A stretch of DNA of 64,000 nt from Candidatus Saccharimonadota bacterium (lineage in GTDB: Bacteria; Patescibacteriota; Saccharimonadia; Saccharimonadales; Saccharimonadaceae), in NCBI GenBank assembly GCA_017533605.1, contig JAFWKF010000001.1, positions 62,001 through 126,000 on the forward strand. The letters run 5' to 3'. The notes beneath the pieces were generated by a model that was not told where the DNA came from, made no database searches, and worked only from the letters and a program-made list of their open reading frames with translations. Shown here piece by piece: positions 1 through 64,000 of the stretch. The position numbers were made by a program, and so were the translations under genes. Position 1 is the first letter of the stretch, and each line of letters starts with the position of its first letter.

Positions 1-1996
1 AATCTCCAGCTAGTGTAGTAAATTTCTGCTCGCTGCCGTCCGCTATGGCGCTACCAAATAAATTATTAACTGAATTATTGGTCAAATCTGCTACCGTTCC
101 GACGGCGGAGACGAGTCCGGTTTTACTATTGGCAGCCGAACGACTAATCATAGACATGGCAAAATCGTGCACTATGCTACCCATAAAAGTATTTGGTGAA
201 GAAATATCAAATGGGCTGAGTGTTGCACGGTCGGCAGCAGCTTTACGTGCTAAAACAATATCAACTTCATGTTGATACTTAGCAATAGTTTCGGCATCAG
301 ATGGCATAGCGCCTAGGGTTCTAGCATTTATTGTATTAGACAAGTAAGAGCCGCCTTCTACAATTCGGTTGCCACCTACTACACTGGAAAAGGTATTTTC
401 ACCTAATCCGGTCGCAGACATAGCAACACTGCTGGTAGCTCTACTCATAGTTGACTGATCGGCTGTAGCCCCGCCAAAAAGTCTCATTACGATGCTGGAT
501 TTACCACCTTTATTGTTGTTGATGGTGGTACCTTTTATGGTCTCTTCGTTACCTTCGGCAGTTTCGGTGGCAATTAATACACGGTCTCTAGAAAAATTAT
601 TTGCTTCTTGGCGCGAGTAAGTTTCTTTTGACACTGCGGCTACAAAATTAACTGTTTCTAAAACAGATTTCTTTTCAGTAACCTGTTGATTGGTGTTGAC
701 ATCTGTGTAGGTAGTAGTGCTTTCTTTTGACAAAACATTCATCAATTGGTTAACTGGACCGTCACCATCTATACGAGCACGCTGGATGGGTTCTTCTACA
801 GCCAGAAAAGCGCTGGCAGCCTGGCGTGGTTCATTGGAAGAAATAGCAGTATTCAAAAGTTGGGCAGCTTTGCGGGTTGCATCTTCGGCGGTGCTTCCTT
901 TAGTAGTGCTGACTACATTATTAATAACATCGCTTGCGTCGCTACCGATTGAAAGAGTGATATCGCCACGGCAATCACCTTTTGATTCATCATTTTCATT
1001 AGTTTGGTCTTCGCAACTAGACATGCTTGATGAACCATCGTTATTTAATATATCTTGCAATGTTTCGACAAAACTCGCCTCATCGGTCTGATAATTACCG
1101 GTGGACTCCCAGCTATTAAATGCTCCACGCGAGAGACCCAGCTCTTGATAAACTTGATCGACCTCATCACTATAATAAAACCTGGCTGATATATTTAAAG
1201 CTTCGGAGTAAGCTGCATAAAGTCTAGGGTCAGATTTAGCAGCTACAACAAATTCACTACCTGGAATAACTCGCCCTTCAAACAAGACTGCAAGTTCCCC
1301 ATCAGAGCTACTTTTATAATAGTCGAGGTTAGTGGCAGCGACTTCAAATGGCTGATCAATATCTGCTACATATGTATTAGTTTTAATAAAATCACCACTG
1401 GCCGTGACCTGACCTACGATAATACCGGCATCTGCCAAATCACTTGAAAAACCACTAGGCATTCTGCCTTCAGATAAATCTTCCTCGACAATATTTAAAC
1501 CTTGCTCTTCAATGATAGCGGTAGTATCAGAAAAACCTAAAGAATCTTGCAAATTATAATCAATTGAACCAACCATTAATAACGGCGTAGCAACTGCTAC
1601 AACCGCAATTACTACTATAAGAATTACAATAATAAACAGCGGTGCGGTTTTGGCAAAATTTGATGCTTTGGGTTGGCTAGACGATTTACTGTCTTTTTTC
1701 CCGTTGCCAGAAAATAAACCTTTGCCAGGAGTTGCGGCACTAGCTGGATTGGCTGGATTGGCTGAACTGGCTGGATTGGCTGAACCATTTTTCTTATTAC
1801 CAATTCCTGCACCGCCAGATTTATTAGCTGGTTCGCCACCACCAGATGCAGCATCTTCGGACTCACCAGGTTTATTCTTAGAAGCGGCTTTTTCGGCAGC
1901 AAGCAAAGAACCGGCTGCGGCTACATTTGCTACAGCATTACTAATCTTGCCAGAAATAGACTCTTCTGGTGTAGTTTCTTCGGGCCTATCGTCCAT
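1..1996 (-). CDS. Large single-pass membrane protein, partial, function unknown
   Basis: An uninterrupted minus-strand frame runs from an ATG at 1996 off the left edge, giving about 665 codons with no stop. The first 115 residues are rich in Ala, Asn, Ser, Pro and Lys, with a short ANPA-type repeat. One strongly hydrophobic segment follows at about residues 118-143, and then a long, mostly hydrophilic region with a few Cys (around the CEDQ and DCRG stretches). This suggests a cytoplasmic tail, one membrane anchor and a large external part. A TGTTATAAT box lies nine bases before the ATG and no ribosome site is visible. I do not recognise the family. A type IV secretion or surface-assembly part is possible, but nothing here proves it. 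Confidence 0.7.
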   Translation of the reverse strand, partial: MDDRPEETTPEESISGKISNAVANVAAAGSLLAAEKAASKNKPGESEDAASGGGEPANKSGGAGIGNKKNGSANPASSANPANPASAATPGKGLFSGNGKKDSKSSSQPKASNFAKTAPLFIIVILIVVIAVVAVATPLLMVGSIDYNLQDSLGFSDTTAIIEEQGLNIVEEDLSEGRMPSGFSSDLADAGIIVGQVTASGDFIKTNTYVADIDQPFEVAATNLDYYKSSSDGELAVLFEGRVIPGSEFVVAAKSDPRLYAAYSEALNISARFYYSDEVDQVYQELGLSRGAFNSWESTGNYQTDEASFVETLQDILNNDGSSSMSSCEDQTNENDESKGDCRGDITLSIGSDASDVINNVVSTTKGSTAEDATRKAAQLLNTAISSNEPRQAASAFLAVEEPIQRARIDGDGPVNQLMNVLSKESTTTYTDVNTNQQVTEKKSVLETVNFVAAVSKETYSRQEANNFSRDRVLIATETAEGNEETIKGTTINNNKGGKSSIVMRLFGGATADQSTMSRATSSVAMSATGLGENTFSSVVGGNRIVEGGSYLSNTINARTLGAMPSDAETIAKYQHEVDIVLARKAAADRATLSPFDISSPNTFMGSIVHDFAMSMISRSAANSKTGLVSAVGTVADLTNNSVNNLFGSAIADGSEQKFTTLAGD

Positions 1997-2029
1997 ATAA
2001 TATGTATTATAACACTTATGTTTTTAATT

Positions 2030-2263
2030 CTAAAGCAGAATAATTGAAATTAGTGAGATAATAGCCAAAATAATTAAAACAATCCAAACCCAACCGTATT
2101 TGCTGGTTTTTTGAAAGTCTTGAATATATTCAGAATCATCAATTAAGTCTGGCGTGTCGCCATCAATTACGCCGACGCCTTCGGTCATTTTAGTTCTTAA
2201 GTCCGCGCTAATTCGGCGAGACAATTCATCTTTTTGAGTTTCTTTGTTTACTATAATACCCAT
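2030..2263 (-). CDS. Small tail-anchored membrane protein
   Basis: This is a 77-residue protein with a charged, cytosolic-looking N-terminal part (about residues 1-53) and a C-terminal hydrophobic helix that starts at YGWVWIVLIIL and runs to the end. That is a tail-anchored layout. It has its own promoter (TATAAT at 2294-2299) and an AGGAAAAAG ribosome site just before the ATG. It is divergent from the aquaporin-like gene and convergent with nothing; the partial protein at 1-1996 lies downstream on the same strand 33 bases away and has its own -10 box. Family and function are not recognised. Confidence 0.65.
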   Translation of the reverse strand: MGIIVNKETQKDELSRRISADLRTKMTEGVGVIDGDTPDLIDDSEYIQDFQKTSKYGWVWIVLIILAIISLISIILL

Positions 2264-2293
2264 CTTTTTCCTAAATAAATTATTATTGTTCTC

Positions 2294-2317
2294 ATTATAC
2301 CATAGATGTGCTATAAT
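2294..2317. promoter_or_regulatory. Back-to-back divergent promoters
   Basis: A minus-strand TATAAT (2294-2299) serves the tail-anchored protein. A plus-strand TGCTATAAT (hexamer 2312-2317) serves the aquaporin-like gene. The two -10 boxes are only 12 bases apart, so polymerases on the two promoters probably compete. Confidence 0.6.
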
Positions 2318-2347
2318 AATAAACGATAATATTTAAGGAGGCTTAAA

Positions 2348-3280
2348 ATGGCGACCAAAAAGTCGAAATCGTCGAAGAAGTCCGCGAAGACCCCTACGAC
2401 AAAACCTAAGACCGCCAAAAAAACGGTCAAAACCAAAACGGTGGAGAAGGTGGAAAAAACAGCAAAACCAGTAGCAGTAGCAGCGAAGCCATCCGCAAAG
2501 AAATCATGTCTTTCAGGATTTTTCGCTAAAAAGTATGAAGAAAAAGAAAGTATCCTCACTGTATTTAAGTGCCATAAGTTTTATGGTGCCTTAATCGGTG
2601 AGCTACTTGGCACCATGGTATTAGCACTTGTATTATTCTCACTTTCTTTGATGGGAATTGCAAACATTGCTACTTATGCCATCGCCGTAATTGCAATCTT
2701 AATTGCGATTTACGGATTCTCTGGTGCTTGCCTAAACCCACTCGTAGTAGTTGGGATGATGGCATCACGCAGGATGTCAGTAATTCGTGGTATTATGTAC
2801 ATCATTGCAGAAGTAATCGGTGCATGGTTTGCCTGGTTAATCTTTAATGGTTTCCACCTAGCCGGTGGCGAAACCGCCTATGATGCGCCTGCAATGGCTA
2901 CTTTAGCCGAAGGTGGTTTCTGGGTAGTAGCGATGGTTGAAATCGTAGGTGCAATTATTATTGCATTCTTCTTCAACCGCGCACTTAGATACAAACGTAG
3001 TGTATTTACCTTTGCTGCAACTGCAGCTGGTGGTATGGTACTAGCAATACTTATTGGCTATGTAGTATCCGCTGCATTCCTAGGCTTAAATAACAACTTT
3101 ATCTTTAACCCTGCTGCAGCATTGATGCTCAAAATCTTCCCAGAAGCCGGCGAAAGCTTCGGCGAAGTATTTGGCGGCGTCTGCCAAGCATTGTCACTTT
3201 ATGTGATTTTGCCAATGCTAGGTGGCGTAGTTGGATTTTACCTATCCGACTTCACTTCTAAATTAGCTGGTGAAGAATAA
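2348..3280 (+). CDS. Aquaporin/glycerol-facilitator-like (MIP family) channel
   Basis: The protein has 310 residues. The first 60 are very rich in Lys, Ala and Thr; six hydrophobic segments follow between about residues 80 and 305. The two MIP half-loops are recognisable: GFSGACLNPL at about 123-132, where the usual NPA reads NPL (N130), and FNPAAAL at about 253-259, with an intact NPA (N254). The Arg that normally follows the second NPA is missing. This points to a channel for water or small neutral solutes with an altered selectivity filter. The start is fixed by an AGGAGG site before the ATG and a TATAAT at 2312-2317. The basic N-terminal tail is unusual for the family. Confidence 0.75.
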   Translation: MATKKSKSSKKSAKTPTTKPKTAKKTVKTKTVEKVEKTAKPVAVAAKPSAKKSCLSGFFAKKYEEKESILTVFKCHKFYGALIGELLGTMVLALVLFSLSLMGIANIATYAIAVIAILIAIYGFSGACLNPLVVVGMMASRRMSVIRGIMYIIAEVIGAWFAWLIFNGFHLAGGETAYDAPAMATLAEGGFWVVAMVEIVGAIIIAFFFNRALRYKRSVFTFAATAAGGMVLAILIGYVVSAAFLGLNNNFIFNPAAALMLKIFPEAGESFGEVFGGVCQALSLYVILPMLGGVVGFYLSDFTSKLAGEE

Positions 3281-3290
3281 GAGACAAATA

Positions 3291-3318
3291 AAAAATAACC
3301 CCGCGAGGGGTTATTTTT
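3291..3318. terminator. Bidirectional intrinsic terminator
   Basis: A hairpin with stem AATAACCCC, loop GCGA and stem GGGGTTATT has A-runs on the left and T-runs on the right. It lies between the convergent ends of the aquaporin-like gene and metG and can serve both. The T-run overlaps the metG stop codon. Confidence 0.85.
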
Positions 3319-4732
3319 ATTGCTTTGGGAATAGTGGCGTAGTTGGTGGAGTAGGAGTCTTGGCAAAGATTTCATAAATCTTGTCTGTAGTGTCGGGTAG
3401 AAATGGGCTGAGCTCGTAGCTTGCTTCTAATAAGTCTTTTATTAAGTTTTGTAGGCAAGTTTCTAATTGTTCTTGATCGCCGTTTTTAGCTAGGACCCAT
3501 GGCTTTTCGTCGTCGATACGTTTGTTGAGATTTTGAATCTTTTCCCAAACGTAGTCAAAGGCTTTAGAAAACTCGTAATTGTTCATGAGGGTTTGATACT
3601 CTGAGCTAAACTTAAAGTCAATCTGCTTTTCTACTTTAATGCCGTTTTTGTTAGCAATTGTAGCTAATCTTTGCACTAAATTGCCTAGGTCGTTAGCAAG
3701 TTCGTTGTTGTAAGCATCATTAAATTTGTCCCAAGTGAAATCAGAGTCTGAAAATGTGTCGATGTGCCTTAAGAAGTAATAACGGAAAGCGTCTAGACCG
3801 TATTTATCAATAATTTCGGTTGGATCTAGGACGTTGCCAACAGACTTACTCATTTTTTGGCCGTTAGCTAAAATCATGCCATGTGAAACGATAGTTTTAG
3901 GCAGTGGTAGACCTAGCCCGAGTAACATAGCTGGCCAAATAATCGCGTGAAATCTCAAAATATCTTTGCCCACGAACTGGGCTACGGCTGGCCACCATTC
4001 AGAAATTTCTTGATCCGGATAACCTAGTACCGTGATGTAGTTAGACAATGCATCAATCCAAACATACATAACCTGAGAATCGTCGTCTGGCACTGGTACG
4101 CCCCAAGTAAGCTGAGATTTAGGCCGAGAAATAGAAACGTCGGGTGAGTCTTCTAATAGTTTTAAGACTTCTTTTTTGCGAAAATCTGGCAAGATTAATA
4201 ATTCGTCTGATTCAATGGTTTTTTTAATTTGGTCTTTGAAATCAGAAATTCTAAAATAGTAGTTCTCTTCTTTAAGCTTTTCGTAGGGTTTTTGATGGTC
4301 TTTACAAACACCTTGGTTTTCTTCGTATTCTTTTTCGGTAATAAATCTTTCGCAGCCGGTACAATACCAACCTTCATATTTAGCAGGATAAATGTGGTCT
4401 TTAAGCTTTAACCAGATTTCTTGGCAACGTTTTTGATGTTCTTCGTCAGTGGTGCGGATAAAATCCGTATAAGTGGTACCTAGTTTTTCAATAAACTCTT
4501 TAAACTTATTGGTATTATTAGTGACAAAATCTTCAACTGGGAAATTTAGTTGTTTGGCTTTTTGATAAATCTTGTTGCCGTGCTCGTCAGTGCCAACTTG
4601 AAATCTGACTTCATCGCCATTTAGGCGTAAATAGCGAGCACAAACATCGGCCAAGCAATAATCCATTGCGTGTCCAATATGAGGCGTACCATTTACGTAA
4701 GGAATCGCCGTAGTAATATATTTATTTGCCAT
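3317..4732 (-). CDS. metG: Methionyl-tRNA synthetase
   Basis: A 471-residue class I aminoacyl-tRNA synthetase that charges tRNA-Met for initiation and elongation. The N-terminal AIPYVNGTPHIGHA block carries the HIGH motif (about residues 9-22). KMSKS is present in GQKMSKSVGN (about residue 293). A CTGC knuckle in the connective insert is followed by another Cys/His stretch. The enzyme ends after the helical anticodon-binding domain, without the C-terminal EMAP-like tRNA-binding domain seen in longer MetRS. The ATG lies six bases after a TAAAAT -10 box inside the 3' end of the upstream gene, so the mRNA should be leaderless. Its 3' end shares the bidirectional terminator. Confidence 0.95.
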   Translation of the reverse strand: MANKYITTAIPYVNGTPHIGHAMDYCLADVCARYLRLNGDEVRFQVGTDEHGNKIYQKAKQLNFPVEDFVTNNTNKFKEFIEKLGTTYTDFIRTTDEEHQKRCQEIWLKLKDHIYPAKYEGWYCTGCERFITEKEYEENQGVCKDHQKPYEKLKEENYYFRISDFKDQIKKTIESDELLILPDFRKKEVLKLLEDSPDVSISRPKSQLTWGVPVPDDDSQVMYVWIDALSNYITVLGYPDQEISEWWPAVAQFVGKDILRFHAIIWPAMLLGLGLPLPKTIVSHGMILANGQKMSKSVGNVLDPTEIIDKYGLDAFRYYFLRHIDTFSDSDFTWDKFNDAYNNELANDLGNLVQRLATIANKNGIKVEKQIDFKFSSEYQTLMNNYEFSKAFDYVWEKIQNLNKRIDDEKPWVLAKNGDQEQLETCLQNLIKDLLEASYELSPFLPDTTDKIYEIFAKTPTPPTTPLFPKQ

Positions 4733-4738
4733 GCAAAT

Positions 4739-4767
4739 ATTTTACAATACTTCGCAGCTATTTTCAA
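4739..4767 (-). promoter_or_regulatory. metG promoter, leaderless type
   Basis: On the minus strand, TTGAAA (4762-4767), a 17-base spacer and TAAAAT (4739-4744) are followed after six bases by the metG ATG. The box lies partly inside the last codons of the preceding gene, so metG is uncoupled from it. Confidence 0.7.
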
Positions 4768-5818
4768 CTGAGGTGACGTCAGAGCTATTGACGGTGGTGT
4801 CGGTAGTGAAATTGTTGATGTTGGTCTCAAAGTTTTCTTTAACGGCGTCAATAGTTAATGTCTCGTCATCTTCAAGACCAGCGAGAGCGCGATATTCACT
4901 AACTGTCATGGTTTCGGATTCGGTTTCTTCGGTTTCATCAGTGTAGGTGATTGTTTTGTTAGTGGCTACGCTAGTGAGTTTGCCACCAGCAAAGGTGTAA
5001 CTGTAGGTGGTTTTGGCGGAGGCGATACCTTCACCGTAGGTGATACCATCCTCGGCATATACAACGCTATTAACACACACTAAGTCAGCAGCGGTAGTGG
5101 TTTCCTCTTCTTCTTCCTCCTCGTCCTCTTCTTCGTCTTCATCTACTATAGTAGTTGGAGTATTTGGAGTGGTGCCGCCACTAGGACTAGAGCTACCGCC
5201 AGTACCGATAAATTGCATAATTAATACTGCGGCTAAGGCGATTACGACCATAGCAGCAACTATAACTAAGGCAATCAAAGTGGTCTTGCTGGTTTTAGGC
5301 TTAGCTGGAGCGCTAGAAGCCATACCATCTGGTTGAGTAGCAGGATCCGTAAATGAAACGTTGGGGGTTTGCGCGTCAGGAGCGGCCGCGAATGGGTTAT
5401 CGGCTGGGTTTGGTTCTGGTATGCTAGTTGGACCAGAAACCGCGGAGCCGATGGAACCTGGAACTGGCTCAGCTGCTTTCATGGGGGCTTTTAATTCTTC
5501 TTCAATTGGATCCGGGGCCGGAGCAGGCTCTGGCATCATGATGGGGTCAGTAGCAGCTACACCACCAGTTGGTTGGAAAACTGGATTAACTGGAGCAGAT
5601 GGAGTTGGAGGAACTGGGTTAACTGGCGCTGCGGCAACTGGTGTAGGCGCAACTGGAGTAGGCGCAACTGGTTCAGGAACTGGGGCTACTGGAGCCTCAG
5701 GAGCTACTGGCGCCGCTGGAGCTGGAGCGCTGATTGATGGCTCAGGAGTAGGGGTCGGCGTAGGATTTGGTGTTGGTGTAGGTGTTGGTGTTGGATTTGG
5801 TCTAATCATTGGATCCAT
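4742..5818 (-). CDS. Proline-rich single-pass membrane protein with acidic external domain
   Basis: A 358-residue protein. Residues 1-80 are dominated by Pro-Thr and Pro-Ala repeats, and up to about 175 the chain is Pro/Ala rich. A membrane helix spans about 181-204. A run of Asp and Glu follows (about 225-242), and then a compact external domain of about 110 residues containing two Cys, which may form a disulfide. The layout is cytosolic Pro-rich tail, anchor, external domain. The gene has a TGTTATAAT promoter about 50 bases upstream and a GAGG ribosome site, so it is of the leadered class. A similar layout appears at 58240-58977. The family is not recognised. Confidence 0.7.
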   Translation of the reverse strand: MDPMIRPNPTPTPTPTPNPTPTPTPEPSISAPAPAAPVAPEAPVAPVPEPVAPTPVAPTPVAAAPVNPVPPTPSAPVNPVFQPTGGVAATDPIMMPEPAPAPDPIEEELKAPMKAAEPVPGSIGSAVSGPTSIPEPNPADNPFAAAPDAQTPNVSFTDPATQPDGMASSAPAKPKTSKTTLIALVIVAAMVVIALAAVLIMQFIGTGGSSSPSGGTTPNTPTTIVDEDEEEDEEEEEEETTTAADLVCVNSVVYAEDGITYGEGIASAKTTYSYTFAGGKLTSVATNKTITYTDETEETESETMTVSEYRALAGLEDDETLTIDAVKENFETNINNFTTDTTVNSSDVTSVENSCEVL

Positions 5819-5895
5819 TATTTTTTCCTCAATTAAATAATAATTAAAATGCTACTGCTTATCATTATAACACATTTTTTGAAAAACAATTATAA

Positions 5896-7779
5896 TTAAC
5901 GGCCAGAAAAACCGCCACCGCCACCGCCACCGCCGGAGAATCCGCCACCGCCACCGCCGGAGAATCCAGAAGACGAACCGCCACCGGAACTGGACATAGT
6001 AGTAGAGCTAGTGGCATAGGTAGCAGCACTACGAAGGCCTCTAGTAATCTCAGAAATAGCTAGGCCGTTCATGAGATAATCTGGTTCGGCAACTTCTTCT
6101 AGCTCGCAATATTCTTTCATTTCTTTCATCCAGCTTTCTTCTAAGCCAAAGATTGCGGCATAAGGCAAGAGTTTTTCGTATAATTTAACAATACCTTTGG
6201 CAGATGTATCTGCGCCTTTAACGCTTTGAAGCATTTTTAGCCTGTCGGCTTCGGCCATTTCAATATAGAGTTTTAGCCCGTCCATGTAGCGAACTGCTTC
6301 TAGACCCTTTTTAGTATGGCTATTATATTTCTCAGCGCGATCATTTAAGAATGTGCAAACCACAATTGTCGCGATTATTAAAATCAACATTGTCCGATAA
6401 AAATATCTGTAAAACACAAATTCGGTGCCATAAGCTTCGTCTAGTTTCAGAAAATCAGACAATATACCCATGAGGAAGAGGCCAAACATTATTACGATTG
6501 GAGCCGTGATAATAGTCATTGCGATGATGTTTGAAAGACCGCGTTTTCCGCTACCGCCAAAACTATATGACTTTTCAACTAGTCCGTGGTTTTTTAAATC
6601 GCCAACTATTTTGGTTTCTATGGCTCTTTTGGTGCTGATTAGGCTGCTAGTGGCGGCGTGGCGTTTGATTACTATTTCATCGCCAATTTCGGCAGCAGTG
6701 CCACCATTTAGAATTTTTAATAAATCAGCATACTCACCATTAACACTTTTTACTACATTAATAACCCATTTTTTCTTGTCGTTCTTTTTGAGTTCAATTT
6801 GATGGTTAACAATCATCTCAAGCAGCATTGCAACTTTGTAATCTTTTTTCTTACCAAGATAAATTTCGGACATTTCGGCAAGACTGTATTCTTTGTGGGG
6901 TTGATATTCTGGTTTCACAAAATAGCCTTTGTAATAGTTGGCTTTCTCGCGTGATTTGAGGTATTTGATGAAAAATCGGACGATAAAGAATAGGCTGACT
7001 AAGCCAGCGGCAATGGCTAAATAAACATAGGTGTAGTTTTTAACGGGTTCTGGAATAGTGAAGCTGCCGGCTAGAAGTTCTACATCGTAAGTAAGGTTTT
7101 CGTAGGCGGTAAGGTTTTCGGCTTTAAACTCTACGCCGTCATCGGTAGCAGTGATAGTGCATCGGTCTTGACCGCTAATGCCGTATTTACCTACGTAGCA
7201 CCATTTTTTGCCAGTATAGACTGATGGGTCTGCAAAATGCAGGCGAGCAGTGACGGAATCAAATCGCTGCGTGGCGCCGTTGCCGTTGGTGTCCCAATAG
7301 AGTTCTTGATACGTTTTATTACCTTCGGTGAATTCGGTAACTACCCTCTCGTATTCGTATTCAAAGGTGTAGGTTTGTTTGCCGAGTACATAATCATCGG
7401 TACCAGTGCAAACATTGTAGTAATTACCTTCTTTTTCTATGCTATAAATTGGTTCGGGCTCGCCGTTGCGGGTGAGTTTGATATTATCGCGAGTGAGGCT
7501 AGGTAAGGTGAGATTTTTGCCATCTTGGTTGGTAAAAGGAATTTGTCGGCAAATGCCCTTGTTTTGGTTAAAATCCGGGAATACTGCGGTGACGCTCTCT
7601 ACCACTTTTAAGTGCGAAACACCTTCTTCGTCTTTAGAAAGATAATAATCACCAGTAAAATCGCTAAAATAAAAATCATTGACACCGGCAGATACTGGTT
7701 TTTGGCACCAAAAACCAGCCAGCACTAGACAAAACATAAGAATTATGATATAATTAAGGGATAGGACCTTTCTTCTCAT
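5896..7779 (-). CDS. DUF2207-type membrane protein
   Basis: The 627-residue protein starts with a hydrophobic signal or anchor (about residues 8-30). A beta-rich external region of about 210 residues follows, then a membrane helix (about 248-270), a cytosolic region with IYLGKKKDYKVAMLLEMI, and two more hydrophobic segments around 420-475. The tail consists of Ser/Gly repeats ending in GGGGGGFSGR. This order, and the glycine-rich tail, match the DUF2207 family, whose function is unknown. The ATG overlaps the ldh stop by four bases, but a TAAAAT box (7786-7791) with CTGAAA 17 bases upstream gives it its own leaderless start. Confidence 0.75.
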   Translation of the reverse strand: MRRKVLSLNYIIILMFCLVLAGFWCQKPVSAGVNDFYFSDFTGDYYLSKDEEGVSHLKVVESVTAVFPDFNQNKGICRQIPFTNQDGKNLTLPSLTRDNIKLTRNGEPEPIYSIEKEGNYYNVCTGTDDYVLGKQTYTFEYEYERVVTEFTEGNKTYQELYWDTNGNGATQRFDSVTARLHFADPSVYTGKKWCYVGKYGISGQDRCTITATDDGVEFKAENLTAYENLTYDVELLAGSFTIPEPVKNYTYVYLAIAAGLVSLFFIVRFFIKYLKSREKANYYKGYFVKPEYQPHKEYSLAEMSEIYLGKKKDYKVAMLLEMIVNHQIELKKNDKKKWVINVVKSVNGEYADLLKILNGGTAAEIGDEIVIKRHAATSSLISTKRAIETKIVGDLKNHGLVEKSYSFGGSGKRGLSNIIAMTIITAPIVIMFGLFLMGILSDFLKLDEAYGTEFVFYRYFYRTMLILIIATIVVCTFLNDRAEKYNSHTKKGLEAVRYMDGLKLYIEMAEADRLKMLQSVKGADTSAKGIVKLYEKLLPYAAIFGLEESWMKEMKEYCELEEVAEPDYLMNGLAISEITRGLRSAATYATSSTTMSSSGGGSSSGFSGGGGGGFSGGGGGGGGFSGR

Positions 7780-8696
7780 ACCTTTATTTTAACAGATTTT
7801 ATCGCTTTTTTCAGGGTATTTACTGATTTTTGAAGGGCAATTCCCTCTTTTTCGGAAATATTTAGATCTAAGCGGCGGATGATGCCGGCCCGGCCGACAA
7901 CGGATGGGAAGCCAAAACAAGTATTGCTAAACTCATCGTAAGATGAAACTGATAAAACTCGCATTTCGTCGTTTAGAATACAATTTAAAATTTGCACTAC
8001 ACAAGTAGCGATGCCATAATAAGTGGCGCCCTTTTTTTCTATGATGTCGTAGGCTTCGTTTTTGACGAAATCTGAGATATCTTTGCGTACGCTAGTTGGT
8101 AATAATTCTGTGATTTTTTGACCACCCATATCGGCGAGTGACCACAGAGTAAATTCGCTATCGCCGTGTTCGCCAACTTGATAGGCGTGCACGGATTTAG
8201 GATTTACATTGAGATAGCCAGCGATGCGTGAACGAAGTCTGGCGGAATCTAGAACGGTACCTGAACCGATAACTTTTTCGGCTGGGAGGCCAGAAAACTT
8301 CATGGTGAAATAAGTAAGCACATCCATTGGGTTAGTGACAACTAAAAAGATACCATTAAAACCACTGTCCATAATCTGTTCAACCATGCCTTTTAAGATA
8401 TTAACGTTCTTCTTTAGAAGTTGCATTCTATCTTCGCCGGGTTTTTGGGCAGCGCCAGCGGTGATTACTACTACATCGCAATCTTTAGCATCTTTATAAG
8501 TGCCACTGGTGATTTTAACGTAGCTTGGCGATACGGCAAGAGCGTCACGAAGATCCATAGCTTCGCCCTCAGCATCTTTGGCGATGATGTCAGTTAAAAC
8601 AATTTCATTAATGGTAGTGCGTTGATTGATGATTGCATAAGCAATACTAGCCCCCACGTTGCCCGTGCCCACAATCATAATCTTATTATTATCCAT
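7776..8696 (-). CDS. ldh: L-lactate dehydrogenase
   Basis: This 306-residue enzyme interconverts pyruvate and L-lactate with NADH, the usual way for a fermentative symbiont to regenerate NAD. The Rossmann motif GTGNVGASIAYAI is at the N-terminus. The active-site loop reads AAQKPGEDR; the Gln there favours lactate over malate dehydrogenase, which has Arg. The substrate-binding TVLDSARLR block and the catalytic His in VGEHGDSEF are intact. The ATG is six bases after TGTTATAAT (8703-8708), so it is leaderless. It overlaps the next gene by four bases, so both may share a transcript. Confidence 0.93.
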   Translation of the reverse strand: MDNNKIMIVGTGNVGASIAYAIINQRTTINEIVLTDIIAKDAEGEAMDLRDALAVSPSYVKITSGTYKDAKDCDVVVITAGAAQKPGEDRMQLLKKNVNILKGMVEQIMDSGFNGIFLVVTNPMDVLTYFTMKFSGLPAEKVIGSGTVLDSARLRSRIAGYLNVNPKSVHAYQVGEHGDSEFTLWSLADMGGQKITELLPTSVRKDISDFVKNEAYDIIEKKGATYYGIATCVVQILNCILNDEMRVLSVSSYDEFSNTCFGFPSVVGRAGIIRRLDLNISEKEGIALQKSVNTLKKAIKSVKIKV

Positions 8697-8719
8697 AGTA
8701 AAATTATAACATAAGCGGA

Positions 8720-10162
8720 TTAAAATAGCGACTCGTAATATAATTTTAGTTCTTCGCCGATAAATTCGTCTTTATCGTAGATTTGTTCTAGCTCTTTTAA
8801 GAACTTAGGGGTTTGACGCTCTAAGCGCGCCTGGCGGTACTCTTCGTATTTGATGGTTTCGGATTCGGAAAGGGTGTTGGGGTAGTTACGACCTTTATAA
8901 TGCAGCAAAAGTTCTGGTAGGCGCTCATCGGTGAATTCGGGGTGAAAATCTGCTAGTCTGGCGGGTTCGGTGGTTCTGACTTTGGCGACTTTGGCGCGGT
9001 CTGGGTCGTTTAAAAAGCCATCATAAAGAGCAGCTTCTGGCTCCAAGGCAGGTGGAAATTCCGGCCTGTTTTCGTTTTCCTCACGCATAGTTTCGGCAAA
9101 GTCTGGGTGAGAAAGTAAAATCTTTAGGTTTTTCTCGGTGGTTTCTTTAGTCAAACCAATTTTAGACCAACCATCGCCGGAGTCTAACACGGAAAGAGGA
9201 GCAACGGCGGGGCATTTGTTAAAACAAAGTTCCTTGACAATTGGATAAAAACTCCGGGCGGGTCCTGATGGGGCGGGTCCTGACCTCGCATTTTCCCCCA
9301 TTTCGCCTGAGGGCTCAACGGGGGTCCCCCCAGCTCGGCCACCCGCCTCAGCGTCTGAACTCCCGCCGAGTAGTTTATCCAGATTGTAGCGCAGATCAAA
9401 TACGAGTATGTTGCCGTTGCGGGAGCTAGTGAGGGGGAAGGCGACAGTGGTTTTGTTAAACTCTGAAGGATATCGGCCGGAGGCATAGACGAATGGTTGC
9501 TTGTCGTCTAAATTAACCAGTTTTTTGACTGCATTTTTTTCGCGCATTTTAAAGAGAAAGTCGTAGAGTTTGGGCTGTTTTTCTTTAATTAGCTTAGCTA
9601 CCGCGATGGTGGCATAGACATCGCTCAGGGCGTCGTGGGCGTGTTCGTGCGAAACGCCGTTTAGTTTAGTGATAAGCTCTAGGCGGTTGGTGGCTTTGCC
9701 GTCTTCGGTGACAGGCCAGTTAATTCCCTCTGGTCTGAGTGCGCGGGTGAGACGCACGACGTCTAAAATATCCCAGCGGCTGCGACCGTCTTTCCACTCC
9801 CATTCGTAGGGGTCGTAGAAATTGCGCCAAAGTGTGGCGCGCATAAATTCGTCGTCAAAACGGACTGTGTTGTAACCCACGGCGATAGTGTTCGGAATAA
9901 AGATTTCTTCCGTGACATATTTACAAAACTCGGCCTCACTGATGCCTTCGCGCAGGGTTTCTTGTGGAGTTATTTTGGTGACCATAATGGCATAGGGGCT
10001 AGGCAAAACTTCGCTGGTCATTTTAACCAGGATATTAACCGGTTCGCCAATTGGTTCTAAGTCTAGATTGGTACGTTGGCCGGCAAACTGCATGATGCGA
10101 TCATCCCTGGGGTTCAGGCCACTGGTTTCTAGGTCATAAAAGAAAAAGGTTTTGTCATCCAT
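8720..10162 (-). CDS. sbcB: Exodeoxyribonuclease I
   Basis: A 480-residue 3'-5' single-strand DNA exonuclease of the DEDDh class, acting in recombination and mismatch repair. DLET at residues 10-13 gives the first two acidic ligands. VGYNTVRFDDEFMR gives the third, and HAHDALSDVYATI gives the His/Asp pair. The NKCPAV block of the SH3-like region is recognisable near residue 310. Between them, about residues 268-302 are an Ala/Gly/Pro-rich, GC-rich stretch encoded by a palindromic repeat, inserted without breaking the frame. The gene starts six bases after TGCTATAAT (10169-10174) directly behind the terminator of the upstream gene. Confidence 0.9.
   Translation of the reverse strand: MDDKTFFFYDLETSGLNPRDDRIMQFAGQRTNLDLEPIGEPVNILVKMTSEVLPSPYAIMVTKITPQETLREGISEAEFCKYVTEEIFIPNTIAVGYNTVRFDDEFMRATLWRNFYDPYEWEWKDGRSRWDILDVVRLTRALRPEGINWPVTEDGKATNRLELITKLNGVSHEHAHDALSDVYATIAVAKLIKEKQPKLYDFLFKMREKNAVKKLVNLDDKQPFVYASGRYPSEFNKTTVAFPLTSSRNGNILVFDLRYNLDKLLGGSSDAEAGGRAGGTPVEPSGEMGENARSGPAPSGPARSFYPIVKELCFNKCPAVAPLSVLDSGDGWSKIGLTKETTEKNLKILLSHPDFAETMREENENRPEFPPALEPEAALYDGFLNDPDRAKVAKVRTTEPARLADFHPEFTDERLPELLLHYKGRNYPNTLSESETIKYEEYRQARLERQTPKFLKELEQIYDKDEFIGEELKLYYESLF
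9255..9347. repeat. GC-rich palindromic element, copy A, inside sbcB
   Basis: The core 9272-9347 is bounded by GGCGGGT and ACCCGCC inverted ends and contains GCATTTTCC and GGGGGTCCCCC. Just outside it, 9256-9270 is a near-copy of 9271-9285 (GGGCGGGTCCTGAyy), a 15-base, five-codon tandem duplication. The copy at 61334-61413 shares CGGGTCCTG, GCATTTTCC, GGGGGnCCCCC and the inverted ends in the same order on the opposite strand. The base composition is far richer in G+C than the surrounding gene. Confidence 0.7.
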
Positions 10163-10180
10163 AGACTAATTATAGCATGA

Positions 10181-10206
10181 AAAACCCCGGTCTCTAAAGA
10201 CCGGGG
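10181..10206 (-). terminator. Intrinsic terminator of the 10219-10677 gene
   Basis: A nine-pair stem CCCCGGTCT / AGACCGGGG with loop CTAA is followed on the minus strand by TTTTTC. The T-run runs straight into the sbcB extended -10 box. Confidence 0.9.
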
Positions 10207-10218
10207 CAGGGTTAATAG

Positions 10219-10677
10219 TTACAGTTGGAGAATTCGCTCCAGCTTCTCGGCCTCCTCGTCAGCCTCTCGTTTGACTTCCTCGTCAATTTTTGAGCTTAAT
10301 ACCCGTTCCAGGCTATAAAACCGGATGCGGGACGAAAGGTCCTCAATTAGCATCAGTATGCAAGCATACATCACTGATACAAAGAAGACAAATATATAAG
10401 CCAAAATAATGGCGTATATGGGTGAGTCATCAGGGCCAAACTTCCCTAAAAAGAGTTGAAGAATGTCGCCGAGTTCGGCAATGAACAAAATAATACCGAA
10501 AGTGATTACACTGACATAAAACCAGCGATCAATGATTCTGTCGTTGAGCTTTCTGTCTTTTATTTGCAGGCCGTGCAACCTGAAACGGCTGCAACCGATC
10601 ATTGCCGCAATGGCCAATGATGCAAAGACAAAGACAATAAGAACTACCAATAAAATGTTATGAATAAGCTCGTACAT
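10219..10677 (-). CDS. Small integral membrane protein, orphan
   Basis: The 152-residue protein has a hydrophobic helix at about residues 5-29, a basic loop (SRFRLHGLQIKDRKL), a helix at about 50-75 and another at about 86-113. A charged coiled-coil-like C-terminus (about 125-152, ending EEAEKLERILQL) follows. No family is recognised. It stands alone between two terminators, with a TTGACT-17-TATAAT promoter, an 80-base leader and an AGGAGGG ribosome site. It shares this cassette style with the genes at 35742, 36310, 37757 and 51711. Confidence 0.7.
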   Translation of the reverse strand: MYELIHNILLVVLIVFVFASLAIAAMIGCSRFRLHGLQIKDRKLNDRIIDRWFYVSVITFGIILFIAELGDILQLFLGKFGPDDSPIYAIILAYIFVFFVSVMYACILMLIEDLSSRIRFYSLERVLSSKIDEEVKREADEEAEKLERILQL

Positions 10678-10756
10678 AAATAAAACCCTCCTTTTTCATA
10701 TAAAATGCACGAAACTTGTTACTAAGCTCCCTGTAACTAGCAGAGCCTATATCTTT

Positions 10757-10785
10757 ATTATATCACGAAATGCTTAAAAAGTCAA
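10757..10785 (-). promoter_or_regulatory. Strong sigma70-type promoter of the 10219-10677 gene
   Basis: TTGACT (10780-10785), a 17-base spacer and TATAAT (10757-10762) on the minus strand. The leader of about 70-80 bases can form GTTAC/GTAAC and GGCTC-type stems before the AGGAGGG site. Confidence 0.75.
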
Positions 10786-10797
10786 TAGAGGTTAAGG

Positions 10798-11541
10798 TTA
10801 TTCCTCAGTGGTGGCGTTTTCTTCGATAGTTTCCTCGGCGCCAGCATCTTTATCATAGTCCATACCGTAATAAGCGTATTGTAATCTATTAGAAGCAAGA
10901 GAGAGTTCGTCTGCGAGCTCGGCCATTTCACCCTCTCTGGCAACAGTTAGCACGATAAACTTGATTGGTTTATTAGTGCCATCGCAGATTTCGCCTTCGC
11001 CATAGGCAAGGTCGGATGGGATGGTGATTTCGCGTACTCCGCCGATTTTGGCACCTTTCATGCCAGAATACCAGCCCTCAATGAGCTGACTAGAAGAAAG
11101 GTCAATAAACGGCTTTAATTTAGTCGGGTTTTCGTAATCATCAAATGATGAATCAAAGACGGTTTCATCTGAACACCAACCGATGTAGTAAGCAAGATAA
11201 TCCGAGTCGTTCTCTGTCAAAGTACGGCCAGTACCAGCGGATAAATCTTTAGACACCACGCCACCTTCGTTGGCCGAAGCTTCATTGTAAGCTTTAACCT
11301 CAGACTTGTAATTGATTAGCTTATCATAGTATTTGCTAGATGCTTCTGAAACTTTATTGCTGATTTCATCATAGGCGGCTTGGTATTCGGCAATTTTAGC
11401 GTTGTCCACGTCGCTATCGCTTTTGCCATTATTAAAGATAATCGCAACATAACCGGCGATGATTGAACCCAGCATTAAAACTGCAATTAGTATAATAAAG
11501 AAACGCTGTTTAGGGCTGGTTTTTAACTCTTTTTCGTCCAT
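10798..11541 (-). CDS. Membrane-anchored FKBP-type peptidyl-prolyl isomerase
   Basis: About 247 residues from the ATG at 11541. That start is preferred over the GTG at 11556 because TGGAG lies nine bases before it. A cytosolic Lys-rich start is followed by one membrane helix (about 13-37) and a helical region. The external FKBP-like domain follows, recognisable by YYIGWCSDETVFDSSF and the LIEGWYSGMKGAKIGGVREITIPSDLAYGE block. This should help fold exported proteins by prolyl isomerisation. It lies just after the L15 terminator, where many genomes have secY. Confidence 0.8.
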   Translation of the reverse strand: MDEKELKTSPKQRFFIILIAVLMLGSIIAGYVAIIFNNGKSDSDVDNAKIAEYQAAYDEISNKVSEASSKYYDKLINYKSEVKAYNEASANEGGVVSKDLSAGTGRTLTENDSDYLAYYIGWCSDETVFDSSFDDYENPTKLKPFIDLSSSQLIEGWYSGMKGAKIGGVREITIPSDLAYGEGEICDGTNKPIKFIVLTVAREGEMAELADELSLASNRLQYAYYGMDYDKDAGAEETIEENATTEE

Positions 11542-11582
11542 ATCGGTAAACTCCACTTATTATTATCTGTAATTATACCACC

Positions 11583-11609
11583 AAAAAGCCCCCTTTTAAA
11601 GGGGGCTTT
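11583..11609 (-). terminator. Intrinsic terminator of the L6-L15 operon
   Basis: An AAAGCCCCC / GGGGGCTTT stem is followed on the minus strand by T-rich sequence a few bases after the L15 stop. It ends the distal ribosomal operon. Confidence 0.9.
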
Positions 11610-11612
11610 CTG

Positions 11613-12077
11613 TTATTCTGCTTTTTTCTCAGGTTTCTTTAAGATTGCGACTTGTTTAAACGAACCGCCAGCTTTTTTGATAGCTGCAATAGCAGTCTTG
11701 CTAGCAAATTGAGTTTCAAGGTCAATCTTAGCAGTGAGTTCGCCGCGAGTGATAATCTTGACTTTCACATATGGTGAAGAGATTAAACTGTGATCGGCGA
11801 GCACAAAGTTATCAATCTTACCTTTAAGGTCGTTTAATCTATCGGTATAAACAACCTCAGCTTTAGGATGAAAAGATTTGAAACCTTTGAGTTTCGGCAC
11901 AGCTTGCATAATTGCACGCTGACCGCCCATGAACCCAGCAGGCATTTTGCGGTGACCAGTACGGGCTTTTTGACCCTTGGTGCCACGGCCAGCAGTTTTA
12001 CCTTGGCCGGCAGAAATACCGCGGCCCTTTCTGGATGGGCGAGTATTTTTCTCGACTTTTAAATCATTGTATTTCAT
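11613..12077 (-). CDS. rplO: Ribosomal protein L15 (uL15)
   Basis: The 154-residue large-subunit protein has the typical glycine- and basic-rich start (GRGISAGQGKTAGRGTKGQKAR) that threads into 23S rRNA, and a folded C-terminal half. Its ATG overlaps the S5 stop (TAATG), so translation is coupled. No L30 gene separates it from S5. It is the last gene of this operon and is followed by a terminator rather than secY. Confidence 0.95.
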   Translation of the reverse strand: MKYNDLKVEKNTRPSRKGRGISAGQGKTAGRGTKGQKARTGHRKMPAGFMGGQRAIMQAVPKLKGFKSFHPKAEVVYTDRLNDLKGKIDNFVLADHSLISSPYVKVKIITRGELTAKIDLETQFASKTAIAAIKKAGGSFKQVAILKKPEKKAE

Positions 12078-12700
12078 TATTTAGTCTCCTTTTTTGAGGA
12101 TTTGGTCCATTCTTTTCTTGGAACCTGTTGGCGAAGACCTTCAATCACGGCGTAGGCGATATTGACTTTGTTGTTACCGCCAAGTGATTTGGAAATAAGG
12201 TTTTTGACGCCAGTAAGGCCGATAATAGAACGAACGGTACCACCTGCAATAATACCAGTACCAGGAGCGGCTGGCTTTAATAAAACATCAGCGCCAGTTT
12301 TCTTGGTGCGGGTTTCGTGGCAAATAGTTTCGCCATCCATGTTAAAGGTAATCATGGTCTTTTTGGCCTTAGCAGTAGCTTTCGCAACGGCAGTAGTAAC
12401 ATCATTGCCTTTGGCTACGCCGATACCAACTTTGTTTTTGTGGTTGCCCACAGCAACTAAAGCTTTAAAGCGCATACGGCGACCACCAGCTACGGTGCGG
12501 GATACGCGATCTACGGCGATGGTGATGTCGTCAAATTCTTTGGGGCCAGCATCAGCGCGCACGCGGTCGCGGCGATTGCGGCGATCCATCTTTTTGCCGG
12601 AAATATCTCTAGTGACTTTGCGAGCGGCGGTTTCGTCTGACATCTTAAGGGTGCCAGATTTATTAATTACCTTTGGGGCTTTTTTATCTGTTTCTGCCAT
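12077..12700 (-). CDS. rpsE: Ribosomal protein S5 (uS5)
   Basis: About 207 residues from the ATG at 12700 (MAETDKKAP); an in-frame upstream ATG at 12733 would overlap L18 and is less likely. An N-terminal charged extension of some 45 residues precedes the double-stranded RNA-binding S5 domain, with GRRMRFKALVAVG and the GTGIIAGGTVRSI loop. S5 sits at the small-subunit mRNA entry and affects decoding fidelity. It starts two bases after the L18 stop. Confidence 0.95.
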   Translation of the reverse strand: MAETDKKAPKVINKSGTLKMSDETAARKVTRDISGKKMDRRNRRDRVRADAGPKEFDDITIAVDRVSRTVAGGRRMRFKALVAVGNHKNKVGIGVAKGNDVTTAVAKATAKAKKTMITFNMDGETICHETRTKKTGADVLLKPAAPGTGIIAGGTVRSIIGLTGVKNLISKSLGGNNKVNIAYAVIEGLRQQVPRKEWTKSSKKETK

Positions 12701-12701
12701 A

Positions 12702-13031
12702 TTAAAACTCCAATCCTTCTTTTCTAGCCGCATCTGCTAGCGCCGACATACGCCCAGCATAAAGCCTTGAGCCACGATCAAATACAACTTGTTTGATTTT
12801 GGCGGCTTTGGCTTTTTTAGCAATTTCTTCGCCAATCTTAGCGGCTTTTTCGGTTTTAGTACCAGTTAGTTTTTTGCCAACGGTTGTAGCGTAGGCGAGA
12901 GTTTTTTGCTTCTCGTCATCAATGATTTGAGCTACAATATGTTGGTTTGAAAAGAAAACGGTTAATCTTGGGCGCTTGGCGGTGCCGGTGATTTTGGCAC
13001 GAGTGCGCTTAGCTCTAAATTCTTTTTTCAT
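12702..13031 (-). CDS. rplR: Ribosomal protein L18 (uL18)
   Basis: A 109-residue 5S rRNA-binding protein of the central protuberance. It has the basic N-terminus ([15 protein letters not shown]), the [17 protein letters not shown] strand region and the closing [28 protein letters not shown] block. Its start overlaps the L6 stop by one base. Confidence 0.95.
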
Positions 13032-13567
13032 TACTTACTCCCCGCCTTTCCTGCCTTACGAAGAATAACTTCATCAGCATATTTAATGCCTTTGCCTTTA
13101 TAAGGTTCAGGTTTCTTTAGTGAGCGGATTTCGGCGGCTACCTGACCGACTTTTTGCTTGTCAATGCCAGAAACCGTGATTTCCATCTTGTTGGTAGTAA
13201 GTTGTACGCCTTCTGGAGCTTTGTATTTGACAGGATGTGAAAAGCCAAGGGCCATTTCAATTTCCTGACCACCACCAGAAAGACGGTAACCTACACCGTT
13301 AATTTCTAGTTTTTTCTCGTAACCTTTGGTTACGCCGATTACAGCGTTGTTTAGTAGAGCACGCTGAAGTCCGTGCCAAGCACGGGATTTGGGCTCGTCA
13401 TCCTCGCGAGTGACAGTAGCTGTGGCACCTTCAACCGTAACCTTAGTTTTAGGCTGAACCGGTACAATGAGCTGACCCTTCGGGCCTGCGACAGTAATCT
13501 CTTTGTCGCCGACCGTGATTGTCACTCCCGCTGGAATTTCAACGGGCTGTTTTCCGATACGACTCAT
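13031..13567 (-). CDS. rplF: Ribosomal protein L6 (uL6)
   Basis: The 178-residue protein carries two copies of the L6 fold and ends with the [17 protein letters not shown] signature near the sarcin-ricin loop. Normally it follows S8 directly. Here S8 is more than 14 kb away and L6 instead starts a separate operon, with TATAAT at 13597-13602 and a GGAAGAG ribosome site. Confidence 0.96.
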
Positions 13568-13596
13568 ATCTCTTCCTTTTAATTAATATCTGGACA

Positions 13597-13625
13597 ATTA
13601 TAACACAAGTCTCTTAAAAAGTAAA
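13597..13625 (-). promoter_or_regulatory. Promoter of the L6-L18-S5-L15 operon
   Basis: TTTACT (13620-13625), a 17-base spacer and TGTTATAAT (hexamer 13597-13602) on the minus strand, about 30 bases before the L6 ATG. The -35 element lies inside the last codons of the cpsB-like gene. Confidence 0.7.
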
Positions 13626-14345
13626 TATTTTGCTGGGGTTAGTTTGAAGTAAAGTTTTAAGTTCGGCGGGGCTGTAATATTTGCTGAGTTTTTTGACGGC
13701 TTTGTCAATCAAATATTCACCTCTAGCGCGGTGCATATCACTGCCAAAAATGAAAATCATCTTATCTTTAGCAAATTTTTTAACGAGTTTTTTGGCACGT
13801 TTGCCGTATTTACCCACAATGCTGCCGTAATTGCACTGGAATAATACGCCAAGGTCACGCAGGTCTTTAGCAATTTGGTAATCTTTTTGGATGATGGTGT
13901 ATCTTTCTGGATGAGCTAAAACTACTTTATAGCCTTGATTTATCAGAACCCTGAAATAATCTTCGTAGTTGGGGTATTCATTATCTAAAGGAAACTCCAC
14001 TAATAAATACTTACTGCCGGCGAGTGGAGTGACTTTATGGTGTTTAATTAAATCTGGAATGGCGGGATCTATATAAATTTCGTTGCCTAAATAAATTTTT
14101 ACTTTAATGCCTTCTTTTGCGAGGTGCTTCTGTAATTCTTTTAGGAGTTTTTTATTCTCGGAATAAGGTGATGAATAAATAGTCTCATTAACATAATGTG
14201 GGGTGGCGATGATGTTTGTAACGCCCTGCTCGGCGAGCTCGCGCACAATATCGGCGCCATCAGTTAATGTTTTGGCGCCATCATCAATACCCGGCAAAAT
14301 GTGCGAATGGGTGTCGGTGATTTTATTTAGATTTGGTGTCGCCAT
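13614..14345 (-). CDS. PHP-family tyrosine-protein phosphatase (CpsB/YwqE type)
   Basis: A 243-residue metal-dependent phosphatase that should dephosphorylate the tyrosine-rich tail of the neighbouring BY-kinase and so control polysaccharide chain synthesis. The metal-binding DTHSHILPGIDDG motif holds His13 and His15. Further His residues are in IIATPHY, VLAHPER and FGSDMHRARG. The start overlaps the kinase gene by 23 bases, which suggests coupled translation. It is the last gene of the exopolysaccharide island. Confidence 0.88.
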   Translation of the reverse strand: MATPNLNKITDTHSHILPGIDDGAKTLTDGADIVRELAEQGVTNIIATPHYVNETIYSSPYSENKKLLKELQKHLAKEGIKVKIYLGNEIYIDPAIPDLIKHHKVTPLAGSKYLLVEFPLDNEYPNYEDYFRVLINQGYKVVLAHPERYTIIQKDYQIAKDLRDLGVLFQCNYGSIVGKYGKRAKKLVKKFAKDKMIFIFGSDMHRARGEYLIDKAVKKLSKYYSPAELKTLLQTNPSKIFTF

Positions 14346-15699
14346 AATAGTAATAGTGATTATAATACTTGGAAGACTTACGATTAACCATGTTAAACAC
14401 TACGCCGGCAATTCTGGCACCAACTTTGTCTAATGAATCTTTAGCCAAGGCGAGATCCTTTTTGTTGGTAGCGCCGTCTTTGACTACAATAATAGTTTCG
14501 TCCATAAAGCTGGCGAGAATTAGAGAGTCAGCTAAACCACCAACTGGCGCACCATCAAAGATTACAATGTCATAGTGCTCACTGAGAATTTGAATCAAAC
14601 GTTCGTTCTTTTTAGAAGCTAAGAGTTCGCTTGGGTTTGGTGGATAAGTACCGCAGGTAATGACTTCTAGATTCTCAATTTTAGTAGGATTAATATAGTT
14701 ACGGACACTACGCAAATTACCAGCAAGCAAATTAGACAAACCATTGGCATTTGGCAAACCAAATAAGCGATGCACGCGACCTCTGCGAAGATCGCAGTCT
14801 ACTAAGAGTACTCTTTTGTCGGCTTGGGCGAAAGAAATAGCAAGGTTGGCCGTAACGAAGCTTTTACCCTCAGCGGCATTTACGCTAGTAACTAAAATAG
14901 TTTTGAGATCTTTATCTACGGCAGTAAACTGCAAATTAGTACGCAAACTTTTAATATTTTCGCTGACGATAGCTTTTGGTGAAATTTCGGCAACTAGCTC
15001 GCCGGATGGTTTGCGGGTTTTAATATCACTTTTAGAAACCCGGCCAGTAATAGGAAGACCAAGGGCCTTTTCTATATCGTCACTGTATTTAACAGTATCA
15101 TCTAAATAGAATCTGAGGAAGGCGAAGCCAGCCACGATTACGATGGCAATAATTACTGCTAAAACTAGATCGCGCGAAGTGGTATTATTAGCGGGTGATT
15201 CTGGAGTTTCGGCGATACTTAGCTGAGTAACGTTATCTACTTTGTAAATAGTTTTGACTTCTTCTGTGAAGACTTTGGCAATTTCGTTAGCGATACTAGC
15301 GGCTAATCTAGCGGCAGGGTCTTTAACGGAAATACTTAGAATGGAAGTGTTATCAATAACTTTGACAGATAGTTGTCTACTTAACTCTTTAGCGGTAGCA
15401 TGTAGACCGAGATTTTCTATAACGCGGTTTAAAACCAATTCACTTTTAGCGATTTCGCTATAAGTAGTAACAAGTTTTTGGCTGGCGTTGATATCATTTA
15501 AAGTGGCGGCAGAACTGTTGTCTAGATCTGAAACATCGGATTTGGCGACCACGACTGTGGTTTGGGCCTGATAAATGGGCTGTTTAAACATAGTGTCGTA
15601 AATAATGACGCCGCCTACAGCCACAACTATTACAATAATAAAAGCTAAAATATAATGTTTTAAATAGCTAAAAAAATCTTTGATATTTATTTCGTCCAT
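14323..15699 (-). CDS. Fused Wzz chain-length regulator / BY-type tyrosine kinase
   Basis: A 458-residue protein with membrane helices at about 17-36 and 178-198 and a Wzz-type external region between them. The cytosolic kinase follows: Walker A region TSVNAAEGKS (about 271-280), Walker A-prime LLVDCDLR (about 298-305) and IVIFDGAP as Walker B. The C-terminus has a cluster of six Tyr (445-452), the usual autophosphorylation site. Fusion of both halves resembles Gram-negative Wzc, but the partner phosphatase is of Gram-positive type. It is preceded by TATAAT (15717-15722) and an AGGAG site. It controls polymer length and export. Confidence 0.88.
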   Translation of the reverse strand: MDEINIKDFFSYLKHYILAFIIVIVVAVGGVIIYDTMFKQPIYQAQTTVVVAKSDVSDLDNSSAATLNDINASQKLVTTYSEIAKSELVLNRVIENLGLHATAKELSRQLSVKVIDNTSILSISVKDPAARLAASIANEIAKVFTEEVKTIYKVDNVTQLSIAETPESPANNTTSRDLVLAVIIAIVIVAGFAFLRFYLDDTVKYSDDIEKALGLPITGRVSKSDIKTRKPSGELVAEISPKAIVSENIKSLRTNLQFTAVDKDLKTILVTSVNAAEGKSFVTANLAISFAQADKRVLLVDCDLRRGRVHRLFGLPNANGLSNLLAGNLRSVRNYINPTKIENLEVITCGTYPPNPSELLASKKNERLIQILSEHYDIVIFDGAPVGGLADSLILASFMDETIIVVKDGATNKKDLALAKDSLDKVGARIAGVVFNMVNRKSSKYYNHYYYYGDTKSK

Positions 15700-15750
15700 A
15701 ATAACTCCTGTTTGTGATTATAACATAAGTAATATAAATGTAAATGATTA

Positions 15751-17250
15751 TTATTCACTTTCATCAACCGGTTCCTCTTCTGCCACAGTTAAATATTCAT
15801 TGATTTTGTTTTTAGCAGTAGCGATAGAATCTTCGCTAGCCAGCATCACGTAGAGCGGGCGGTTAGCACCCATGCTGTAGGTAGGTTGCATAGAACCGGC
15901 GCCGTCAATAGAAATAGACTCAGTTTGCCATTTGATGGGGTTAGTAAGCTGCATGCGGATAAAAGCCGTGATATCATCGCGTTCAAAGGAAGTTTCAAAC
16001 AAATCAGCGGCGGCATCAAGAATGGACGGGGCTTTTAATAAATAATCCTTGGAACTAGTAAGGCGAGCGATGATGCTAGTAATGACCTGTTGCTGATTTT
16101 CACCGCGGTGACGATCACCTCTTTCGTAGGATTTACGTTCGCGGGCGAAACGCAAGGCGCATGCGCCATCTACGTGTTGAGTGCCCTCGGTGTACTCGCA
16201 GATTTTTTTGTTGCCGCCAGTTGTCGCATTTAATTTCATGGCCTGATCCGAAGTGATATCAATACCATCTAACTCATCTACCACCTTCACTACTGCTTCA
16301 AAACCTACTTTAATGGTATGGTCTATCTTGATGCCAAGAAAATCTTCTATAGTGGTTTTACTCATATTAATGCCATATATGCCGGCGTGAGTTAGCTTGT
16401 CTCGTAGGCCCGTAGTGTCGTGTAATTGCACGTAAGTATCACGTGGAATAGAAACAAGCAAGATTTTGCCTTCTTTAGGATTTACTACAGCAATAATATT
16501 AACGTCTGAGCGAGCGGTAGCCTTAATGCCAACTCTGGAATCACTACCAGAAATATAAACTATGAATGGCTCGGTGGTGATTTCTTTTTCAGAAATAGTT
16601 TTATCTTTTTCTTCTAGTTCAATCTCGTAAGTATAAATAACCTGGGTGTTTTCAAGTGGATTATCGGGCTCTTCTTCTAAAGCTTCTAGGCGGCTAGTCT
16701 CTAAAACAATAGCATCAGTTAGAGTGGCGCTTAAGGCACTAGTTAAAGTATCTAGATCTTCATAAAAATCTGAGTTTATTTTTATGACGTTTTGCAAATG
16801 CTGTTCAGCGTTGCCGGCTTTAGTATCGGTTTTTAAAAAACCCACGCTATGATTCTTTAATATTGAAATATCTTTAATATTGCTGTCATTCATAACGACG
16901 ACACTATATTCTTTGGTTTCAGGCTTTTGCTCAGTGACTTTGCTTAAGAAGCTATTAAAGGCATCAGTATAGCGCATGGCAAAAAGGCTGGCTGCGATGC
17001 AAAGCAAGGCTAAAATAGCGCAAAATGCTTTGGCGGACATAGAAGCATTTTTTTGAATAAATAGTTTAATAGCATTAAATATTAATAATACTGCTAATAC
17101 TGCAATGATAATTATTAGGATAGTGCTGCTAACAATGTTGATGTTTAACAATGAAACGACCAACAAAACTGAAGCTACTGCTTGAATTGCAACAATAACA
17201 AAACCTAATGTTCTTGAAATAAGCTTGGTCTTAGTTGATTTTTTCTCCAC
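15751..17250 (-). CDS. LytR-CpsA-Psr (LCP) family ligase
   Basis: A 499-residue enzyme expected to attach the finished glycan from its lipid carrier to the cell wall. The N-terminal 125 residues contain several hydrophobic segments. The LCP domain (about 225-400) shows DSRVGIKATARSDVNII, the RDTY block (IPRDTYVQL) and RFARERKSYERGDRHRGENQQQV, which carry the acidic and Arg residues that bind the polyprenyl phosphate. The start codon is GTG, supported by an AGGAGG site five bases upstream; the next gene upstream (ugd) ends 12 bases away, so they are co-transcribed. Confidence 0.9.
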   Translation of the reverse strand: MEKKSTKTKLISRTLGFVIVAIQAVASVLLVVSLLNINIVSSTILIIIIAVLAVLLIFNAIKLFIQKNASMSAKAFCAILALLCIAASLFAMRYTDAFNSFLSKVTEQKPETKEYSVVVMNDSNIKDISILKNHSVGFLKTDTKAGNAEQHLQNVIKINSDFYEDLDTLTSALSATLTDAIVLETSRLEALEEEPDNPLENTQVIYTYEIELEEKDKTISEKEITTEPFIVYISGSDSRVGIKATARSDVNIIAVVNPKEGKILLVSIPRDTYVQLHDTTGLRDKLTHAGIYGINMSKTTIEDFLGIKIDHTIKVGFEAVVKVVDELDGIDITSDQAMKLNATTGGNKKICEYTEGTQHVDGACALRFARERKSYERGDRHRGENQQQVITSIIARLTSSKDYLLKAPSILDAAADLFETSFERDDITAFIRMQLTNPIKWQTESISIDGAGSMQPTYSMGANRPLYVMLASEDSIATAKNKINEYLTVAEEEPVDESE

Positions 17251-17262
17251 TGGCCTCCTATT

Positions 17263-18447
17263 TTAATCACGCGAGAAAAGATCGCGAGTATAGACTTTTT
17301 CATGCACGTCTTCTAGCTCGGATGATGGGCGGTTTGCGAGAATAACAGAACATTTTTTCTTGAACTCACTGAGATTATGGGTCACTTTAATTCCGTCGTA
17401 GTCAGCGTCTTTAAAAGTGGGCTCGTAAATCAACATTTTGATTTTCTTTTTCTTGATGTTTTTGATTACATCTTGAATAGCGGCATCACGGAAATTGTCA
17501 GAATCGGACTTCATGGTGAGGCGATAAATACCGACTAATTCTGGGTTGCCAGCCGTAGCCTCATCGGCAATGAATTGTTTGCGAGTAATGTTAGCCTGCA
17601 CAATGGCTCTGATTAAATCTTGCGGAACATCTTTATAATTTGCTAGTAATTGTTTGGTGTCTTTTGGTAAACAGTACCCGCCGTAACCAAATGACGGATT
17701 ATTATAATGTGCGCCAATTCTTGGATCTAAGGAAATACCGTCAATAATGCTTTTAGCGTCTAAGCCTTTGACTTCAGCATAGGTGTCTAGCTCATTAAAG
17801 TAAGCTACCCTAAGAGCTAAGTAGGTGTTTGCAAATAGTTTGACCGCCTCGGCTTCACTGCTATTCATAGCTAAAACCTGGACGTCTTTGGCCAGTGAAG
17901 CTTCACGCAGGAGTTCTGCAAACTTCTGGGCTTCTTCTGAGTAAGAGCCAACGATGATACGTGACGGATACAAATTGTCATAAAGCGCTCTGCCCTCACG
18001 CAAGAATTCTGGTGAGAAAAAAATATTATCTATGCCGTATTTGCGGCGAATAGCATTAACGTAGCCTACTGGGATGGTGGATTTAATTACCATGGTGGTT
18101 TTTGGATTATCTAAGGAAATAACTTTTTGAATAATATCTTCTACGGAACTGGTATTAAAGAAATCTTTAGTCGCGTCATAATCAGTAGGCGTGGCAATAA
18201 TCACGTAATCTGCATCTTTAAAGGCGTTTTTCCAGTCTAGAGTGGCTCTTAAATTCAGTTTTCTTTCGCCACTGGCGGCTTCGGTAAAATATTTTTCAAT
18301 ATATTCATCCTGGATGGGTGAGACATATTTATTAACCATTTTAACTTTTTCCGGGATGATATCTAGTGCTACGACTTCGTGATTTTGGCTAAGTAAAACT
18401 GCCAAAGAGAGCCCAACATACCCTGTACCTGCAATCGCAATCTTCAT
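17263..18447 (-). CDS. ugd: UDP-glucose 6-dehydrogenase
   Basis: A 394-residue enzyme that makes UDP-glucuronate from UDP-glucose with two NAD. GTGYVG (residues 7-12) is the Rossmann motif. The catalytic Cys259 is in [15 protein letters not shown], a block very close to the E. coli enzyme. The C-terminal [20 protein letters not shown] also resembles Ugd. The ATG at 18447 is chosen because GGAG lies seven bases before it; a GTG at 18459 is less likely. Its own promoter is at 18479-18507. With the next upstream gene it should supply UDP-uronic acids. Confidence 0.92.
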
Positions 18448-18478
18448 TTTTTTCTCCACTTAAATGTTTTATTTCTTA

Positions 18479-18507
18479 AGTTTACTCTATTTTGGGGGTT
18501 TAGTCAA
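18479..18507 (-). promoter_or_regulatory. Promoter in front of ugd
   Basis: TTGACT (18502-18507), a 17-base spacer and TAAACT (18479-18484) on the minus strand. It gives the downstream part of the island (ugd, LCP, kinase, phosphatase) independent transcription. Confidence 0.6.
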
Positions 18508-18514
18508 ACAATAG

Positions 18515-19564
18515 TTAACCGTAGTATTCTTTATACCACTCGGCGAATTTTCTAAGCCCCTCACGTAAAGATGTGTGGGGTTTAAAACCAAAATCTTTTT
18601 CTAACGCGCTAGTGTCAGCATAAGTTACCGACACGTCACCTGGCTGCATCGGCACCAATTCTTTGTGTGCTTCGAAATCATAATCTTCTGATAAAACTTT
18701 GGCGCGAATCAGTTCTTCTTGTAAAATTTGCACAAAGTCTAGTAAGTTTTCTGGATTAGAGTTGCCAATATTATAAACTTTGTATGGTGCGATTGGCAAA
18801 CCATCTTCGCCGTTTTTCTTTTCTGGTGCCTTTGCCATCACTCGCATCACGCCTTCCACAATATCGTCGATATAAGTAAAGTCGCGCTTGCATTTGCCAA
18901 AGTTGAAAATTTGAATTTTTTCGCCCTTAATTAGTTTATTAGTAAAACCAAAGTAAGCCATGTCTGGCCGGCCAGCTGGACCGTAAACGGTAAAAAACCG
19001 TAATCCAGTGGATGGGATGTTGTATAGTTTGGAATAGGCATGCGCGAGTAGTTCATTAGATTTCTTGGTTGCAGCGTACAAACTCACAGGATTATCAACT
19101 TTGTCTTCTACGGCAAATGGGACTTTTTTGTTACCACCATAAACAGACGACGATGATGCATAAACTAAATGCTCTGGTTGGTGATGCCGACACGCTTCCA
19201 GAATATTGTAAAAACCGATGAGATTCGATTCGATATAGGCATCTGGGTGGTCAATTGAATACCTAACGCCGGCCTGCGCTGCAAGATTTACTACAATATC
19301 TGGATGATAATCTTCAAATAGTTTATCGACGGTCCCCTTATCAGCTAAATTCCCTTTAATGAAAGTGAAATTCTGGTACTGTTCTAAATCTTTTAAGCGG
19401 TATTCTTTTAATTTTACGTCATAGTAATCATTGATACTATCAAAGCCAATTACTTTAGCTTCAGGATTTTCTGCACATACTCTCTTTGCGAGATTCGCAC
19501 CAATAAATCCAGCAGCGCCAGTAATGAGAATAGTCTTGTAGCTAGAATCTGCTGCCTTGTTCAT
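18515..19564 (-). CDS. NAD-dependent UDP-sugar epimerase (UDP-glucuronate 4-epimerase type)
   Basis: A 349-residue short-chain dehydrogenase-like enzyme. The NAD-binding TGAAGFIGANLA is at about 15-26 and the catalytic Tyr163/Lys167 pair is in SLYAATKKSNEL. The FDSINDYYDVKLKEYRL and GPAGRPDMAYFGFTNKLIKGE blocks are typical of CapI-like UDP-glucuronate epimerases, which would turn the Ugd product into UDP-galacturonate. No good ribosome site is seen; a weak TTATAT box six bases before the ATG hints at a leaderless start. Substrate is inferred from the Ugd neighbour. Confidence 0.85.
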   Translation of the reverse strand: MNKAADSSYKTILITGAAGFIGANLAKRVCAENPEAKVIGFDSINDYYDVKLKEYRLKDLEQYQNFTFIKGNLADKGTVDKLFEDYHPDIVVNLAAQAGVRYSIDHPDAYIESNLIGFYNILEACRHHQPEHLVYASSSSVYGGNKKVPFAVEDKVDNPVSLYAATKKSNELLAHAYSKLYNIPSTGLRFFTVYGPAGRPDMAYFGFTNKLIKGEKIQIFNFGKCKRDFTYIDDIVEGVMRVMAKAPEKKNGEDGLPIAPYKVYNIGNSNPENLLDFVQILQEELIRAKVLSEDYDFEAHKELVPMQPGDVSVTYADTSALEKDFGFKPHTSLREGLRKFAEWYKEYYG

Positions 19565-19648
19565 ACCAATATATAATAATCTATTAGCTTAGCTTTTTCA
19601 AGTTATAGATATTTGGTGCAAGTATATTCGGGAATAACCACGGCCTAA

Positions 19649-19846
19649 CTCGTAAGAGCAGGAGACATTTTATTTCAAGGAATCAAATATAGCTATTTTG
19701 ATATTAGTTTTGCGCCTCTAAATGTCTTTTCCATCGCTTATAACCTTAATAATACAGCATTAATCGAGATATTAACCGTTGAAATAATAAAGAGCGACAA
19801 AAACTATAAAGTGATGCCTCAAATTAAAACCGAAATAAATAATTAA
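19649..19846 (+). pseudogene. Possible 3' remnant of a plus-strand gene
   Basis: A plus-strand frame of 65 codons, open from an in-frame TAA at 19646 to a TAA at 19844-19846, has no start codon near its beginning and ends two bases from the 3' end of the flippase gene. The translation (for example FDISFAPLNVFSIAYNL) has ordinary protein-like composition but no recognised family. It may be the tail of a gene lost when the variable half of the island was exchanged. Chance cannot be excluded in such AT-rich DNA. Confidence 0.25.
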
Positions 19847-19848
19847 TC

Positions 19849-21381
19849 CTAACACAACCGTTTTCCCGGTACTAATCTTTTCACAAATTTAGCCGCTTCC
19901 TTAAATATACTAGTCTTGCAATACACCAAATAATACAACACATTCGGAATCACGATGCAAACTCCACCTTTTATTATTAGTTCGGGTAATCCTCCGATAT
20001 TAATGAATGAACACACGAAAAACGTTGCAAAACAAATTATGAGCGTAACAATAGTATATAACCCATGTCGTAAAAAGTATTCTAATATTCTATGTTCCCC
20101 AAAATAATGCCTAAATAATATCTGAGATCCGTATCCAAAGTTAATAATTAAAAGCGATATCAAAGTTCCAGCTATAATTCCAGCTACACCAAAAAAATGA
20201 CCCAATAAGGCGTTTAATATTACATTAGCTATCGATTCCGCAATTGCGCGGAACCGATTCTCGTACCATAAGCCTTTGGCATCAGAGTATACCGCTCGAA
20301 TATCCCCCATCTTGAGCGAATAAAAATAGATACAAAATAAAACCACAATTCCAAATGAGAACATGTTTTCCTTACCCATCCAAATCTCCATCAATGGTTG
20401 GTACAAACAAACTAAACACGCCGTCAACCATCCAGAAACCCACATATAGATAAAATTAAATTTATTCATATCGTTGTAATTTTTACTTACAGATTCAGTC
20501 ACTATACTATTACCGACGCTTGCAGTAATTGACGACGACAAAATACTCATTACACCAATAATTGCTACCATGATTGTATAATAATTTGAATAAATTGCTA
20601 CTGCGGTTAACCCTACCATAGACGAGATAAAAATACTATCCAAAGAATTCCTAGTAGTCGCACAAACCCTTTGCACCATTAAGCCAGTAACTCTCTTGCG
20701 AATATCCTTCTTTTGTTCTTTCGATACTTCTCCAGTGCAAACATATTTTGGATACATTCGTTTTGCAATAATTGCTACAAATATATTATTGAGTATCAAT
20801 GTTACGCACTGAACGATAATATAAGCATAATAATTTTTAAAAACTAAAAGCACAATGATTTGCACAACAAATTGCAGTAAGCTAGTAACTGTCCCTATGT
20901 TACTAATAATATCGTTTCGCTGATGTGCATTCACTAATGCACTTTTATATGCAAACAAAAAATAGGTTGATACTGTGTTGAATAGAAATATTAAGTATAA
21001 GATATATATATTGGCCCCATTGGGGACGCCCCCCTCAATAAAACTATGAAGGAATGGCATTATCCCGAGTCCAATAAATAGTACGACTAGGCCGATAATA
21101 CGATAAATTTTTTTATACAAGTTCATCAATGCGCAAATCGTTTTTTCGTCTTTTTCCGCAACAGGCTTATACATATTATAGACTATTGCGTTGCTGAAGC
21201 CCATTTCAGCCAGATTTAAAACTTGTAATATTGAAGTAAAAAGACTCCCTAGACCAAGGTATTCCGCTCCAAGCATTTGTATTACGACGGAACGAATTAT
21301 AAATGGAAAAACTAAATGAACTATTCTATTGACAATTCCGGAAACTATATTACGCGAAGCATTTTTTATTCTATTCGTCAT
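19849..21381 (-). CDS. Wzx-type polysaccharide repeat-unit flippase
   Basis: A 510-residue, highly hydrophobic protein with about 12-14 membrane segments. Its start (NIVSGIVNRIVHLVFPFIIRSVVIQMLGAEYLGLGSLFTSILQ) is typical of the MOP-superfamily flippases that move lipid-linked oligosaccharide units across the membrane. It overlaps the upstream glycosyltransferase by 11 bases. The gene is visibly more AT-rich than the ribosomal genes around the island, as are the next six genes, which suggests transfer. Confidence 0.9.
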   Translation of the reverse strand: MTNRIKNASRNIVSGIVNRIVHLVFPFIIRSVVIQMLGAEYLGLGSLFTSILQVLNLAEMGFSNAIVYNMYKPVAEKDEKTICALMNLYKKIYRIIGLVVLFIGLGIMPFLHSFIEGGVPNGANIYILYLIFLFNTVSTYFLFAYKSALVNAHQRNDIISNIGTVTSLLQFVVQIIVLLVFKNYYAYIIVQCVTLILNNIFVAIIAKRMYPKYVCTGEVSKEQKKDIRKRVTGLMVQRVCATTRNSLDSIFISSMVGLTAVAIYSNYYTIMVAIIGVMSILSSSITASVGNSIVTESVSKNYNDMNKFNFIYMWVSGWLTACLVCLYQPLMEIWMGKENMFSFGIVVLFCIYFYSLKMGDIRAVYSDAKGLWYENRFRAIAESIANVILNALLGHFFGVAGIIAGTLISLLIINFGYGSQILFRHYFGEHRILEYFLRHGLYTIVTLIICFATFFVCSFINIGGLPELIIKGGVCIVIPNVLYYLVYCKTSIFKEAAKFVKRLVPGKRLC

Positions 21382-22378
21382 TCAGTCTTTCCTCTCTTTT
21401 GATTTTATAATTGCAATAAATACTAGATGTGAATAAACGCCTTAAGAAACATTTTAATCTAAATCTTCTAATAGTTTCTATGTATTCATTGGAGCTTTTA
21501 TCGCATAAGGAATAATCTAATTCTTTCTCGTTTACTGCAAAATATCTCACGATCAGATCTCTAGCTTCGTGACTCTTATAGTATTTCTGCTTGCTCATCT
21601 GATATTCAAAATGCTTCAAGGCTAATAAGGGTATGTAGCTTCTAAATAATACATCGTTGCCGTTCTTAAAATAAAAATCTTTAATGTCGCCAAACGCATT
21701 AACTATATCTAGAATCCTCCAGTCAAACGTTCTTGACATCGACTTTCCGTTAATTCTGTAGCTATAAATATATTCTTCTGTCAATAAAACCCTTTTACAA
21801 AGAGATAAATACTTTAAATAAAAATTGAGGTCTTGGCCGATTCGTACATTTCCCCACTGCAAATTATTTTCTTTTATGACTCTTAGATCAAAAAGTTTAT
21901 TTGACGGAACCGGATTAATATGGACTAGGTCTCCAAACTCGCCCATTACGTCTGCTACTTTTTCTTTTTTGACAAAACTCTTTTCGCCAATTCTTTTGTC
22001 GTTAGCATTTATTAAATAATAACCACCGATCAATAAATCAACATCATTCTTTTCTTTCTTTTTAGTCATTTTACTTAAAACATCACATTCAAGTATGTCA
22101 TCCGAATCTAGAAATAATACATAATCACCAGTGGCAATTGACATGCCATTATTTCTAGCTATAGAGGCGTTTAAATTGTTTTGGCAGACAAGTAAAATTT
22201 TATTTTTTTGATGAGCATCAATGAATTTACGAATGATATCTACGGATTTGTCAGTCGAACCATCATCAACAACAATTATCTCGATATTTGGATAGTCTTG
22301 GTTAATGACGGAATAGAGGCATTTCGTAATAAACCGTTCATTATTATAATTTGGTATAATTATACTGATTTTTTTCAT
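21371..22378 (-). CDS. Family 2 glycosyltransferase
   Basis: A 335-residue GT-A enzyme with the family 2 start (ISIIIPNYNNERFITKCLYSVINQDYPNIEIIVVDDGSTD) and the metal-binding FLDSDDIL at about 90-98. No membrane anchor is evident. It should add one sugar to the lipid-linked repeat unit on the cytosolic face. The ATG overlaps the stop of the polymerase gene by four bases (ATGA). Donor and linkage cannot be read from the sequence. Confidence 0.88.
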   Translation of the reverse strand: MKKISIIIPNYNNERFITKCLYSVINQDYPNIEIIVVDDGSTDKSVDIIRKFIDAHQKNKILLVCQNNLNASIARNNGMSIATGDYVLFLDSDDILECDVLSKMTKKKEKNDVDLLIGGYYLINANDKRIGEKSFVKKEKVADVMGEFGDLVHINPVPSNKLFDLRVIKENNLQWGNVRIGQDLNFYLKYLSLCKRVLLTEEYIYSYRINGKSMSRTFDWRILDIVNAFGDIKDFYFKNGNDVLFRSYIPLLALKHFEYQMSKQKYYKSHEARDLIVRYFAVNEKELDYSLCDKSSNEYIETIRRFRLKCFLRRLFTSSIYCNYKIKREERLNDE

Positions 22379-23574
22379 AGTTTAGCCTCTTCATTATTAA
22401 TAATATTTAAAAAACTATTTGTGATATTGTCTTCTACTTGCCTCGTTATTCCTGAGGACTCAAACTGCTCACAAGCACTCATTATTCGACAAGCAGATAG
22501 GCTCAAAATAATAATTAATAAGGCAAGGCGCATATGCTTGTTTTTAACGTTTCTAAAATAAAACTCCACAAAAGGCATCGAAAGGATTGCTATTAGAAAA
22601 CTATACCTAGAAAATATCCCAGCGTTCAGTATAGTAGACAAAATATAGACTGAAAAATAAGCAAGAAGACTTCCATACTCTTTTAAATGTCCATATTTGG
22701 AATACCATATTGCCATGATTAGCCCTAATACAACCGTAAATATTCTTAAATAGTATTCCAAACTACTATATGTTATTTGATTTACGAAGTATTCGTTATA
22801 CATTTTATTCACTATTTCCATAAATGCAGAATCTGGCCCAAGGAAAATGTTTGTAGCCGAAACAGCTACTCCAAATAATATAGCCACCAAAAATGTCAAC
22901 AAGATAGGTAAAAACCCGACTCTTTTAAATAACCTTAATTTATTAATTAGTAGCATTACCACTAGCATATAAAATACCCCTATATGTAAACAGATTGCTA
23001 TTATATAGAATAAGTATTGTAAATGCTTTTTTCTTCCGAAATAACTGATATAAACCCCCATCGCAATATTTATTATTGCTAAATTGAACCAAAGACCACT
23101 TGCAAAATCTATAAATCTTAATGAAAATACGGTGTACAAGAATAATAAAACAAAAATACTTCTTCTGACTTTTTTGGTTTCTGAGTAATCAGAGATAATC
23201 CAGAATAATTCAAAGTAACCACACAACACCACGATAAACTGTAATAAAGAAAAATTGCCTGTTTGGGCAACGGCAAATTCGATTAAATAATGTGCTGGCT
23301 CTAAATTTGTCTTTAAAAACACACCTAGCTGTTCGAAATCAAATCCAACTAATGCACTCATCTGATGATGAAACCTATACAAATCCATTTTACTATTTGG
23401 CACCCACAAATAAGCTACTACAGCCAGAGAAAATGCAAGAAGAAAACCATAATGCTTCTTAAGTGCACCTCTACTTATGACCATTCCGAAGATGTTTAAC
23501 GGTATTGCTAGCACTGGAAAAATTATAGTAATAATTAAACAAAATAGAAATACAATTATTGCCATCTTTATCAC
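22375..23574 (-). CDS. Wzy/EpsG-type polysaccharide polymerase
   Basis: A 399-residue protein with about ten or eleven hydrophobic segments. It has the EpsG-like pattern near the start (YLWVPNSKMDLYRFHHQM at about 55-72), a feature of bacterial O-antigen and EPS polymerases. It would join repeat units outside the membrane. The GTG at 23574 overlaps the upstream stop (GTGA); an ATG three codons later has a good AAGGCGGTGA site and may be the real start. Confidence 0.8.
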   Translation of the reverse strand: MIKMAIIVFLFCLIITIIFPVLAIPLNIFGMVISRGALKKHYGFLLAFSLAVVAYLWVPNSKMDLYRFHHQMSALVGFDFEQLGVFLKTNLEPAHYLIEFAVAQTGNFSLLQFIVVLCGYFELFWIISDYSETKKVRRSIFVLLFLYTVFSLRFIDFASGLWFNLAIINIAMGVYISYFGRKKHLQYLFYIIAICLHIGVFYMLVVMLLINKLRLFKRVGFLPILLTFLVAILFGVAVSATNIFLGPDSAFMEIVNKMYNEYFVNQITYSSLEYYLRIFTVVLGLIMAIWYSKYGHLKEYGSLLAYFSVYILSTILNAGIFSRYSFLIAILSMPFVEFYFRNVKNKHMRLALLIIILSLSACRIMSACEQFESSGITRQVEDNITNSFLNIINNEEAKL

Positions 23575-24728
23575 CGCCTTTTTTTAATAATCTTTTTTTC
23601 ATTAATAAAAATTCTACTATTACGATTTCTCAAAATAGAATAATAATAATTATAGATATTAGAAGTTGCGATATTTATATCAAAAGAATTTGATAACTTT
23701 GGCTCATCGCTTCTATTACACTTTATTATTGCCTCAACCCACTTTTCAATAGAATCAATATTCAAAAAATGCACATTACCCGAAATATCTGTTTCACGCG
23801 TTACGCCGCTAGAAGCTATACACGGAAGACCATTAGCCTGAGCCTCGCATATAGCAATGCTAAGCCCTTCACTTATTGAGGGCATAGCATAGACGTCAAA
23901 AGCAGAATACAACTTTTCTGTATCTGGTCTAGAACCAAGAAATAAAACACTGTTTTTTAACCCCATATCTTCCACTAACTGCTTCACTTTTGGCATTTCG
24001 CGCCCTGTTCCAACTAATATCAATATTGCATTTGATATTTTTTTCTTTAATAAACTAAAAACCTTTACTAGAAAAATATGATTTTTCGTAGGTATAAATG
24101 ATGACACATCGCCAACTACGAAGGATGAATCATCTATCCCTAGTTCCCTACGAACTATTTTTCTATTTTTCGAAGAATATTTAAATTTTTTAAAATCTAT
24201 TCCATTGTAATAAACATCGTATTTTCTATTACCAAATAAGTATTTTCCAGCCTCGGTACTACAAGCAATACAATTAAAAGCATATTTTCTTAGCCTCGCT
24301 CTTCCTAATAAATGCAATGCTTTTGTTTTGAAAGACTTTGTATAGCCGCTGCTGTGTGAATGCACGATTATTTCGCTATTGGAGTATTTACAAGCATACT
24401 CCACCAATTCAAATGGACTACAAGAAACTAGATTAATATGTATTATATCAAAGATACCACGAGTATATATCCTTTTTAAATCTGCAAGGTATTTTTTTAG
24501 ACTTTTTCTTCTCGGATAAAACCTTATAAATTTAACTCCTTCTTTTAACAAAACTTGATAATTAGGTATATCGAGCCCTTCTTCTGCCATTATGGTAAAG
24601 CGAATTCTCGTCCGTCTAGATTTCATTATTAAATCCTTTTCAAAGACTTCAATACCTCCTATTTTACCAGAGGAGCCAACTAATAAAACATTTATCACTG
24701 CTTTGCTATTATCATTAAGTAATTTCAT
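23571..24728 (-). CDS. Family 4 (GT-B) glycosyltransferase
   Basis: A 385-residue enzyme. The N-terminal domain begins INVLLVGSSGKIGGIEVFEKDL. The C-terminal donor domain has VGDVSSFIPTKNHIFLV, ILVGTGREMPKVKQLV and the acidic EGLSIAICEAQANGLPCIAS block (about 306-325) that binds the nucleotide sugar. The C-terminus is Lys/Arg-rich. Overlaps of four bases on both sides show tight operon coupling. Confidence 0.88.
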   Translation of the reverse strand: MKLLNDNSKAVINVLLVGSSGKIGGIEVFEKDLIMKSRRTRIRFTIMAEEGLDIPNYQVLLKEGVKFIRFYPRRKSLKKYLADLKRIYTRGIFDIIHINLVSCSPFELVEYACKYSNSEIIVHSHSSGYTKSFKTKALHLLGRARLRKYAFNCIACSTEAGKYLFGNRKYDVYYNGIDFKKFKYSSKNRKIVRRELGIDDSSFVVGDVSSFIPTKNHIFLVKVFSLLKKKISNAILILVGTGREMPKVKQLVEDMGLKNSVLFLGSRPDTEKLYSAFDVYAMPSISEGLSIAICEAQANGLPCIASSGVTRETDISGNVHFLNIDSIEKWVEAIIKCNRSDEPKLSNSFDINIATSNIYNYYYSILRNRNSRIFINEKKIIKKRR

Positions 24729-25627
24729 CGATCACTCCTTTTATACTTTATTACCCAGAAATGGTAGAGAATAAAACTTGGAAGAAGATTTAGATATAAA
24801 ATACCTGAATTATTATTTTTTCTACATTCTTCTAAGGCATTCTTGCCTGCAAATCTAACATAAACTAGATATAATAATGCTTTTTTTTCTCTAATTCTCC
24901 AGCGATAATTTTTTCCAAAAAAATCTTTCGTACAATACATCCCGCCCAGTGGATTATCTATTCTTAATTTTCTACCACTCATCGTTAATCCATCATCATA
25001 ATACTCGCAAATACATATCGCCCTATCAATAAATACCATTTTTTTCTCTTGAGTAATTTTTGCCCACAATGCGCCCTCGGCTATATACTTTTCTCCTTTA
25101 TATTCAGGGAAGCGCCAACCTATCAACGCGTTCGCATTAAAAACTTCCGTTGTCTCCCCTACTCTACCGCTGTTAATAATAAAATCACCATAGCTTGAAG
25201 TTGTTACTCCATCTCCAAAGTTTTTTATCATAATTTTATTATTATTGCTCATTCTTTTATAGCATAACCCACTTAAATCTTCATCGCCGTATTTCTCCCA
25301 ATCTGATAAGATAGTCTCTATTGCGTCGCTAACTAAGTAATCATCGCTATCTATGATTACGAGTAACCCCCTCTTAACCATGTCAAAAGCAACATTCAGG
25401 GCAGTATGCTTCCCGCCATTATTCTTCTTTTTGTAGATTATTCTAAACTTATTGTTATTTGTTTTAATATCTTTTATATATCGGTCTGTTCCATCCGTAC
25501 TCCCGTCATCAATAATAATCCAGTCGAAGTCACTTATGGTCTGTTTTTTTAGACTCTCATAAAGAATCCTTAACTTTTTTTTTCTATTATAGGTCGGGGT
25601 TACAACTATAACTTTATTCTTTTTCAT
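24725..25627 (-). CDS. Family 2 glycosyltransferase
   Basis: A 300-residue GT-A enzyme with VIVVTPTYNRKKKLRILYESL at the start, IIIDDGSTDGTDRYI, and the DxD-type IIDSDDYL (about 92-99). The GRKLRIDNPLGG region and C-terminal half resemble sugar transferases of capsule loci. It overlaps both neighbours (4 and 14 bases). Sugar specificity is unknown. Confidence 0.87.
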   Translation of the reverse strand: MKKNKVIVVTPTYNRKKKLRILYESLKKQTISDFDWIIIDDGSTDGTDRYIKDIKTNNNKFRIIYKKKNNGGKHTALNVAFDMVKRGLLVIIDSDDYLVSDAIETILSDWEKYGDEDLSGLCYKRMSNNNKIMIKNFGDGVTTSSYGDFIINSGRVGETTEVFNANALIGWRFPEYKGEKYIAEGALWAKITQEKKMVFIDRAICICEYYDDGLTMSGRKLRIDNPLGGMYCTKDFFGKNYRWRIREKKALLYLVYVRFAGKNALEECRKNNNSGILYLNLLPSFILYHFWVIKYKRSDR

Positions 25628-26528
25628 TCGTCATCCTTAGTTCAAAATCTTTACCCAGCACATAATCAAACTCGTCGGGATCAAACTGAACATACCCAGT
25701 CCAAGGATAAAATGTCATTTCGCCAAAATATATTTTGTTTTTTATGCAGTATAAGTCTACTCTGACATACGGAAAATCTTCCGATAGTTTTTCTGCTGTG
25801 GCTATCAATTGATTTAGCTGCTTCGGCTTTTTAATATCATTACTAAGCTTATTACAGTCGGTTTTAATATCTATATAATTCCAATTCCTATCATAAAAAC
25901 TCCGTTTATGTTCCACGAAACGATCCCCATCTAAAACTATATATTTTACCTTTCCGCTGTAGCAGAAAAATTTATAATCATTTATACCAGAAAGATTGTC
26001 TTCATTTCCTTCCAGTAATCTTTCTACTATTATTCTATTCTTCGTACCTTCATATGCCCATTCTCTCCCGAATGATTTTTTTGGATTTAGCTTCAACCAA
26101 TATCTCAATTTATTAATGGTTTCTTTAGTATTTAAATTATCCTTATTGTTGCACAGTAAAACATTTTGACCACCAGTCCCAGAAGTTGTCTTAATTACGA
26201 ATTTTTTTGGTAATTTTTCAAAATCAATATCTTCTGGATTATTATAGACCCCATATAGCTCATTCAAAATATTTTCTAAGCCCTTTGATTTTACAAATTT
26301 TCTTACTTCATATTTGTCCACACACTGATGCATCACTGGTTTTCGATAATACAATTTATACCACTGCAATTTTTCCGTATATCTCTTCGGATTTTTCAAA
26401 TCCAGTTTCCTTCCAGTTTTAATTCTATATTGCCACTTCACCATCATTCTATCTGGCACCCAACTCAGCATATTAAGGATCTTAAAGCGCAAATTTTGAT
26501 TTTTCAAAACCTTTTTATAATCCACCAT
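25614..26528 (-). CDS. TupA-like ATP-grasp enzyme of polysaccharide loci
   Basis: A 304-residue protein. The N-terminal RTGRK-like stretch (YRIKTGRKLDLKNPKRYTEKLQWYKLY) and KFVIKTTSGTGGQNVLL are the hallmark of the TupA-like ATP-grasp family found in capsule and teichuronic-acid clusters. DYKFFCYSGKVKYIVLD and the closing FGEMTFYPWTGYVQFDP form the rest of the ATP-grasp fold. It is thought to decorate glycans, for example by amide-linked amino acids, but the reaction is not established. The ATG shares one base with the upstream stop. Confidence 0.82.
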   Translation of the reverse strand: MVDYKKVLKNQNLRFKILNMLSWVPDRMMVKWQYRIKTGRKLDLKNPKRYTEKLQWYKLYYRKPVMHQCVDKYEVRKFVKSKGLENILNELYGVYNNPEDIDFEKLPKKFVIKTTSGTGGQNVLLCNNKDNLNTKETINKLRYWLKLNPKKSFGREWAYEGTKNRIIVERLLEGNEDNLSGINDYKFFCYSGKVKYIVLDGDRFVEHKRSFYDRNWNYIDIKTDCNKLSNDIKKPKQLNQLIATAEKLSEDFPYVRVDLYCIKNKIYFGEMTFYPWTGYVQFDPDEFDYVLGKDFELRMTNEKE

Positions 26529-27706
26529 TACTCTACCCCCATAATCTCAAGCATCCGTTCGTCAATAATTTCAATCGTAAACTTTTCCAAACACATTTGA
26601 TAAGATTTATCACCCATCTTCTGCAGATTAGATTTATGCTCTATTATATAAATCATTTTATCAGCAAGGTCTTTGACGCGCTTCACTTTTACAAAATAGC
26701 CATTTTCTCCTTCTGCGATAGTCTCACGACAGCCAGGAGTATTAGTCGTAAGGATTGGTCTTCCCATAGCCATCGCTTCAAGTAGTGTCCTAGGAATCCC
26801 TTCGCGATAATACGTCGGTAGCACAAATACACTACATTCACCCACATATTTTTCTACATGATTTGTTTCCGGTATATATTCAACTATACCTTCATCAATA
26901 AAAGGTTTTAGTTCGTCCAAATTAACCGCGTTTTTCTTTTTGTCAATTGCGCCAATGTAAGCAAATTTTGCGTCTGGGTATTTTTCTTTTACGATTCTAG
27001 CAGCTTTAAAGTATTCTAAAACGCCTTTTTCTTTAATAACGCGCGATACCATCAAAAAACTAACTTTATCCTTAGGCAAGTTGTTACGAGAAAACTTCTT
27101 TAAGTTCACACCCGAACCATTCACGAGTTCACATTGACTACGCTTAACTAACTCTCTAGCCACAAATTCATTTATATCATCACGATTCTGAAAAATTACT
27201 TTCTTATTATATTTCAGAGCATATTTATACAAATGACTGCCAACAAATCTTAAAACATGCATTTTTAGCGTATCAGAAGAAAAAATCATACCAAGTCCGC
27301 AGATTAATGAATAAATCTCTTTTACGCCGGCACGATTTGCGGCTATCGAGCCAAAGATCACTGGCTTAATCGTAAAAGAAAAGACCTTATCTGGGGCTTC
27401 TTCTTTTATGATTCTTTTTAAATTACGATAATATGAAAAAGCGCCAAAAACTGACAATGAGTTTTTATTCAAATTAACCAATCGGACTTTTATGCCGTTT
27501 TGTTTAAAGAAGCTTTTATTTTCGTTTTCCGGAACTACAACTACAACTTCATACCCTTTTTTCTTAATATCGCAAAGTAAATCACCACGAAAATTAACGA
27601 CGGCCTTGGTTTTTGGGCCGACCATCAAAAACTTTTTAGGTTTCGCAGCTCGCGTGGTTTGGTCAGAAAAATCTGACCCATCCTGTTTTAATATTATCTG
27701 CTCCAC
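26528..27706 (-). CDS. Family 4 glycosyltransferase (PglA-like)
   Basis: A 392-residue GT-B enzyme and the first gene of the island. The VPENENKSFFKQNGIKVR, FSFTIKPVIFGSIAANRAGV and GSGVNLKKF stretches resemble PglA-type transferases that add the second sugar to an undecaprenyl-linked first sugar. The donor-binding EGIPRTLLEAMAMGRPILTT is at about 306-325. The start is a GTG at 27706 with no clear ribosome site. No initiating phosphoglycosyltransferase (PglC/WbaP type) is seen in this window, so that step must be encoded elsewhere. Confidence 0.87.
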   Translation of the reverse strand: MEQIILKQDGSDFSDQTTRAAKPKKFLMVGPKTKAVVNFRGDLLCDIKKKGYEVVVVVPENENKSFFKQNGIKVRLVNLNKNSLSVFGAFSYYRNLKRIIKEEAPDKVFSFTIKPVIFGSIAANRAGVKEIYSLICGLGMIFSSDTLKMHVLRFVGSHLYKYALKYNKKVIFQNRDDINEFVARELVKRSQCELVNGSGVNLKKFSRNNLPKDKVSFLMVSRVIKEKGVLEYFKAARIVKEKYPDAKFAYIGAIDKKKNAVNLDELKPFIDEGIVEYIPETNHVEKYVGECSVFVLPTYYREGIPRTLLEAMAMGRPILTTNTPGCRETIAEGENGYFVKVKRVKDLADKMIYIIEHKSNLQKMGDKSYQMCLEKFTIEIIDERMLEIMGVE

Positions 27707-27804
27707 GGTAATATATTTCCCGTATTAATTTTACCATACTTTTACTAAAACAGTAAAGAAGCTCGCGCTTTAATCTAATTATTTAGTTATTCAAGACCGA
27801 CTTC

Positions 27805-27885
27805 TTATTTTTGGTGTTTCTTTAAATACGCCATGAAGAGTGTTCTTCGTCGATTATCATGCGTAAACTGCCGTTTCATATTCAT
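27805..27885 (-). CDS. Possible 26-residue basic peptide, leaderless
   Basis: A minus-strand frame of 26 codons (MNMKRQFTHDNRRR, then a short tail ending KKHQK) starts six bases after a TATAAT (27892-27897), the same spacing as the leaderless genes. It lies between the S8 terminator and the exopolysaccharide island. No good -35 is seen and the family is unknown, so this is only a candidate. Confidence 0.35.
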   Translation of the reverse strand: MNMKRQFTHDNRRRTLFMAYLKKHQK

Positions 27886-27906
27886 GTTTTTATTATATAT
27901 ACCGCC

Positions 27907-27932
27907 AAAAATAGCCCCGGAGGGCTATTTTT
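27907..27932. terminator. Intrinsic terminator after S8
   Basis: An 11-pair stem AAAAATAGCCC / GGGCTATTTTT with loop CGGA lies ten bases after the S8 stop. It closes the L3-S8 operon and separates it from the exopolysaccharide genes on the same strand. Confidence 0.9.
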
Positions 27933-27942
27933 GCCAAGTTTG

Positions 27943-28344
27943 TTACCAAACTTTAACTAGGATTTCGCCGCCAAGGCGGTTTTTCTTAGCTTCACGGCCG
28001 GTCATTAGACCTTTGGAAGTAGAAATAATCACCATGCCGCGACCGGATTTAACCGTAGGAATATCATCTGCTGATGAATAAACACGGCGGCCTGGTTTAG
28101 AAACCTTGTCAATTTCGTTGATTTTGGCGTTTTGGCCAGCTTCGTTAATGGTAACTTTGAGGAGTCCGCGTGGTTTGCCTTCTTGGATCTCATAGCTTAA
28201 GATGTAACCATTTTTGGCTAGAACTTCGGCTATCCCTGCTTTAAGGCGTGAAGTAGGGACAAGAATTTCGTTTTTACCTACCATCACGGCATTACGAATG
28301 CGAGTGATAAGGTCGGCGACTTGGTCTGTTGATTGTAATGACAT
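27943..28344 (-). CDS. rpsH: Ribosomal protein S8 (uS8)
   Basis: The 133-residue small-subunit protein binds the central domain of 16S rRNA early in assembly. It starts DQVADLITRIRNAVMVGK and ends with the conserved KGLMTGREAKKNRLGGEILVKVW. In most bacteria L6 follows; here a terminator and the polysaccharide island follow instead. Confidence 0.96.
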   Translation of the reverse strand: MSLQSTDQVADLITRIRNAVMVGKNEILVPTSRLKAGIAEVLAKNGYILSYEIQEGKPRGLLKVTINEAGQNAKINEIDKVSKPGRRVYSSADDIPTVKSGRGMVIISTSKGLMTGREAKKNRLGGEILVKVW

Positions 28345-28360
28345 ATTCTTCTCCTTTCTC

Positions 28361-28630
28361 CTACCAGCTACTCTTAGTTACACCAGGAATTTCACCTTTA
28401 CTTGCTTTTTCCCGGAAATTAATACGACTTAAACCAAAGCGGCGCATGTAACCACGAGGACGACCATCTAGCATATCGCGGTTTTTGAGCCTTGTAGGAC
28501 TGGCGTTGCGTGGAAGCTTTTGCAAACCTTCCAAATCACCAGCAGCTTTAAGGGCAGCGCGTTTGGCTTTATATTTTTCATTCATTTTGCGCCGTTTTTC
28601 GTCACGGAGGACTGCTGATTTCTTAGCCAT
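28361..28630 (-). CDS. rpsN: Ribosomal protein S14 (uS14)
   Basis: An 89-residue S14 of the longer, zinc-free type: no Cys residues are present. The C-terminal [22 protein letters not shown]-like block (here [22 protein letters not shown]) and the SW end are typical. Its ATG overlaps the L5 stop by one base. Confidence 0.96.
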
Positions 28631-29238
28631 TATTTAGCCTCCTTTTCAAACGGCATGCCGAAGAGTTCTAACAATTTAAGGCTTCCTTCCTTTGAACCGT
28701 TTTTAATAATAAATGTAATTTCAAGTCCGTGGAGAGCGGCTGCATCCTCAAAGGTGATCTCTGGGAAAACAGTTTGCTCTTTAAGACCTAAATTATAATT
28801 ACCTTGTACATCAAATGCCGAGCGGCTCACACCGTGAAAATCACGGACGTGTGGCAAAGCCACATTGATAAGACGATCAACAAATTCATACATTTTGTCA
28901 TTGCGTAAAGTTACGAGATAGCCAACTGGGGCACCCATGCCTTTACGAATTTTGAAGGTAGCGATAGATTTTTTCGCGAGTCTGGAGGTTGGGGCTTGAC
29001 CGGTGATTTTGGTCAAAGTCAAAGCTACAGTCTCGGTGAATTTCTTGTCTTCGCGTTTTTTACCAACGCCAGAGGAAACTACTACCTTTTTTAGTTCTGG
29101 AACTTGGTTGATGTTTTTGAGGCCAAGTTCTTTCTTTAGTTTCGCCTTCAACTCTGAATTGTAGAGAGCTTTGAGGCGTGGTTGTGCTTGTGGCTTAGCT
29201 TTTGGGCTAGCTTTAGCAGCCGTTTTCTTTTCCGCCAT
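28630..29238 (-). CDS. rplE: Ribosomal protein L5 (uL5)
   Basis: A 202-residue 5S rRNA-binding protein of the central protuberance. About 20 extra N-terminal residues rich in Lys, Ala and Pro precede the usual start around [18 protein letters not shown]. The [15 protein letters not shown] and [19 protein letters not shown] segments are conserved. Coupled to L24 by a TAATG overlap. Confidence 0.95.
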
Positions 29239-29519
29239 TATTTAGCTCCTTTCTTTGCTTTAGTTTTCTTAGCTGGTTTTTTCTCAGCTTTAGCAGACTC
29301 GGTCAGCTTCAGATTTGAAAAATCAATACCTACATGGATGGTTTTCTTACCACCAGCAGGATTGAGGTAGGTTTTTTTCATGTGACGATCGCGCACGCCG
29401 ATACCTTCAAGGCAAGCCTTGCGGGCTGTGCGGTCAATTTTGACAATCTTAGCTTCTTTACCTTTGTTGGCGCCAGAGATTACTCTTACTTTGTCATTGA
29501 TCTTTAGATTTTGTGCCAT
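29238..29519 (-). CDS. rplX: Ribosomal protein L24 (uL24)
   Basis: A 93-residue assembly-initiating protein with the KOW motif at its start (KVRVISGANKGKEAKIVKID). The usual downstream HMKKTYLNPAGGKKTIHVGIDFSNL follows, then a Lys/Ala-rich tail. It begins just after the L14 stop and overlaps L5 by one base. Confidence 0.94.
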   Translation of the reverse strand: MAQNLKINDKVRVISGANKGKEAKIVKIDRTARKACLEGIGVRDRHMKKTYLNPAGGKKTIHVGIDFSNLKLTESAKAEKKPAKKTKAKKGAK

Positions 29520-29520
29520 T

Positions 29521-29889
29521 TTAGAGTACCTCCGGTGCTAGGCTAATGATTTTCATAAAGCCTTTATCACGTAATTCCCTTGGGATAGGCCCGAAAACAC
29601 GGGTACCTTTAGGAGTTTTGTCATCATTTACGAGCACAGCAGCGTTTTCGTCAAAACGGATGGTAGAACCATCTGGACGACGAATTGGAGCTACGGTGCG
29701 AACGATGACAGCGCGAACTACGGCTTTCTTCTTGACGCCACCGTTTGGAGTAGCATCTTTAACCGAGCAGGTTACAATGTCGCCAACTCTAGCATAGCGA
29801 GCGCGGGTACCGCCAAGTACGCGGATTACGCCTAGCTCTTTGGCACCAGAGTTGTCAGCAACTTTTAATCTAGTTTCCTGTTGAATCAT
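29521..29889 (-). CDS. rplN: Ribosomal protein L14 (uL14)
   Basis: A 122-residue protein at the subunit interface. [27 protein letters not shown] at the start and [28 protein letters not shown] at the end are near-consensus. Its ATG overlaps the S17 stop by one base. Confidence 0.97.
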
Positions 29890-30233
29890 TATGCCTCCTC
29901 CCCTTCAGATTCTTTAGCCTTGGCGATTTTGTCGGCGCCAACTTTTTCTGGCAGGTCAATCTGAGTGACATTTTCTTTTAATTCAACTGCACCACGCGAC
30001 TTTTCTATAATCTTGACGAGAGAATAAGCTTTGGTCTTGGAAATTGGGCGAACCATGGTAATTTCTACAAGGTCGCCGACTTTAGCTTCGTTCTTTTCAT
30101 CATGAGCAGTATATTTACGAGTTTTAGTGTACTGCTTGCGATAAAGTGGGTGGGTTTCGCGACTCACGATGGAGACGGTAATGGTCTTATCACGCTTATC
30201 GGAAGTTACGATTCCTATGAGTGAGTGTGCCAT
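29889..30233 (-). CDS. rpsQ: Ribosomal protein S17 (uS17) with C-terminal extension
   Basis: The 114-residue protein contains the S17 OB-fold ([59 protein letters not shown]) in its first 80 residues. About 30 additional residues follow, ending in an acidic Glu-rich tail. It starts two bases after the L16 stop, so no L29 gene fits between them as it does in most bacteria. Confidence 0.93.
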
Positions 30234-30234
30234 T

Positions 30235-30654
30235 TTAGAACTCCTCTTTCTTAATTATTTTACATTTAACTGGCAATTTGTGTGAAGCCAGTCTTAAAGC
30301 TTCACGCGCTTGCTCATCGGTGACATCGGCAATTTCAAACATTACCGTGCCAGCTTTGACTTTTGCAACATAATATTGCGGTTCACCTTTACCAGAACCC
30401 ATTTTCACGTCTAACGGTTTTTTGGAAACTGGTGTGTGTGGGAAAATTCGGATCCAAATTTTACCACCGCGTTTAATATAACGGGTAATTGCCTGACGGG
30501 CAGCCTCAATTTGACGGCTGGTGATGCGCTCGTTGTCAAGCGACATCAAACCATAGTCACCAAATGCGACCGTATTGCAACGAGTGGCAATACCTTCGTT
30601 TTTACCTTTGCGTACCTTGCGATGTGGTACTTTTTTCGGAATTAAAATAGCCAT
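30235..30654 (-). CDS. rplP: Ribosomal protein L16 (uL16)
   Basis: A 139-residue protein near the A site and peptidyl transferase centre. It begins [21 protein letters not shown] and contains [26 protein letters not shown] and the [17 protein letters not shown] block. It directly abuts S3. Confidence 0.96.
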
Positions 30655-31281
30655 TTACTTTTCCCCCTTATAAATCCAAACTTTAACTCCAACGATACCG
30701 GCAATAGTAGGTGCATGATGACAGTAAAAGTCAATATCTGCACGTAAAGTATGTAGAGGCACGGAGCCTTCAATAAACTTTTCGCGGCGAGACATTTCTG
30801 CACCGTTCAAACGGCCAGCTACTTCAATACGTACGCCTTTGGCGCCAGCATTCATAGTGGATTGTAATGCCATTTTGACTGCACGGCGGAAATTCATACG
30901 TTTGCCAAGTTGGAAGCCGATGTTTTCGGCAACGAGTTTGGCGTTAAGTTCTGGTTTTTTAACTTCTTCAACATTTATGCGGATTGGACCATCAACGATT
31001 TTCTCAAGTTCTTTTTTAAGTTCGTTGATGCCAGCGCCTTGCTTACCAATTACGGCACCTGCTTTAGCAGTTAAAATTGTAATGGTGGTAAGATTTGCGG
31101 AACGCTCAATATTAATACGCGCAATAGTTGGGCGAGCTTTGTAGCGTTCTTCAATCAGGCGGCGAATCTTATCATCTTCTACTAGCCAATGGCGAAAGTC
31201 TGATTTTCTCGTAAACCATTTTGAAGACCAGTCACGGCTAACTTGGAGACGGTAAGAGATGGGATTAACCTTCTGACCCAT
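30655..31281 (-). CDS. rpsC: Ribosomal protein S3 (uS3)
   Basis: About 208 residues from the ATG at 31281 (MGQKVNPISYRLQV), the universal S3 start, two bases after the L22 stop. A longer in-frame start at 31416 would lie inside L22 and is rejected. The KH domain (TILTAKAGAVIGKQGAGINELKKEL) and the C-terminal GAKGVRIEVAGRLNGAEMSRRE block are present. S3 lines the mRNA entry channel. Confidence 0.96.
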   Translation of the reverse strand: MGQKVNPISYRLQVSRDWSSKWFTRKSDFRHWLVEDDKIRRLIEERYKARPTIARINIERSANLTTITILTAKAGAVIGKQGAGINELKKELEKIVDGPIRINVEEVKKPELNAKLVAENIGFQLGKRMNFRRAVKMALQSTMNAGAKGVRIEVAGRLNGAEMSRREKFIEGSVPLHTLRADIDFYCHHAPTIAGIVGVKVWIYKGEK

Positions 31282-31282
31282 A

Positions 31283-31666
31283 TTACTTTTTCTCCTTTTC
31301 TGCTTTTTTAGCTTTTTCTTCGCCGGCGACCTCGACGAATATGTTACTGGAAATGATTTCGTAAGGAAGAGCGCGACCACGAGAAGCTGGTTTGTAGCGG
31401 CGCATTCTAGTACCACTGGTTACAAAAATGCGTGAAATGCGAACAGTTTTTGGATCAATAGATTTTTTAGAATTATTGAGTAAGTTCGCATTAGCCGATT
31501 CAACAGCTTTTAATACTGCCCTAGCAGCACGGCGTGGGGTGTGCTCTAAAATTACTACAGCATCGGCAACGTAGCGATCTCGCACTAAGCTAGCAACAAT
31601 GTTAGTTTTGCGAGGCTGGCTGTCAATACCTTTCTCATATGCGTGTGCAAAATATGTGTCTGCCAT
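31283..31666 (-). CDS. rplV: Ribosomal protein L22 (uL22)
   Basis: A 127-residue protein whose beta-hairpin lines the peptide exit tunnel. TPRRAARAVLKAVESANANL and the hairpin region RISRIFVTSGTRMRRYKPASRGRA are recognisable. The C-terminus carries a Lys/Glu-rich tail. A few bases separate it from S19. Confidence 0.95.
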   Translation of the reverse strand: MADTYFAHAYEKGIDSQPRKTNIVASLVRDRYVADAVVILEHTPRRAARAVLKAVESANANLLNNSKKSIDPKTVRISRIFVTSGTRMRRYKPASRGRALPYEIISSNIFVEVAGEEKAKKAEKEKK

Positions 31667-31669
31667 AAT

Positions 31670-31963
31670 TTATGCCTTTCCTTTCGCGGCTGCAGCTTCG
31701 GCAGCTTTTTTACCACCGTGGCGGCGGAATTTACGAGTAGGAGCAAATTCACCTAATTTATGACCAACCATATTTTCTGAAATATAAACTGGTACATGAA
31801 CTCTACCGTTGTGGACGGCGATAGTTCGGCCAACCATCTCAGGAGAGATGGTGGATTGGCGTGCCCAAGTCTTAATGACGGTGCGATCTTCCGTCCCGAG
31901 GGCAGCGACTTTTTTCGCGAGCTTGTAGTCCACAAATGGACCCTTCTTAAGACTCCGAGACAT
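31670..31963 (-). CDS. rpsS: Ribosomal protein S19 (uS19)
   Basis: A 97-residue protein of the small-subunit head. [19 protein letters not shown] at the start and [34 protein letters not shown] are near-consensus. The end is Ala/Lys-rich. It overlaps the L2 stop by one base. Confidence 0.97.
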
Positions 31964-32799
31964 TATTTCCTCTTTCCTTCGTGGCGACTGCGCACGATCA
32001 TTTTATTGGTTTTCTTATTGTGACGGGTGCGTTTGCCTAGTGTCAACTGACCCCAAGGTGTGCGAGGGGCTTTACCAGAGCCGTGGCGGCCGCCATCACC
32101 ACCACCGTGTGGGTGGTCGGTTGCGTTCATCACGACACCGCGAACAGTTGGGCGAATACCCTTACGGCGCCTACGACCAGCGGCACCAATTTTCACATTC
32201 TGATGTTGTTCGTTTGAAACTGTACCGATAGAAGCTTTGCAAGCACTTAAAACTTTGCGGACTTCACCAGATGGCATTTTTAAAGTGGCATAGCCATTTT
32301 CTTTTGCCATAAGCTGAGCTTGAGTACCAGCGGCACGTACCATTTGAGCGCCTTTGCCTGGATTCAACTCAATCGCATAGACAAAAGTACCAACTGGAAT
32401 GTTTTCTAGAGGCATGCGGTTGCTATCTTCTATTTCAATCTCTTTGCCGGTTTTAAAGGTGGAACCTTTAGTCATTTTGGTATCGGCAAGGGTGTAATAA
32501 TAAACACCATTTTCATCTTTTACACGAGCGATACGAGCACTACGATTAGGATCGTACTCAATCTCTTCAACGGTAAAAGTGAGATTTTCTGGTAGTTCGT
32601 AGGTCATAATACGATAGTGGCGCTTAACTCCACCACCACGGTGACGCACCGTGATACGACCTTGGTTGTTTTTACCCGACTGTTGCTTTTTAGCCTTTAA
32701 AAGTGACTTTAATGGTTTTTTGGTCGTGATTTGATCAAAATCCTGAGTCGTCTTTTGGCGTTGAGCTGGTGTAATCGGGCGATATGCTTTAATTGCCAT
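31963..32799 (-). CDS. rplB: Ribosomal protein L2 (uL2)
   Basis: The 278-residue protein is central to subunit joining and peptidyl transfer. The N-terminal RPITPAQRQ, the [17 protein letters not shown] block and the C-terminal [22 protein letters not shown]-type loop with its conserved His are present. It is coupled to L23 by a one-base overlap. Confidence 0.97.
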
Positions 32800-33173
32800 T
32801 ACTTGTCCTCCTTCTTAGCAGACTTTGCTGGCTTTGCTTTAGGCTCTTCTTTCTCTGGTTCATCAAAGACTTTGATAGAGTCGCCCTTCTTTAATCTTAC
32901 GTAGGCAAATTTCTTGTCTTGGCGATGAGTGATGCCTGGATAAGCGTGTTTGCCTTTACTAAATTTGGTCTTTTTACCATTGCGAATTAATGTACGTACA
33001 TCGGTAACGGTGACATTAAATTCTTTTTCAACCATCTTAGCGATTTCTTGTTTGCTCATAGATTTTTTGACTGGGAAAACATAAATCCGGTTGGTTTGTT
33101 CTAGGTAGCTTTTCTCAGTAGCGCGTGGCTCAATGAGGTGAAGCTCAATATTGGTCTTGTCGTTCTTTGCCAT
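32799..33173 (-). CDS. rplW: Ribosomal protein L23 (uL23)
   Basis: A 124-residue exit-tunnel protein that docks trigger factor and SRP. EPRATEKSYLEQTNRIYVFPV, ISKQEIAKMVEKEFNVTV-like sequence and the KKFAYVRLKKGDSIKVF end are present. A basic, Pro-containing extension of some 20 residues follows. One base separates it from L4. Confidence 0.94.
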   Translation of the reverse strand: MAKNDKTNIELHLIEPRATEKSYLEQTNRIYVFPVKKSMSKQEIAKMVEKEFNVTVTDVRTLIRNGKKTKFSKGKHAYPGITHRQDKKFAYVRLKKGDSIKVFDEPEKEEPKAKPAKSAKKEDK

Positions 33174-33174
33174 T

Positions 33175-33774
33175 TTACTTCTCCTCTCCTAGTAGCCAGT
33201 TTTCAGTTGCTTTTAAGGCAGCTTCGCTAAATACGATTGCATCTGCGTTCATAATGTCATAGACGTTTAAGTAAGTTGCGCGAACTAATTTGACGTTTGG
33301 CAAATTGTTGGTTGAACGTAAAATTTCTGGAGTTTTTTCGTTTGCAACCGCGAGTACATTTTTGCCTTCTAGCTTCATGTCTTTTAAGACTTTAACTGCG
33401 CTCTTAGTTTTGCCATCTAATTTTACGGCTGGATCAAGCACAAATACTGCTTTTGCAGCATTTTTCATTGATAGTGCCTGGCGTACAGCGAGTAATTTTG
33501 ATGATTTGGCGATTTTCTTGGTGAAGTTTTCGTTGCCAGTGCGGCCGAAAGCGACACCACCATGGCGCCAGATTGGGTTACGAGTAGAACCAAAACGAGC
33601 TCTACCGGTACCTTTTTGTCTCCATGGTTTTTTACCACCACCGCGGACCTCGCCACGCTTTAAAGTTTTAGCGTGAGATGATCTAGAGTTTGCTAAATAT
33701 GCATCATAGGCGAGTTTCACGAGTTCGTGGTTTTCTACTTTGAGACCAAATACGTCTTTGTTTAATGTAGCCAT
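33175..33774 (-). CDS. rplD: Ribosomal protein L4 (uL4)
   Basis: A 199-residue protein with the exit-tunnel loop GEVRGGGKKPWRQKGTGRARFGSTRNPIWRHGG at about 43-75. In E. coli L4 represses its own operon through the S10 leader. Here the operon begins with L3 behind a different structured leader, so the same control is only a possibility. Confidence 0.96.
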   Translation of the reverse strand: MATLNKDVFGLKVENHELVKLAYDAYLANSRSSHAKTLKRGEVRGGGKKPWRQKGTGRARFGSTRNPIWRHGGVAFGRTGNENFTKKIAKSSKLLAVRQALSMKNAAKAVFVLDPAVKLDGKTKSAVKVLKDMKLEGKNVLAVANEKTPEILRSTNNLPNVKLVRATYLNVYDIMNADAIVFSEAALKATENWLLGEEK

Positions 33775-33775
33775 A

Positions 33776-34396
33776 TTACTCCTTTCCCTCCACGCTTACG
33801 ATACCTTTTTTCGGACCAGGGACTGCGCCCTTAAGGCCGATTAGATTCTTTTCTGCATTGATGTATGCAACTACGAGATTTTTGACTGTTACTTGGTCGT
33901 GTCCCATACGGCCTGGCATCTTTTTACCCTTGAAAACTTTTTGTGGGTACATAGAGCCGATTGAGCCGACACGGCGAATGTTGCCCTTGAAACCGTGAGT
34001 GTTGCGTGATTCGTTAAAGTTATAACGTTTGACGGTACCAGCAAAACCTTTACCTTTGCTGATGCCAGTCACTGCAACTTTGTCGCCGAGCTTGAAGCTT
34101 TCTACGGTGATAGTATCACCAAGCTTGAGCTCTGCTGGGATTTCGCCAAGACGAAATTCTTTGATGGTTTTAGGACTGATGTTTTCACCGGCCTTTTTAA
34201 CGTGGCCAGTAACCGACTTGCTCAGATTCTTACCCTGACCGTAGCCCACTTGCACAGCATTATAACCATCGGTTTCGGTGGTCTTTATCTGAGTCACCGT
34301 GCATGGACCGGCTTGAAGAATTGTAACTGGAGTTACAACGCCATCATCGCCGATAATCTGGGTCATACCAATTTTGGTGCCGAGAATGACTTGCAT
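33776..34396 (-). CDS. rplC: Ribosomal protein L3 (uL3)
   Basis: The 206-residue early-assembly protein begins MQVILGTKIGMTQI and holds the long internal loop KGFAGTVKRYNFNESRNTHG / GSIGSMYPQKVFKGKKMPGRMG. It is the first gene of the operon; S10, its usual upstream neighbour, is absent and prfB lies there instead. An AAAGGAAAGG site precedes the ATG after a leader of about 160 bases. Confidence 0.96.
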   Translation of the reverse strand: MQVILGTKIGMTQIIGDDGVVTPVTILQAGPCTVTQIKTTETDGYNAVQVGYGQGKNLSKSVTGHVKKAGENISPKTIKEFRLGEIPAELKLGDTITVESFKLGDKVAVTGISKGKGFAGTVKRYNFNESRNTHGFKGNIRRVGSIGSMYPQKVFKGKKMPGRMGHDQVTVKNLVVAYINAEKNLIGLKGAVPGPKKGIVSVEGKE

Positions 34397-34555
34397 TTCT
34401 TGCCTTTCCTTTATTAATTAATACTCCACGCCCCTGTAAGGCGTACTTTTTATTTTGTCTCTGTACAACAGACAAAATTACACTATTAAAACTAGACTTT
34501 TAGGCCGGTTTCCGCTCGTGAGTTAAACGGACCTCTCCTTATGTCTAGATATAAC
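34397..34555 (-). promoter_or_regulatory. Structured leader of the L3-S8 operon
   Basis: About 160 untranslated bases lie between the promoter and the L3 ATG. They form at least three helices: ATTTTGTCT / AGACAAAAT (34452-34460 with 34470-34478); CTAGAC / GTCTAG (34492-34497 with 34543-34548), enclosing an AGGyCCGTTT-like stem; and a GTACGCC / GGGCGT stem nearer the gene. The size and position are those of ribosomal-protein autoregulation sites, but it matches no leader class that I can name. Confidence 0.55.
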
Positions 34556-34561
34556 GCTATA

Positions 34562-34590
34562 ATTATAGCACAGTTTTTTTCTCTTGCCAA
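34562..34590 (-). promoter_or_regulatory. Promoter of the L3-S8 operon
   Basis: TTGGCA (34585-34590), 17 bases and TGCTATAAT (hexamer 34562-34567) on the minus strand. The GCTATAATTATAGC core is palindromic, so a -10 also faces the other way. Confidence 0.75.
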
Positions 34591-34593
34591 CCC

Positions 34594-35664
34594 CTATTTT
34601 TCTAAAAAGGCGTTAATGAAGCCATCTATTTTGCCATCTAGGACTGCGTCTGGGTCGGATTCTTCGTAGCCGGTGCGGGTGTCTTTAACTAATTTGTAAG
34701 GTTGAAGCACATAATTTCTGATTTGCTGACCCCAGCCGGCAGATTCACCAGCACGGAGTTTATCTATGGATTCGGCGTGCTGCTCTAGCTGCATTTGGAC
34801 TAATTTACCCCTTAATATTTCCATAGCTTTTTCTTTGTTTTGGAGCTGAGAGCGCTCGTTTTGGATGGCAACTACAGTGTTAGTAGGAAGGTGTGTGATG
34901 CGAACTGCAGAATTGGTGGTATTTACGGACTGCCCGCCGTGCCCGCCAGAGTGATAAACATCAATACGAAGATCTTTTTCGTCTATCTGAATGTCGGTGT
35001 CAGCCTCAATTACAGGGAGGATTTCTACTAATGCAAAGGAAGTCTGGCGAAGATTATTAGCGTTAAATGGCGAAAGACGCACCAAGCGATGTACACCGTG
35101 CTCGGATTTTAATAGACCGTATGCATGGGGGCCGGAAACTTCATAAACGGCGGTCTTAACGCCGGCTTCTTCGCCCTCGGTGCGGTCTAGGCATGTAACC
35201 TTAAAGCCTTTTCTTTCAAAAAACCTAAGATACATTCTTTCTAGCATGCCCGCCCAGTCCATAGCTTCGGTGCCGCCGGCGCCAGAGGTAATTCTTAAAA
35301 TAGCATCTTTATCATCGTAGGGGCCTTGGAAACGGAGAGCTTTTTTAAGCTCGGTAAGATTATTTTCCATGGCTTCTAGTTGGCCTTCTATTTCTTGTTT
35401 TAAATCTTCATCTGATAATTCGGTGAGCTCTTTAAGGTCGTTAATTTGGGTCTTTAGTAGTTCCCATGGAGCAGTTTCGTCTTGAAGTTTAGAAAGCTCT
35501 TGGTTTTTAGCGGTGGCGGTAGCGAGGTTTTTCCAGATGTCTGGGTCGGCGACCTCTTTTTCTAGCTTGGTTATTTGTTTTAATTTGTCGGATATTTTTA
35601 GTTTTTCATAAACTTGCAAAAAATTGGCCTCTAGGTCTGCTAGTTTTTTACTAAGATCTTGCAT
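34594..35664 (-). CDS. prfB: Peptide chain release factor 2
   Basis: A 356-residue release factor that ends translation at UAA and UGA. The GGQ motif is in HSGGHGGQSVNTTNSAVR, and RLSPFNANNLRQTS holds the SPF tripeptide that marks RF2 rather than RF1. The frame is continuous from the ATG, so the programmed frameshift found in many prfB genes is absent. The start is six bases after TGCTATAAT (35671-35676) and immediately follows a neighbour's terminator, so the mRNA should be leaderless. No terminator is seen between it and the L3 promoter. Confidence 0.94.
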   Translation of the reverse strand: MQDLSKKLADLEANFLQVYEKLKISDKLKQITKLEKEVADPDIWKNLATATAKNQELSKLQDETAPWELLKTQINDLKELTELSDEDLKQEIEGQLEAMENNLTELKKALRFQGPYDDKDAILRITSGAGGTEAMDWAGMLERMYLRFFERKGFKVTCLDRTEGEEAGVKTAVYEVSGPHAYGLLKSEHGVHRLVRLSPFNANNLRQTSFALVEILPVIEADTDIQIDEKDLRIDVYHSGGHGGQSVNTTNSAVRITHLPTNTVVAIQNERSQLQNKEKAMEILRGKLVQMQLEQHAESIDKLRAGESAGWGQQIRNYVLQPYKLVKDTRTGYEESDPDAVLDGKIDGFINAFLEK

Positions 35665-35680
35665 GAGATAATTATAGCAT

Positions 35681-35707
35681 AAAAAATCCCCCGATAAATC
35701 GGGGGAT
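35681..35707 (-). terminator. Intrinsic terminator of the 35742-36200 gene
   Basis: A ten-base inverted repeat ATCCCCCGAT / ATCGGGGGAT is followed on the minus strand by TTTTTT, which runs directly into the prfB -10 region. Confidence 0.9.
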
Positions 35708-35741
35708 GCGGTGGTGCAGTTGGTCGTGTGACAGTGAGCCT

Positions 35742-36200
35742 CTATTCGAAAAGGCCCATATATCCAGCGAATTCAATCGCCTCCTCTAGGATATCTGTCG
35801 TGAAATACTCACTATAATAATAATGGGGTTCCAGTTCCCCTCCGTAGAGGAGAACTGATCTGAGGGGCTCTTTTGCCTTTTTAAATTGGCTTATCGCCCA
35901 CTCTTTCTCCTCTCCTTCCGGACCGATGTGGTCATCCCCGAGGAACCAGTCCTCTGTCAGGTAGACCAACTTTTCATAACTCCAGCAGCGTCCATACCAA
36001 CGGACGCCCTCTTCCATGGTTTCATCTACCAGCTCATTGAGCTGGGTGAACAGTTTTTCCAGGAACCCAAGCTCACCGGTTTCCATTAGTTTTTTCAGGC
36101 GGGAGGGCTTGATCTTTCTAATAAGCTCAAACGCCGGCTGAGAGATATCCATACCGGCAAGCTCGATCAGAAACTGATTTTTTCCGTTATACTGTGCCAT
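35742..36200 (-). CDS. Orphan soluble protein, function unknown
   Basis: 152 residues from the ATG at 36200, chosen because AGGAGG lies five bases before it; longer in-frame starts would cross the promoter. No signal peptide or membrane helix is seen. The protein is acidic, with aromatic-rich blocks (RWYGRCWSYEKLVYLTEDWFL, EPHYYYSEYFTTDILEEAIEF). I recognise no family. It is a stand-alone unit with a perfect TTGACA-17-TATAAT promoter and its own terminator, and its GC-richer codon choice differs from that of its neighbours. Confidence 0.7.
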   Translation of the reverse strand: MAQYNGKNQFLIELAGMDISQPAFELIRKIKPSRLKKLMETGELGFLEKLFTQLNELVDETMEEGVRWYGRCWSYEKLVYLTEDWFLGDDHIGPEGEEKEWAISQFKKAKEPLRSVLLYGGELEPHYYYSEYFTTDILEEAIEFAGYMGLFE

Positions 36201-36246
36201 ACGCACCTCCTTAAAGATCAAAATTGCATTTTCAATTTCATTTTTC

Positions 36247-36275
36247 ATTATATCATACTTTATATAATTTGTCAA
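36247..36275 (-). promoter_or_regulatory. Full-consensus promoter of the 35742-36200 gene
   Basis: TTGACA (36270-36275), exactly 17 bases and TATAAT (36247-36252) on the minus strand, about 47 bases before the ATG. Confidence 0.85.
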
Positions 36276-36281
36276 TAATTT

Positions 36282-36311
36282 AAAAATCAGCCCCTTTCGG
36301 GGCTGGTTTTT
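36282..36311 (-). terminator. Intrinsic terminator of the 36310-36558 gene
   Basis: A CAGCCCC / GGGGCTG stem with loop TTTC and flanking A and T runs on the minus strand overlaps the last base of the stop codon and precedes the next gene's promoter. Confidence 0.9.
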
Positions 36312-36558
36312 AGATGATATACCAGGACAGATTTCCCGAGTTAAACTCAAGCCGTTTCTGTTCCCGGCCAACTAGCACGTCAAAGATATGTAACGCTACT
36401 CCGCCCACAAAACGAATTTGTGTGCTTAAGAGTTCCGTTACTTCGGTTTCGCTTTCTCCCTTCCGCCTAAATGTTAGTGGCTGACAGGGCGTCATTTCGT
36501 AACCGAAGAGGGCCATAACCTCAACGCGCTCTTTGTTGTTTTTATTAAAGTTTTTCAT
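36310..36558 (-). CDS. Small orphan protein, function unknown
   Basis: 82 residues with a GGAG ribosome site before the ATG. After a Lys/Asn-rich start it looks beta-rich (EMTPCQPLTFRRKGESETEVTELL, HIFDVLVGREQKRLEF). No membrane segment and no recognised family. It is transcribed from a TGCTATAAT at 36701-36706 through a structured leader of about 140 bases and ends in its own terminator. It is one of the five stand-alone orphan cassettes. Confidence 0.6.
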   Translation of the reverse strand: MKNFNKNNKERVEVMALFGYEMTPCQPLTFRRKGESETEVTELLSTQIRFVGGVALHIFDVLVGREQKRLEFNSGNLSWYII

Positions 36559-36700
36559 AAAGACTCCTTTAAATTAGATTTATTAGAGTCATTTATGTGA
36601 GCCTAATTTATTGGCTCATAGTTAAGGGCACAAATGACAAATACCCAAAACCTTAAACTTTTCTCAATGCCAGTGACCGAAGTGTGGCATGAGCAATTTA
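36559..36700 (-). promoter_or_regulatory. Structured 5' leader of the 36310-36558 orphan gene
   Basis: About 140 bases between the TGCTATAAT box (36701-36706) and the ATG can form a CTCATGCCA / TGGCATTGAG hairpin near the 5' end and a TGAGCC / GGCTCA hairpin (loop AATAAATTA) further down. A leader longer than half of its 82-codon gene suggests cis regulation; no known riboswitch class is recognised. Confidence 0.4.
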
Positions 36701-36731
36701 ATTATAGCATAAAAAATGTTATAATATAGCG

Positions 36732-37670
36732 ATGAATATCTGGGATAAACTACCGAAACCGTTTTTGATTTTAGCGCCGATGGAAGGCGTGACAGATATC
36801 GCTTTTCGGCAAATTATCGCTAAGGCCGGAAGGCCGGATTTATTCTTTACGGAATTTACCAATGTTTCTTCTTTTGCTTCTGAAAAAGGTCGCGCAAATG
36901 CCCTGGAGCGTCTTAAAATAGCGCCTAGCGATTCCCCGATTATCGCTCAGATTTGGGGTAAAAATCCGGCGCATTTTTCGGAACTTGCGGGCGCGCTTGA
37001 ATCGCTTGGTTTTTCTGGGGTAGATCTTAATTTTGGCTGCCCCGATAAACATGTAAATAAGACTGGCGGTGGCGCTGCGATGATTAAGACACCGGAACTC
37101 GCCATAGAATGTTTTCAAAATGCTGTGAAATCAACTAATTTACCTGTATCGGTAAAAACTCGTCTAGGTTGGGCAAAGCCTGATGAATATAAGGAATGGC
37201 TACCCGTTCTACTTTCTCAGCATCCCGCAGCATTAACTGTGCATCTTCGCACTAAAAAAGAGATGAGCAAAGTGCCGGCCCATTACGAGCTGATTCCGGA
37301 GATAATTAAACTGCGAGATAAAATCAGCCCAGAGACAAAACTAGTGATAAATGGAGATATTAAAGATCGCGCTCACGCCCTAGAATTACATCAAAAATAC
37401 CCAGAAGTGGATGGTTTTATGATTGGACGCGGGGTTTTCCAGAACCCATATTGTTTTTCCGACCATCAACCAACCCGCAAAGAACTGATTGATCTTTTGA
37501 AGATGCATTTAGATTTATATGAGAAATATGCGGGCGAGCATTACGAGCCTTTAAAACACTTTTTTAAAATTTATATTAATAATTTTCCGGGTGCGAAAGA
37601 AATCAGGGCAAAATTTATGGAAACCCATTCGGTTGCCGAAGCGCGCGAAATCTTGAAAACCCTTGGGTAG
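36732..37670 (+). CDS. dus: tRNA-dihydrouridine synthase
   Basis: A 312-residue FMN enzyme that reduces uridines in the tRNA D-loop. LAPMEGVTDIAFR at the start is the FMN-barrel signature and DLNFGCPDKHVNKTGGGAAM holds the catalytic Cys. VKTRLGW and INGDIKDRAHAL / GFMIGRGVFQNPYCF complete the flavin site. The ATG is six bases after TGTTATAAT (36720-36725), so it is leaderless. It is divergent from the 36310 orphan. Which D-loop position it modifies cannot be told. Confidence 0.92.
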   Translation: MNIWDKLPKPFLILAPMEGVTDIAFRQIIAKAGRPDLFFTEFTNVSSFASEKGRANALERLKIAPSDSPIIAQIWGKNPAHFSELAGALESLGFSGVDLNFGCPDKHVNKTGGGAAMIKTPELAIECFQNAVKSTNLPVSVKTRLGWAKPDEYKEWLPVLLSQHPAALTVHLRTKKEMSKVPAHYELIPEIIKLRDKISPETKLVINGDIKDRAHALELHQKYPEVDGFMIGRGVFQNPYCFSDHQPTRKELIDLLKMHLDLYEKYAGEHYEPLKHFFKIYINNFPGAKEIRAKFMETHSVAEAREILKTLG

Positions 37671-37756
37671 GGTGAAATTTGATTTTTATGCAGCATATGA
37701 TATAATTAAAAGATATGATTCTTTGAAATTATGGTACTTTTAAAGGAGGTGGCGTT

Positions 37757-38446
37757 TTGGCTACAGAATATTGCAATGCTGCCAAAAATTGGCAGAGTAT
37801 TTGCCCAGATCTCGCTGACAATGAGCTTGCAAGGCTCCTGTCATTGTATAACATCGGTATCGAAGAAATCATCGCAAATGTCAGATACTGGCATTTGTTT
37901 GACCTCGGCGGAATCCTTAGAGAGGAAGAAGTCATCAAAACAATCATCGATAATCATAATCTTTATGATTACCTTGATTTAAGGTTGGATAATATCTTCG
38001 GAGACGAGAAAACAGTGTCGGAGTTCGCAGATGAATTCACGTCCGATATGATCTATATGGTTAGAAGGATAGCAAAAAATGGCTTCCTGAGATTTGATTT
38101 ATCTACGACAAATCAAATCTTATCTCGCATAAAGCTCGAGATGTGGGGCGATGATAATGCACTCTTTGCGTTTGTTTGCGGGATGGACGAAAAAGGTATT
38201 AATGAGTTTTACGAAAAAATCAATCCGATTCCGTCCGAAACCATAAACAAATTGGTCGATATGATGGAGATGATTCTGTCTCCTAGTCAACTTGAGGTAG
38301 TGTTTTTCTGCCTTAACACGAGTGATGTTGGCTATATTTATAGTCAGACCGAAGAAGAGCTGCTAAGGTGCGCCCGTAAAAATCTTATTAGAAACGGCAT
38401 TGGTTTCGAGTTTGACGAGGAAACCTACAGTTTCGAAATGATTTAG
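37757..38446 (+). CDS. Orphan soluble protein, function unknown
   Basis: 229 residues starting from a TTG that is supported by AAAGGAGGTGG seven bases upstream. It looks all-helical, with acidic and aromatic residues (ARLLSLYNIGIEEIIANVRYWHLFDL) and a C-terminal half LSPSQLEVVFFCLNTSDVGYIYS. No signal, membrane helix or known motif is seen. A TTGATT-16-TATAAT promoter, a 50-base leader and a dedicated terminator make it a stand-alone unit like the other orphans. Confidence 0.65.
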   Translation: MATEYCNAAKNWQSICPDLADNELARLLSLYNIGIEEIIANVRYWHLFDLGGILREEEVIKTIIDNHNLYDYLDLRLDNIFGDEKTVSEFADEFTSDMIYMVRRIAKNGFLRFDLSTTNQILSRIKLEMWGDDNALFAFVCGMDEKGINEFYEKINPIPSETINKLVDMMEMILSPSQLEVVFFCLNTSDVGYIYSQTEEELLRCARKNLIRNGIGFEFDEETYSFEMI

Positions 38447-38497
38447 TTTTTGTTTTCTGCTTCGCTAGTCTTTAGCCCAGTAGATTGCCTCCTTTCA

Positions 38498-38527
38498 CCC
38501 CTCAGACGTCTGTCTGGGGGGCTTTTT
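38498..38527 (+). terminator. Intrinsic terminator of the 37757-38446 gene
   Basis: A ten-pair stem CCCCTCAGAC / GTCTGGGGGG (one G-T pair) with loop GTCT is followed by CTTTTT. The murD -10 box begins five bases later. Confidence 0.9.
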
Positions 38528-38543
38528 ATGTTATAATTTAGTT

Positions 38544-39791
38544 ATGAAAATTGCATTATTAGGGTACGGTAAAGAGGGGCAAGCCGTAGAAAAATATTTT
38601 AAAGACAAAGCCGAAATTGATATTTTTGAGAATTTTGACCCAGTAGAGATTCGTAACAAGGATTATTCGTCCTATGATATGATTTTCCGCAGCCCTTCCG
38701 TGCCGCCTTTAGGTTTAGAAAATGAGACAAGTGTCACAAAATACTTTTTTGACCATTGTCCATGTACGATAATTGGAGTCACTGCTACTAAGGGTAAAGG
38801 TACGACTTGTTCATTTATTAAGGCTTTACTTGATGCTAGCGGAGCGGACGTATATTTAGTTGGCAACATCGGCAATCCGGCGATTGATGTGTTGGATAGT
38901 TTGGCTAAAAATTCTGTAGTGGTTTATGAAATGTCTAGTTTTCAGCTTTGGGACCTTACAAAATCCCCGCATATTGCGGTTGTAGGCACGATTGAGCCGG
39001 ATCATTTGAATGTGCATAAAGATTACGATGATTACGTTGGGGCAAAAACCAACATTTGCCGTTACCAAACGGAAGATGACTATTTGGTTTATTATGACAA
39101 AAATCCTGAGTCGGTTAAGATTGCTAAGAACAGCCCAGCTAAAAAAATCTCTTATCCTTTTGATTTGCCAGAAGATATCAAGAAGGCAGTCAAGATACCT
39201 GGAGAACATAATTTAAACAATGCGATGGCGGCAATTGCGGCGGTAGCTAGCTACAAGAATATCTCGCTAGATGAATATTTGAAAGAGTATAAAGATGAAA
39301 TCAAAAAAGGTTTGGCAGAATTTAAAGGCTTACCGCACAGACTAGAATTCTTGCGAGATCTTGAGGGGGTGAAGTACTATGATGATAACTTTTCTACCAA
39401 TTTATCTTCTACTAGAGTGGCGATCGAATCATTCCCTGGCGATGGTATTGTATTGATTCTAGGCGGGCGGGATAAAACCGACAACGAAGATCTGCCAGAA
39501 ATCCATGATTATTTGAAGGAAGCTAAAAACATTTGCCGGATAATTTTAATGGGTGAATCTGGCCATGAGCTCGCTAAGCGCTATGAGGACGACCCGCGTT
39601 ACATGGTGGTAGAATCTCTAGAAGAAGCTGTAAACACTGCAAACCAAGAGGCTTTTTGGCTACGCAATGTTTCTTATGTGGATAACGACATTATAGTTTT
39701 GATGTCGCCAGCGGCGGCTTCGTTTGATATGTTTAAAAACGTCTATGATCGGGGCGATCAATTTAAAAATTTAGTCGAGTCTCTAAAGTAG
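38544..39791 (+). CDS. murD: UDP-N-acetylmuramoylalanine--D-glutamate ligase
   Basis: A 415-residue cytosolic Mur ligase that adds D-Glu to UDP-MurNAc-L-Ala in peptidoglycan synthesis. The P-loop is GVTATKGKGTTCS (about 81-93). VVYEMSSFQLWDL holds the Mur-ligase Glu, GEHNLNNAMAAIAA is the central motif, and YYDDNFSTNLSSTRVAI and LILGGRDK form the C-terminal domain. The start is six bases after TGTTATAAT (leaderless). The last 29 bases overlap the 3' end of the convergent M16 peptidase gene. Confidence 0.93.
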   Translation: MKIALLGYGKEGQAVEKYFKDKAEIDIFENFDPVEIRNKDYSSYDMIFRSPSVPPLGLENETSVTKYFFDHCPCTIIGVTATKGKGTTCSFIKALLDASGADVYLVGNIGNPAIDVLDSLAKNSVVVYEMSSFQLWDLTKSPHIAVVGTIEPDHLNVHKDYDDYVGAKTNICRYQTEDDYLVYYDKNPESVKIAKNSPAKKISYPFDLPEDIKKAVKIPGEHNLNNAMAAIAAVASYKNISLDEYLKEYKDEIKKGLAEFKGLPHRLEFLRDLEGVKYYDDNFSTNLSSTRVAIESFPGDGIVLILGGRDKTDNEDLPEIHDYLKEAKNICRIILMGESGHELAKRYEDDPRYMVVESLEEAVNTANQEAFWLRNVSYVDNDIIVLMSPAAASFDMFKNVYDRGDQFKNLVESLK

Positions 39792-41034
39792 AAATAAAAG
39801 CTTTGTCGGTAGATGAAACCGCGGCAAAACCCTTAATACCGGAGCCAGCAAATTCGCGGGCGAGTTCAATCATCTTAAATTTGTCTACACCTTTGATGAG
39901 GTTAGGCGCATCATCGTATTTATCAATGGTTTCGTTAGTGAAGTAGCCCTCGGCATAATAATCGGCGATCTGGCCTACGGTTTGAGCGCCCATCTGAAAA
40001 CGCCCTAATGCGTAGGATTTAGCAGCTAGAAAATCAATATCCAAAATTTCGCCGTTTAAGGTCTTCATTAGCTCAACCTGAATTAGATCAAAGAGAGCTT
40101 CAGCGTTTTCGATATTAACTTCACCATCAAAATCCCAGTAGGAACTGCTGGCGTTGCTGGCGATGGAACTACCCATGCCATAAACTAGGCCGCGCTTTCT
40201 GGCAGCGCCGAAAATTTTGGAATTGGTAGTACCGTTTAAGATGTGATTTAGACAATTCATCGCAAAAACTTCGTTGGGAGACAAGTGTCGCGGGGTGACT
40301 AATGAGAAACCGAAGGTGATGTTTGAGGCATCCTTACGGCGAATCGATACAGCCTCAGAGCTATGTAAATAAGTCTGCGGAATGGCAAATTTTTCACCTT
40401 CTTTTAAATCCCATTCGTTTAAGAGTTTGATAATTTTGTGCTTGCGCCCTTTAATCCGCCCAGCAATGATGAAAAGCATGTTTTTAGCGGTGTGGGTGCG
40501 GCGGTAATGTTCACGAATGTCTTTTAATTCAATATTACGGATAGTTTCTAAGCGCTCTGGTAAAGCCAGAATATCCTCACCTACAGCTTGCTGAACGCGA
40601 GGCCAGAGCAGGCGATAGTAGTCATTCATATAGCCAGTAAGCTCTGAGCGAACGTTGGCTTTTTCGGATTTTAGCTCCTCTTCGTTAAAATGTGGTTCGC
40701 AAATGGAAACTCGCTGAAGATCCATAATGCGCTCCCATTCAAAATCGGCGCATTCAGTTTCGTAACAAACCGAAATATCGGAAGTCCAAGCGTTATGATA
40801 AGCACCGTTTTTAGTAAACTCTGCTTCAAAGGCCTGCTCATCTTTAAACTTACCGTTGGCGCCAAAGGCGAGATGCTCCACTAGATGCGGAATTTCATAA
40901 ACATCCTTTTTCTTGGCGTACATCATACCGGCGCGGAATTGAATACGGGTAGACATAACGCTGGCACCGGGTATATCAATCAGTAAGCCTTTTGCGCCGT
41001 TTTTTAGAGTGATTTCTTCTACTGAATGCTTCAT
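39763..41034 (-). CDS. M16-family zinc metallopeptidase
   Basis: A 423-residue protein with the inverted zinc motif HLVEH (His50, Glu53, His54) in EIPHLVEHLAFGANGKF. The downstream ECADFEWERIMDLQRVSICEPHFNEEELKSEKANVRSEL supplies the third Glu ligand. M16 enzymes degrade short peptides in a clam-shell chamber. Here only one polypeptide is seen, so it probably works as a homodimer. It lies between secA and murD, with its 3' end overlapping murD. Confidence 0.88.
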   Translation of the reverse strand: MKHSVEEITLKNGAKGLLIDIPGASVMSTRIQFRAGMMYAKKKDVYEIPHLVEHLAFGANGKFKDEQAFEAEFTKNGAYHNAWTSDISVCYETECADFEWERIMDLQRVSICEPHFNEEELKSEKANVRSELTGYMNDYYRLLWPRVQQAVGEDILALPERLETIRNIELKDIREHYRRTHTAKNMLFIIAGRIKGRKHKIIKLLNEWDLKEGEKFAIPQTYLHSSEAVSIRRKDASNITFGFSLVTPRHLSPNEVFAMNCLNHILNGTTNSKIFGAARKRGLVYGMGSSIASNASSSYWDFDGEVNIENAEALFDLIQVELMKTLNGEILDIDFLAAKSYALGRFQMGAQTVGQIADYYAEGYFTNETIDKYDDAPNLIKGVDKFKMIELAREFAGSGIKGFAAVSSTDKAFISTLETRLNF

Positions 41035-41038
41035 GATA

Positions 41039-41067
41039 TTGACAAATTACCTCACTTGTGATATAAT
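41039..41067 (+). promoter_or_regulatory. Full-consensus promoter pointing antisense into secA
   Basis: TTGACA (41039-41044), exactly 17 bases and TATAAT (41062-41067) on the plus strand, followed after six bases by an ATG at 41074. The only plus-strand frame there (to 41415) is the complement of the secA 3' end, so an antisense RNA is more likely than a protein. Confidence 0.55.
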
Positions 41068-41078
41068 ATAGATATGGG

Positions 41079-43808
41079 CTATTTACGGCCTTTTTTCTTG
41101 GATTTCTTTCGTTTTTTAGAGGTGGTTTTGCGGGTGCGACGAACCGGCTTTGCGGCAGTTTTGCCACCTTTCTTAAATTCACTATCTAGATTCTTTTCGC
41201 CTTTAGAAATCTCATTAACGCCACGTTCGGTTTGGGTTTCGGCCATCTTGGTAAGCTCGGATTCGTATTCTTCGCCATCAGTGACATTGTCAGCAGCGGC
41301 CTCGGATGGAGTGATGGAAAGCAAAATCTTAAGCACTTCTTCGCGGAGATTGCGCTGTAAGCCGTCAAATAGCTTCTGCGATTCTGAGCGGTATTCTACT
41401 AACGGGTCGCGTTGACCGACTGAACGCCAGTGGATTCCCTCGCGGAGATGTTGCATGTTTTCCAGATGCTGCATCCAGAGTGTGTCTAGAACTTTGAGAT
41501 AGACTTCGCGTTCAACTTTGCGCATAGTTTCGGCGCCAAATTCGTCTTCTTTTTTCTTGTAAGCTTCTTCTACGGCTTCAAGAGCGAGTTTGTAGCGATC
41601 TTTTTCTTTGCGTTTAATGCCAATTTCGTGGATAAGATCATCATCAAAGTCAAAGACAGACTTAAATTCTTCATCAAATTTCTTATTTACGCGGGAAGAA
41701 AACTCGGTAAGAGCCTTAACCTCATCGCGCATTAGGCGTTGGATTTCTGGATAAATCTCTTCACCTTCCAGAATACGGCGGCGAATCATATAAACTACTT
41801 TACGGTGGCGGTTGATTACGTTATCGTACTGAACCACGTTTTTACGAGAATCAAAGTTAAAACCTTCAATGCGTTTTTGAGCGGCTTCCAAAGTCTTAGA
41901 AATAGATTTAGTCTGAATCGGGGTATCTTCGTCTACGCCAAGGCGAGTCATTAACATTTTGACTCTGTCACCTTGGAAAATGCGCATCAGATCGTCTTCG
42001 CAGCTAACAAAGAATTGAGTGGTGCCAGGATCGCCCTGACGGCCACCACGACCACGGAGCTGATTATCTACGCGGCGTGAATCGTGACGTTCGGAGCCAA
42101 TTACTACCAAACCACCGAGCTCTTTGACGCCTGGGCCGAGCTTGATATCGGTACCACGACCTGCCATGTTGGTGGCCAATGTAATGGCGCCTTTTTCACC
42201 GGCTTTAGCAATAATTGCGGCCTCGCGCTCGTTGTTTTTAGCGTTTAATAGCTCATAGGGCAAACCATATTTATCAAGATAGCGAGCGATCTCTTCGTTG
42301 TTGGCGATAGAGCCAGACCCCACCAGCACTGGTTGGCCTTTTTTGTGGTATTTCTTAATCTCTTCGGCGATGGCTTTTAGCTTGCCGGCTTTGGTCTTGT
42401 AAATTAAATCGTCTTTATCTACACGGGCGATTGGTTTGTTAGGCGGAATCTGAATCACATCAAGGGCGTAAATTTGCTGGAACTCTTCGGCCTCAGTAAA
42501 GGCAGTACCAGTCATACCGGAGAGTTTTTTATACAAACGGAAGAAGTTCTGGAAAGAAATGGTAGCTAGAGTCATGGATTCTTGCTTAACTACTACACCT
42601 TCTTTGGCTTCAATAGCCTGGTGGAGACCTTCATTGTAGCGGCGACCCTGCATTAAACGGCCGGTGTGTTCATCTACAATGATGACTTCGCCGGAGTTAG
42701 TGACAACGTAATCTTTGTCACGTTTGAAGATGATTTCAGCACGGATGGCCTGATTCAAATGATAGACCAAGCGAGTGTTTTTAGTGGAATACAAATTGTC
42801 TACACCGAGGATGTTTTGAACTTTTTCAATACCTTGGTCGGTCAGAGTGACGCTGCGGCGTTTTTCATCAAAGATGTAATCGTCTGGAGTAAGGCGGGCG
42901 GCAACTTTAGCAAATTGATAGTAAGATTCTGGATTGTCGGCAGATGGAGCAGAAATAATTAATGGGGTACGGGCTTCGTCAATTAAAATGGAATCTACCT
43001 CATCTACGATAGCGAAATTCAGCTCGCGTTGGCGAAGGAATTGAACTTCACTGGTCATGTTGTCGCGCAAGTAGTCAAAGCCAAATTCGTTGTTGGTGCC
43101 GTAGGTAATATCAGCGGCGTAGGCTTCTTTTCTAGTACATGGCTTTAAGTGGTAAAAACGTTCGTCGGCGTGTTCTTCGTTTCGGTACTCAGGATCGTAA
43201 ATAAAAGATGCTTCGTTAATAATTACGCCTACTGAAAGCCCTAGAAAATCATAGATTGGACCGTTCCAGCCGGCATCACGTTGAGCTAGGTAATCATTTA
43301 CCGTGACTACATGAACGCCACGACCGGTAAGACCATTAAGATAAGCTGGGAGCATGGCAACGAGAGTTTTACCTTCACCAGTCTTCATCTCAGCGACAGC
43401 GCCTTCGTGCAAAACCATACCACCTATGAGCTGAACGTCATAAGGGCGCAGACCCAAAATACGCTTGGAAGCTTCCCTTGCTACAGCGAAGACTTCTGGA
43501 AGCATATCATTTAGAATCTTAGTGTCATCTACTGGTGGGCGTTTTTTGCCGGTTTTGTTGATGCCTTGCTCGGCGCGAGCTACTTTTAAAGCTTTTTCAA
43601 TTTTGGCACGAAAAGCTAGGGTTTGTTCTTTAAGCTCTTCGTCGCTCATTTTTTCATACTTTGGCTCTAGTTTGTTGATTTCTTGAACTCTTTTCCAAAG
43701 TTTCTTTAATTTCCTTTTTTGAGCATCACCAAAAACACCCTGTAAAAATTTAGTTAAAGCTGTTTTATCGGCCAACTTATCAGTCGGTTTCTTCTCTTTT
43801 TTCGCCAT
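41079..43808 (-). CDS. secA: Protein translocase ATPase SecA
   Basis: About 909 residues from the ATG at 43808 (MAKKEKKPTDKL), preferred over the GTG at 43826 because TTGGAG precedes it. The motor pushes preproteins through SecYEG. Walker A is in AEMKTGEGKTLVAM, the DEAD-box Asp is in FAIVDEVDSILIDEARTPLIIS, and the second nucleotide site in NMAGRGTDIKLG and QLRGRGGRQGDPG. The C-terminus is a long Lys/Arg-rich tail without the usual zinc-binding CxC motif. It follows hpf by 31 bases, with a TAAAAT box between them. Confidence 0.96.
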   Translation of the reverse strand: MAKKEKKPTDKLADKTALTKFLQGVFGDAQKRKLKKLWKRVQEINKLEPKYEKMSDEELKEQTLAFRAKIEKALKVARAEQGINKTGKKRPPVDDTKILNDMLPEVFAVAREASKRILGLRPYDVQLIGGMVLHEGAVAEMKTGEGKTLVAMLPAYLNGLTGRGVHVVTVNDYLAQRDAGWNGPIYDFLGLSVGVIINEASFIYDPEYRNEEHADERFYHLKPCTRKEAYAADITYGTNNEFGFDYLRDNMTSEVQFLRQRELNFAIVDEVDSILIDEARTPLIISAPSADNPESYYQFAKVAARLTPDDYIFDEKRRSVTLTDQGIEKVQNILGVDNLYSTKNTRLVYHLNQAIRAEIIFKRDKDYVVTNSGEVIIVDEHTGRLMQGRRYNEGLHQAIEAKEGVVVKQESMTLATISFQNFFRLYKKLSGMTGTAFTEAEEFQQIYALDVIQIPPNKPIARVDKDDLIYKTKAGKLKAIAEEIKKYHKKGQPVLVGSGSIANNEEIARYLDKYGLPYELLNAKNNEREAAIIAKAGEKGAITLATNMAGRGTDIKLGPGVKELGGLVVIGSERHDSRRVDNQLRGRGGRQGDPGTTQFFVSCEDDLMRIFQGDRVKMLMTRLGVDEDTPIQTKSISKTLEAAQKRIEGFNFDSRKNVVQYDNVINRHRKVVYMIRRRILEGEEIYPEIQRLMRDEVKALTEFSSRVNKKFDEEFKSVFDFDDDLIHEIGIKRKEKDRYKLALEAVEEAYKKKEDEFGAETMRKVEREVYLKVLDTLWMQHLENMQHLREGIHWRSVGQRDPLVEYRSESQKLFDGLQRNLREEVLKILLSITPSEAAADNVTDGEEYESELTKMAETQTERGVNEISKGEKNLDSEFKKGGKTAAKPVRRTRKTTSKKRKKSKKKGRK

Positions 43809-43839
43809 AAAACTCCAATCTAGCACCTATTTTAGCACA

Positions 43840-44202
43840 TTATTTCTTGCGAATAAAGAGCCCACGCCAATTTTTCTTTTGGCGATGTGGCTGAGACTCT
43901 AATTTGTAACGGCGAATTTGGCCAGTGAGTTTAGCTTCTACTAAATCTACCCCTGCAAAAACGTTAGAGCACTCATCTCTAGCAGCTAGTACTTTGCCGC
44001 CAGGAATATCCATTGCTACGGAGATTTCGTATTTGTCGGCCTTGTTTTTGCCAATTTCGGTAACGATAACTTTAGCAACTACGTCTTTTTTAGCATTGCG
44101 AGGGAGATAGCGGTCAAGTTTGCCAATACGTTTTTCGGCATATTTTTTAAAAGGTTCCTCAACCTTGTAACCGTTGCCGGTAACTTCAATTTTTTCAATC
44201 AT
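43840..44202 (-). CDS. hpf: Ribosome hibernation-promoting factor (short form)
   Basis: A 120-residue S30AE-family protein (VTGNGYKVEEPFKKYAEKRIGKLDRYLP, then beta-alpha-beta with a basic C-terminus) that blocks the decoding centre of idle ribosomes. It lacks the C-terminal dimerisation domain of long HPF. An AGGAGG site lies seven bases before the ATG, and the ATG shares a base with the serS stop (TAATG). Confidence 0.88.
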   Translation of the reverse strand: MIEKIEVTGNGYKVEEPFKKYAEKRIGKLDRYLPRNAKKDVVAKVIVTEIGKNKADKYEISVAMDIPGGKVLAARDECSNVFAGVDLVEAKLTGQIRRYKLESQPHRQKKNWRGLFIRKK

Positions 44203-45446
44203 TAGATTTCCTCCTTGTTGTTAAAATATGGCTTCAAAACTTCTGGAATTTTGAGTTTGCCATCTTTGGTGGCGTAGTTTTCAATCACGGCAACTAGAGT
44301 GCGAGCAAGCGAAACGGCGGTGCCGTTAAGTGTATGCAAAACTTCTACGGTGCCGTCTTTTCTGCGGACGCGGATGTTGAGGTTGCGAGCCTGAAAATCG
44401 GTACAGTTACTGCAACTGGTGAGCTCGCGGTAAGTTTGATCTACAGGTGACCAGTATTCAATGTCATATTTTTTAGCGGCTGGTGAACCAAGATCGCCAG
44501 CAGCGATATTAATTACACGATACGGAATCTTAAGAGCCTGCCAAATTTCTTCTTCTATAGAAAGAATTTCTTCGTGCATTTCTTTAGACTTCTCTGGAAC
44601 ACAGAAAATGTACATTTCTAGCTTATTAAATTGATGAACTCTAAACAAACCGCGGGTGTGTTTGCCGGCGGAGCCAGCTTCTTTACGGAAACAAGCCGAT
44701 AGACCGGCGTATTTTAAAGGCAAATCTTCTTCTGGGATGATTTCGTCCATGTGATAGCCGGTGAGAGCGATTTCGGCCGTGGCGATGAGAGCTAAATCTT
44801 CACCTTCAATGAAATATTCATCGGATTGGTCGGAAGTACGAGGGTTAAAACCGGTGCCTTCTAATACTTTAGACGAGACTAAATCTGGTACAGTGATAAA
44901 TTTAAAGCCTTTTTCGCAAACTTTTTGAATGCCAAATTGAATTAGAGCTTGTTCTAAGAGCGCGAGCTCGTTTTTAAGATAATAGAACTTAGCACCAGCA
45001 ACTTTGGCGCCACGTTCAAAATCTACCCAATCGCGACTGATAGCGTAGTCCAAGTGATCTACGCCTTCTTTCTTTTTGCCGCCCCAGTTTTTGACTTCTT
45101 TCGAGCATTCTTCGCCGCCAAGTGGCACATCGTCAAAAATGATGTTTGGTACGGATTTAAGCATAGTGTTACACTCGGCTTCAACTTTAACCAAATCTTC
45201 TTCTAATTTAGCTAGTTCGGCCTTAACTTTTTTGCCTTCTTCTATCAGGGCAGGAGCAGGCTTGCCGCCTTTCATTTTGGCGGCGATTTCGTTACGCTTT
45301 CGGCGTAATTCTTCTACTCTGGCAAGTTCTTTTTTGCGTTTATCGTCTAGTTTGATAACATCTTTGATATTAATTTTGTAGCCCTTTTCGCGAGCTGATT
45401 TTTCTACGAGCTCTAAATTGTCTCGGATAAACTTCACATCTAACAT
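44202..45446 (-). CDS. serS: Seryl-tRNA synthetase
   Basis: A 414-residue class II enzyme. The N-terminal 110 residues are the antiparallel coiled coil that holds the tRNA-Ser long arm. LIATAEIALTGYH is the serine pocket. Motif 2 is in ACFRKEAGSAGKHTRGLFRVHQFNKLEM and motif 3 in LNGTAVSLARTLVAVIENY. The ATG is seven bases after TGTTATAAT, so it is leaderless. It is co-transcribed with hpf. Confidence 0.96.
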   Translation of the reverse strand: MLDVKFIRDNLELVEKSAREKGYKINIKDVIKLDDKRKKELARVEELRRKRNEIAAKMKGGKPAPALIEEGKKVKAELAKLEEDLVKVEAECNTMLKSVPNIIFDDVPLGGEECSKEVKNWGGKKKEGVDHLDYAISRDWVDFERGAKVAGAKFYYLKNELALLEQALIQFGIQKVCEKGFKFITVPDLVSSKVLEGTGFNPRTSDQSDEYFIEGEDLALIATAEIALTGYHMDEIIPEEDLPLKYAGLSACFRKEAGSAGKHTRGLFRVHQFNKLEMYIFCVPEKSKEMHEEILSIEEEIWQALKIPYRVINIAAGDLGSPAAKKYDIEYWSPVDQTYRELTSCSNCTDFQARNLNIRVRRKDGTVEVLHTLNGTAVSLARTLVAVIENYATKDGKLKIPEVLKPYFNNKEEI

Positions 45447-45475
45447 ACTATTAATTATAACACATCTAAACTAAA

Positions 45476-46249
45476 CTAGGCGGCCGTTATTTTACTAAAT
45501 AGCTCTTGCCAAACCTTTAAATCTAGGTCACCGGGACGGACATCAGCTGAAATCCCGAGCGAATCAAAAACTGTTTTTAATTCTTGTTTTGATTTAAGCC
45601 CAGATAGATTATGAATCAGTTTTTTGCGGGGGGCTTTAAACCCAGTTTTAATTAAATCAAAGACTTCTTCTGAGATTTCAGGGGATTTTGGCTTCATAAT
45701 AATCACTTCACTATCCACTTTAGGTGACGGAGTAAACTCGGTTTTATCTACTACTGGACCAGCGGAGACTAAGGCGCGGTTTTTAACAAATAGTGAGAGT
45801 AAAGTCTCTTTTTCGCTTAAAATGCGTTCGGCGACCTCTTTTTGGACTAACAAAACAATTATAACTGGTGGGTTTTTGAGATTTAGGAGTTTTTCTATAA
45901 TGGGACTAGTAATATAATATGGAATATTGCCAGCCACGACATAGGGTTCTTTGATGCTATCAAAATCGTATTTTAAGATGTCATCATTTACGACTTTGAG
46001 GTTTTTGCCTGGGAAAGATTTAGGCAAATTATCTGCTAACCTCTTGTCGTATTCTACTGCGATTACTTTTCCAAAACGTTTTAAAAGCGATGAGGTAAGA
46101 GTGCCGAGCCCTGGTCCGATTTCTACGCATACTTCTGTTTTTTCGGAGTTTTGATCCGCGCTGAAATTTAGCGCCAAATCGGCGATTTCATCTAGTATTT
46201 CACGGTTTTTGAGCCAATGTTGGCCAAGAGATTTATTAGTACCAACCAT
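45476..46249 (-). CDS. rsmA: 16S rRNA dimethyladenosine transferase (KsgA/RsmA)
   Basis: A 257-residue SAM-dependent enzyme that dimethylates two adjacent adenines in the 3' hairpin of 16S rRNA. SLGQHWLKNREILDEI is the family start, VCVEIGPGLGTLTSSLL the SAM site, and VVAGNIPYYITSPIIEKLL the catalytic NIPY motif. It overlaps the Rpf-like gene by 14 bases and is its operon partner, an order also known in Actinobacteria and Firmicutes. Confidence 0.95.
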   Translation of the reverse strand: MVGTNKSLGQHWLKNREILDEIADLALNFSADQNSEKTEVCVEIGPGLGTLTSSLLKRFGKVIAVEYDKRLADNLPKSFPGKNLKVVNDDILKYDFDSIKEPYVVAGNIPYYITSPIIEKLLNLKNPPVIIVLLVQKEVAERILSEKETLLSLFVKNRALVSAGPVVDKTEFTPSPKVDSEVIIMKPKSPEISEEVFDLIKTGFKAPRKKLIHNLSGLKSKQELKTVFDSLGISADVRPGDLDLKVWQELFSKITAA

Positions 46250-47276
46250 GTGTGTACCACCAGGTTAGCGCCTGGTTCCATCCACCATAACGACCATTAA
46301 CATAACCAATCATCCAACGAATCTGAGTCACAGGGTTGGTGGCCCAGTCAGAACCAGCTGAAGCCATTTTGCTACCAGGAAGAGCCTGCGGGATGCCGTA
46401 AGCGCCCGAGCGGGAGTTAGAAGCATCGTAACGACAGCCACTTTCGTGGTAAATTAGATCAATTGCAGCGGCGAGATCTGCTTCTGAAACACCGGCCTCA
46501 CGAGCCCAGTTGGCACAGGTTTCGGCCTCTGGACGGATGGATTTCTTAGCCCCGACCGCTACAACACGAGAAACTGGTGCGCGGATGATTTCTTCGGAGA
46601 TTTTCTCGCGCGAAACTTCTTTATTATCTATATATAATACTTTGTAAGAAACTTTTTTAGCCCCGACTTCACCAAGCTGGCGAACCTCGGAGGTACCAAC
46701 TGGAAGCGTGACATCCGTCACAGTTTCTTCGGCGAAAGGTATTTCTTCTTCGGTAGTAATAGTGCGGCCACCATTTCTAGTGATGCTATAAACATTTGCC
46801 ACGCCACTCTCTAAGAAGTTAGTGTTAGGTAAAAACTCAATCTCGTCACCATCATAAACAGTAATACCGGCATCGGCCATGATAGTCTTGTAGTCATAAC
46901 TGGCGGTCATGAGGTATTTTTCAGTAGTGCCGTCTTTAATGATAACAGGGCGGGCACGGTATATATTAATAAAGTAATTATCCATATTAATCTCGGAGTC
47001 GTAGTTTGGTTCTACCTTATCGCCATCATTAATAATGATATTGGCGCGGGAAATTGCCTCACCTACGGTGGCGGCATCGGTTTTAATAGTGGTTTTGTTG
47101 CCATCATCATAAAAAGTGACGTATTTGGCGCCTTCGGTCTGGTAAGTACCTTGTTCTTCGTCGGTTTCAGCAAAAGTATTGCGAGAAGAGTGAATAATAA
47201 GCCCTGCAAAAAGTACGATAATTAAAATCGCTGCGATAAATAAGAGAACCTGGTCGGTTTTTCTCGCAAGTCTCAT
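46236..47276 (-). CDS. Resuscitation-promoting-factor-like wall lytic protein
   Basis: About 346 residues from the ATG at 47276; a GTG six codons earlier would lie across the -10 box. A signal anchor (about 9-29) is followed by two DUF348-like repeats (YDDGNKTTIKTDAATVGEAI; KDGTTEKYLMTASYDYKTIM), a G5 domain (TTEEEIPFAEETVTDVTLPVG) and a C-terminal lysozyme-like domain. That last domain has LIYHESGCRYDASNSRSGAYGIPQALPGSKM, with a Glu as likely catalytic residue. It should cut peptidoglycan of its own or of the host cell. TGCTATAAT is six bases before the ATG. Confidence 0.88.
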   Translation of the reverse strand: MRLARKTDQVLLFIAAILIIVLFAGLIIHSSRNTFAETDEEQGTYQTEGAKYVTFYDDGNKTTIKTDAATVGEAISRANIIINDGDKVEPNYDSEINMDNYFINIYRARPVIIKDGTTEKYLMTASYDYKTIMADAGITVYDGDEIEFLPNTNFLESGVANVYSITRNGGRTITTEEEIPFAEETVTDVTLPVGTSEVRQLGEVGAKKVSYKVLYIDNKEVSREKISEEIIRAPVSRVVAVGAKKSIRPEAETCANWAREAGVSEADLAAAIDLIYHESGCRYDASNSRSGAYGIPQALPGSKMASAGSDWATNPVTQIRWMIGYVNGRYGGWNQALTWWYTHGWY

Positions 47277-47303
47277 ATAAGTATTATAGCACACAAAGCA
47301 TAA

Positions 47304-47443
47304 AAATAAAAGTCCGTAGCGATTACGGGCTTTTATAAACTAATTCCTAGGTGGTGGTTATACAAGCCAAAACAGCTCTACACTCTCCACCCTTTTCTCC
47401 CAATAGTTCAGGCCTCTTTCAACGTTGGATCAGGTCCGAACCT
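47304..47443 (-). ncRNA. Candidate small RNA or cis-regulatory RNA upstream of the Rpf-like gene
   Basis: A promoter (47450-47477) and a strong terminator hairpin (47308-47334, 11 pairs, then ATTTTTA on the minus strand) bracket about 140 bases with no gene. The RNA can form AGGT-TCGG-ACCT at its 5' end, CAACGTTG, a long GGTGG / CCACC helix, and possibly AATTAGGT / ACCTA pairing of its ends. The terminator ends about 15 bases before the -10 box of the Rpf-like gene. It could be a free sRNA (a 6S-like role is conceivable) or a terminator-controlled leader. No known class matches. Confidence 0.5.
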
Positions 47444-47449
47444 AATTCT

Positions 47450-47477
47450 ATTTTAGCATAGGCTTATTGGTTGTCAA
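47450..47477 (-). promoter_or_regulatory. Promoter of the candidate small RNA
   Basis: TTGACA (47472-47477), 16 bases and TAAAAT (47450-47455) on the minus strand. No protein start codon with a plausible frame follows. The plus-strand DNA from 47478 to 47615 holds only AT-rich sequence and the TGTTATAAT promoter (47616-47621) of the next gene. Confidence 0.65.
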
Positions 47478-47627
47478 CCTTGTTTTTTAAGATTGTTTGT
47501 GTTGTAATATGTTTCTACTTTAACAGGGGTAAAAGTAAAAAACCGAACACTTTTGACTTGACATTATATTGATTTATTTTATTTATATTATGCTTATGGA
47601 AACGATTATGTATGTTATAATTCTTTT

Positions 47628-48242
47628 ATGAACTGGAGGAAGTGGTGCGATGAGTTTGTTTTGGCGGGTAAAGGTATTTTGCTAGCGTCCAAAGAAAAGC
47701 GATTCTGGTTTGGTTTCGTACCGGCTTTCTTGTTTTTTGGACTTTTAATGAACTTGCTGGCTGGTGGTTTTTCTAAGTTTAGTTTGATGGGCACGGTGGG
47801 TTTTTTAGGAAGTTTGAAAATCATTGACGATAGTTTTTTGGCGATTTTTGGCGTGAATCAGCCGTTTTTGGATTGGTTACCGATCTTTTGTATCGCGCTT
47901 TTGCAAGGAGTTTTGATTGGTTTGATTGTGTTTTTGTGGAATAAAAAACGCGAGCAAAACTCGGCTAATGTAGAACAAGCTGGGATAATTACCGGATTAA
48001 TCGCGCTTGGTGCTGGCTGTCCTACTTGTGGCACTACTTTGCTTACGCCACTGCTGGGCGCAATCTTTTCCACAGGGAGCCTGGCGATTGCGGGGACAAT
48101 CTCCGCGATTGTAACGGTTTTAGCGATTATCATTGCAATTTTGTCTTTAAAGCGGCTAGGACTAGAAGCATATGTTACAATAATTAACGAAAAGTTTCTC
48201 GCAAGGAGAGCCAAAAAGGAGGCAGATGAAAAAAGCTCTTAG
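47628..48242 (+). CDS. Integral membrane protein with a CPTC motif, possible thiol-disulfide partner
   Basis: A 204-residue protein with hydrophobic segments at about 27-46, 53-75, 83-104, 117-150 and 152-174. CPTC (Cys131-Cys134) is in GLIALGAGCPTCGTTLLTPLLGA, at or in the membrane. The next gene overlaps it by 17 bases and encodes a DsbA-like oxidoreductase. I infer that this protein may exchange electrons with it, as DsbB, VKOR or CcdA do elsewhere, but I do not recognise it as one of those families. The gene is leaderless (TATAAT then six bases then ATG). Confidence 0.6.
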   Translation: MNWRKWCDEFVLAGKGILLASKEKRFWFGFVPAFLFFGLLMNLLAGGFSKFSLMGTVGFLGSLKIIDDSFLAIFGVNQPFLDWLPIFCIALLQGVLIGLIVFLWNKKREQNSANVEQAGIITGLIALGAGCPTCGTTLLTPLLGAIFSTGSLAIAGTISAIVTVLAIIIAILSLKRLGLEAYVTIINEKFLARRAKKEADEKSS

Positions 48243-48915
48243 AATTATCGGGATTGTGGTGGTAGTGGTGGTGATTTTTGCAGCAATTATTGCTAGTATG
48301 ACAACTAAACCTTCTAATGCGGAAAAGGTTTGGGACAAAGATATGACAATAGGTAATATGGATGCAAAAAACTATTTTATCGTTTATTCAGATTTGGTTT
48401 GCCCATATTGTATTGCTTTTGAAAATGCTATCGTTGAAAACGAAGAAGCGTTTTTGAAATATGTTGAGGAAAACGATATTTTATATGAAGTAAGGTTGTC
48501 TGATTTCCTTTATGAATACGGTGAGGCAAAACCAATTAATTCACGCTACTCCGCAGTAGCAACTTACTGCGCTAAAAATGAAGGTAAGTTTTGGGATTAT
48601 TACAATTTAGCTATTACTCGGGTCTGGAACGATTATTTTAAGGATTCCGGAAAATCCGCCTTTACTAAGATGGCTAGCCTTGGCAAGGAATATTGGGTGA
48701 AGATTGGTAAAGACGTAGGACTGAGCGAAGAGTTTGAAAATTGTGTGAAAAATGATGAACCCATTGCCGAGATCCAAGAAAACGCTGCTAAATCCGCCAA
48801 ACTCACTAACGGAATGCCATATTTTAAATTTAATAGTTACACCAACTCCGGATTTGATCTTTCGTGGGGTTGGGAATATGTGCAAATGTATTTCCAAGCT
48901 GGGCTAGAAAGCTAA
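48226..48915 (+). CDS. Membrane-anchored DsbA-like thiol-disulfide oxidoreductase
   Basis: A 229-residue protein with an N-terminal anchor (about 5-25) and an extracytoplasmic thioredoxin-like fold. The active site is CPYC (Cys59, Cys62) in YSDLVCPYCIAFENAIV. The cis-Pro is in NGMPYFKF near residue 197, and a helical insert lies between them. It should form or shuffle disulfides in exported proteins. An AAAGGAGG site lies inside the end of the preceding gene, so translation is coupled. Confidence 0.85.
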   Translation: MKKALRIIGIVVVVVVIFAAIIASMTTKPSNAEKVWDKDMTIGNMDAKNYFIVYSDLVCPYCIAFENAIVENEEAFLKYVEENDILYEVRLSDFLYEYGEAKPINSRYSAVATYCAKNEGKFWDYYNLAITRVWNDYFKDSGKSAFTKMASLGKEYWVKIGKDVGLSEEFENCVKNDEPIAEIQENAAKSAKLTNGMPYFKFNSYTNSGFDLSWGWEYVQMYFQAGLES

Positions 48916-48916
48916 A

Positions 48917-50113
48917 CTATTTATTCTCTATTCCGGTAAAATGAAAAATTTTTTCGTCTTTGATTGCGTCTGGTAAATAGTTTTTGTCTAAATGAAAACC
49001 AGATTCCCATTTTTGGCCTTTGCCGTATCCTAATTCTTTCATTAGTTTGGTTGGGGCGTTACGAAGCCAAGTAGGGACAGGTTCACCACGGGTCTTACGA
49101 GCTAAATCTTGAGCTTTAAACCAGGCATCGGCAGAGTCGCGATTCTTCTTGGATTTAGAAAGTGCCACACAGGTATGAGCCAATATTAAACCAGACTCCG
49201 GCATGCCTACACGCTCTACGGCCTGAAAACAGGCGGTGGCGAGACTTAAAGCACCGTTGCCAGCTAAACCAATATCTTCGGAAGCAAAAATCACCATACG
49301 GCGAGCAATAAACTTAGGGTCTTCGCCAGCTTCTACCATCCGCGCCAAATAGTATAGAGCAGCATCGGTGTCTGAACCACGCATGGACTTGATAAAAGCC
49401 GAGATGGTGTCGTAGTGCTTGTCGCCTTTTTTGTCGTAGCCGGGCATTTTTTTGCCGGCAGCTTCTAAAACTACATTTTCATTGACTTTTTCAGATAAAG
49501 AAAGAGCAAGTTCAAGGTCACCAAGAGCGGAGCGGGCATCACCACCGGATAATTCTGCGAGAAGATCTATAGCGCCTTTGGTAACTCTTTTAGTGGCTTT
49601 TTCGGCTTTAATGGCGCGTTTTATAACTTCGGTAATGGCGGCTTTAGAGAGCGGGGCAATGACTACCACTCTTGAGCGCGACAAAAGCGGAGAAATTACT
49701 TCAAAAGAGGGGTTTTCGGTAGTGGCGCCGATTAAAATGATTAAACCAGATTCAACGTGCGGCAAAAAAGCATCCTGCTGGGCTTTGTTAAAACGATGAA
49801 TTTCATCTACAAAAAGAACTGTGCGAATCTGGAGATTCCAGTTAGTCTTAGCGCGCTTTACTACTTCTTCTACATCTTTCTTGCCGGCAGTAACCGCAGA
49901 CATCTCTACAAAATCCGCTTTAAATTCGTGAGCTAGAATTCTAGCGAGAGTCGTTTTACCAGTGCCTGGAGGGCCCCAAAAAATCAGATTGACTGGCTCA
50001 CCTTTTTTAACGATTTCAGTTAAAATCTTGCCCTCACCAATAATCTCATCTTGACCTAAAACTTCAGAAAGTTTAGTAGGTCGCATCCGTTCCGCTAGGG
50101 GTACTCTATTCAT
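48917..50113 (-). CDS. rarA: Replication-associated recombination ATPase RarA (MgsA)
   Basis: About 398 residues from the ATG at 50113 (MNRVPLAERMRP). An in-frame ATG 13 codons upstream is rejected because the TATAAT box lies between. A clamp-loader-like AAA+ ATPase that acts at stalled forks. Walker A is in FWGPPGTGKTTLAR, Walker B in VLFVDEIHRFNKAQQDAFLP, and sensor 1 in LIGATTENPSFEV. The C-terminal domain begins at DKKGDKHYDTISAFIKSMRGSD. Leaderless, seven bases after TATAAT. It converges with the DsbA-like gene one base away. Confidence 0.94.
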   Translation of the reverse strand: MNRVPLAERMRPTKLSEVLGQDEIIGEGKILTEIVKKGEPVNLIFWGPPGTGKTTLARILAHEFKADFVEMSAVTAGKKDVEEVVKRAKTNWNLQIRTVLFVDEIHRFNKAQQDAFLPHVESGLIILIGATTENPSFEVISPLLSRSRVVVIAPLSKAAITEVIKRAIKAEKATKRVTKGAIDLLAELSGGDARSALGDLELALSLSEKVNENVVLEAAGKKMPGYDKKGDKHYDTISAFIKSMRGSDTDAALYYLARMVEAGEDPKFIARRMVIFASEDIGLAGNGALSLATACFQAVERVGMPESGLILAHTCVALSKSKKNRDSADAWFKAQDLARKTRGEPVPTWLRNAPTKLMKELGYGKGQKWESGFHLDKNYLPDAIKDEKIFHFTGIENK

Positions 50114-50231
50114 AATATATATTATATAAGTTTTTGGGGAGAATTCAAACATAATAACTTTACAAAAAATCTTTACAAAAAAGAATTTTTTATGCTAAAA
50201 TGAAATTAATATTAATAAAAGGAGTTATCAA

Positions 50232-50684
50232 ATGTTAAACTTTGCATATACCAGTAGCTATTATGACTACGAAGATATACTCAGTAGTGGTAGTAGTTCA
50301 GCGGCATCATCTATGGCAGGTGCTACTATTTGGATGATTATCGCAGCCATCCTTGCTATCGTTGGTGGTATTTTGGTTTATTTCTTATTCGTAAGAAGCA
50401 AAACTGAACCAAAAGGTAAATTTGCAAAATGGCTTAAAGACTTTCTAGCCTTCAAGGTGATGTGGATTGAGCCAATCCTTAAAGTTGTTTATTACATCGC
50501 TACAATTTATGTAATTCTCTTCTCCTTTACATTCTTAGCATTGGGTGGAGTTGGCGTTCTTTCCTTCTTCCTATGTTTGATCCTCGGGCCAATCTGTGTC
50601 CGCTTAGCTTATGAAATGACCATGATGTTCATTATGATCTGGCGCAACACTAGAGACATTGCTGAAAGCACCAAGAAAAAATAA
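50232..50684 (+). CDS. DUF4282-like membrane protein
   Basis: A 150-residue protein: an aromatic and Ser-rich start, a membrane helix at about 31-52, then after a FLAFKVMWIEPILKVVYYIA stretch two more helices (about 76-93 and 97-120). It ends in RLAYEMTMMFIMIWRNTRDIAE, which resembles the DUF4282 domain. Function unknown. It has a TTTACA-18-TAAAAT promoter, an AGGAG site and its own terminator, so it is monocistronic and probably well expressed. Confidence 0.6.
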   Translation: MLNFAYTSSYYDYEDILSSGSSSAASSMAGATIWMIIAAILAIVGGILVYFLFVRSKTEPKGKFAKWLKDFLAFKVMWIEPILKVVYYIATIYVILFSFTFLALGGVGVLSFFLCLILGPICVRLAYEMTMMFIMIWRNTRDIAESTKKK

Positions 50685-50702
50685 TCCTTTAAGGTTCATT
50701 AG

Positions 50703-50728
50703 TCCCCCACAATAGTGGGGGATTTTTG
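50703..50728 (+). terminator. Intrinsic terminator of the DUF4282-like gene
   Basis: TCCCCCAC / GTGGGGGA stem with loop AATA followed by TTTTTG, just upstream of the murI promoter. Confidence 0.9.
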
Positions 50729-50753
50729 TTTGGTTTTTTGATATAATTTTGGT

Positions 50754-51395
50754 ATGAAAATAGGAATATTTGATTCCGGCAAAGGCGGAACCACAATTTA
50801 TCAGGCCATAAAAAAGGTTTTACCAAACGAAGAATATCTTTATGTTGCTGATTCTAAAAACTGCCCTTATGGTGAAAAATCTTATACACGGTTGATGGAG
50901 ATTGTGACAGACATCGTGGAAAATTTAAAAGAATGGGGGGCGACAATTATTGTAATTGCATGCAATACTGCCACAACGAAATGTATCAGAAAGCTACGCA
51001 AAATGTATCCCGAGCTTAAGTTTGTAGGGACGGAGCCCGCGATTAAACAGGCGGTGGATTCTGACGCAAAAAACATTTTAGTGATGGCGACCCCTGGGAC
51101 TATTAAATCTGAGCGCACTCGGAGTTTGCTAAAAGAAAACCAAAAAGAGGGGCAGAATATTAAGCTCCTGGCTTGCCCTGGGCTCGCCGATGCGGTGGAA
51201 TTTGATACTGGTATAGATCAAAAACTTGATGAGCTATTAAGCGGCGAGAGAGAATATGACGCCGTAGTTCTTGGCTGCACGCATTATTCTCTGATTAAAG
51301 ATAAAATTCAGAAATACTTCCCTGAGGCGGAGCTAATTGATGGCTGTGACGGTGTAGCAAGCCAGGTGTTAAAACTCACAAAAAATAGAACCTAA
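50754..51395 (+). CDS. murI: Glutamate racemase
   Basis: A 213-residue enzyme, shorter than the usual 260 or so, that supplies D-Glu for MurD. GIFDSGKGGTTIYQAI is the start. The two catalytic Cys are in VIACNTATTKC and VLGCTHYSLIKD. DSKNCPYGEKS is the substrate-binding block. The ATG is six bases after TATAAT (50742-50747), so it is leaderless. The 3' end meets the tRNA terminator head-on. Confidence 0.9.
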   Translation: MKIGIFDSGKGGTTIYQAIKKVLPNEEYLYVADSKNCPYGEKSYTRLMEIVTDIVENLKEWGATIIVIACNTATTKCIRKLRKMYPELKFVGTEPAIKQAVDSDAKNILVMATPGTIKSERTRSLLKENQKEGQNIKLLACPGLADAVEFDTGIDQKLDELLSGEREYDAVVLGCTHYSLIKDKIQKYFPEAELIDGCDGVASQVLKLTKNRT

Positions 51396-51404
51396 TGGTT
51401 CTAT
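51385..51404 (-). terminator. Terminator of the tRNA-Lys/tRNA-Val transcript
   Basis: ATAGAACC / GGTTCTAT stem with loop TAAT (ATTA on the minus strand) followed on the minus strand by TTTTTTG. It overlaps the murI stop region. Confidence 0.8.
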
Positions 51405-51415
51405 GGTCTAAATGA

Positions 51416-51492
51416 TGGTGGGCGATAGAGGATTCGAACCTCTGACCTTTTCTACGTCAAAGAAACGCTCTAGCCAACTGAGCTAACCGCCC
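51416..51492 (-). tRNA. tRNA-Val (GAC)
   Basis: A 77-base cloverleaf with acceptor GGGCGGT / ATCGCCC, D-stem GCTC / GAGC, anticodon arm TTTCT-TTGACGT-AGAAA (anticodon GAC), T-arm AGAGG-TTCGAAT-CCTCT and an encoded CCA. It lies downstream of tRNA-Lys in the same transcript. Confidence 0.95.
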
Positions 51493-51505
51493 GAGTAGGG
51501 GGATT

Positions 51506-51582
51506 TGGTGAGGCGGGAGGGGTTCGAACCCTCGACACCGGGCTTAAAAGGCCCGTGCTCTAACCAACTGAGCTACCGCCCC
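51506..51582 (-). tRNA. tRNA-Lys (TTT)
   Basis: A 77-base cloverleaf with acceptor GGGGCGG / CCGCCTC, anticodon arm CGGGC-CTTTTAA-GCCCG (anticodon TTT), T-arm GAGGG-TTCGAAC-CCCTC and an encoded CCA. It is the first gene of the tRNA pair. Confidence 0.95.
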
Positions 51583-51630
51583 GAATGCACCATGATGAAA
51601 CAAAAACACTATTATTTCATCGTCTTTTAC

Positions 51631-51660
51631 ATTATATCACATTTTTTTAAATAATTGCAA
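51631..51660 (-). promoter_or_regulatory. Promoter of the tRNA-Lys/tRNA-Val pair
   Basis: TTGCAA (51655-51660), 18 bases and TATAAT (51631-51636) on the minus strand, about 50 bases before tRNA-Lys. Confidence 0.65.
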
Positions 51661-51677
51661 AAACTATCATACAAATA

Positions 51678-51703
51678 ACCCCGCACTGAGAGTACGGGGC
51701 TTT
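51678..51703 (-). terminator. Terminator of the 51711-52379 gene
   Basis: CCCCG-ACT / AGT-CGGGG stem (one mismatch) with loop GAG directly after the stop codon of the orphan gene; the T-run on the minus strand is short, but T-runs exist on both sides. Confidence 0.75.
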
Positions 51704-51710
51704 TTACCGA

Positions 51711-52379
51711 TTAGAAAGTAGTAAGAGAGTGGGTTTCTAAGAACACCTCTCTCCTAATACAATAAACCTCTTTGAAGTCTGCGTCGATGATTAGGAAATC
51801 ACCGATATTAAGAATGGTCGCGTCGGCATCGCCGTTTTCATCGGTCTTCATCCAGGTATCTACGCAGGCCGTAAGACCGGCATCGTAGAGCTCCTTCGTG
51901 ACTTCGGCGCACAGCCGGTTTTCTGGCTCAGTAGAGACGAGCAGGAGATCCTTGTTCAGGCTGCAGAACATATCTGCAAGAATGAGTTTTTCCTCCTGAT
52001 CTTCTATTGTCGCCATTACTTCCGAGAGATTCAACACCGCAGCAGCGCTGTTCGTGCCGATCAGACGGATTTTAGAAGGGTCGTCAAGGTAAGGAGTTAC
52101 CTTGGAATGCTTCCAAGTATAAGCATCCGGACGACCACCGGTCATCAGGACCTTGCCATTAATCACTCTCATGACCACCTGGTAAGTAGCCTCGTCGTAG
52201 TCGCAACCCGTAGGCTGTTCTTTAGTCTTGATCTTCTGACTAAAAATCATCCCCAGCAGGCCCAAATCGGACCACTTGGGAAACACGATGTTGTCAAGAC
52301 CAAACTTTATGCAAGGTCTAATCGAGCCGGCGATTTTGTCAATGACAGATTTAGTTACAGCAACTTTGTTCAATTTCAT
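51711..52379 (-). CDS. Orphan protein, function unknown
   Basis: 222 residues with no signal peptide or clear membrane helix. Six Cys are spread through the chain, and the fold looks alpha/beta (VLMTGGRPDAYTWKHSKVTPYLDD, MATIEDQEEKLILADMF). I recognise no family. An AAAAGGAGC site precedes the ATG. The promoter is a full consensus (52468-52496) and the leader of about 85 bases has a TATTGC / GCAATA hairpin. Codon use includes CTG and GGC runs that are rare in neighbouring genes, so it may be foreign. It is one of the five stand-alone orphan cassettes. Confidence 0.65.
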   Translation of the reverse strand: MKLNKVAVTKSVIDKIAGSIRPCIKFGLDNIVFPKWSDLGLLGMIFSQKIKTKEQPTGCDYDEATYQVVMRVINGKVLMTGGRPDAYTWKHSKVTPYLDDPSKIRLIGTNSAAAVLNLSEVMATIEDQEEKLILADMFCSLNKDLLLVSTEPENRLCAEVTKELYDAGLTACVDTWMKTDENGDADATILNIGDFLIIDADFKEVYCIRREVFLETHSLTTF

Positions 52380-52467
52380 TATCTTATGCTCCTTTTCTAA
52401 GAATTGACTGTTGAGGGAACTAATCGGTGTTAAAATGCCTTATTGCAAAATAGCAATAATATTGTAT

Positions 52468-52496
52468 ATTATAGCACACTTTCTCTTATTTGTCAA
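52468..52496 (-). promoter_or_regulatory. Full-consensus promoter of the 51711-52379 gene
   Basis: TTGACA (52491-52496), exactly 17 bases and TGCTATAAT (hexamer 52468-52473) on the minus strand. Confidence 0.85.
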
Positions 52497-52519
52497 TAAT
52501 GATAGTGGTTTTTACCTCT

Positions 52520-52543
52520 AAAAAATCGGCCGAATGCCGATTT
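52520..52543 (-). terminator. Terminator of tRNA-Phe
   Basis: AAATCGGC / GCCGATTT stem with loop CGAAT, followed on the minus strand by TTTTTAG, eight bases after the tRNA. Confidence 0.85.
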
Positions 52544-52550
52544 ATAAATC

Positions 52551-52626
52551 TGGTGGCGCCGACTGGACTTGAACCAGTGACACAAGGCTCTTCAGGCCTC
52601 TGCTCTACCAACTGAGCTACAGCGCC
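52551..52626 (-). tRNA. tRNA-Phe (GAA)
   Basis: A 76-base cloverleaf with acceptor GGCGCTG / CGGCGCC, anticodon arm GAGGC-CTGAAGA-GCCTT (anticodon GAA), T-arm ACTGG-TTCAAGT-CCAGT and an encoded CCA. A TGCTACAAT box on the minus strand (hexamer 52644-52649) is its likely promoter, divergent from and overlapping that of hisS. Confidence 0.95.
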
Positions 52627-52673
52627 GGGTTTTACACCTATATATTGTAGCACACTTGTGCTATAATTAAAAT

Positions 52674-54005
52674 ATGAAAGTTAATACTTCTCCAATTTCT
52701 GGCACTCAGGAGCTCACCCCTGAGACACAAGCCAACTTTGATATCTTAAAAACCAAAATTAATGACTCTTACCAAAAACACGGTTATTTTAATATTGAAA
52801 CTCCATCAATTGAACGGACTGAAATTTTGCTAGCGAAAGCTGGTGGCGATACCGAAAAGCAGATTTATAAAGTAGTTAAGACGACTGAGTCTGAGCTAGA
52901 GGCAGACCAGGCGCTAAGATTTGATCACACCGTGCCTTTAGCGCGCTATGTAGTTGAGCACGAAAACGATTTGACCTTCCCTTTTAAAGTAGCGCAAAGT
53001 GGGCTTAATTTTCGTGGGGAGCGAGCGCAAAAAGGGCGTTTCCGCGAATTTTATCAATGTGATATTGACGTAATTGGGCGCGACAGCCTTCCGGTGGCTT
53101 ACGACGCAGATGTGATTGCTACGCTTTTAGATACGTTTAATGATTTCAATTTGTCTACTCCTGTACTAGCGCGGATTAGTAACCGCAAAATTTTGTCTGG
53201 TTTTTTGGAGGCGTTAGGGCTTGATAAAAAGACCAAGGAAATCTCCAACGTGATTGACCATGCCGAAAAAGTCACGCCAGAAAAGACCAAGATGGATCTT
53301 GAGGAACTTGAGATTAACAAGACCGATGTGAAAAAGATTTTAGATTTCATCGAGCTTAAAGGCAACCGTTCGCTAATTATTGCGGAGTTAAATAATTTAG
53401 AAATTAATAATGAAACCTTTAAGGCTGGCGTGTATGAGTTAGACCAAGTTTTGTATTTACTGGAATCCGTGGGGCTAGACGAACAGGTTGAAGGAGATAT
53501 GAAGATTATCCGCGGACTAGATTACTACACTGGCACGGTGTTTGAGTTTATTTTGCCAGAATACAAAAACATCGGTTCGGTCTGTGGTGGCGGTAGATAC
53601 GAAAACCTCGCTGGGTTCTTTACTAAGAAATCATTCCCTGGCGTGGGTGGCTCAATTGGTTTAACAAGATTATTCTATGTGTTAAACGAAAAGAACTTGT
53701 TTAATTTTGACAGCCAAAACTTGCTAGATTATGTAATAATTCCGGTGACCGAGTCAGAATACGACGAGGCATTTAATGTAGCGCGGAGGCTACGCGAGAA
53801 AAATTACAGCGCCACTGTTGTTTTGACCGATAAAAAGCTGAGCGACAAAATGGGTTATGCGGCTAAAGTCGCGAAAAAAGGTATCGTAATCGGTGAGGCA
53901 GAGATTGGCGCCACTAGTTTGACTGCAAGAAACTTTACTACTGGCGAAAATGAAGAATTGAATATTGAAGTGACTTCCAACCCAGAAGATTTTTGGGCAG
54001 ATTAG
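52674..54005 (+). CDS. hisS: Histidyl-tRNA synthetase
   Basis: A 443-residue class II enzyme. Motif 1 lies near the start (SPISGTQELTPETQANFDILK). Motif 2 is FRGERAQKGRFREFYQCDIDVIG, the His-specific blocks are RGLDYYTGTVFEF and GGRYENLAGFF, and motif 3 is GVGGSIGLTRLFYVL. The C-terminal anticodon domain begins at DYVIIPVTESEYDEA. The ATG is six bases after TGCTATAAT, so it is leaderless. Confidence 0.95.
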   Translation: MKVNTSPISGTQELTPETQANFDILKTKINDSYQKHGYFNIETPSIERTEILLAKAGGDTEKQIYKVVKTTESELEADQALRFDHTVPLARYVVEHENDLTFPFKVAQSGLNFRGERAQKGRFREFYQCDIDVIGRDSLPVAYDADVIATLLDTFNDFNLSTPVLARISNRKILSGFLEALGLDKKTKEISNVIDHAEKVTPEKTKMDLEELEINKTDVKKILDFIELKGNRSLIIAELNNLEINNETFKAGVYELDQVLYLLESVGLDEQVEGDMKIIRGLDYYTGTVFEFILPEYKNIGSVCGGGRYENLAGFFTKKSFPGVGGSIGLTRLFYVLNEKNLFNFDSQNLLDYVIIPVTESEYDEAFNVARRLREKNYSATVVLTDKKLSDKMGYAAKVAKKGIVIGEAEIGATSLTARNFTTGENEELNIEVTSNPEDFWAD

Positions 54006-54020
54006 TGCTATAATAAAAAT

Positions 54021-55364
54021 ATGAGCAAGTTAGAAGATATAGTAAGTTTATGTAAGCGCCGCGGGTTTATTTTCCCCGGTTCTGATATTTACGGCGGAAT
54101 GGCTGGGACTTGGGATTTTGGCCCGCTTGGTGTTTCGCTAAAGAAAAAAATCATGGATGAGTGGTGGAAGTTCTTTGTAGAAGACCGCGAAGACACGTAT
54201 GGGATTGATGCTGCAATTCTGATGAATCCTAGAACTTGGGTAGCTTCTGGACACACCGCGACTTTTGCCGATCCTCTAGTAGAGTGCAAAGAATGCAAAT
54301 CACGTTTTCGCGCGGATAAAATCGCCGAAGGTATTAATGAGTCCGTTACTACAGAAGAATTCTTAAATACTCATACCAAGTGTCCAGTTTGCGGGCAAGA
54401 AAACTGGGGACCAATCCGCAAGTTCAATATGATGTTTACGACTCATGTGGGAGCAGTTTTGCCTGATGACGATGCTGAAACGGCCGAGAAAAATGTTGCG
54501 TACCTCCGCCCGGAGACTGCACAAGGTATCTTTACTAATTATAAAAACGTAGTTGATACTTTTTATCCAGATCTTCCTTTTGGGTTAGCTCAACAAGGCA
54601 AGGCATTCCGTAACGAAATTTCGCCACGCGACTTTATCCTGCGTGACCGCGAATGCTCACAAATGGAGATTGAATATTTTGTAAATCCAAATACTTGGGA
54701 AGAAAATTTTGAGACCATGCGCGAATTGCAACATGAGTTCTTAGAAGACGTAATTGGTTTGCCAAAAGAAAAGTTACACGAGCTTGAAGTTCCAGCCGAG
54801 GACCGCGCACACTACAGCAAGCGCACGATTGATTTTATGTTTAATTATCCAAATGGTGAAGAAGAATTAATGGGGCTTGCATATCGCACGGATTTTGATT
54901 TACAAAACATCGCACGTGAATCTGGTAAATCGATGGAGTATCGCGATAAAGTGACAAATGAGACATTTGTACCACATGTGATTGAACCTTCTATTGGTGT
55001 AGAGAGATTAGTGCTGGCCGTTTTGTCCACTGCTTATTTTGAAGACGAAATTAATGGCGAAAAGCGCACCGTGCTAAAACTACCGGAAAATTTAGCACCA
55101 TATAAGTTTTGTGTTTCCCCGCTACTTAAGAATAAACCTGAATTAGTTGAGAAAGCTAAGGAAGTCTATAATACTTTGCGCAAGAAATACGGCAATGTAA
55201 CTTGGGATGATTCCGGAAATATCGGGAAGCGTTATCGTAAACAAGATGAAATTGGTACGCCAAAATGTATCGTGGTAGATTTTGACACTTTAGAAGATGA
55301 TACCGTAACAATTCGTGACCGCGACACCACAGAGCAAATTCGCGAGAAAATCGCAAACTTATAA
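54021..55364 (+). CDS. glyQS: Glycyl-tRNA synthetase (single-chain dimeric type)
   Basis: A 447-residue class II enzyme of the alpha-2 type. GSDIYGGMAGTWDFGPLGVSLKKKI is motif 1 and two CxxC pairs (CKECKSRF; CPVCGQENW) form a zinc ribbon. FNMMFTTHVG, YLRPETAQGIFTNYKNV and AFRNEISPRDFILRDRECSQMEIEYF carry the glycine and ATP sites. The anticodon-binding domain ends the chain. It lies 15 bases after hisS, yet TGCTATAAT between them gives it its own leaderless start. Confidence 0.95.
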   Translation: MSKLEDIVSLCKRRGFIFPGSDIYGGMAGTWDFGPLGVSLKKKIMDEWWKFFVEDREDTYGIDAAILMNPRTWVASGHTATFADPLVECKECKSRFRADKIAEGINESVTTEEFLNTHTKCPVCGQENWGPIRKFNMMFTTHVGAVLPDDDAETAEKNVAYLRPETAQGIFTNYKNVVDTFYPDLPFGLAQQGKAFRNEISPRDFILRDRECSQMEIEYFVNPNTWEENFETMRELQHEFLEDVIGLPKEKLHELEVPAEDRAHYSKRTIDFMFNYPNGEEELMGLAYRTDFDLQNIARESGKSMEYRDKVTNETFVPHVIEPSIGVERLVLAVLSTAYFEDEINGEKRTVLKLPENLAPYKFCVSPLLKNKPELVEKAKEVYNTLRKKYGNVTWDDSGNIGKRYRKQDEIGTPKCIVVDFDTLEDDTVTIRDRDTTEQIREKIANL

Positions 55365-55402
55365 TAGTGTGATATAATTATTAGTATAAAAGGAGGATTT
55401 TT

Positions 55403-55966
55403 ATGGCTGAAGAGTCAAAAAACAATAAAGGTTTAATTACTGGTATCTGTGCGGCGGTAGTAGTAGTTATAATTATCATTGTCGCAATCGTACTCGGCGC
55501 AAGAGGTGGTGGCTTGAACGACTCATATTTTGTTTCTGATGGTTCTAAATATGTTCTAAACTTAGACGCTGATGATATGTCATTTGATGATGAAGAATAT
55601 GCCCCAGTTAAAACTCATTTAGTTTACACATATGAGGGCGATAAAGTAACTAGCCTCAAGGCTTATTATGAATATGAAAATGCCGAAGATGCACAGGCTG
55701 CCTACAACTATATCAAAGAAACTCAAGCCGACGCATACAAGAGTATTTCGATTGACGGTAAATATGTAATCTTAGAAGCTAACGAAGAAGATTACGCTGA
55801 CACCACGCCTGACGATGTAAAACAACAAATTGAGTTCATGGAGGCCTTGAAAGACCTTGATCTCACCGATGACGAGGACGAGACAGAAACTGAAGATGAA
55901 GAAGAAGTAGAAGAGACTGACGAAGAAGGCGAAGAAGAAGATACTAGCGAAGAGGAAGAAGAATAA
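55403..55966 (+). CDS. Single-pass membrane protein with acidic tail
   Basis: 187 residues: a short cytosolic start, a membrane helix (about 10-33), a folded external part of roughly 115 residues (YFVSDGSKYVLNLDADDMSFDDEEY, THLVYTYEGDKVTSLKAYYEYE) and a final tail of some 40 residues almost wholly Glu, Asp and Thr. The tail resembles the acidic stretch of the 4742-5818 protein. It has TATAAT (55373-55378), an AGGAGG site and its own terminator. Family not recognised. Confidence 0.65.
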   Translation: MAEESKNNKGLITGICAAVVVVIIIIVAIVLGARGGGLNDSYFVSDGSKYVLNLDADDMSFDDEEYAPVKTHLVYTYEGDKVTSLKAYYEYENAEDAQAAYNYIKETQADAYKSISIDGKYVILEANEEDYADTTPDDVKQQIEFMEALKDLDLTDDEDETETEDEEEVEETDEEGEEEDTSEEEEE

Positions 55967-55976
55967 AAAAGAACTA

Positions 55977-56004
55977 AAAACTAGCCCTTAGGGGCTAGTT
56001 TTTT
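55977..56004 (+). terminator. Intrinsic terminator of the 55403-55966 gene
   Basis: AAAACTAGCCC / GGGCTAGTTTTTT hairpin with loop TTAG a few bases after the stop; the ppa promoter TATAAT follows it. Confidence 0.9.
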
Positions 56005-56036
56005 GTGGTATAATAAAGAGGTTAAAAGGAGATACT

Positions 56037-56561
56037 ATGGCAGATTTTAATAAAATTTTAGACCCCGGTGATTATAAGAACGGCGAGCTAAATGTCGTGA
56101 TTGAAATCCCGACTGGTTCAAATCACAAAATTGAATGGGACCGCAAACACGCTTGCTTCATGCTAGACCGTATCGAACCAATGGCGTTTGCAAAGCCTTG
56201 CAACTATGGTTTTATTCCGCAGACCCTAGACGAAGATGGCGATGAACTTGATGTCCTCATGATTACCGACCAACCACTCACGACTGGTATTTGGATGAAG
56301 GCTAGAATTTTGGGTGTAATGAAGTTTGTAGATAGCGATGAAGTAGATGACAAGATTATTTGCGTACCGGATGACGACCGCAATAATGGCGATCTTTATA
56401 AGACTTTAGAAGATTTGCCAAAACAATTAATTAAGCAAATTGAATTTCATTTTAATCACTACAAAGATCTCAAAAAGCCCGGCTCTACGGAAGTTAAAGG
56501 TTTCTTTGGTTTAGATGAGGCTAAGAAAGTTATCGAAGCCGCTATAAAGCGTTGGAAATAG
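56037..56561 (+). CDS. ppa: Inorganic pyrophosphatase (family I)
   Basis: A 174-residue soluble enzyme that hydrolyses pyrophosphate. VVIEIPTGSNHKIEWDRK starts the fold. The metal-binding signature is in DEDGDELDVLMITDQPL (about 62-78) and further acidic residues lie in PDDDRNNGDLYK. The C-terminal FFGLDEAKKVIEAAIKRWK is typical. TATAAT and AGGAG precede it. Its last 20 bases overlap the 3' end of recO on the other strand. Confidence 0.94.
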   Translation: MADFNKILDPGDYKNGELNVVIEIPTGSNHKIEWDRKHACFMLDRIEPMAFAKPCNYGFIPQTLDEDGDELDVLMITDQPLTTGIWMKARILGVMKFVDSDEVDDKIICVPDDDRNNGDLYKTLEDLPKQLIKQIEFHFNHYKDLKKPGSTEVKGFFGLDEAKKVIEAAIKRWK

Positions 56562-57216
56562 CAGATATTGGCGAGATTAACTCGCCAATATTTTTGATTT
56601 TAGCAACTGTTTTTAGTTTGTTTGTTAAAACCAGGCGCATGATTTTGATTTCGTTCGCGGTAATGTCGCCGCTAGGGTTTTCTTTAAGAGCCTTTTCGTA
56701 AAAGTCCCAGCTGTAAATTTTAGAAGAATCTAGTTTTTGACCGTCTGTGTCGCGGTATAAATTAATATCTTCGCCAGAAACTTTTTTGAGATTAAAATTA
56801 AACCAAATCTTAATTAAATCCAGATTAGTATTATCATCTAGAGCTTCCATGGTTTGGTCTACCATATAATAATAGTCTGGACTATCAGAGCTATCAGAAA
56901 TAACACTAATCTTTTTTAAAACCATAGCAGCGGTTTCGGTGCGAGAAAAATCTTTTAAAATATTGCCGAAATATTTAAGCATTTTGGCACTTGTGACAAT
57001 GCCCATTTTGTCTTTGCCTTGATGGATATTTAAGTCAATACGTGAAAACATCTCGATGCCGCCGGCAAGCTTGGACTTTTCTTTGCGAACGCCTTTGGCG
57101 ATGGCAGAGATTTTCCCTTCTGGCGTAATAATGTTCAAAATACGGTCAGCCTCGCCATAATTAGTACGGCGAAGCACGTAGCCTAGAGTCCTAATGTCCT
57201 GCGTATTCTTCGGCAT
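56542..57216 (-). CDS. recO: DNA repair protein RecO
   Basis: A 224-residue RecFOR-pathway mediator that helps load RecA. The N-terminal OB-fold is clear (DIRTLGYVLRRTNYGEADRILNIITPEGKISAIAKGVRKEKSKLAG), followed by a helical domain. The zinc-finger Cys residues found in some RecO are absent. It overlaps the response-regulator gene by 26 bases and is its operon partner. Its 3' end carries the ppa terminator on the opposite strand. Confidence 0.9.
   Translation of the reverse strand: MPKNTQDIRTLGYVLRRTNYGEADRILNIITPEGKISAIAKGVRKEKSKLAGGIEMFSRIDLNIHQGKDKMGIVTSAKMLKYFGNILKDFSRTETAAMVLKKISVISDSSDSPDYYYMVDQTMEALDDNTNLDLIKIWFNFNLKKVSGEDINLYRDTDGQKLDSSKIYSWDFYEKALKENPSGDITANEIKIMRLVLTNKLKTVAKIKNIGELISPISAISNAL
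56565..56595 (+). terminator. ppa terminator inside the recO coding sequence
   Basis: An 11-pair stem ATATTGGCGAG / CTCGCCAATAT with loop ATTAA, then TTTTT. It terminates ppa, and the same bases encode residues near the RecO C-terminus on the minus strand. Confidence 0.85.
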
Positions 57217-57541
57217 ATCTTTTGATGTCCTTTGGCAGCATGGTGTCTTTATTTAAAACACCAACTACGCCATAGTTTGTTAAATATTTTCCTTCAAAAT
57301 TTAGCGATGAGACAATCACAATTGGGATTTTGGCGGTGTCAGAATAAGAAACTAATTCGTTTAAAAACGTAAAACCATCTGGACCATCAAGTAATATGTC
57401 AAGAAAAATTAAATCTGGAGTGGTGCCGGCGGTGATAGCGTCCATTGCCTCGATAGCGTTGGTAAAAATCTTTACCGGGCGCCCAGTAGCTTTTTCGATA
57501 CAGAGCGCCATGATTTTGTTGTCGTCAATTATGAAAATCAT
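57191..57541 (-). CDS. Receiver-only response regulator
   Basis: A 116-residue CheY-like domain with no output domain. The acidic pair is Asp6/Asp7 in IFIIDDNKI, the phosphoacceptor is Asp48 in LIFLDILLDGPDGF, SS follows in VIVSS, and the conserved Lys is in VLNKDTMLP. It should receive phosphate from the kinase whose gene overlaps it by four bases. It probably acts through protein contacts, perhaps as one step of a relay. Confidence 0.88.
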   Translation of the reverse strand: MIFIIDDNKIMALCIEKATGRPVKIFTNAIEAMDAITAGTTPDLIFLDILLDGPDGFTFLNELVSYSDTAKIPIVIVSSLNFEGKYLTNYGVVGVLNKDTMLPKDIKRYAEEYAGH

Positions 57542-58221
57542 TTAAACAAACTCGCTTGCCGAGAAATTGGCAGGTTAACAAAAAAACTAGTGCCGTCACG
57601 ATGGCGAATAGCGCCAACTTCGGCGTGCATAAAACGAGAAAACTTCGAAGCGATATAAAGACCTAAACCAGAAGAGCCCGGGCGCATAGCAATGGAAGTG
57701 GGTTTATTAATCCAGCCACGTTTTATTTCGCGCCAAACATCCATCGGTAGGGCTGGACCATAATCTCTTATTACAACTCTTACTTTATCATTAGATTCTT
57801 TAACAATCAATTCGGCGCGAGTGTTTTCGCCGGAATAGTGCATGGCGTTTAATAGAAAATTGTAAATTATGCTATGTAGTAAATCTTTATTTGCTGTAAC
57901 TAGTTTGGAACGATTAGAATACTTAATAAACAAATCGCGTTTGTTAAAGATAAATAAATGATTTAGTTCCCTTGTAACATCATCGCAAACGGCGCGGACA
58001 GCAACAGGTTCCATTTCGAATAAACCATCTTCAAGGCGGCGGATTTTAATAAGGTCATTGACTTGCTTAATAGCACGATCTGAGACATTAACCATTTCGC
58101 TGCGGATTCTTTCGTTAGTGCTATCCATCTCATCAAAAGATAAAGCGAGTTGGCGCAAAACCGTGAGTGGCGCTTTGAGCTCATGCGCCGCTACCAAAAT
58201 ACCATCTACCTCACTCTCCAT
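57538..58221 (-). CDS. Cytosolic histidine kinase without a sensor domain
   Basis: A 227-residue protein. The H-box AAHELKAPLTVLRQ holds His13, almost at the N-terminus, so there is no membrane or sensory part. The ATPase domain has HSIIYNFLLNAMHYS (N-box), IRDYGPALP (G1) and SSGLGLYIASKF (G2). Signal input must come from a partner protein or from its own state. It is leaderless (TGCTATAAT, six bases, ATG) and starts the kinase-regulator-recO operon. Confidence 0.88.
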   Translation of the reverse strand: MESEVDGILVAAHELKAPLTVLRQLALSFDEMDSTNERIRSEMVNVSDRAIKQVNDLIKIRRLEDGLFEMEPVAVRAVCDDVTRELNHLFIFNKRDLFIKYSNRSKLVTANKDLLHSIIYNFLLNAMHYSGENTRAELIVKESNDKVRVVIRDYGPALPMDVWREIKRGWINKPTSIAMRPGSSGLGLYIASKFSRFMHAEVGAIRHRDGTSFFVNLPISRQASLFK

Positions 58222-58239
58222 AGATTAATTATAGCACGA

Positions 58240-58977
58240 CTATTCGTTGAAGGAGACAGTTTCTAGGAGTTTATCGAAATCTGCCTGGAACAAAACGGAG
58301 TCAGTTTGCAAAATAGCGGTTTTGTCGCGAATCTTAAATGTGACGATATAGCCATTGAGATCGGTGCCAGGTATAGTGCCGGTGTAGCGGTTGCCGGTGA
58401 TGCCATTAAAGGTGACTGTTGTCATAGTAAGATTTGCATTATTTCTTTCCATATTCCTTTGATATTCGGCTGTAACATTTTCAAAACTAGTGTTGCGAAT
58501 AGTTACCCTGAGGGCATTAATGGTATCTTTACCCACGGCATCGACCTGATTAGGATTGAAGTAGGCGTTAAAATCGCCGCCAGATGAAGCATCGGCGGCA
58601 ACATAAACACTCCAAGTCTTAGGATATTTGAAAGTAAGTTGGCCATAATCAACTGGGCCGGCAAAAGTTTTGTACGGATCCTTTTCGCGTTTAGAAAACT
58701 CTTCTTCGTCTTTTTTAGCTTGTTCGTCTACGGCTTTAGCCACTGCAACATCAATTTGACCTTGTAAGTTGGTACTTGCTTCGTTATAACGCATAGTCAT
58801 CCAAATAAAGAGACCGATAAAAGTAACTGCTATTAACGAAACTGCGATAATAACAATGGTCTTAATCAGCCCGGAATTGTCTTTTTTGATGACGGGTGGG
58901 GCTTGGACCTGTTGGACCATAGTGGAGCCGGCGGGACTAGCCGCTGGTTTTGATGTTGGGATTTGATAATTATCCAT
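58240..58977 (-). CDS. Proline-rich single-pass membrane protein with external beta domain
   Basis: 245 residues: a Pro/Ala/Gln-rich cytosolic tail (1-35), a membrane helix (about 39-61), a charged coiled region and an external domain (about 105-245). The domain begins YGQLTFKYPKTWSVYVA and ends TDSVLFQADFDKLLETVSF, a pattern like PsbP/LpqN-type lipoprotein domains. Function is unknown. Leaderless start (TGGTATAAT, six bases, ATG). The layout matches the 4742-5818 protein. Confidence 0.65.
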   Translation of the reverse strand: MDNYQIPTSKPAASPAGSTMVQQVQAPPVIKKDNSGLIKTIVIIAVSLIAVTFIGLFIWMTMRYNEASTNLQGQIDVAVAKAVDEQAKKDEEEFSKREKDPYKTFAGPVDYGQLTFKYPKTWSVYVAADASSGGDFNAYFNPNQVDAVGKDTINALRVTIRNTSFENVTAEYQRNMERNNANLTMTTVTFNGITGNRYTGTIPGTDLNGYIVTFKIRDKTAILQTDSVLFQADFDKLLETVSFNE

Positions 58978-58994
58978 AAGCTTATTATACCATA

Positions 58995-59192
58995 TTATTT
59001 TGTGAAATCTTGGCTTAATACTTCAATTTCATTTTTTAGTTCATTCAAATCTTTTTCAATTTCTTTTGCGAGCTTGGTAGCCTCTTTATATTTAATTACC
59101 GCTTCTTCTAATTTAAAATCATCAGAATGGAACCATTCAACTTTTTTGTCTAGTTCAGCGATTTTTTGATTTAGATTAGTTTGTTCGCTCAT
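58995..59192 (-). CDS. xseB: Exodeoxyribonuclease VII small subunit
   Basis: A 65-residue helical protein with the family pattern: IAELDKKVEWFHSDDFKLEEAVIKYKEATKLAKEIEKDLNE. Several copies bind one XseA. The start overlaps xseA by 17 bases. Confidence 0.88.
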   Translation of the reverse strand: MSEQTNLNQKIAELDKKVEWFHSDDFKLEEAVIKYKEATKLAKEIEKDLNELKNEIEVLSQDFTK

Positions 59193-60267
59193 GCGCCTCC
59201 TTTACTTCGGCTTTAATTTCCTGTTTAAATGTAGTAATTTTTATTAATTCTCCAGGTGAAATTTTGCCATTTAATATCGCATAACCCTGTTTTAAGACTT
59301 TTTCTGGATTTAAAACTTCTAATAGTTTAATTTGGTGCGCCAAATAATCACTTAGTTGTTGAAATTTTGAAGTTAAATCGCGTGAAATTTGTTTAATCTT
59401 GTTAGTATTATTATCTTGTTCGTGACTAATTTTTTCCAAAATACTTTCACGACTAGATTTTATTAAAAGCCTAATTTTGGAAATCTCGGACTTTTTGTCT
59501 TTAGTCAACATCTCAGCGGCATTAGATGGCGTAGAGGCGCGAATGTCTGCAGCTAAATCCGCTAAGGATTCGTCTACTTCGTGGCCGATGCCGGTGATGA
59601 TAGGAATCTTAGAAGCGGCAATAGCACGGACTAGGGCTTCGTCGTTGAAGGCGGATAAATCATCAGCGGAGCCACCGCCACGCAGAATTGCAATTACTTC
59701 TACGTCGCCATGTTCGTTAAAATAATTTAGAGCGCGAATGATTTGGTCTGGTGCATCTAGGCCTTGGACTTGGGTATGGGCAACTGATATTTTAAGGCCA
59801 CCCCAACGTGCGTTTATAATCTTAATAAAATCAGCATAGCCAGCGGCTTGAGTACTTGAAATCACACCGATTTTTGATAAGTTTTCTGGCAGAGGGCGTT
59901 TTTTGGCCGGATCAAATAATCCTTCTCCCGTGAGCTTCTTCTTTAATAGTTCGTAGGCTTTTTTAAGACTACCCTCGCCGACTGGTTGAATTTTTTGTAC
60001 CGTGATAGAGAACTTGCCTAGTTTAGTAAGTTTAGGAAGCCCGCGCACGATTATTTTCATACCATCTTCAATTGGGGTTCTGAGCTCCCAGATTGGAATG
60101 AAGCAGGAGATGCTTGATTCTTCGTCTTTAAGGTCAAAAAAGACCCATTTGTTTTGGCTAGTTTTGTAGCTCGCGACTTCGCCCTCTATTAATACTCCGC
60201 TGAAGGAATATTCTAAGGCTTGGTTGGCGGTAGTGATAAACTCGGTGGGGGTAAATTTAGGATTCAT
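59176..60267 (-). CDS. xseA: Exodeoxyribonuclease VII large subunit
   Basis: About 363 residues from the ATG at 60267 (MNPKFTPTEF); the earlier in-frame ATG is deep inside the upstream gene. The OB-fold start has VLIEGEVASYKTSQNKWVFFDLKDEESSISCF. The nuclease domain has IGVISSTQAAGYADFI, AILRGGGSADDLSAFNDEALVRAI, PIITGIGHEVDESLADLAADIRASTPSNAAEML, then coiled coil. It cuts single-stranded DNA from both ends. It overlaps the flippase-like gene by 11 bases. Confidence 0.93.
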   Translation of the reverse strand: MNPKFTPTEFITTANQALEYSFSGVLIEGEVASYKTSQNKWVFFDLKDEESSISCFIPIWELRTPIEDGMKIIVRGLPKLTKLGKFSITVQKIQPVGEGSLKKAYELLKKKLTGEGLFDPAKKRPLPENLSKIGVISSTQAAGYADFIKIINARWGGLKISVAHTQVQGLDAPDQIIRALNYFNEHGDVEVIAILRGGGSADDLSAFNDEALVRAIAASKIPIITGIGHEVDESLADLAADIRASTPSNAAEMLTKDKKSEISKIRLLIKSSRESILEKISHEQDNNTNKIKQISRDLTSKFQQLSDYLAHQIKLLEVLNPEKVLKQGYAILNGKISPGELIKITTFKQEIKAEVKEAHERTN

Positions 60268-61306
60268 TCTTTTTACCTTTGATTGCGTCGTAATACGGAA
60301 CCGAGCCGGAAGCAATAGTAAAGAGTAAAGTGATCACGCGTGTCATTACAGTAATAATAGTAGCAGTTGGGAAATCTACACCTAGCGCAATCATGACACC
60401 AGCCATGCCGAGTTCATAAAGCCCGTAAGGCACAATACCATCAAATACCGAACCAATAGCTTCGCCGACCATAATGTAGGCTAAAAGCTCTGGGCGGCCT
60501 AGAGAAATCGCCACAATCCAATAGGTGCCGATTTCACAAAAACTATAAATGATACCCCACATGATTGGTTTTTTGAGATATCTTTTGTTTTCTTTAGCGA
60601 TGCTGACGCTGTTATGGATATCAGTAAAATATTTCGTAACCGCTTCGTGTTCTACTAATTGTTTTTTATGGCCGAAAGTTACTATTCTAACGGCGATGTT
60701 GGTTATTTTTTCTACAATTCTTGCGAAACTCTCGATACGTTTTTCGCTAATAGCAATAAAAATAACAAACCAAAGGAAAAAAAGTACACCGATGTTCATA
60801 AGCAAAGAAACTGGGATAACCCATTTAGCCTCAGTTGGAATTAAATTAAAAACCAGAAGTACGGCAATAGCAATTAGGGCCTGCAAATAATTAATGACGG
60901 TGGTAATAGCGTAACGGAATAAATACAGAAAACTAACGTGGCCAGCAGAAACATTATACGGAGTCAGTCTATAAGTAAGAAAGGCAAGACCACCAATACC
61001 GCCGGCTGGAATCGCATGATTAACGAAGTTTAATTCCGTAGAAATACGAAGGATTTCTTTATTAGAAAACTTTTTAATATTGCGCCGATGAGCTAAATAA
61101 GAGAAAAATATTTGCCCACAAGCATAATACATAAATAGTTGTTCCGGAATTAATAGAATTAGAATAAAACCATTAGCTTCTTTGATGTGGTTTAAGGTCT
61201 CTAGGATATCAGGCCAGTTCTGATAAACCACATAGCCGACTAAGATAGCCGTCAAAATCACTAGAATAGTCCGAAAGGAAAACTTCAGGCGTTTTTTCTT
61301 TACCAT
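60257..61306 (-). CDS. Lysylphosphatidylglycerol-synthase-type membrane protein (UPF0104 family)
   Basis: A 349-residue protein with about eight membrane helices. NFVNHAIPAGGIGGLAFLTYRL, and FLYLFRYAITTVINYLQALI are hallmarks of the LPG_synthase_TM family, and GSVFDGIVPYGLYELGMAGVMIALG matches its C-terminal block. The aminoacyl-transferase half of MprF is missing, so it probably moves lipids or lipid-linked sugars instead. TGTTATAAT lies seven bases before the ATG (leaderless). It heads an operon with xseA and xseB. Confidence 0.82.
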   Translation of the reverse strand: MVKKKRLKFSFRTILVILTAILVGYVVYQNWPDILETLNHIKEANGFILILLIPEQLFMYYACGQIFFSYLAHRRNIKKFSNKEILRISTELNFVNHAIPAGGIGGLAFLTYRLTPYNVSAGHVSFLYLFRYAITTVINYLQALIAIAVLLVFNLIPTEAKWVIPVSLLMNIGVLFFLWFVIFIAISEKRIESFARIVEKITNIAVRIVTFGHKKQLVEHEAVTKYFTDIHNSVSIAKENKRYLKKPIMWGIIYSFCEIGTYWIVAISLGRPELLAYIMVGEAIGSVFDGIVPYGLYELGMAGVMIALGVDFPTATIITVMTRVITLLFTIASGSVPYYDAIKGKKNES

Positions 61307-61333
61307 AATTATGATTATAACACAGAATTACAT

Positions 61334-61413
61334 GGACGGGTGACGGGCATGGAGGGGGTCCCCCAAAATTGCCGTCAATTTTGGGGGAGGAAAATGCCCG
61401 ACAGGACCCGTCC
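61334..61413. repeat. GC-rich palindromic element, copy B, intergenic
   Basis: An 80-base element with perfect eight-base inverted ends (GGACGGGT / ACCCGTCC), an inner GGGCAT / ATGCCC pair and a central CCCCCAAAATTG-CCGT-CAATTTTGGGGG hairpin. It fills the gap between rpmA and the UPF0104 gene. No T-run follows, so it is not a standard terminator. It is related to the copy inside sbcB (9255-9347). Confidence 0.75.
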
Positions 61414-61418
61414 AGGGT

Positions 61419-61691
61419 TTATCGTACTTCTACTCTAATTCTTGGTAAAGATTTGCCTGAAAAGTGCGTCTTTTTAGTTTTAACGAATGTGACTACGCCG
61501 TCTTTAGCAGCATGAATAGTAAAATTGCGAGACATGTAAGTGCCAGGGCCGGCGATTTTTGTAGCACCAGTTTGGCGAACTAAAACTTCGCCGTTTTTGA
61601 CTTTTTGGCCACCAAAACGCTTAACGCCAAGGCGCTGACCAGCATTGTTGTGAATATTTTTGGCGGTACCGCCAGCTTTTACGTGTGACAT
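61419..61691 (-). CDS. rpmA: Ribosomal protein L27 (bL27)
   Basis: A 90-residue protein whose N-terminal tail reaches the peptidyl transferase centre. HVKAGGTAKNIHNNAGQRLGVKRFGGQ and VLVRQTGATKIAGPGTYMSRNFTIHAAKDGVVTF are near-consensus. There is no cleavable N-terminal extension. L21, its usual partner, is absent; it instead follows an RNA methyltransferase gene with no gap. Confidence 0.95.
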   Translation of the reverse strand: MSHVKAGGTAKNIHNNAGQRLGVKRFGGQKVKNGEVLVRQTGATKIAGPGTYMSRNFTIHAAKDGVVTFVKTKKTHFSGKSLPRIRVEVR

Positions 61692-62738
61692 CTACTTTTT
61701 CCTTAAAATTATTATATCTCTCGCGACAACTTGCTCCTCACGATGATAAAGAAGCCCCTCGCGCGATTTATTATTAACATTATACCCCATATCTTGAATA
61801 TAGTCAAGTATATCTAGTCTTTCATACTTACCATCTTCTCTAAGCCAAGCCGGAATTGCAATTACAACTGGTGTTTTTGGCTTAATCTGGCCTGCTAGGT
61901 TTTTTAAGAAACCCAAAATGATGCTTTGACACTCTTGTTTTTGGGTCTTTAATTCAATATCTGATGGAGCCTTAGTAAAAGGTTTACCTAGGTAACTTTC
62001 ACAAGCTACGGCACCGATGGGTTTGGACCATTTAAAACTTGTTGCATCGCCAACCTCAACCCGAAAATCATTCAACCTCGGGGCTAACCATTTAAGATTT
62101 TTTTGCGAATAATCTACCATCCTCTCGTTGATGTCGGTGCCGTAGGCGGCAAGGCCCATCAGAAGAGCTTCTTGTAAAACTACACCGGTGCCACAGAATG
62201 GGTCTAAGACGACCGCGCCGGGTTTTAGCGGGCCACAAAGGTTAATAAGGATTTGCGCTAATTTGGGTGGAAGCATACCCACTTTGGCATCACGTGCAGG
62301 GCGAGCTTGATCGCGTTTGGTATAGGCATCGATGTCTTGTACACCGATAACCTTATACCAATCTTGGTCGGCTTTAATTAACTCTAGCTTTTTTGCGTTT
62401 TTGCCATTTAGGCCGTTATGTAGAGATGTGGCGGTAGATAGAACGGCTTCTTTGTTCTCTACTACACGTACGCTTCTGCCGTGACGAACCAAGATTTTCT
62501 TTAGCTTTAAGGCCTCGGAGCTTGCGGTTTTTTTAGATGCGTTTTTAGAATAATCGCTTACGCCAATGGTGATTTTACCTTCGGGGAGTTTCTGTAAATA
62601 GTCAATCGGTTTTTCGCTGAGTTTTTCGGCAAGCTTCAGAGTACCACCAAGTCGGTTAATGTCTAGTGGGAAATCCTGGGCCTCAAGTTCGGCAATGGAA
62701 ATCTCTGGTTGTCTTCCTAATACTGCTAAATATTTCAC
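61692..62738 (-). CDS. TRM11-like SAM-dependent RNA (guanine-N2) methyltransferase
   Basis: A 348-residue protein starting at a GTG six bases after TATAAT (62745-62750), a leaderless GTG. The N-terminal half resembles a THUMP-like RNA-binding region. The methyltransferase half begins RDAKVGMLPPKLAQILINLCG, has the SAM motif VLDPFCGTGVVLQEALLMG and GTDINERMVDYSQKNL. The expected catalytic (D/N)PPY is replaced by a CESYLG sequence at about residue 242. It probably modifies tRNA, but that change makes activity less certain. Confidence 0.75.
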   Translation of the reverse strand: MKYLAVLGRQPEISIAELEAQDFPLDINRLGGTLKLAEKLSEKPIDYLQKLPEGKITIGVSDYSKNASKKTASSEALKLKKILVRHGRSVRVVENKEAVLSTATSLHNGLNGKNAKKLELIKADQDWYKVIGVQDIDAYTKRDQARPARDAKVGMLPPKLAQILINLCGPLKPGAVVLDPFCGTGVVLQEALLMGLAAYGTDINERMVDYSQKNLKWLAPRLNDFRVEVGDATSFKWSKPIGAVACESYLGKPFTKAPSDIELKTQKQECQSIILGFLKNLAGQIKPKTPVVIAIPAWLREDGKYERLDILDYIQDMGYNVNNKSREGLLYHREEQVVARDIIILRKK

Positions 62739-62753
62739 GCTTATATTATATCA

Positions 62754-64000
62754 CTATTTCTTGAAACCAACCGTATGCTTCTTGCGATTGATAATAGTGA
62801 TAGCGGCTAAGGTCAGCGTGACACTTACTGGCAAGATGATGCCAAAGATAAAGCTGGCGTTTTCTTGCTCACCAGTAAAGTAGCCGGTGTCTGGCGCGAT
62901 AATCTTGCTTTCGGTAGCATTAAAACCAGTAAAGACAATATCTTGATTTACTACTACTTTCTTAATTTGTGCAGGTGTGAGTTTTTCGCCGGCCTTAATG
63001 GTGGTCCCGTCAGTCAGATTAACATCCACATCGGCGGTCCAGTATTCAAAGGCATAGTTTTTATTCGGAGTAACAGTAGAGCCGGTTGGATTGAGTCCAG
63101 AAATCACATTTTCATTTTTAATACCAGTAACTGAACCGTTTTCGTCTGACTTATAGCTCACCACATATTGTTTAGCATAATAGTTAATGCCGCTACCAGC
63201 TTGCTTGACGAAGCCATAAACAACTTCCAGCCCATCCGCTTGAGAGTCTGTATCAATTTTGACCAAAACATTACTTCCGTCGACATTATTAACATGTGTT
63301 TCGTTATACTGTGAATAAATATAATGACCACTTTCTACAAACATGTTTTTTAGAGTATCGTCTATTGGTTGGAGAGACGTAGCAGAAACTGCGAACATAT
63401 TATTCTTTGATAATAAGTCGCCGCCGTGGTTTAGAATTTTATAGGATTGGGCTTGGTCAATATCGGTAATACCAAAGTATAATTCGTCAGATGCAAATGG
63501 GGTAGTTTCGCCCTTTTTGCTCAATGAAATTTCTGTTTCAACAAATATTTTGCCGCCATCGTCAGTTTTAAGGTTTTTAATACCTTCTTTTTTGGTTGTA
63601 CACTGCGCATCTTCAAAAATTTCAAAGCCAACAAATAGCCAACCATTGTATTTGTTTACTCCTACCGTCATGTTATCTTCATTTTCCGCTAAGACGTCTG
63701 GAAGATCTTCTGTTACGATGTTTTTGATTTTAATATTAGAAACATATTTTTCGCCCGTTATTGAATAGCTAATATCGTCAGTGATAGATGAACGAGTCCT
63801 ATTGTTCCAAATTTTAATGTATTGTATTGGGTCGCAACGATCATCCCATTGAACATACCCTCCGGTTTCCCATTTGCTCGAACTAGAGAATTTTAAATTT
63901 GAGCCATCACTTTCTTTAATAAGTGGAGTGAGGCTGTTAATAAGGGTTGGATTGATAGTTACATTGTCCGCACCTAGCTCGGCACCGCCAGTATAGTTGA
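62754..64000 (-). CDS. C-terminal part of a large surface-anchored protein, partial
   Basis: The frame is open from the right edge to a stop at 62754, giving about 415 codons. The visible part is rich in Asn, Asp, Thr and Ser, beta-structured and adhesin-like (for example TPNKNYAFEYWTADVDVNLTDGT near the end). It finishes with APDTGYFTGE, a hydrophobic helix (FIFGIILPVSVTLTLAAITI) and a basic tail NRKKHTVGFKK. That is the layout of a sortase-type cell-wall sorting signal with APDTG in place of LPxTG. The true start lies outside the window. Confidence 0.75.
   Translation of the reverse strand, partial: NYTGGAELGADNVTINPTLINSLTPLIKESDGSNLKFSSSSKWETGGYVQWDDRCDPIQYIKIWNNRTRSSITDDISYSITGEKYVSNIKIKNIVTEDLPDVLAENEDNMTVGVNKYNGWLFVGFEIFEDAQCTTKKEGIKNLKTDDGGKIFVETEISLSKKGETTPFASDELYFGITDIDQAQSYKILNHGGDLLSKNNMFAVSATSLQPIDDTLKNMFVESGHYIYSQYNETHVNNVDGSNVLVKIDTDSQADGLEVVYGFVKQAGSGINYYAKQYVVSYKSDENGSVTGIKNENVISGLNPTGSTVTPNKNYAFEYWTADVDVNLTDGTTIKAGEKLTPAQIKKVVVNQDIVFTGFNATESKIIAPDTGYFTGEQENASFIFGIILPVSVTLTLAAITIINRKKHTVGFKK

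Follow-up and report, generated by a model that had tools for sequence, protein, structure and literature searches.

The insert within the exonuclease I gene sbcB of this Saccharibacterial genome is very probably a copy of a mobile, non-autonomous hairpin that is translated and tolerated by its host protein, analogous to the palindromic elements of Rickettsia. We analyzed a 64,000-nucleotide stretch of DNA (C1:62001-126000 of genome G000), referred to below as the window. The original prediction that a palindromic repeat lies in frame inside sbcB was confirmed: the insert encodes a Gly/Ala/Pro-rich stretch at about residues 269-302 and leaves the reading frame unbroken. Two copies had been recognized at that stage; the fuller picture is of a genus-wide family that makes recurrent use of the same protein loops.

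Table 1. Features of the window, with positions counted from its first nucleotide.
Feature	Position	Strand	Evidence
sbcB, exonuclease I, 480 aa; host gene of the insert	8720..10162	minus	ORF, Pfam, structure matches by sequence and fold
Hairpin element in sbcB, in frame, about residues 269-302	9267..9352	minus (= gene sense)	R1 covariance model, 67 bits, E 3.1e-11 (own-genome search; this copy is among the ten that built R1)
15-base tandem repeat of the element's 3' end (CAGGACCCGCCC in gene sense)	9256..9285	minus	13/15 identical, overlaps the element
Intergenic copy of the same family, between two minus-strand ORFs (349 aa, 90 aa)	61330..61417	plus	R1 model, 85.7 bits

The host protein contains the Pfam domains RNase_T and Exonuc_X-T_C and resembles exonuclease I structures both by sequence and by fold. 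An AlphaFold2 model generated from an alignment of 26 sequences (mean pLDDT 83.9) matched exonuclease I from E. coli and from Methylocaldum along its length. D10, E12, D103, H176 and D181 were invariant in the alignment, in keeping with an exonuclease I active site. Values of pLDDT below 50 occurred only at residues 230-235 and 269-302, the latter being the insert. As modeled, the protein keeps the exonuclease I fold, and its insert is predicted to be disordered.

The sbcB copy corresponds to G000:C1:71267-71352. The interval originally assigned to it (9255-9347) was right to within a few bases, although its start took in a duplication of the element's end. The 15-base tandem duplication noted at this border is real, with units at 9256-9270 and 9271-9285; CGGGTCCTG, found at 9259 and 9274, occurs three times in the window versus 0.11 times expected from shuffling. 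The duplication is not an independent feature, being a repeat of one end of the element itself. At other loci too (L020, L007, L103, L108), full copies have a partial copy of one end beside them, which suggests nested insertion or end duplication. The second copy in the window, placed at 61334-61413 and taken for the same element, does belong to the same family, but its correspondence with the sbcB copy is limited to the ends, the helices and the loops rich in purines. Of the copies in this genome, the one most closely related to that in sbcB is C5:12345-12430, which is intergenic and near-identical to it. Pattern and DNA searches of this draft genome (593 kb, 6 contigs) already showed many further copies, and R1 identified 14, ten of which built the model. 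Neither of the outcomes named beforehand as contrary to the prediction was found: the genome does hold further copies, and rather than all related sbcB genes having a linker of unrelated DNA, most relatives' sbcB genes have no insert.

R1 was derived from a ten-copy alignment that folds into three nested helices, in which 11 of the 24 helix pairs have changed on both sides. Covariation was 0.394, compared to 0.136 ± 0.022 in column shuffles and ≤0.13 in slid controls. The anatomy of the element was described from 167 non-identical copies; ends common to the family are GGGTGRC...CAGGACCC. These form an outer helix of nine pairs whose inner GGGT/ACCC is nearly fixed, while the outer five pairs vary in sequence and are complementary in 77-98% of copies; beyond them pairing is at background. 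The outer helix is followed by an asymmetric joint with a purine mismatch that is A.G in 112 copies, G.A in 31, A.A in 5 and G.G in 5 (p ~5e-22, without correction for the relatedness of copies). Inward of this joint lie a second helix with strong covariation, then a purine-rich joint, and finally an apical hairpin whose length differs greatly between copies. Among 2384 helix cells, G.T pairs (32) were not commoner than A.C pairs (53). The missing G.T excess argues against selection on the transcript of that strand, and the swap between A.G and G.A argues for recognition of a folded single strand; together, with the proviso that related copies are not independent, they suggest that folded single-stranded DNA may be the form recognized. 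No Rfam 15 model matched the element up to E = 1.

Several variants of this structure were observed. The apical hairpin has been lost from a few intergenic copies. Short forms of 52-59 nt without it occur at L109, L115, L126, L130, L299:4250 and L304:4162, and comparison of orthologues shows that the deletion lies between the flanking G tracts. Eight copies in genome G033 (L052, L066, L082, L083, L084, L094, L106, L114) have very similar interiors and differing outer arms that are complementary within each copy. These near-identical copies would fit an origin of the arms from target DNA, but as a general rule this lacked support: in G005 conserved pairs (AAGG..CC) lie outside the variable ones, which hence are part of the element. 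A reading of the 5' end as half of a tRNA was dropped when the 3' half did not fit.

Copies of the element are either intergenic or in frame inside conserved genes, in both orientations. Among the first 119 copies, 67 were in long open frames (49 with the element in sense, 18 antisense), and with further loci the total was 101 of 178 (71 sense, 30 antisense), both totals being upper bounds because they include spurious frames, such as one antisense at the start of miaA and another that continues out of EF-P into a TlyA-like gene (genes assigned by eye). Core length, measured between the conserved ends, was 1 modulo 3 for 73 of the 95 copies in open frames (56 of the 65 sense ones) versus 29 of 72 intergenic copies (Fisher p 2.5e-6). 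The frame that reads a conserved TGA was used only by copies with TGG in its place (L077, L079). Insert-bearing proteins that scored above NCBIfam cut-offs included TopA, ArgS (with two inserts), IleS, YchF, QueA, PriA, MurB, MnmA, Obg, TsaE, PheT, TruB, Tgt and UvrB, and in a family scan at least one copy in genome G035 lay inside a FemX-like gene. Among intergenic copies, a TATAAT box was present within 30 nt on the 3' side of 12 of 72, mostly at a narrow distance (for example L034, L038, L065, L076, L096, L116 and L126), versus 3 of 72 on the 5' side.

Comparison of the flanking protein segments grouped the open-frame copies into 56 sites. About 19 of these, two spurious groups being left out, were used in at least two genomes, often by different subtypes. 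In SbcB, a DegT-type aminotransferase, QueA, Obg, PheT and MnmA, the same site is occupied in both orientations, a sign that the insertions arose independently. Loop reuse is clearest in SbcB. Its linker after DLRYNLEE is 9-16 residues long in 30 of the 73 genes measured; seven species carry the R1 element there, in sense in the window, G009 (L193) and L202, and antisense in G004 (L199), L208, L215 and L230. Ten more species have other strong palindromes in this linker: L149 and, with fold z-scores of about -5 to -12, L174, L176, L178, L186, L200, L211, L214, L217 and L221. In L149, which scored 25.8 bits with R1, and in L214, a GGGTG..CAGGACCC end core surrounds a different interior (by eye). 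Several palindrome families thus share the SbcB linker as a landing site; eight long linkers were without a strong palindrome.

Within the genus, a group of Nanosyncoccus-like Saccharibacteria, R1 matched 78 of the 147 genomes searched, with up to 25 copies in each. Of 60 relatives searched, those with copies were 16 of the 35 further members of the genus and a single genome from a different family of the order. Named loci carrying the same sbcB gene belong to Candidatus Saccharibacteria, largely from animal gut and rumen, including Candidatus Nanosyncoccus alces. Among 240 genomes sampled across the phylum, 12 had matches, some with 4-5 copies. Most inspected loci in other Patescibacteria families keep the GGGTGRC...CAGGACCC core and have long, different apical parts; these matches are weaker, their E-values are rough, and phylum-wide kinship is likely rather than settled. 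Divergent copies in G043, a genome of another family (L056, L135, L136, L137), lie within unique longer inverted repeats of the flanking DNA (by eye), as if inserted into the loops of terminator-like hairpins.

Inheritance of the element between close species was evident in four genomes (G171-G174) that share many copies at orthologous sites, with a mean identity of 0.94 for the element versus 0.92 for its flanks. Real length differences among these orthologous copies were confined to intergenic ones. A search for empty sites exact to the base found none: in sister species the site carries the insert as well or a different palindrome, or its loop has diverged. Target-site duplications gave no signal, the element's boundaries being drawn without an empty site to fix them. 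A second palindromic repeat of ~150 bp (TGCATAATTCATCAATAT...GCGGAGCAATGTGATAAAATC...) was observed at sites where sister species carry the R1 element (L310:301-506, L332:17929-18096, L322:5350-5517), in one case in frame in TruB.

We infer from these data that the element transposes, and that the unit recognized by the moving machinery is the folded single strand. The conserved ends form the 9-bp outer helix with its asymmetric inner joint, and inside them come the second helix, the purine-rich joint and the variable apical hairpin. Copies would land at many places, and those in coding DNA would persist where their length keeps the frame, where the frame used has no stop and where the site is a loop. 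The host protein would gain about 30 disordered residues and keep working; the inserts are probably translated and near-neutral.

Other accounts of the sbcB insert fit these observations less well. The least probable, an ordinary low-complexity linker grown by local slippage that resembles a palindrome by chance, could draw on the variation of this linker in all species, on the several long linkers without a strong palindrome and on the tandem repeat at the linker's edge. It is refuted by the copies elsewhere in the genome, 14 in all and one of them (C5:12345) intergenic and near-identical, and the same covarying structure recurs in the SbcB of seven species. It is also very unlikely that the element is absent from the protein, either removed after transcription as a tiny intron-like unit or ribozyme or skipped by ribosomes. 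A strong conserved secondary structure with non-canonical pairs inside essential genes would speak for such processing, but the length filter and the open frames would then be needless, and the frame that reads the conserved TGA is used only by copies with TGG. Moreover, about 30% of the copies in open frames face the other way, so that their transcript is the other strand, and G.T pairs do not exceed A.C pairs.

Two further alternatives concern the means of movement. The element, an imperfect hairpin present in many intergenic and intragenic copies, could be a REP moved by a REP-associated Y1 tyrosine transposase of the IS200/IS605 type. We give this little credence, since Y1_Tnp (PF01797) was absent from all copy-bearing genomes among 36 of the genus and present in only one, which is copy-free, in a search whose controls gave matches. 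REPs are also 20-40 bp long and have an unpaired GTAG or CGTC tag (PMC3733652), whereas the R1 element is ~55-107 nt long, has an internal bulge and two inner helices, and lacks such a tag. A SINE-like origin, in which a structured RNA is copied back into the genome by reverse transcriptase, is unlikely, if less so than the REP or removal accounts. The covariation of a folded strand, including the A.G/G.A swap, would suit it, and reverse transcriptases occur, patchily, in 23 of the 36 genus genomes. However, none was found in G000, G004, G029 and G033, drafts that are incomplete and may have lost the enzyme, which hold 14, 14, 11 and 9 copies; nor does this origin agree with the lack of a G.T excess or of an Rfam match. 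No mobilizer was identified in searches that covered the Y1 and RVT_1 families. A non-autonomous mobile hairpin, translated where it falls in a coding frame, is the explanation we prefer.

In-frame palindromes are established in Rickettsia and Wolbachia, and in-frame MITE fusions in other bacteria (PMC2229807, PMC10969869, PMC4224334). Like these RPE and WPE elements, the R1 element is short palindromic DNA with many copies and several families per genome, lies in frame in conserved genes, forms disordered or loop inserts and has no assigned transposase (PMC2229807, PMC10969869, PMC4224334); priA is a target of both WPE-like inserts and the R1 element. Three features by which RPE-like elements are recognized are present: a multi-copy palindrome of ~100 bp in coding and non-coding DNA, in-frame placement in conserved genes and insert-free orthologues (sbcB of most relatives, where the linker is short). 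The analogy to Rickettsia drawn in the original prediction is borne out for behavior, that is, for several families of short palindromes that sit in frame within housekeeping genes. The R1 element differs in phylum and in structure, uses both orientations and several frames, and reuses the same loop in many species; we liken the systems by behavior and claim no homology.

Other repeats share some of these traits. CGTC-tagged REPs, which include RPE-4 and RPE-6, are also palindromes with intragenic copies and no dedicated transposase (PMC3733652), but their stems are of 8-9 bp and their loops of 4-5 bases, and their CGTC tag is unpaired, whereas the R1 element, usually 80-107 nt long, contains a conserved bulge and two inner helices. 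Bacterial MITEs (Correia/NEMIS, ERIC, RUP) are likewise non-autonomous, have inverted ends and make in-frame fusions; terminal inverted repeats, by which MITEs are recognized, are provided in the R1 element by its outer helix. It is set apart from them by the covariation of purine mismatches inside its ends; a target duplication, looked for at approximate boundaries, and a parent IS were not found. The GC clusters of yeast mitochondria are GC-rich mobile palindromes in a small AT-rich genome, with constrained stems and merging and partial units (PMC4478555), but they belong to mitochondria, lie mostly between genes and have short direct repeats on either side. PARCELs are translated palindromic DNA (PMC2996958), as the R1 element appears to be; they form 25-residue amphipathic tandem repeats in ORFs without assigned function, many of them membrane-targeted, whereas the R1 element forms single inserts in enzymes. 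We found no earlier report of such elements in Saccharibacteria or Patescibacteria in the open-access literature, and one may exist elsewhere.

The R1 elements make up a new family that is structurally well defined, unusually broad and recurrent in its targeting of loops. More tentatively, and short of an even chance in our estimation, Patescibacteria may carry widespread folded-DNA mobile elements recognized through a conserved bulged hairpin with an exchangeable G.A mismatch, and moved by an enzyme other than a Y1 transposase or a reverse transcriptase encoded in the genome; streamlined genomes with little intergenic space would then reuse protein surface loops as landing sites, which unrelated families of palindromes use as well. 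Rickettsia and Wolbachia are the best-known hosts of in-frame 'selfish' palindromes, and the Saccharibacterial family is apparently independent. It provides a large dataset for finding how such elements move, and a caution for annotators and modelers, since many Saccharibacterial enzymes contain acquired disordered inserts. With the same loops of SbcB, QueA, Obg, PheT, MnmA and other proteins hit in different species and in both orientations, nature has in effect tested again and again where a protein can take up a new segment.

Follow-up and report, generated by a model that had tools for sequence, protein, structure and literature searches.

What is encoded at 47304–47477 of the window, the whole 64,000-nt stretch of Saccharibacterial DNA analysed here, immediately ahead of an Rpf-like lytic gene? 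The initial annotation had read a TTGACA-16-TAAAAT promoter, a unit of about 140 bases closed by a terminator, and a gap of about 15 bases to the −10 box of the Rpf-like gene. It had left two options, an independent small RNA or a terminator-controlled leader of the lytic gene. Our analysis indicates that the segment is very probably a real small RNA gene, conserved across one genus of gut Saccharibacteria. Its predicted transcript, RNA A, would be an independent small RNA of ∼140 nt, made from a strong promoter of its own and closed by its own terminator, and it contains a segment complementary to a second small RNA, RNA B. The features of the locus, in window coordinates, are:

47472–47477, minus strand: −35 box TTGACA of RNA A (promoter scan; kept in relatives)
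47450–47460, minus strand: extended −10 box TATGCTAAAAT of RNA A (promoter scan; near-invariant among relatives)
47455–47450, minus strand: TAAAAT of RNA A, inside TATGCTAAAAT with TG ahead; the spacer to TTGACA is 16
47304–47443, minus strand: predicted transcript of RNA A, with the putative start ∼7 nt past the −10 box
47339–47449, minus strand: core of RNA A matching covariance model R1, which was built from the core itself plus relatives
47405–47442, minus strand: hairpin P1, with the conserved loop CGTTGAAAG at 47424–47416
47349–47392, minus strand: hairpin P2, GGGTGG (47392–47387) paired with CCACCT (47354–47349), enclosing the B-complementary segment
47364–47385, minus strand: 22-nt segment GAGTGTAGAGCTGTTTTGGCTT complementary to RNA B (pattern and duplex analyses)
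47341–47351, minus strand: conserved 3′ motif CCTAGGAATTA, ahead of the terminator (alignments of relatives)
47306–47336, minus strand: intrinsic terminator hairpin of RNA A (scan and fold), with a T-run to 47304
47283–47288, minus strand: TATAAT of the Rpf-like gene, extended TGCTATAAT, 6 nt ahead of the ATG at 47276 and starting 15 bases past the T-run of RNA A
46236–47276, minus strand: Rpf/YabE-like gene (DUF348, G5, weak lysozyme-like C-terminus), a neighbour outside the RNA gene
45476–46249: ksgA/rsmA-like gene (named by eye), overlapped by the Rpf/YabE-like gene

The promoter of RNA A was the best promoter-like match (11/12) in a scan of 44000–51000. Weaker promoter-like matches in the same interval numbered 15, against 14.1 expected, and because this chance rate is high the scan by itself proves nothing. 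The promoter proposed in the initial annotation, which gave no strand, was recovered at 47477–47472 and 47455–47450 on the minus strand. The ∼140-base unit also held up: its terminator hairpin (approximately 47336–47306, T-run to 47304) has 12 pairs around one mismatch in the single-sequence fold, where 11 had been counted, and is present in both the minimum and the centroid folds, while the scan gives its inner 5 pairs. The distance to the −10 box of the Rpf-like gene, about 15 bases, had also been given correctly: the T-run stops at 47304 and the TATAAT of that gene lies at 47288–47283.

As a single sequence RNA A folds unexceptionally (z −1.23, with 25 of 200 shuffles equally good), and the argument that it is real rests on comparison: relatives have this promoter, these hairpins and the 3′ motif as well, and P1 covaries. 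A DNA search of 60 relatives gave matches in 18, all from the same genus, of which one (G014) spans only the last 35 query bases. Covariance model R1, built from 7 sequences, matched up to 112 of 147 genomes of the genus; this is an upper bound, as in at least one genome, G023, the sole match is the RNA B locus. In a set of genomes drawn from the whole order, a broader model, R2, built from 32 sequences, matched 38 of the 43 that belong to the genus (one of them, G027, at the B locus) and none of the 251 others. It also gave no match in six family genomes of other genera at E values up to 0.5. The absence of RNA A outside the genus is judged from R2, a model that may miss diverged copies. The genus is probably Nanosyncoccus, a name that we infer.

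Lack of conservation of the helices in relatives had been put forward in the initial annotation as one observation that would discredit the unit. Across 32 aligned sequences, P1 instead shows compensatory changes, with both partners altered in 7 of its 10 pairs, and this check did not discredit the unit. The covariation score for the whole structure was 0.333, against at most 0.134 when it was slid by 1–3 columns, in an alignment that was fitted to the RNA A model and hence favours structure. P2 is paired in 96.9% of cells, but is nearly invariant and changes on one side only, and is therefore only weakly tested. In the same 32 sequences, 2 of the 4 pairs of a small inner helix change on both sides. 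An extra insert lies between P1 and P2 in L302 (G126), L315 (G123), G003 and G025. Coding by RNA A as a small reading frame was considered and rejected, as the frame across the conserved segment is broken in relatives L004 and L013 (by eye).

We then asked what the position beside the Rpf-like gene implies. Among 49 loci tried, RNA A was recognised with its flanks in 46, and an rpf homologue lies downstream in 42 of these. This is what would be expected if RNA A were a terminator-controlled leader (a riboswitch or attenuator) of the Rpf-like gene, and in Mycobacterium tuberculosis an RNA switch is described ahead of the rpfB-ksgA pair (PMC6009663, as far as the available text goes); here, rpf likewise overlaps a ksgA-like gene. 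Such a leader should be continuous with the rpf mRNA and rpf should depend on read-through, which does not appear to be the case. In 41 of the 42 relatives, rpf has a −10 box of its own 4–8 nt before its start codon, and in the remaining one (G112) the box is slightly farther away. In the other 4 of the 46 loci, what lies beyond RNA A is different: tRNA genes in G016, a hydrolase-like gene in G070 and G146, and unrelated sequence in G079. Moreover, in relative L009 the interval from RNA A to the rpf promoter holds no terminator hairpin, the B-complementary segment stops ahead of the terminator, and no riboswitch family matches RNA A. We consider a leader very unlikely. Of the two options in the initial annotation, the independent small RNA is thus the one that survived, and rpf appears to be a neighbour of RNA A with its own promoter rather than its target. 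Since RNA A carries an antisense copy of RNA B, it probably binds B rather than controlling the adjacent cell-wall gene.

Several other features of the neighbourhood were observed. The gene order in window 44202–47276 (Rpf/YabE-like, ksgA/rsmA-like and serS-like, the last two named by eye) resembles the mycobacterial rpfB-ksgA arrangement, to the extent that this is described in the accessible part of PMC6009663. In L032 and L031 (G070 and G146), RNA A leads into the hydrolase-like gene, which has a strong ribosome-binding site, with no evident terminator between them (by eye), as if the RNA A promoter had been borrowed by that gene. Upstream of RNA A in most relatives is a gene pair, a membrane protein and a Thioredoxin_4 (thioredoxin-like) gene, which occupies 47628–48915 in the window and has its own −10-like box immediately ahead of the ATG. 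Finally, at 47500–47600 and in many relatives there is a shared sequence, AACAG(G/A)GGT...AAAAACCGAACA, that is divergent from RNA A and follows an extended −10-like box, TATGTTnTAATAT, on the plus strand; this element may represent a further small RNA or a site bound by a protein.

To place RNA A among described families, the window was searched with the Rfam models. At gathering scores only three tRNAs were found in the whole window, and no family for RNA A. At E values up to 10, the RNA A stretch gave six weak matches, all below the gathering scores of their families; SRP, tmRNA, RNase P and T-box were not among them, in agreement with what had been judged by eye in the initial annotation. 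Of the models it had suggested, neither ydaO (c-di-AMP riboswitch) nor 6S matched, the former at gathering score or at E up to 10 and the latter likewise even at E up to 10. Models RF00169 and RF01854 for SRP RNA had no match in the window, nor in 40 and 36 Saccharibacterial genomes, and 6S RNA (RF00013) was found above cut-off in none of 36 genomes, with one weak match in a different family (G037). As the Rfam models find none, the SRP RNA of the Saccharibacterial order is either highly diverged or absent.

These gaps bear on the proposal that RNA A has a housekeeping role, as a diverged form of SRP RNA, 6S RNA or the like, and that its match to B is incidental. The wide occurrence of A within the genus and its strong, conserved promoter speak for this, as do the missing SRP and 6S RNAs. 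SRP RNA is characterized by domain IV and 6S RNA by a long bulged rod; RNA A has neither, and matches no Rfam family. It is also confined, by R2, to the genus (0 of 251 order genomes outside it), and it co-varies with RNA B. A housekeeping role is, on this evidence, most improbable.

The main feature of RNA A, complementarity to another conserved small RNA encoded at an unlinked site, was invisible to the initial annotation. It emerged from the R1 searches, whose weak second matches were traced to the complementary strand of a different small RNA gene, that of RNA B. This gene has a promoter of the form TTGACA/TATTAT, and the RNA (∼110 nt) comprises a 5′ hairpin, an A-rich stretch that is unpaired and ends in UAGCCAAAAUAACUCCACACUCUAC, and a terminator hairpin. 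Its position in this genome is:

G000:C4:10564-10671 (L202:3565-3672), minus strand: RNA B, convergent with the tmRNA gene at 10144-10499

RNA B adjoins YifB-like and IF-3 genes here, and is unlinked to RNA A, the two being on contigs C4 and C1 of the same assembly. In many genomes the YifB gene is not beside it, and the gene neighbours on its promoter side vary between lineages, as if a block had been inverted. Twelve RNA B-type loci had no match in Rfam; A and B are thus two RNA families without an Rfam match.

Model R3 of RNA B, built from 26 sequences, matched 41 of 43 genus genomes and 61 of 64 other genomes of the family (102 of 107 for the family as a whole), together with 4 of 187 others, one of which (G231) appears false on reading. 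RNA B therefore seems to be retained by almost every member of the family, and traces of it occur in other families. Outside the genus the promoter, the 5′ hairpin and the CUCGCAG loop of the terminator are kept, and most of the family members read have a CUCCAC core. Stretches with the exact RNA B 22-mer numbered 108; among the matches listed (80), all titles were Saccharibacteria save two, an 'uncultured bacterium' (RUG10634) and Candidatus Nanosyncoccus alces, and as the search was for the exact 22-mer, its invariance there is partly by selection.

The terminator of RNA B has 35 stem types among 131 distinct copies around the constant CUCGCAG loop, which the scan that gave these copies required. 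With the stem varying on both sides of a constant loop, RNA B is under strong constraint. A hairpin with this loop (CTCGCAG) and at least 5 stem pairs is not found in the window. A looser search of 904,547 bases gave 160 hairpins, two of them in the window; 106 of the 160 are RNA B, and the loop as a general terminator feature was accordingly rejected. It does also occur in some RNA A terminators (G001, G009 and G088 in the search; G029 and G101 on inspection by eye). A GGACTCGCAGC hairpin that recurs proved to lie in the reading frame of a small membrane protein and was discarded.

The sequence UAGCCAAAAUAACUCCACACUC of RNA B is the reverse complement of GAGUGUGGAGUUAUUUUGGCUA, and RNA A has GAGUGUAGAGCUGUUUUGGCUU at 47385–47364. 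The same-sense sequence of the RNA A 22-mer is at G000:C4:10605-10626 on the plus strand, RNA B being read from the other strand. The complementary segment is the best-conserved part of RNA A and meets the unpaired stretch of RNA B over 22 nt, extending up to ∼45 nt: in some genomes, GUUUUGACC in RNA A matches GGUCAAAAC of RNA B beside the 22-mer, which brings the antisense similarity to ∼45 nt, in register (by eye). Searching 60 genomes with a degenerate 22-mer at up to 3 mismatches gave one or two sites in each of 25 genomes, all within the genus (25 of 36), with a B site in 24 genomes and an A site in 16. Of the 24 B sites, 22 were exact and two had one mismatch, and in most genomes a single position of the 22-mer is mismatched, with A in RNA A against C in RNA B. 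The reversed control pattern gave one match in each of 2 of the 60 genomes (G044 and G056).

Duplex energies were calculated for 23 cognate pairs and then for 48, with 64 A and 63 B sequences recognised. The cognate duplex was more stable than those formed with all 200 shuffles of A in 38 of 48 pairs and failed this comparison in 10; G004 did not beat its shuffles in the run of 23. When cognate and mismatched partners were compared for 41 distinct loop-bearing pairs, leaving out five genomes in which A has no B-complementary loop, the cognate mean was −34.7 kcal/mol against −32.6 kcal/mol for mismatched pairs, a difference reached in 0 of 20,000 permutations. Individual changes in the two RNAs are also associated. 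UAUA is present in A in 8 of 12 genomes where B has UAUAGCC and in none of 31 others (p 3e-6). UGACC is present in A in 6 of 23 genomes where B has GGUCAAAA and in none of 20 others (p 0.02). Both tests treat genomes as independent, and three of the eight UAUA genomes belong to one clade. The pairing of A and B, including its co-variation across species, is strongly supported by these sequence comparisons.

How might the two RNAs act? The extended, conserved complementarity expected between a sponge, or anti-sRNA, and its sRNA is present here, although absent in some lineages, with B itself a presumed sRNA. On balance, we favour RNA A as a dedicated antagonist (sponge) of RNA B. In this mechanism B would be a trans-acting regulatory RNA with its unpaired C/U-rich stretch as the binding site, and A and B would both be transcribed and meet in the cell. 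The large loop of P2 in RNA A, which in most of the genus holds a 20–45 nt antisense copy of B, would contact the unpaired stretch of B, and the contact could then zip into a long imperfect duplex, either removing B from action or exposing it to a double-strand RNase.

The pairing fits equally well with A being a target of B and not a sponge. Here A would be the effector, working via P1 and the GG-rich strand of P2, and B the regulator whose pairing switches A off. Consistent with this, P1 is retained in lineages without the B-complementary loop, and B is the more widespread of the two (102 of 107 family genomes), A being detected only in the genus. It leaves unexplained the constraint on B outside the genus, or where A is loop-less, and we regard it as rather doubtful.

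RNA A with P1 but without the B-complementary loop was found in at least 8 genomes (G101, G002, G320, G017 and G067 in the duplex run; G084, G022 and G157 by eye), and RNA B keeps its stretch there. B must therefore have other partners, and A another role via P1. In a tree of a neighbouring protein (113 columns, 37 of 38 rows, G126 being dropped as not found), 22 loop-bearing genomes fall in one clade with a single loop-less genome, G101. The other 7 loop-less rows are outside this clade, G091 having been entered as loop-less despite a weak B match, and the loop-bearing G016 and G034 are on long unresolved branches. With 9 of its 34 inner branches well supported, the tree weakly suggests that the B-complementary loop was gained inside the genus.

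Two further candidate partners of RNA B were rejected. The E. coli/Bacillus-type 23S rRNA sequence suggested a match to the AACUCCACA core of RNA B. The 23S sequences of five family genomes differ at this point and elsewhere offer only 7–8 nt matches; five genus genomes returned no 23S. At window 9963 there is a stretch of 16 nt that matches the B complement; it falls within an exonuclease-like gene, on the non-coding strand, and the exonuclease-like mRNA therefore resembles B and would not pair with it.

Returning to RNA A as an antagonist, a tentative history can be proposed, in which this is a two-RNA circuit native to Saccharibacteria: B would be old, and A, at a distant locus, would have gained an antisense copy of the B core in its P2 loop in one genus and thereby become a co-evolving antagonist. 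We see this as possible rather than probable. If true, it would be a trans-encoded sponge that evolved by capturing an sRNA's own antisense, in ultra-small bacteria, and, provided that A is a sponge, loop-bearing and loop-less species form a natural series for sponge emergence. Regulation in the Patescibacteria is little explored, and this genome offers two RNA families with exact coordinates for probing, one of them (B) nearly universal in its family and the other (A) tied to it through sequence co-variation. No description of an sRNA circuit in Saccharibacteria was found among titles and opening abstracts of the open-licence literature, which is not proof of novelty.

Comparison with known systems separates RNA A from the rpf-associated riboregulators. 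The M. tuberculosis rpfB switch is, in the accessible part of its description, the 5′ part of the rpfB mRNA and toggles between terminated and antiterminated forms (PMC6009663). RNA A resembles it in being a short terminator-bearing RNA right before an rpf-ksgA pair, a likeness of position alone; unlike rpfB, rpf here has its own near-leaderless promoter. The same source, in the portion available, places the c-di-AMP (ydaO) riboswitch upstream of rpfA. RNA A is likewise upstream of an rpf-type gene, but differs in having no Rfam ydaO match (PMC6009663).

The proposed action of A has closer counterparts. An sRNA sponge of Vibrio cholerae, as presented in the accessible part of PMC9732341, is a dedicated RNA decoy of an sRNA, which is the action that we propose for A; the differences are that A and B have no known link to Hfq and come from a phylum for which the open-licence titles and opening abstracts gave no sRNA circuit. 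In Campylobacter jejuni, CJnc190 and CJnc180 are a trans-acting sRNA and its base-pairing RNA antagonist, encoded on opposite strands of one locus (PMC8687705, from the available text). They share with the proposed roles of B and A the combination of two small RNAs, a regulator and an RNA antagonist. The Campylobacter antagonist is encoded in cis, whereas A and B are separate genes; A and B pair imperfectly, with co-variation from species to species, and a further covarying hairpin is present in A. Going by what that text describes, CJnc190/CJnc180 would be the closest described arrangement to RNA A and RNA B.
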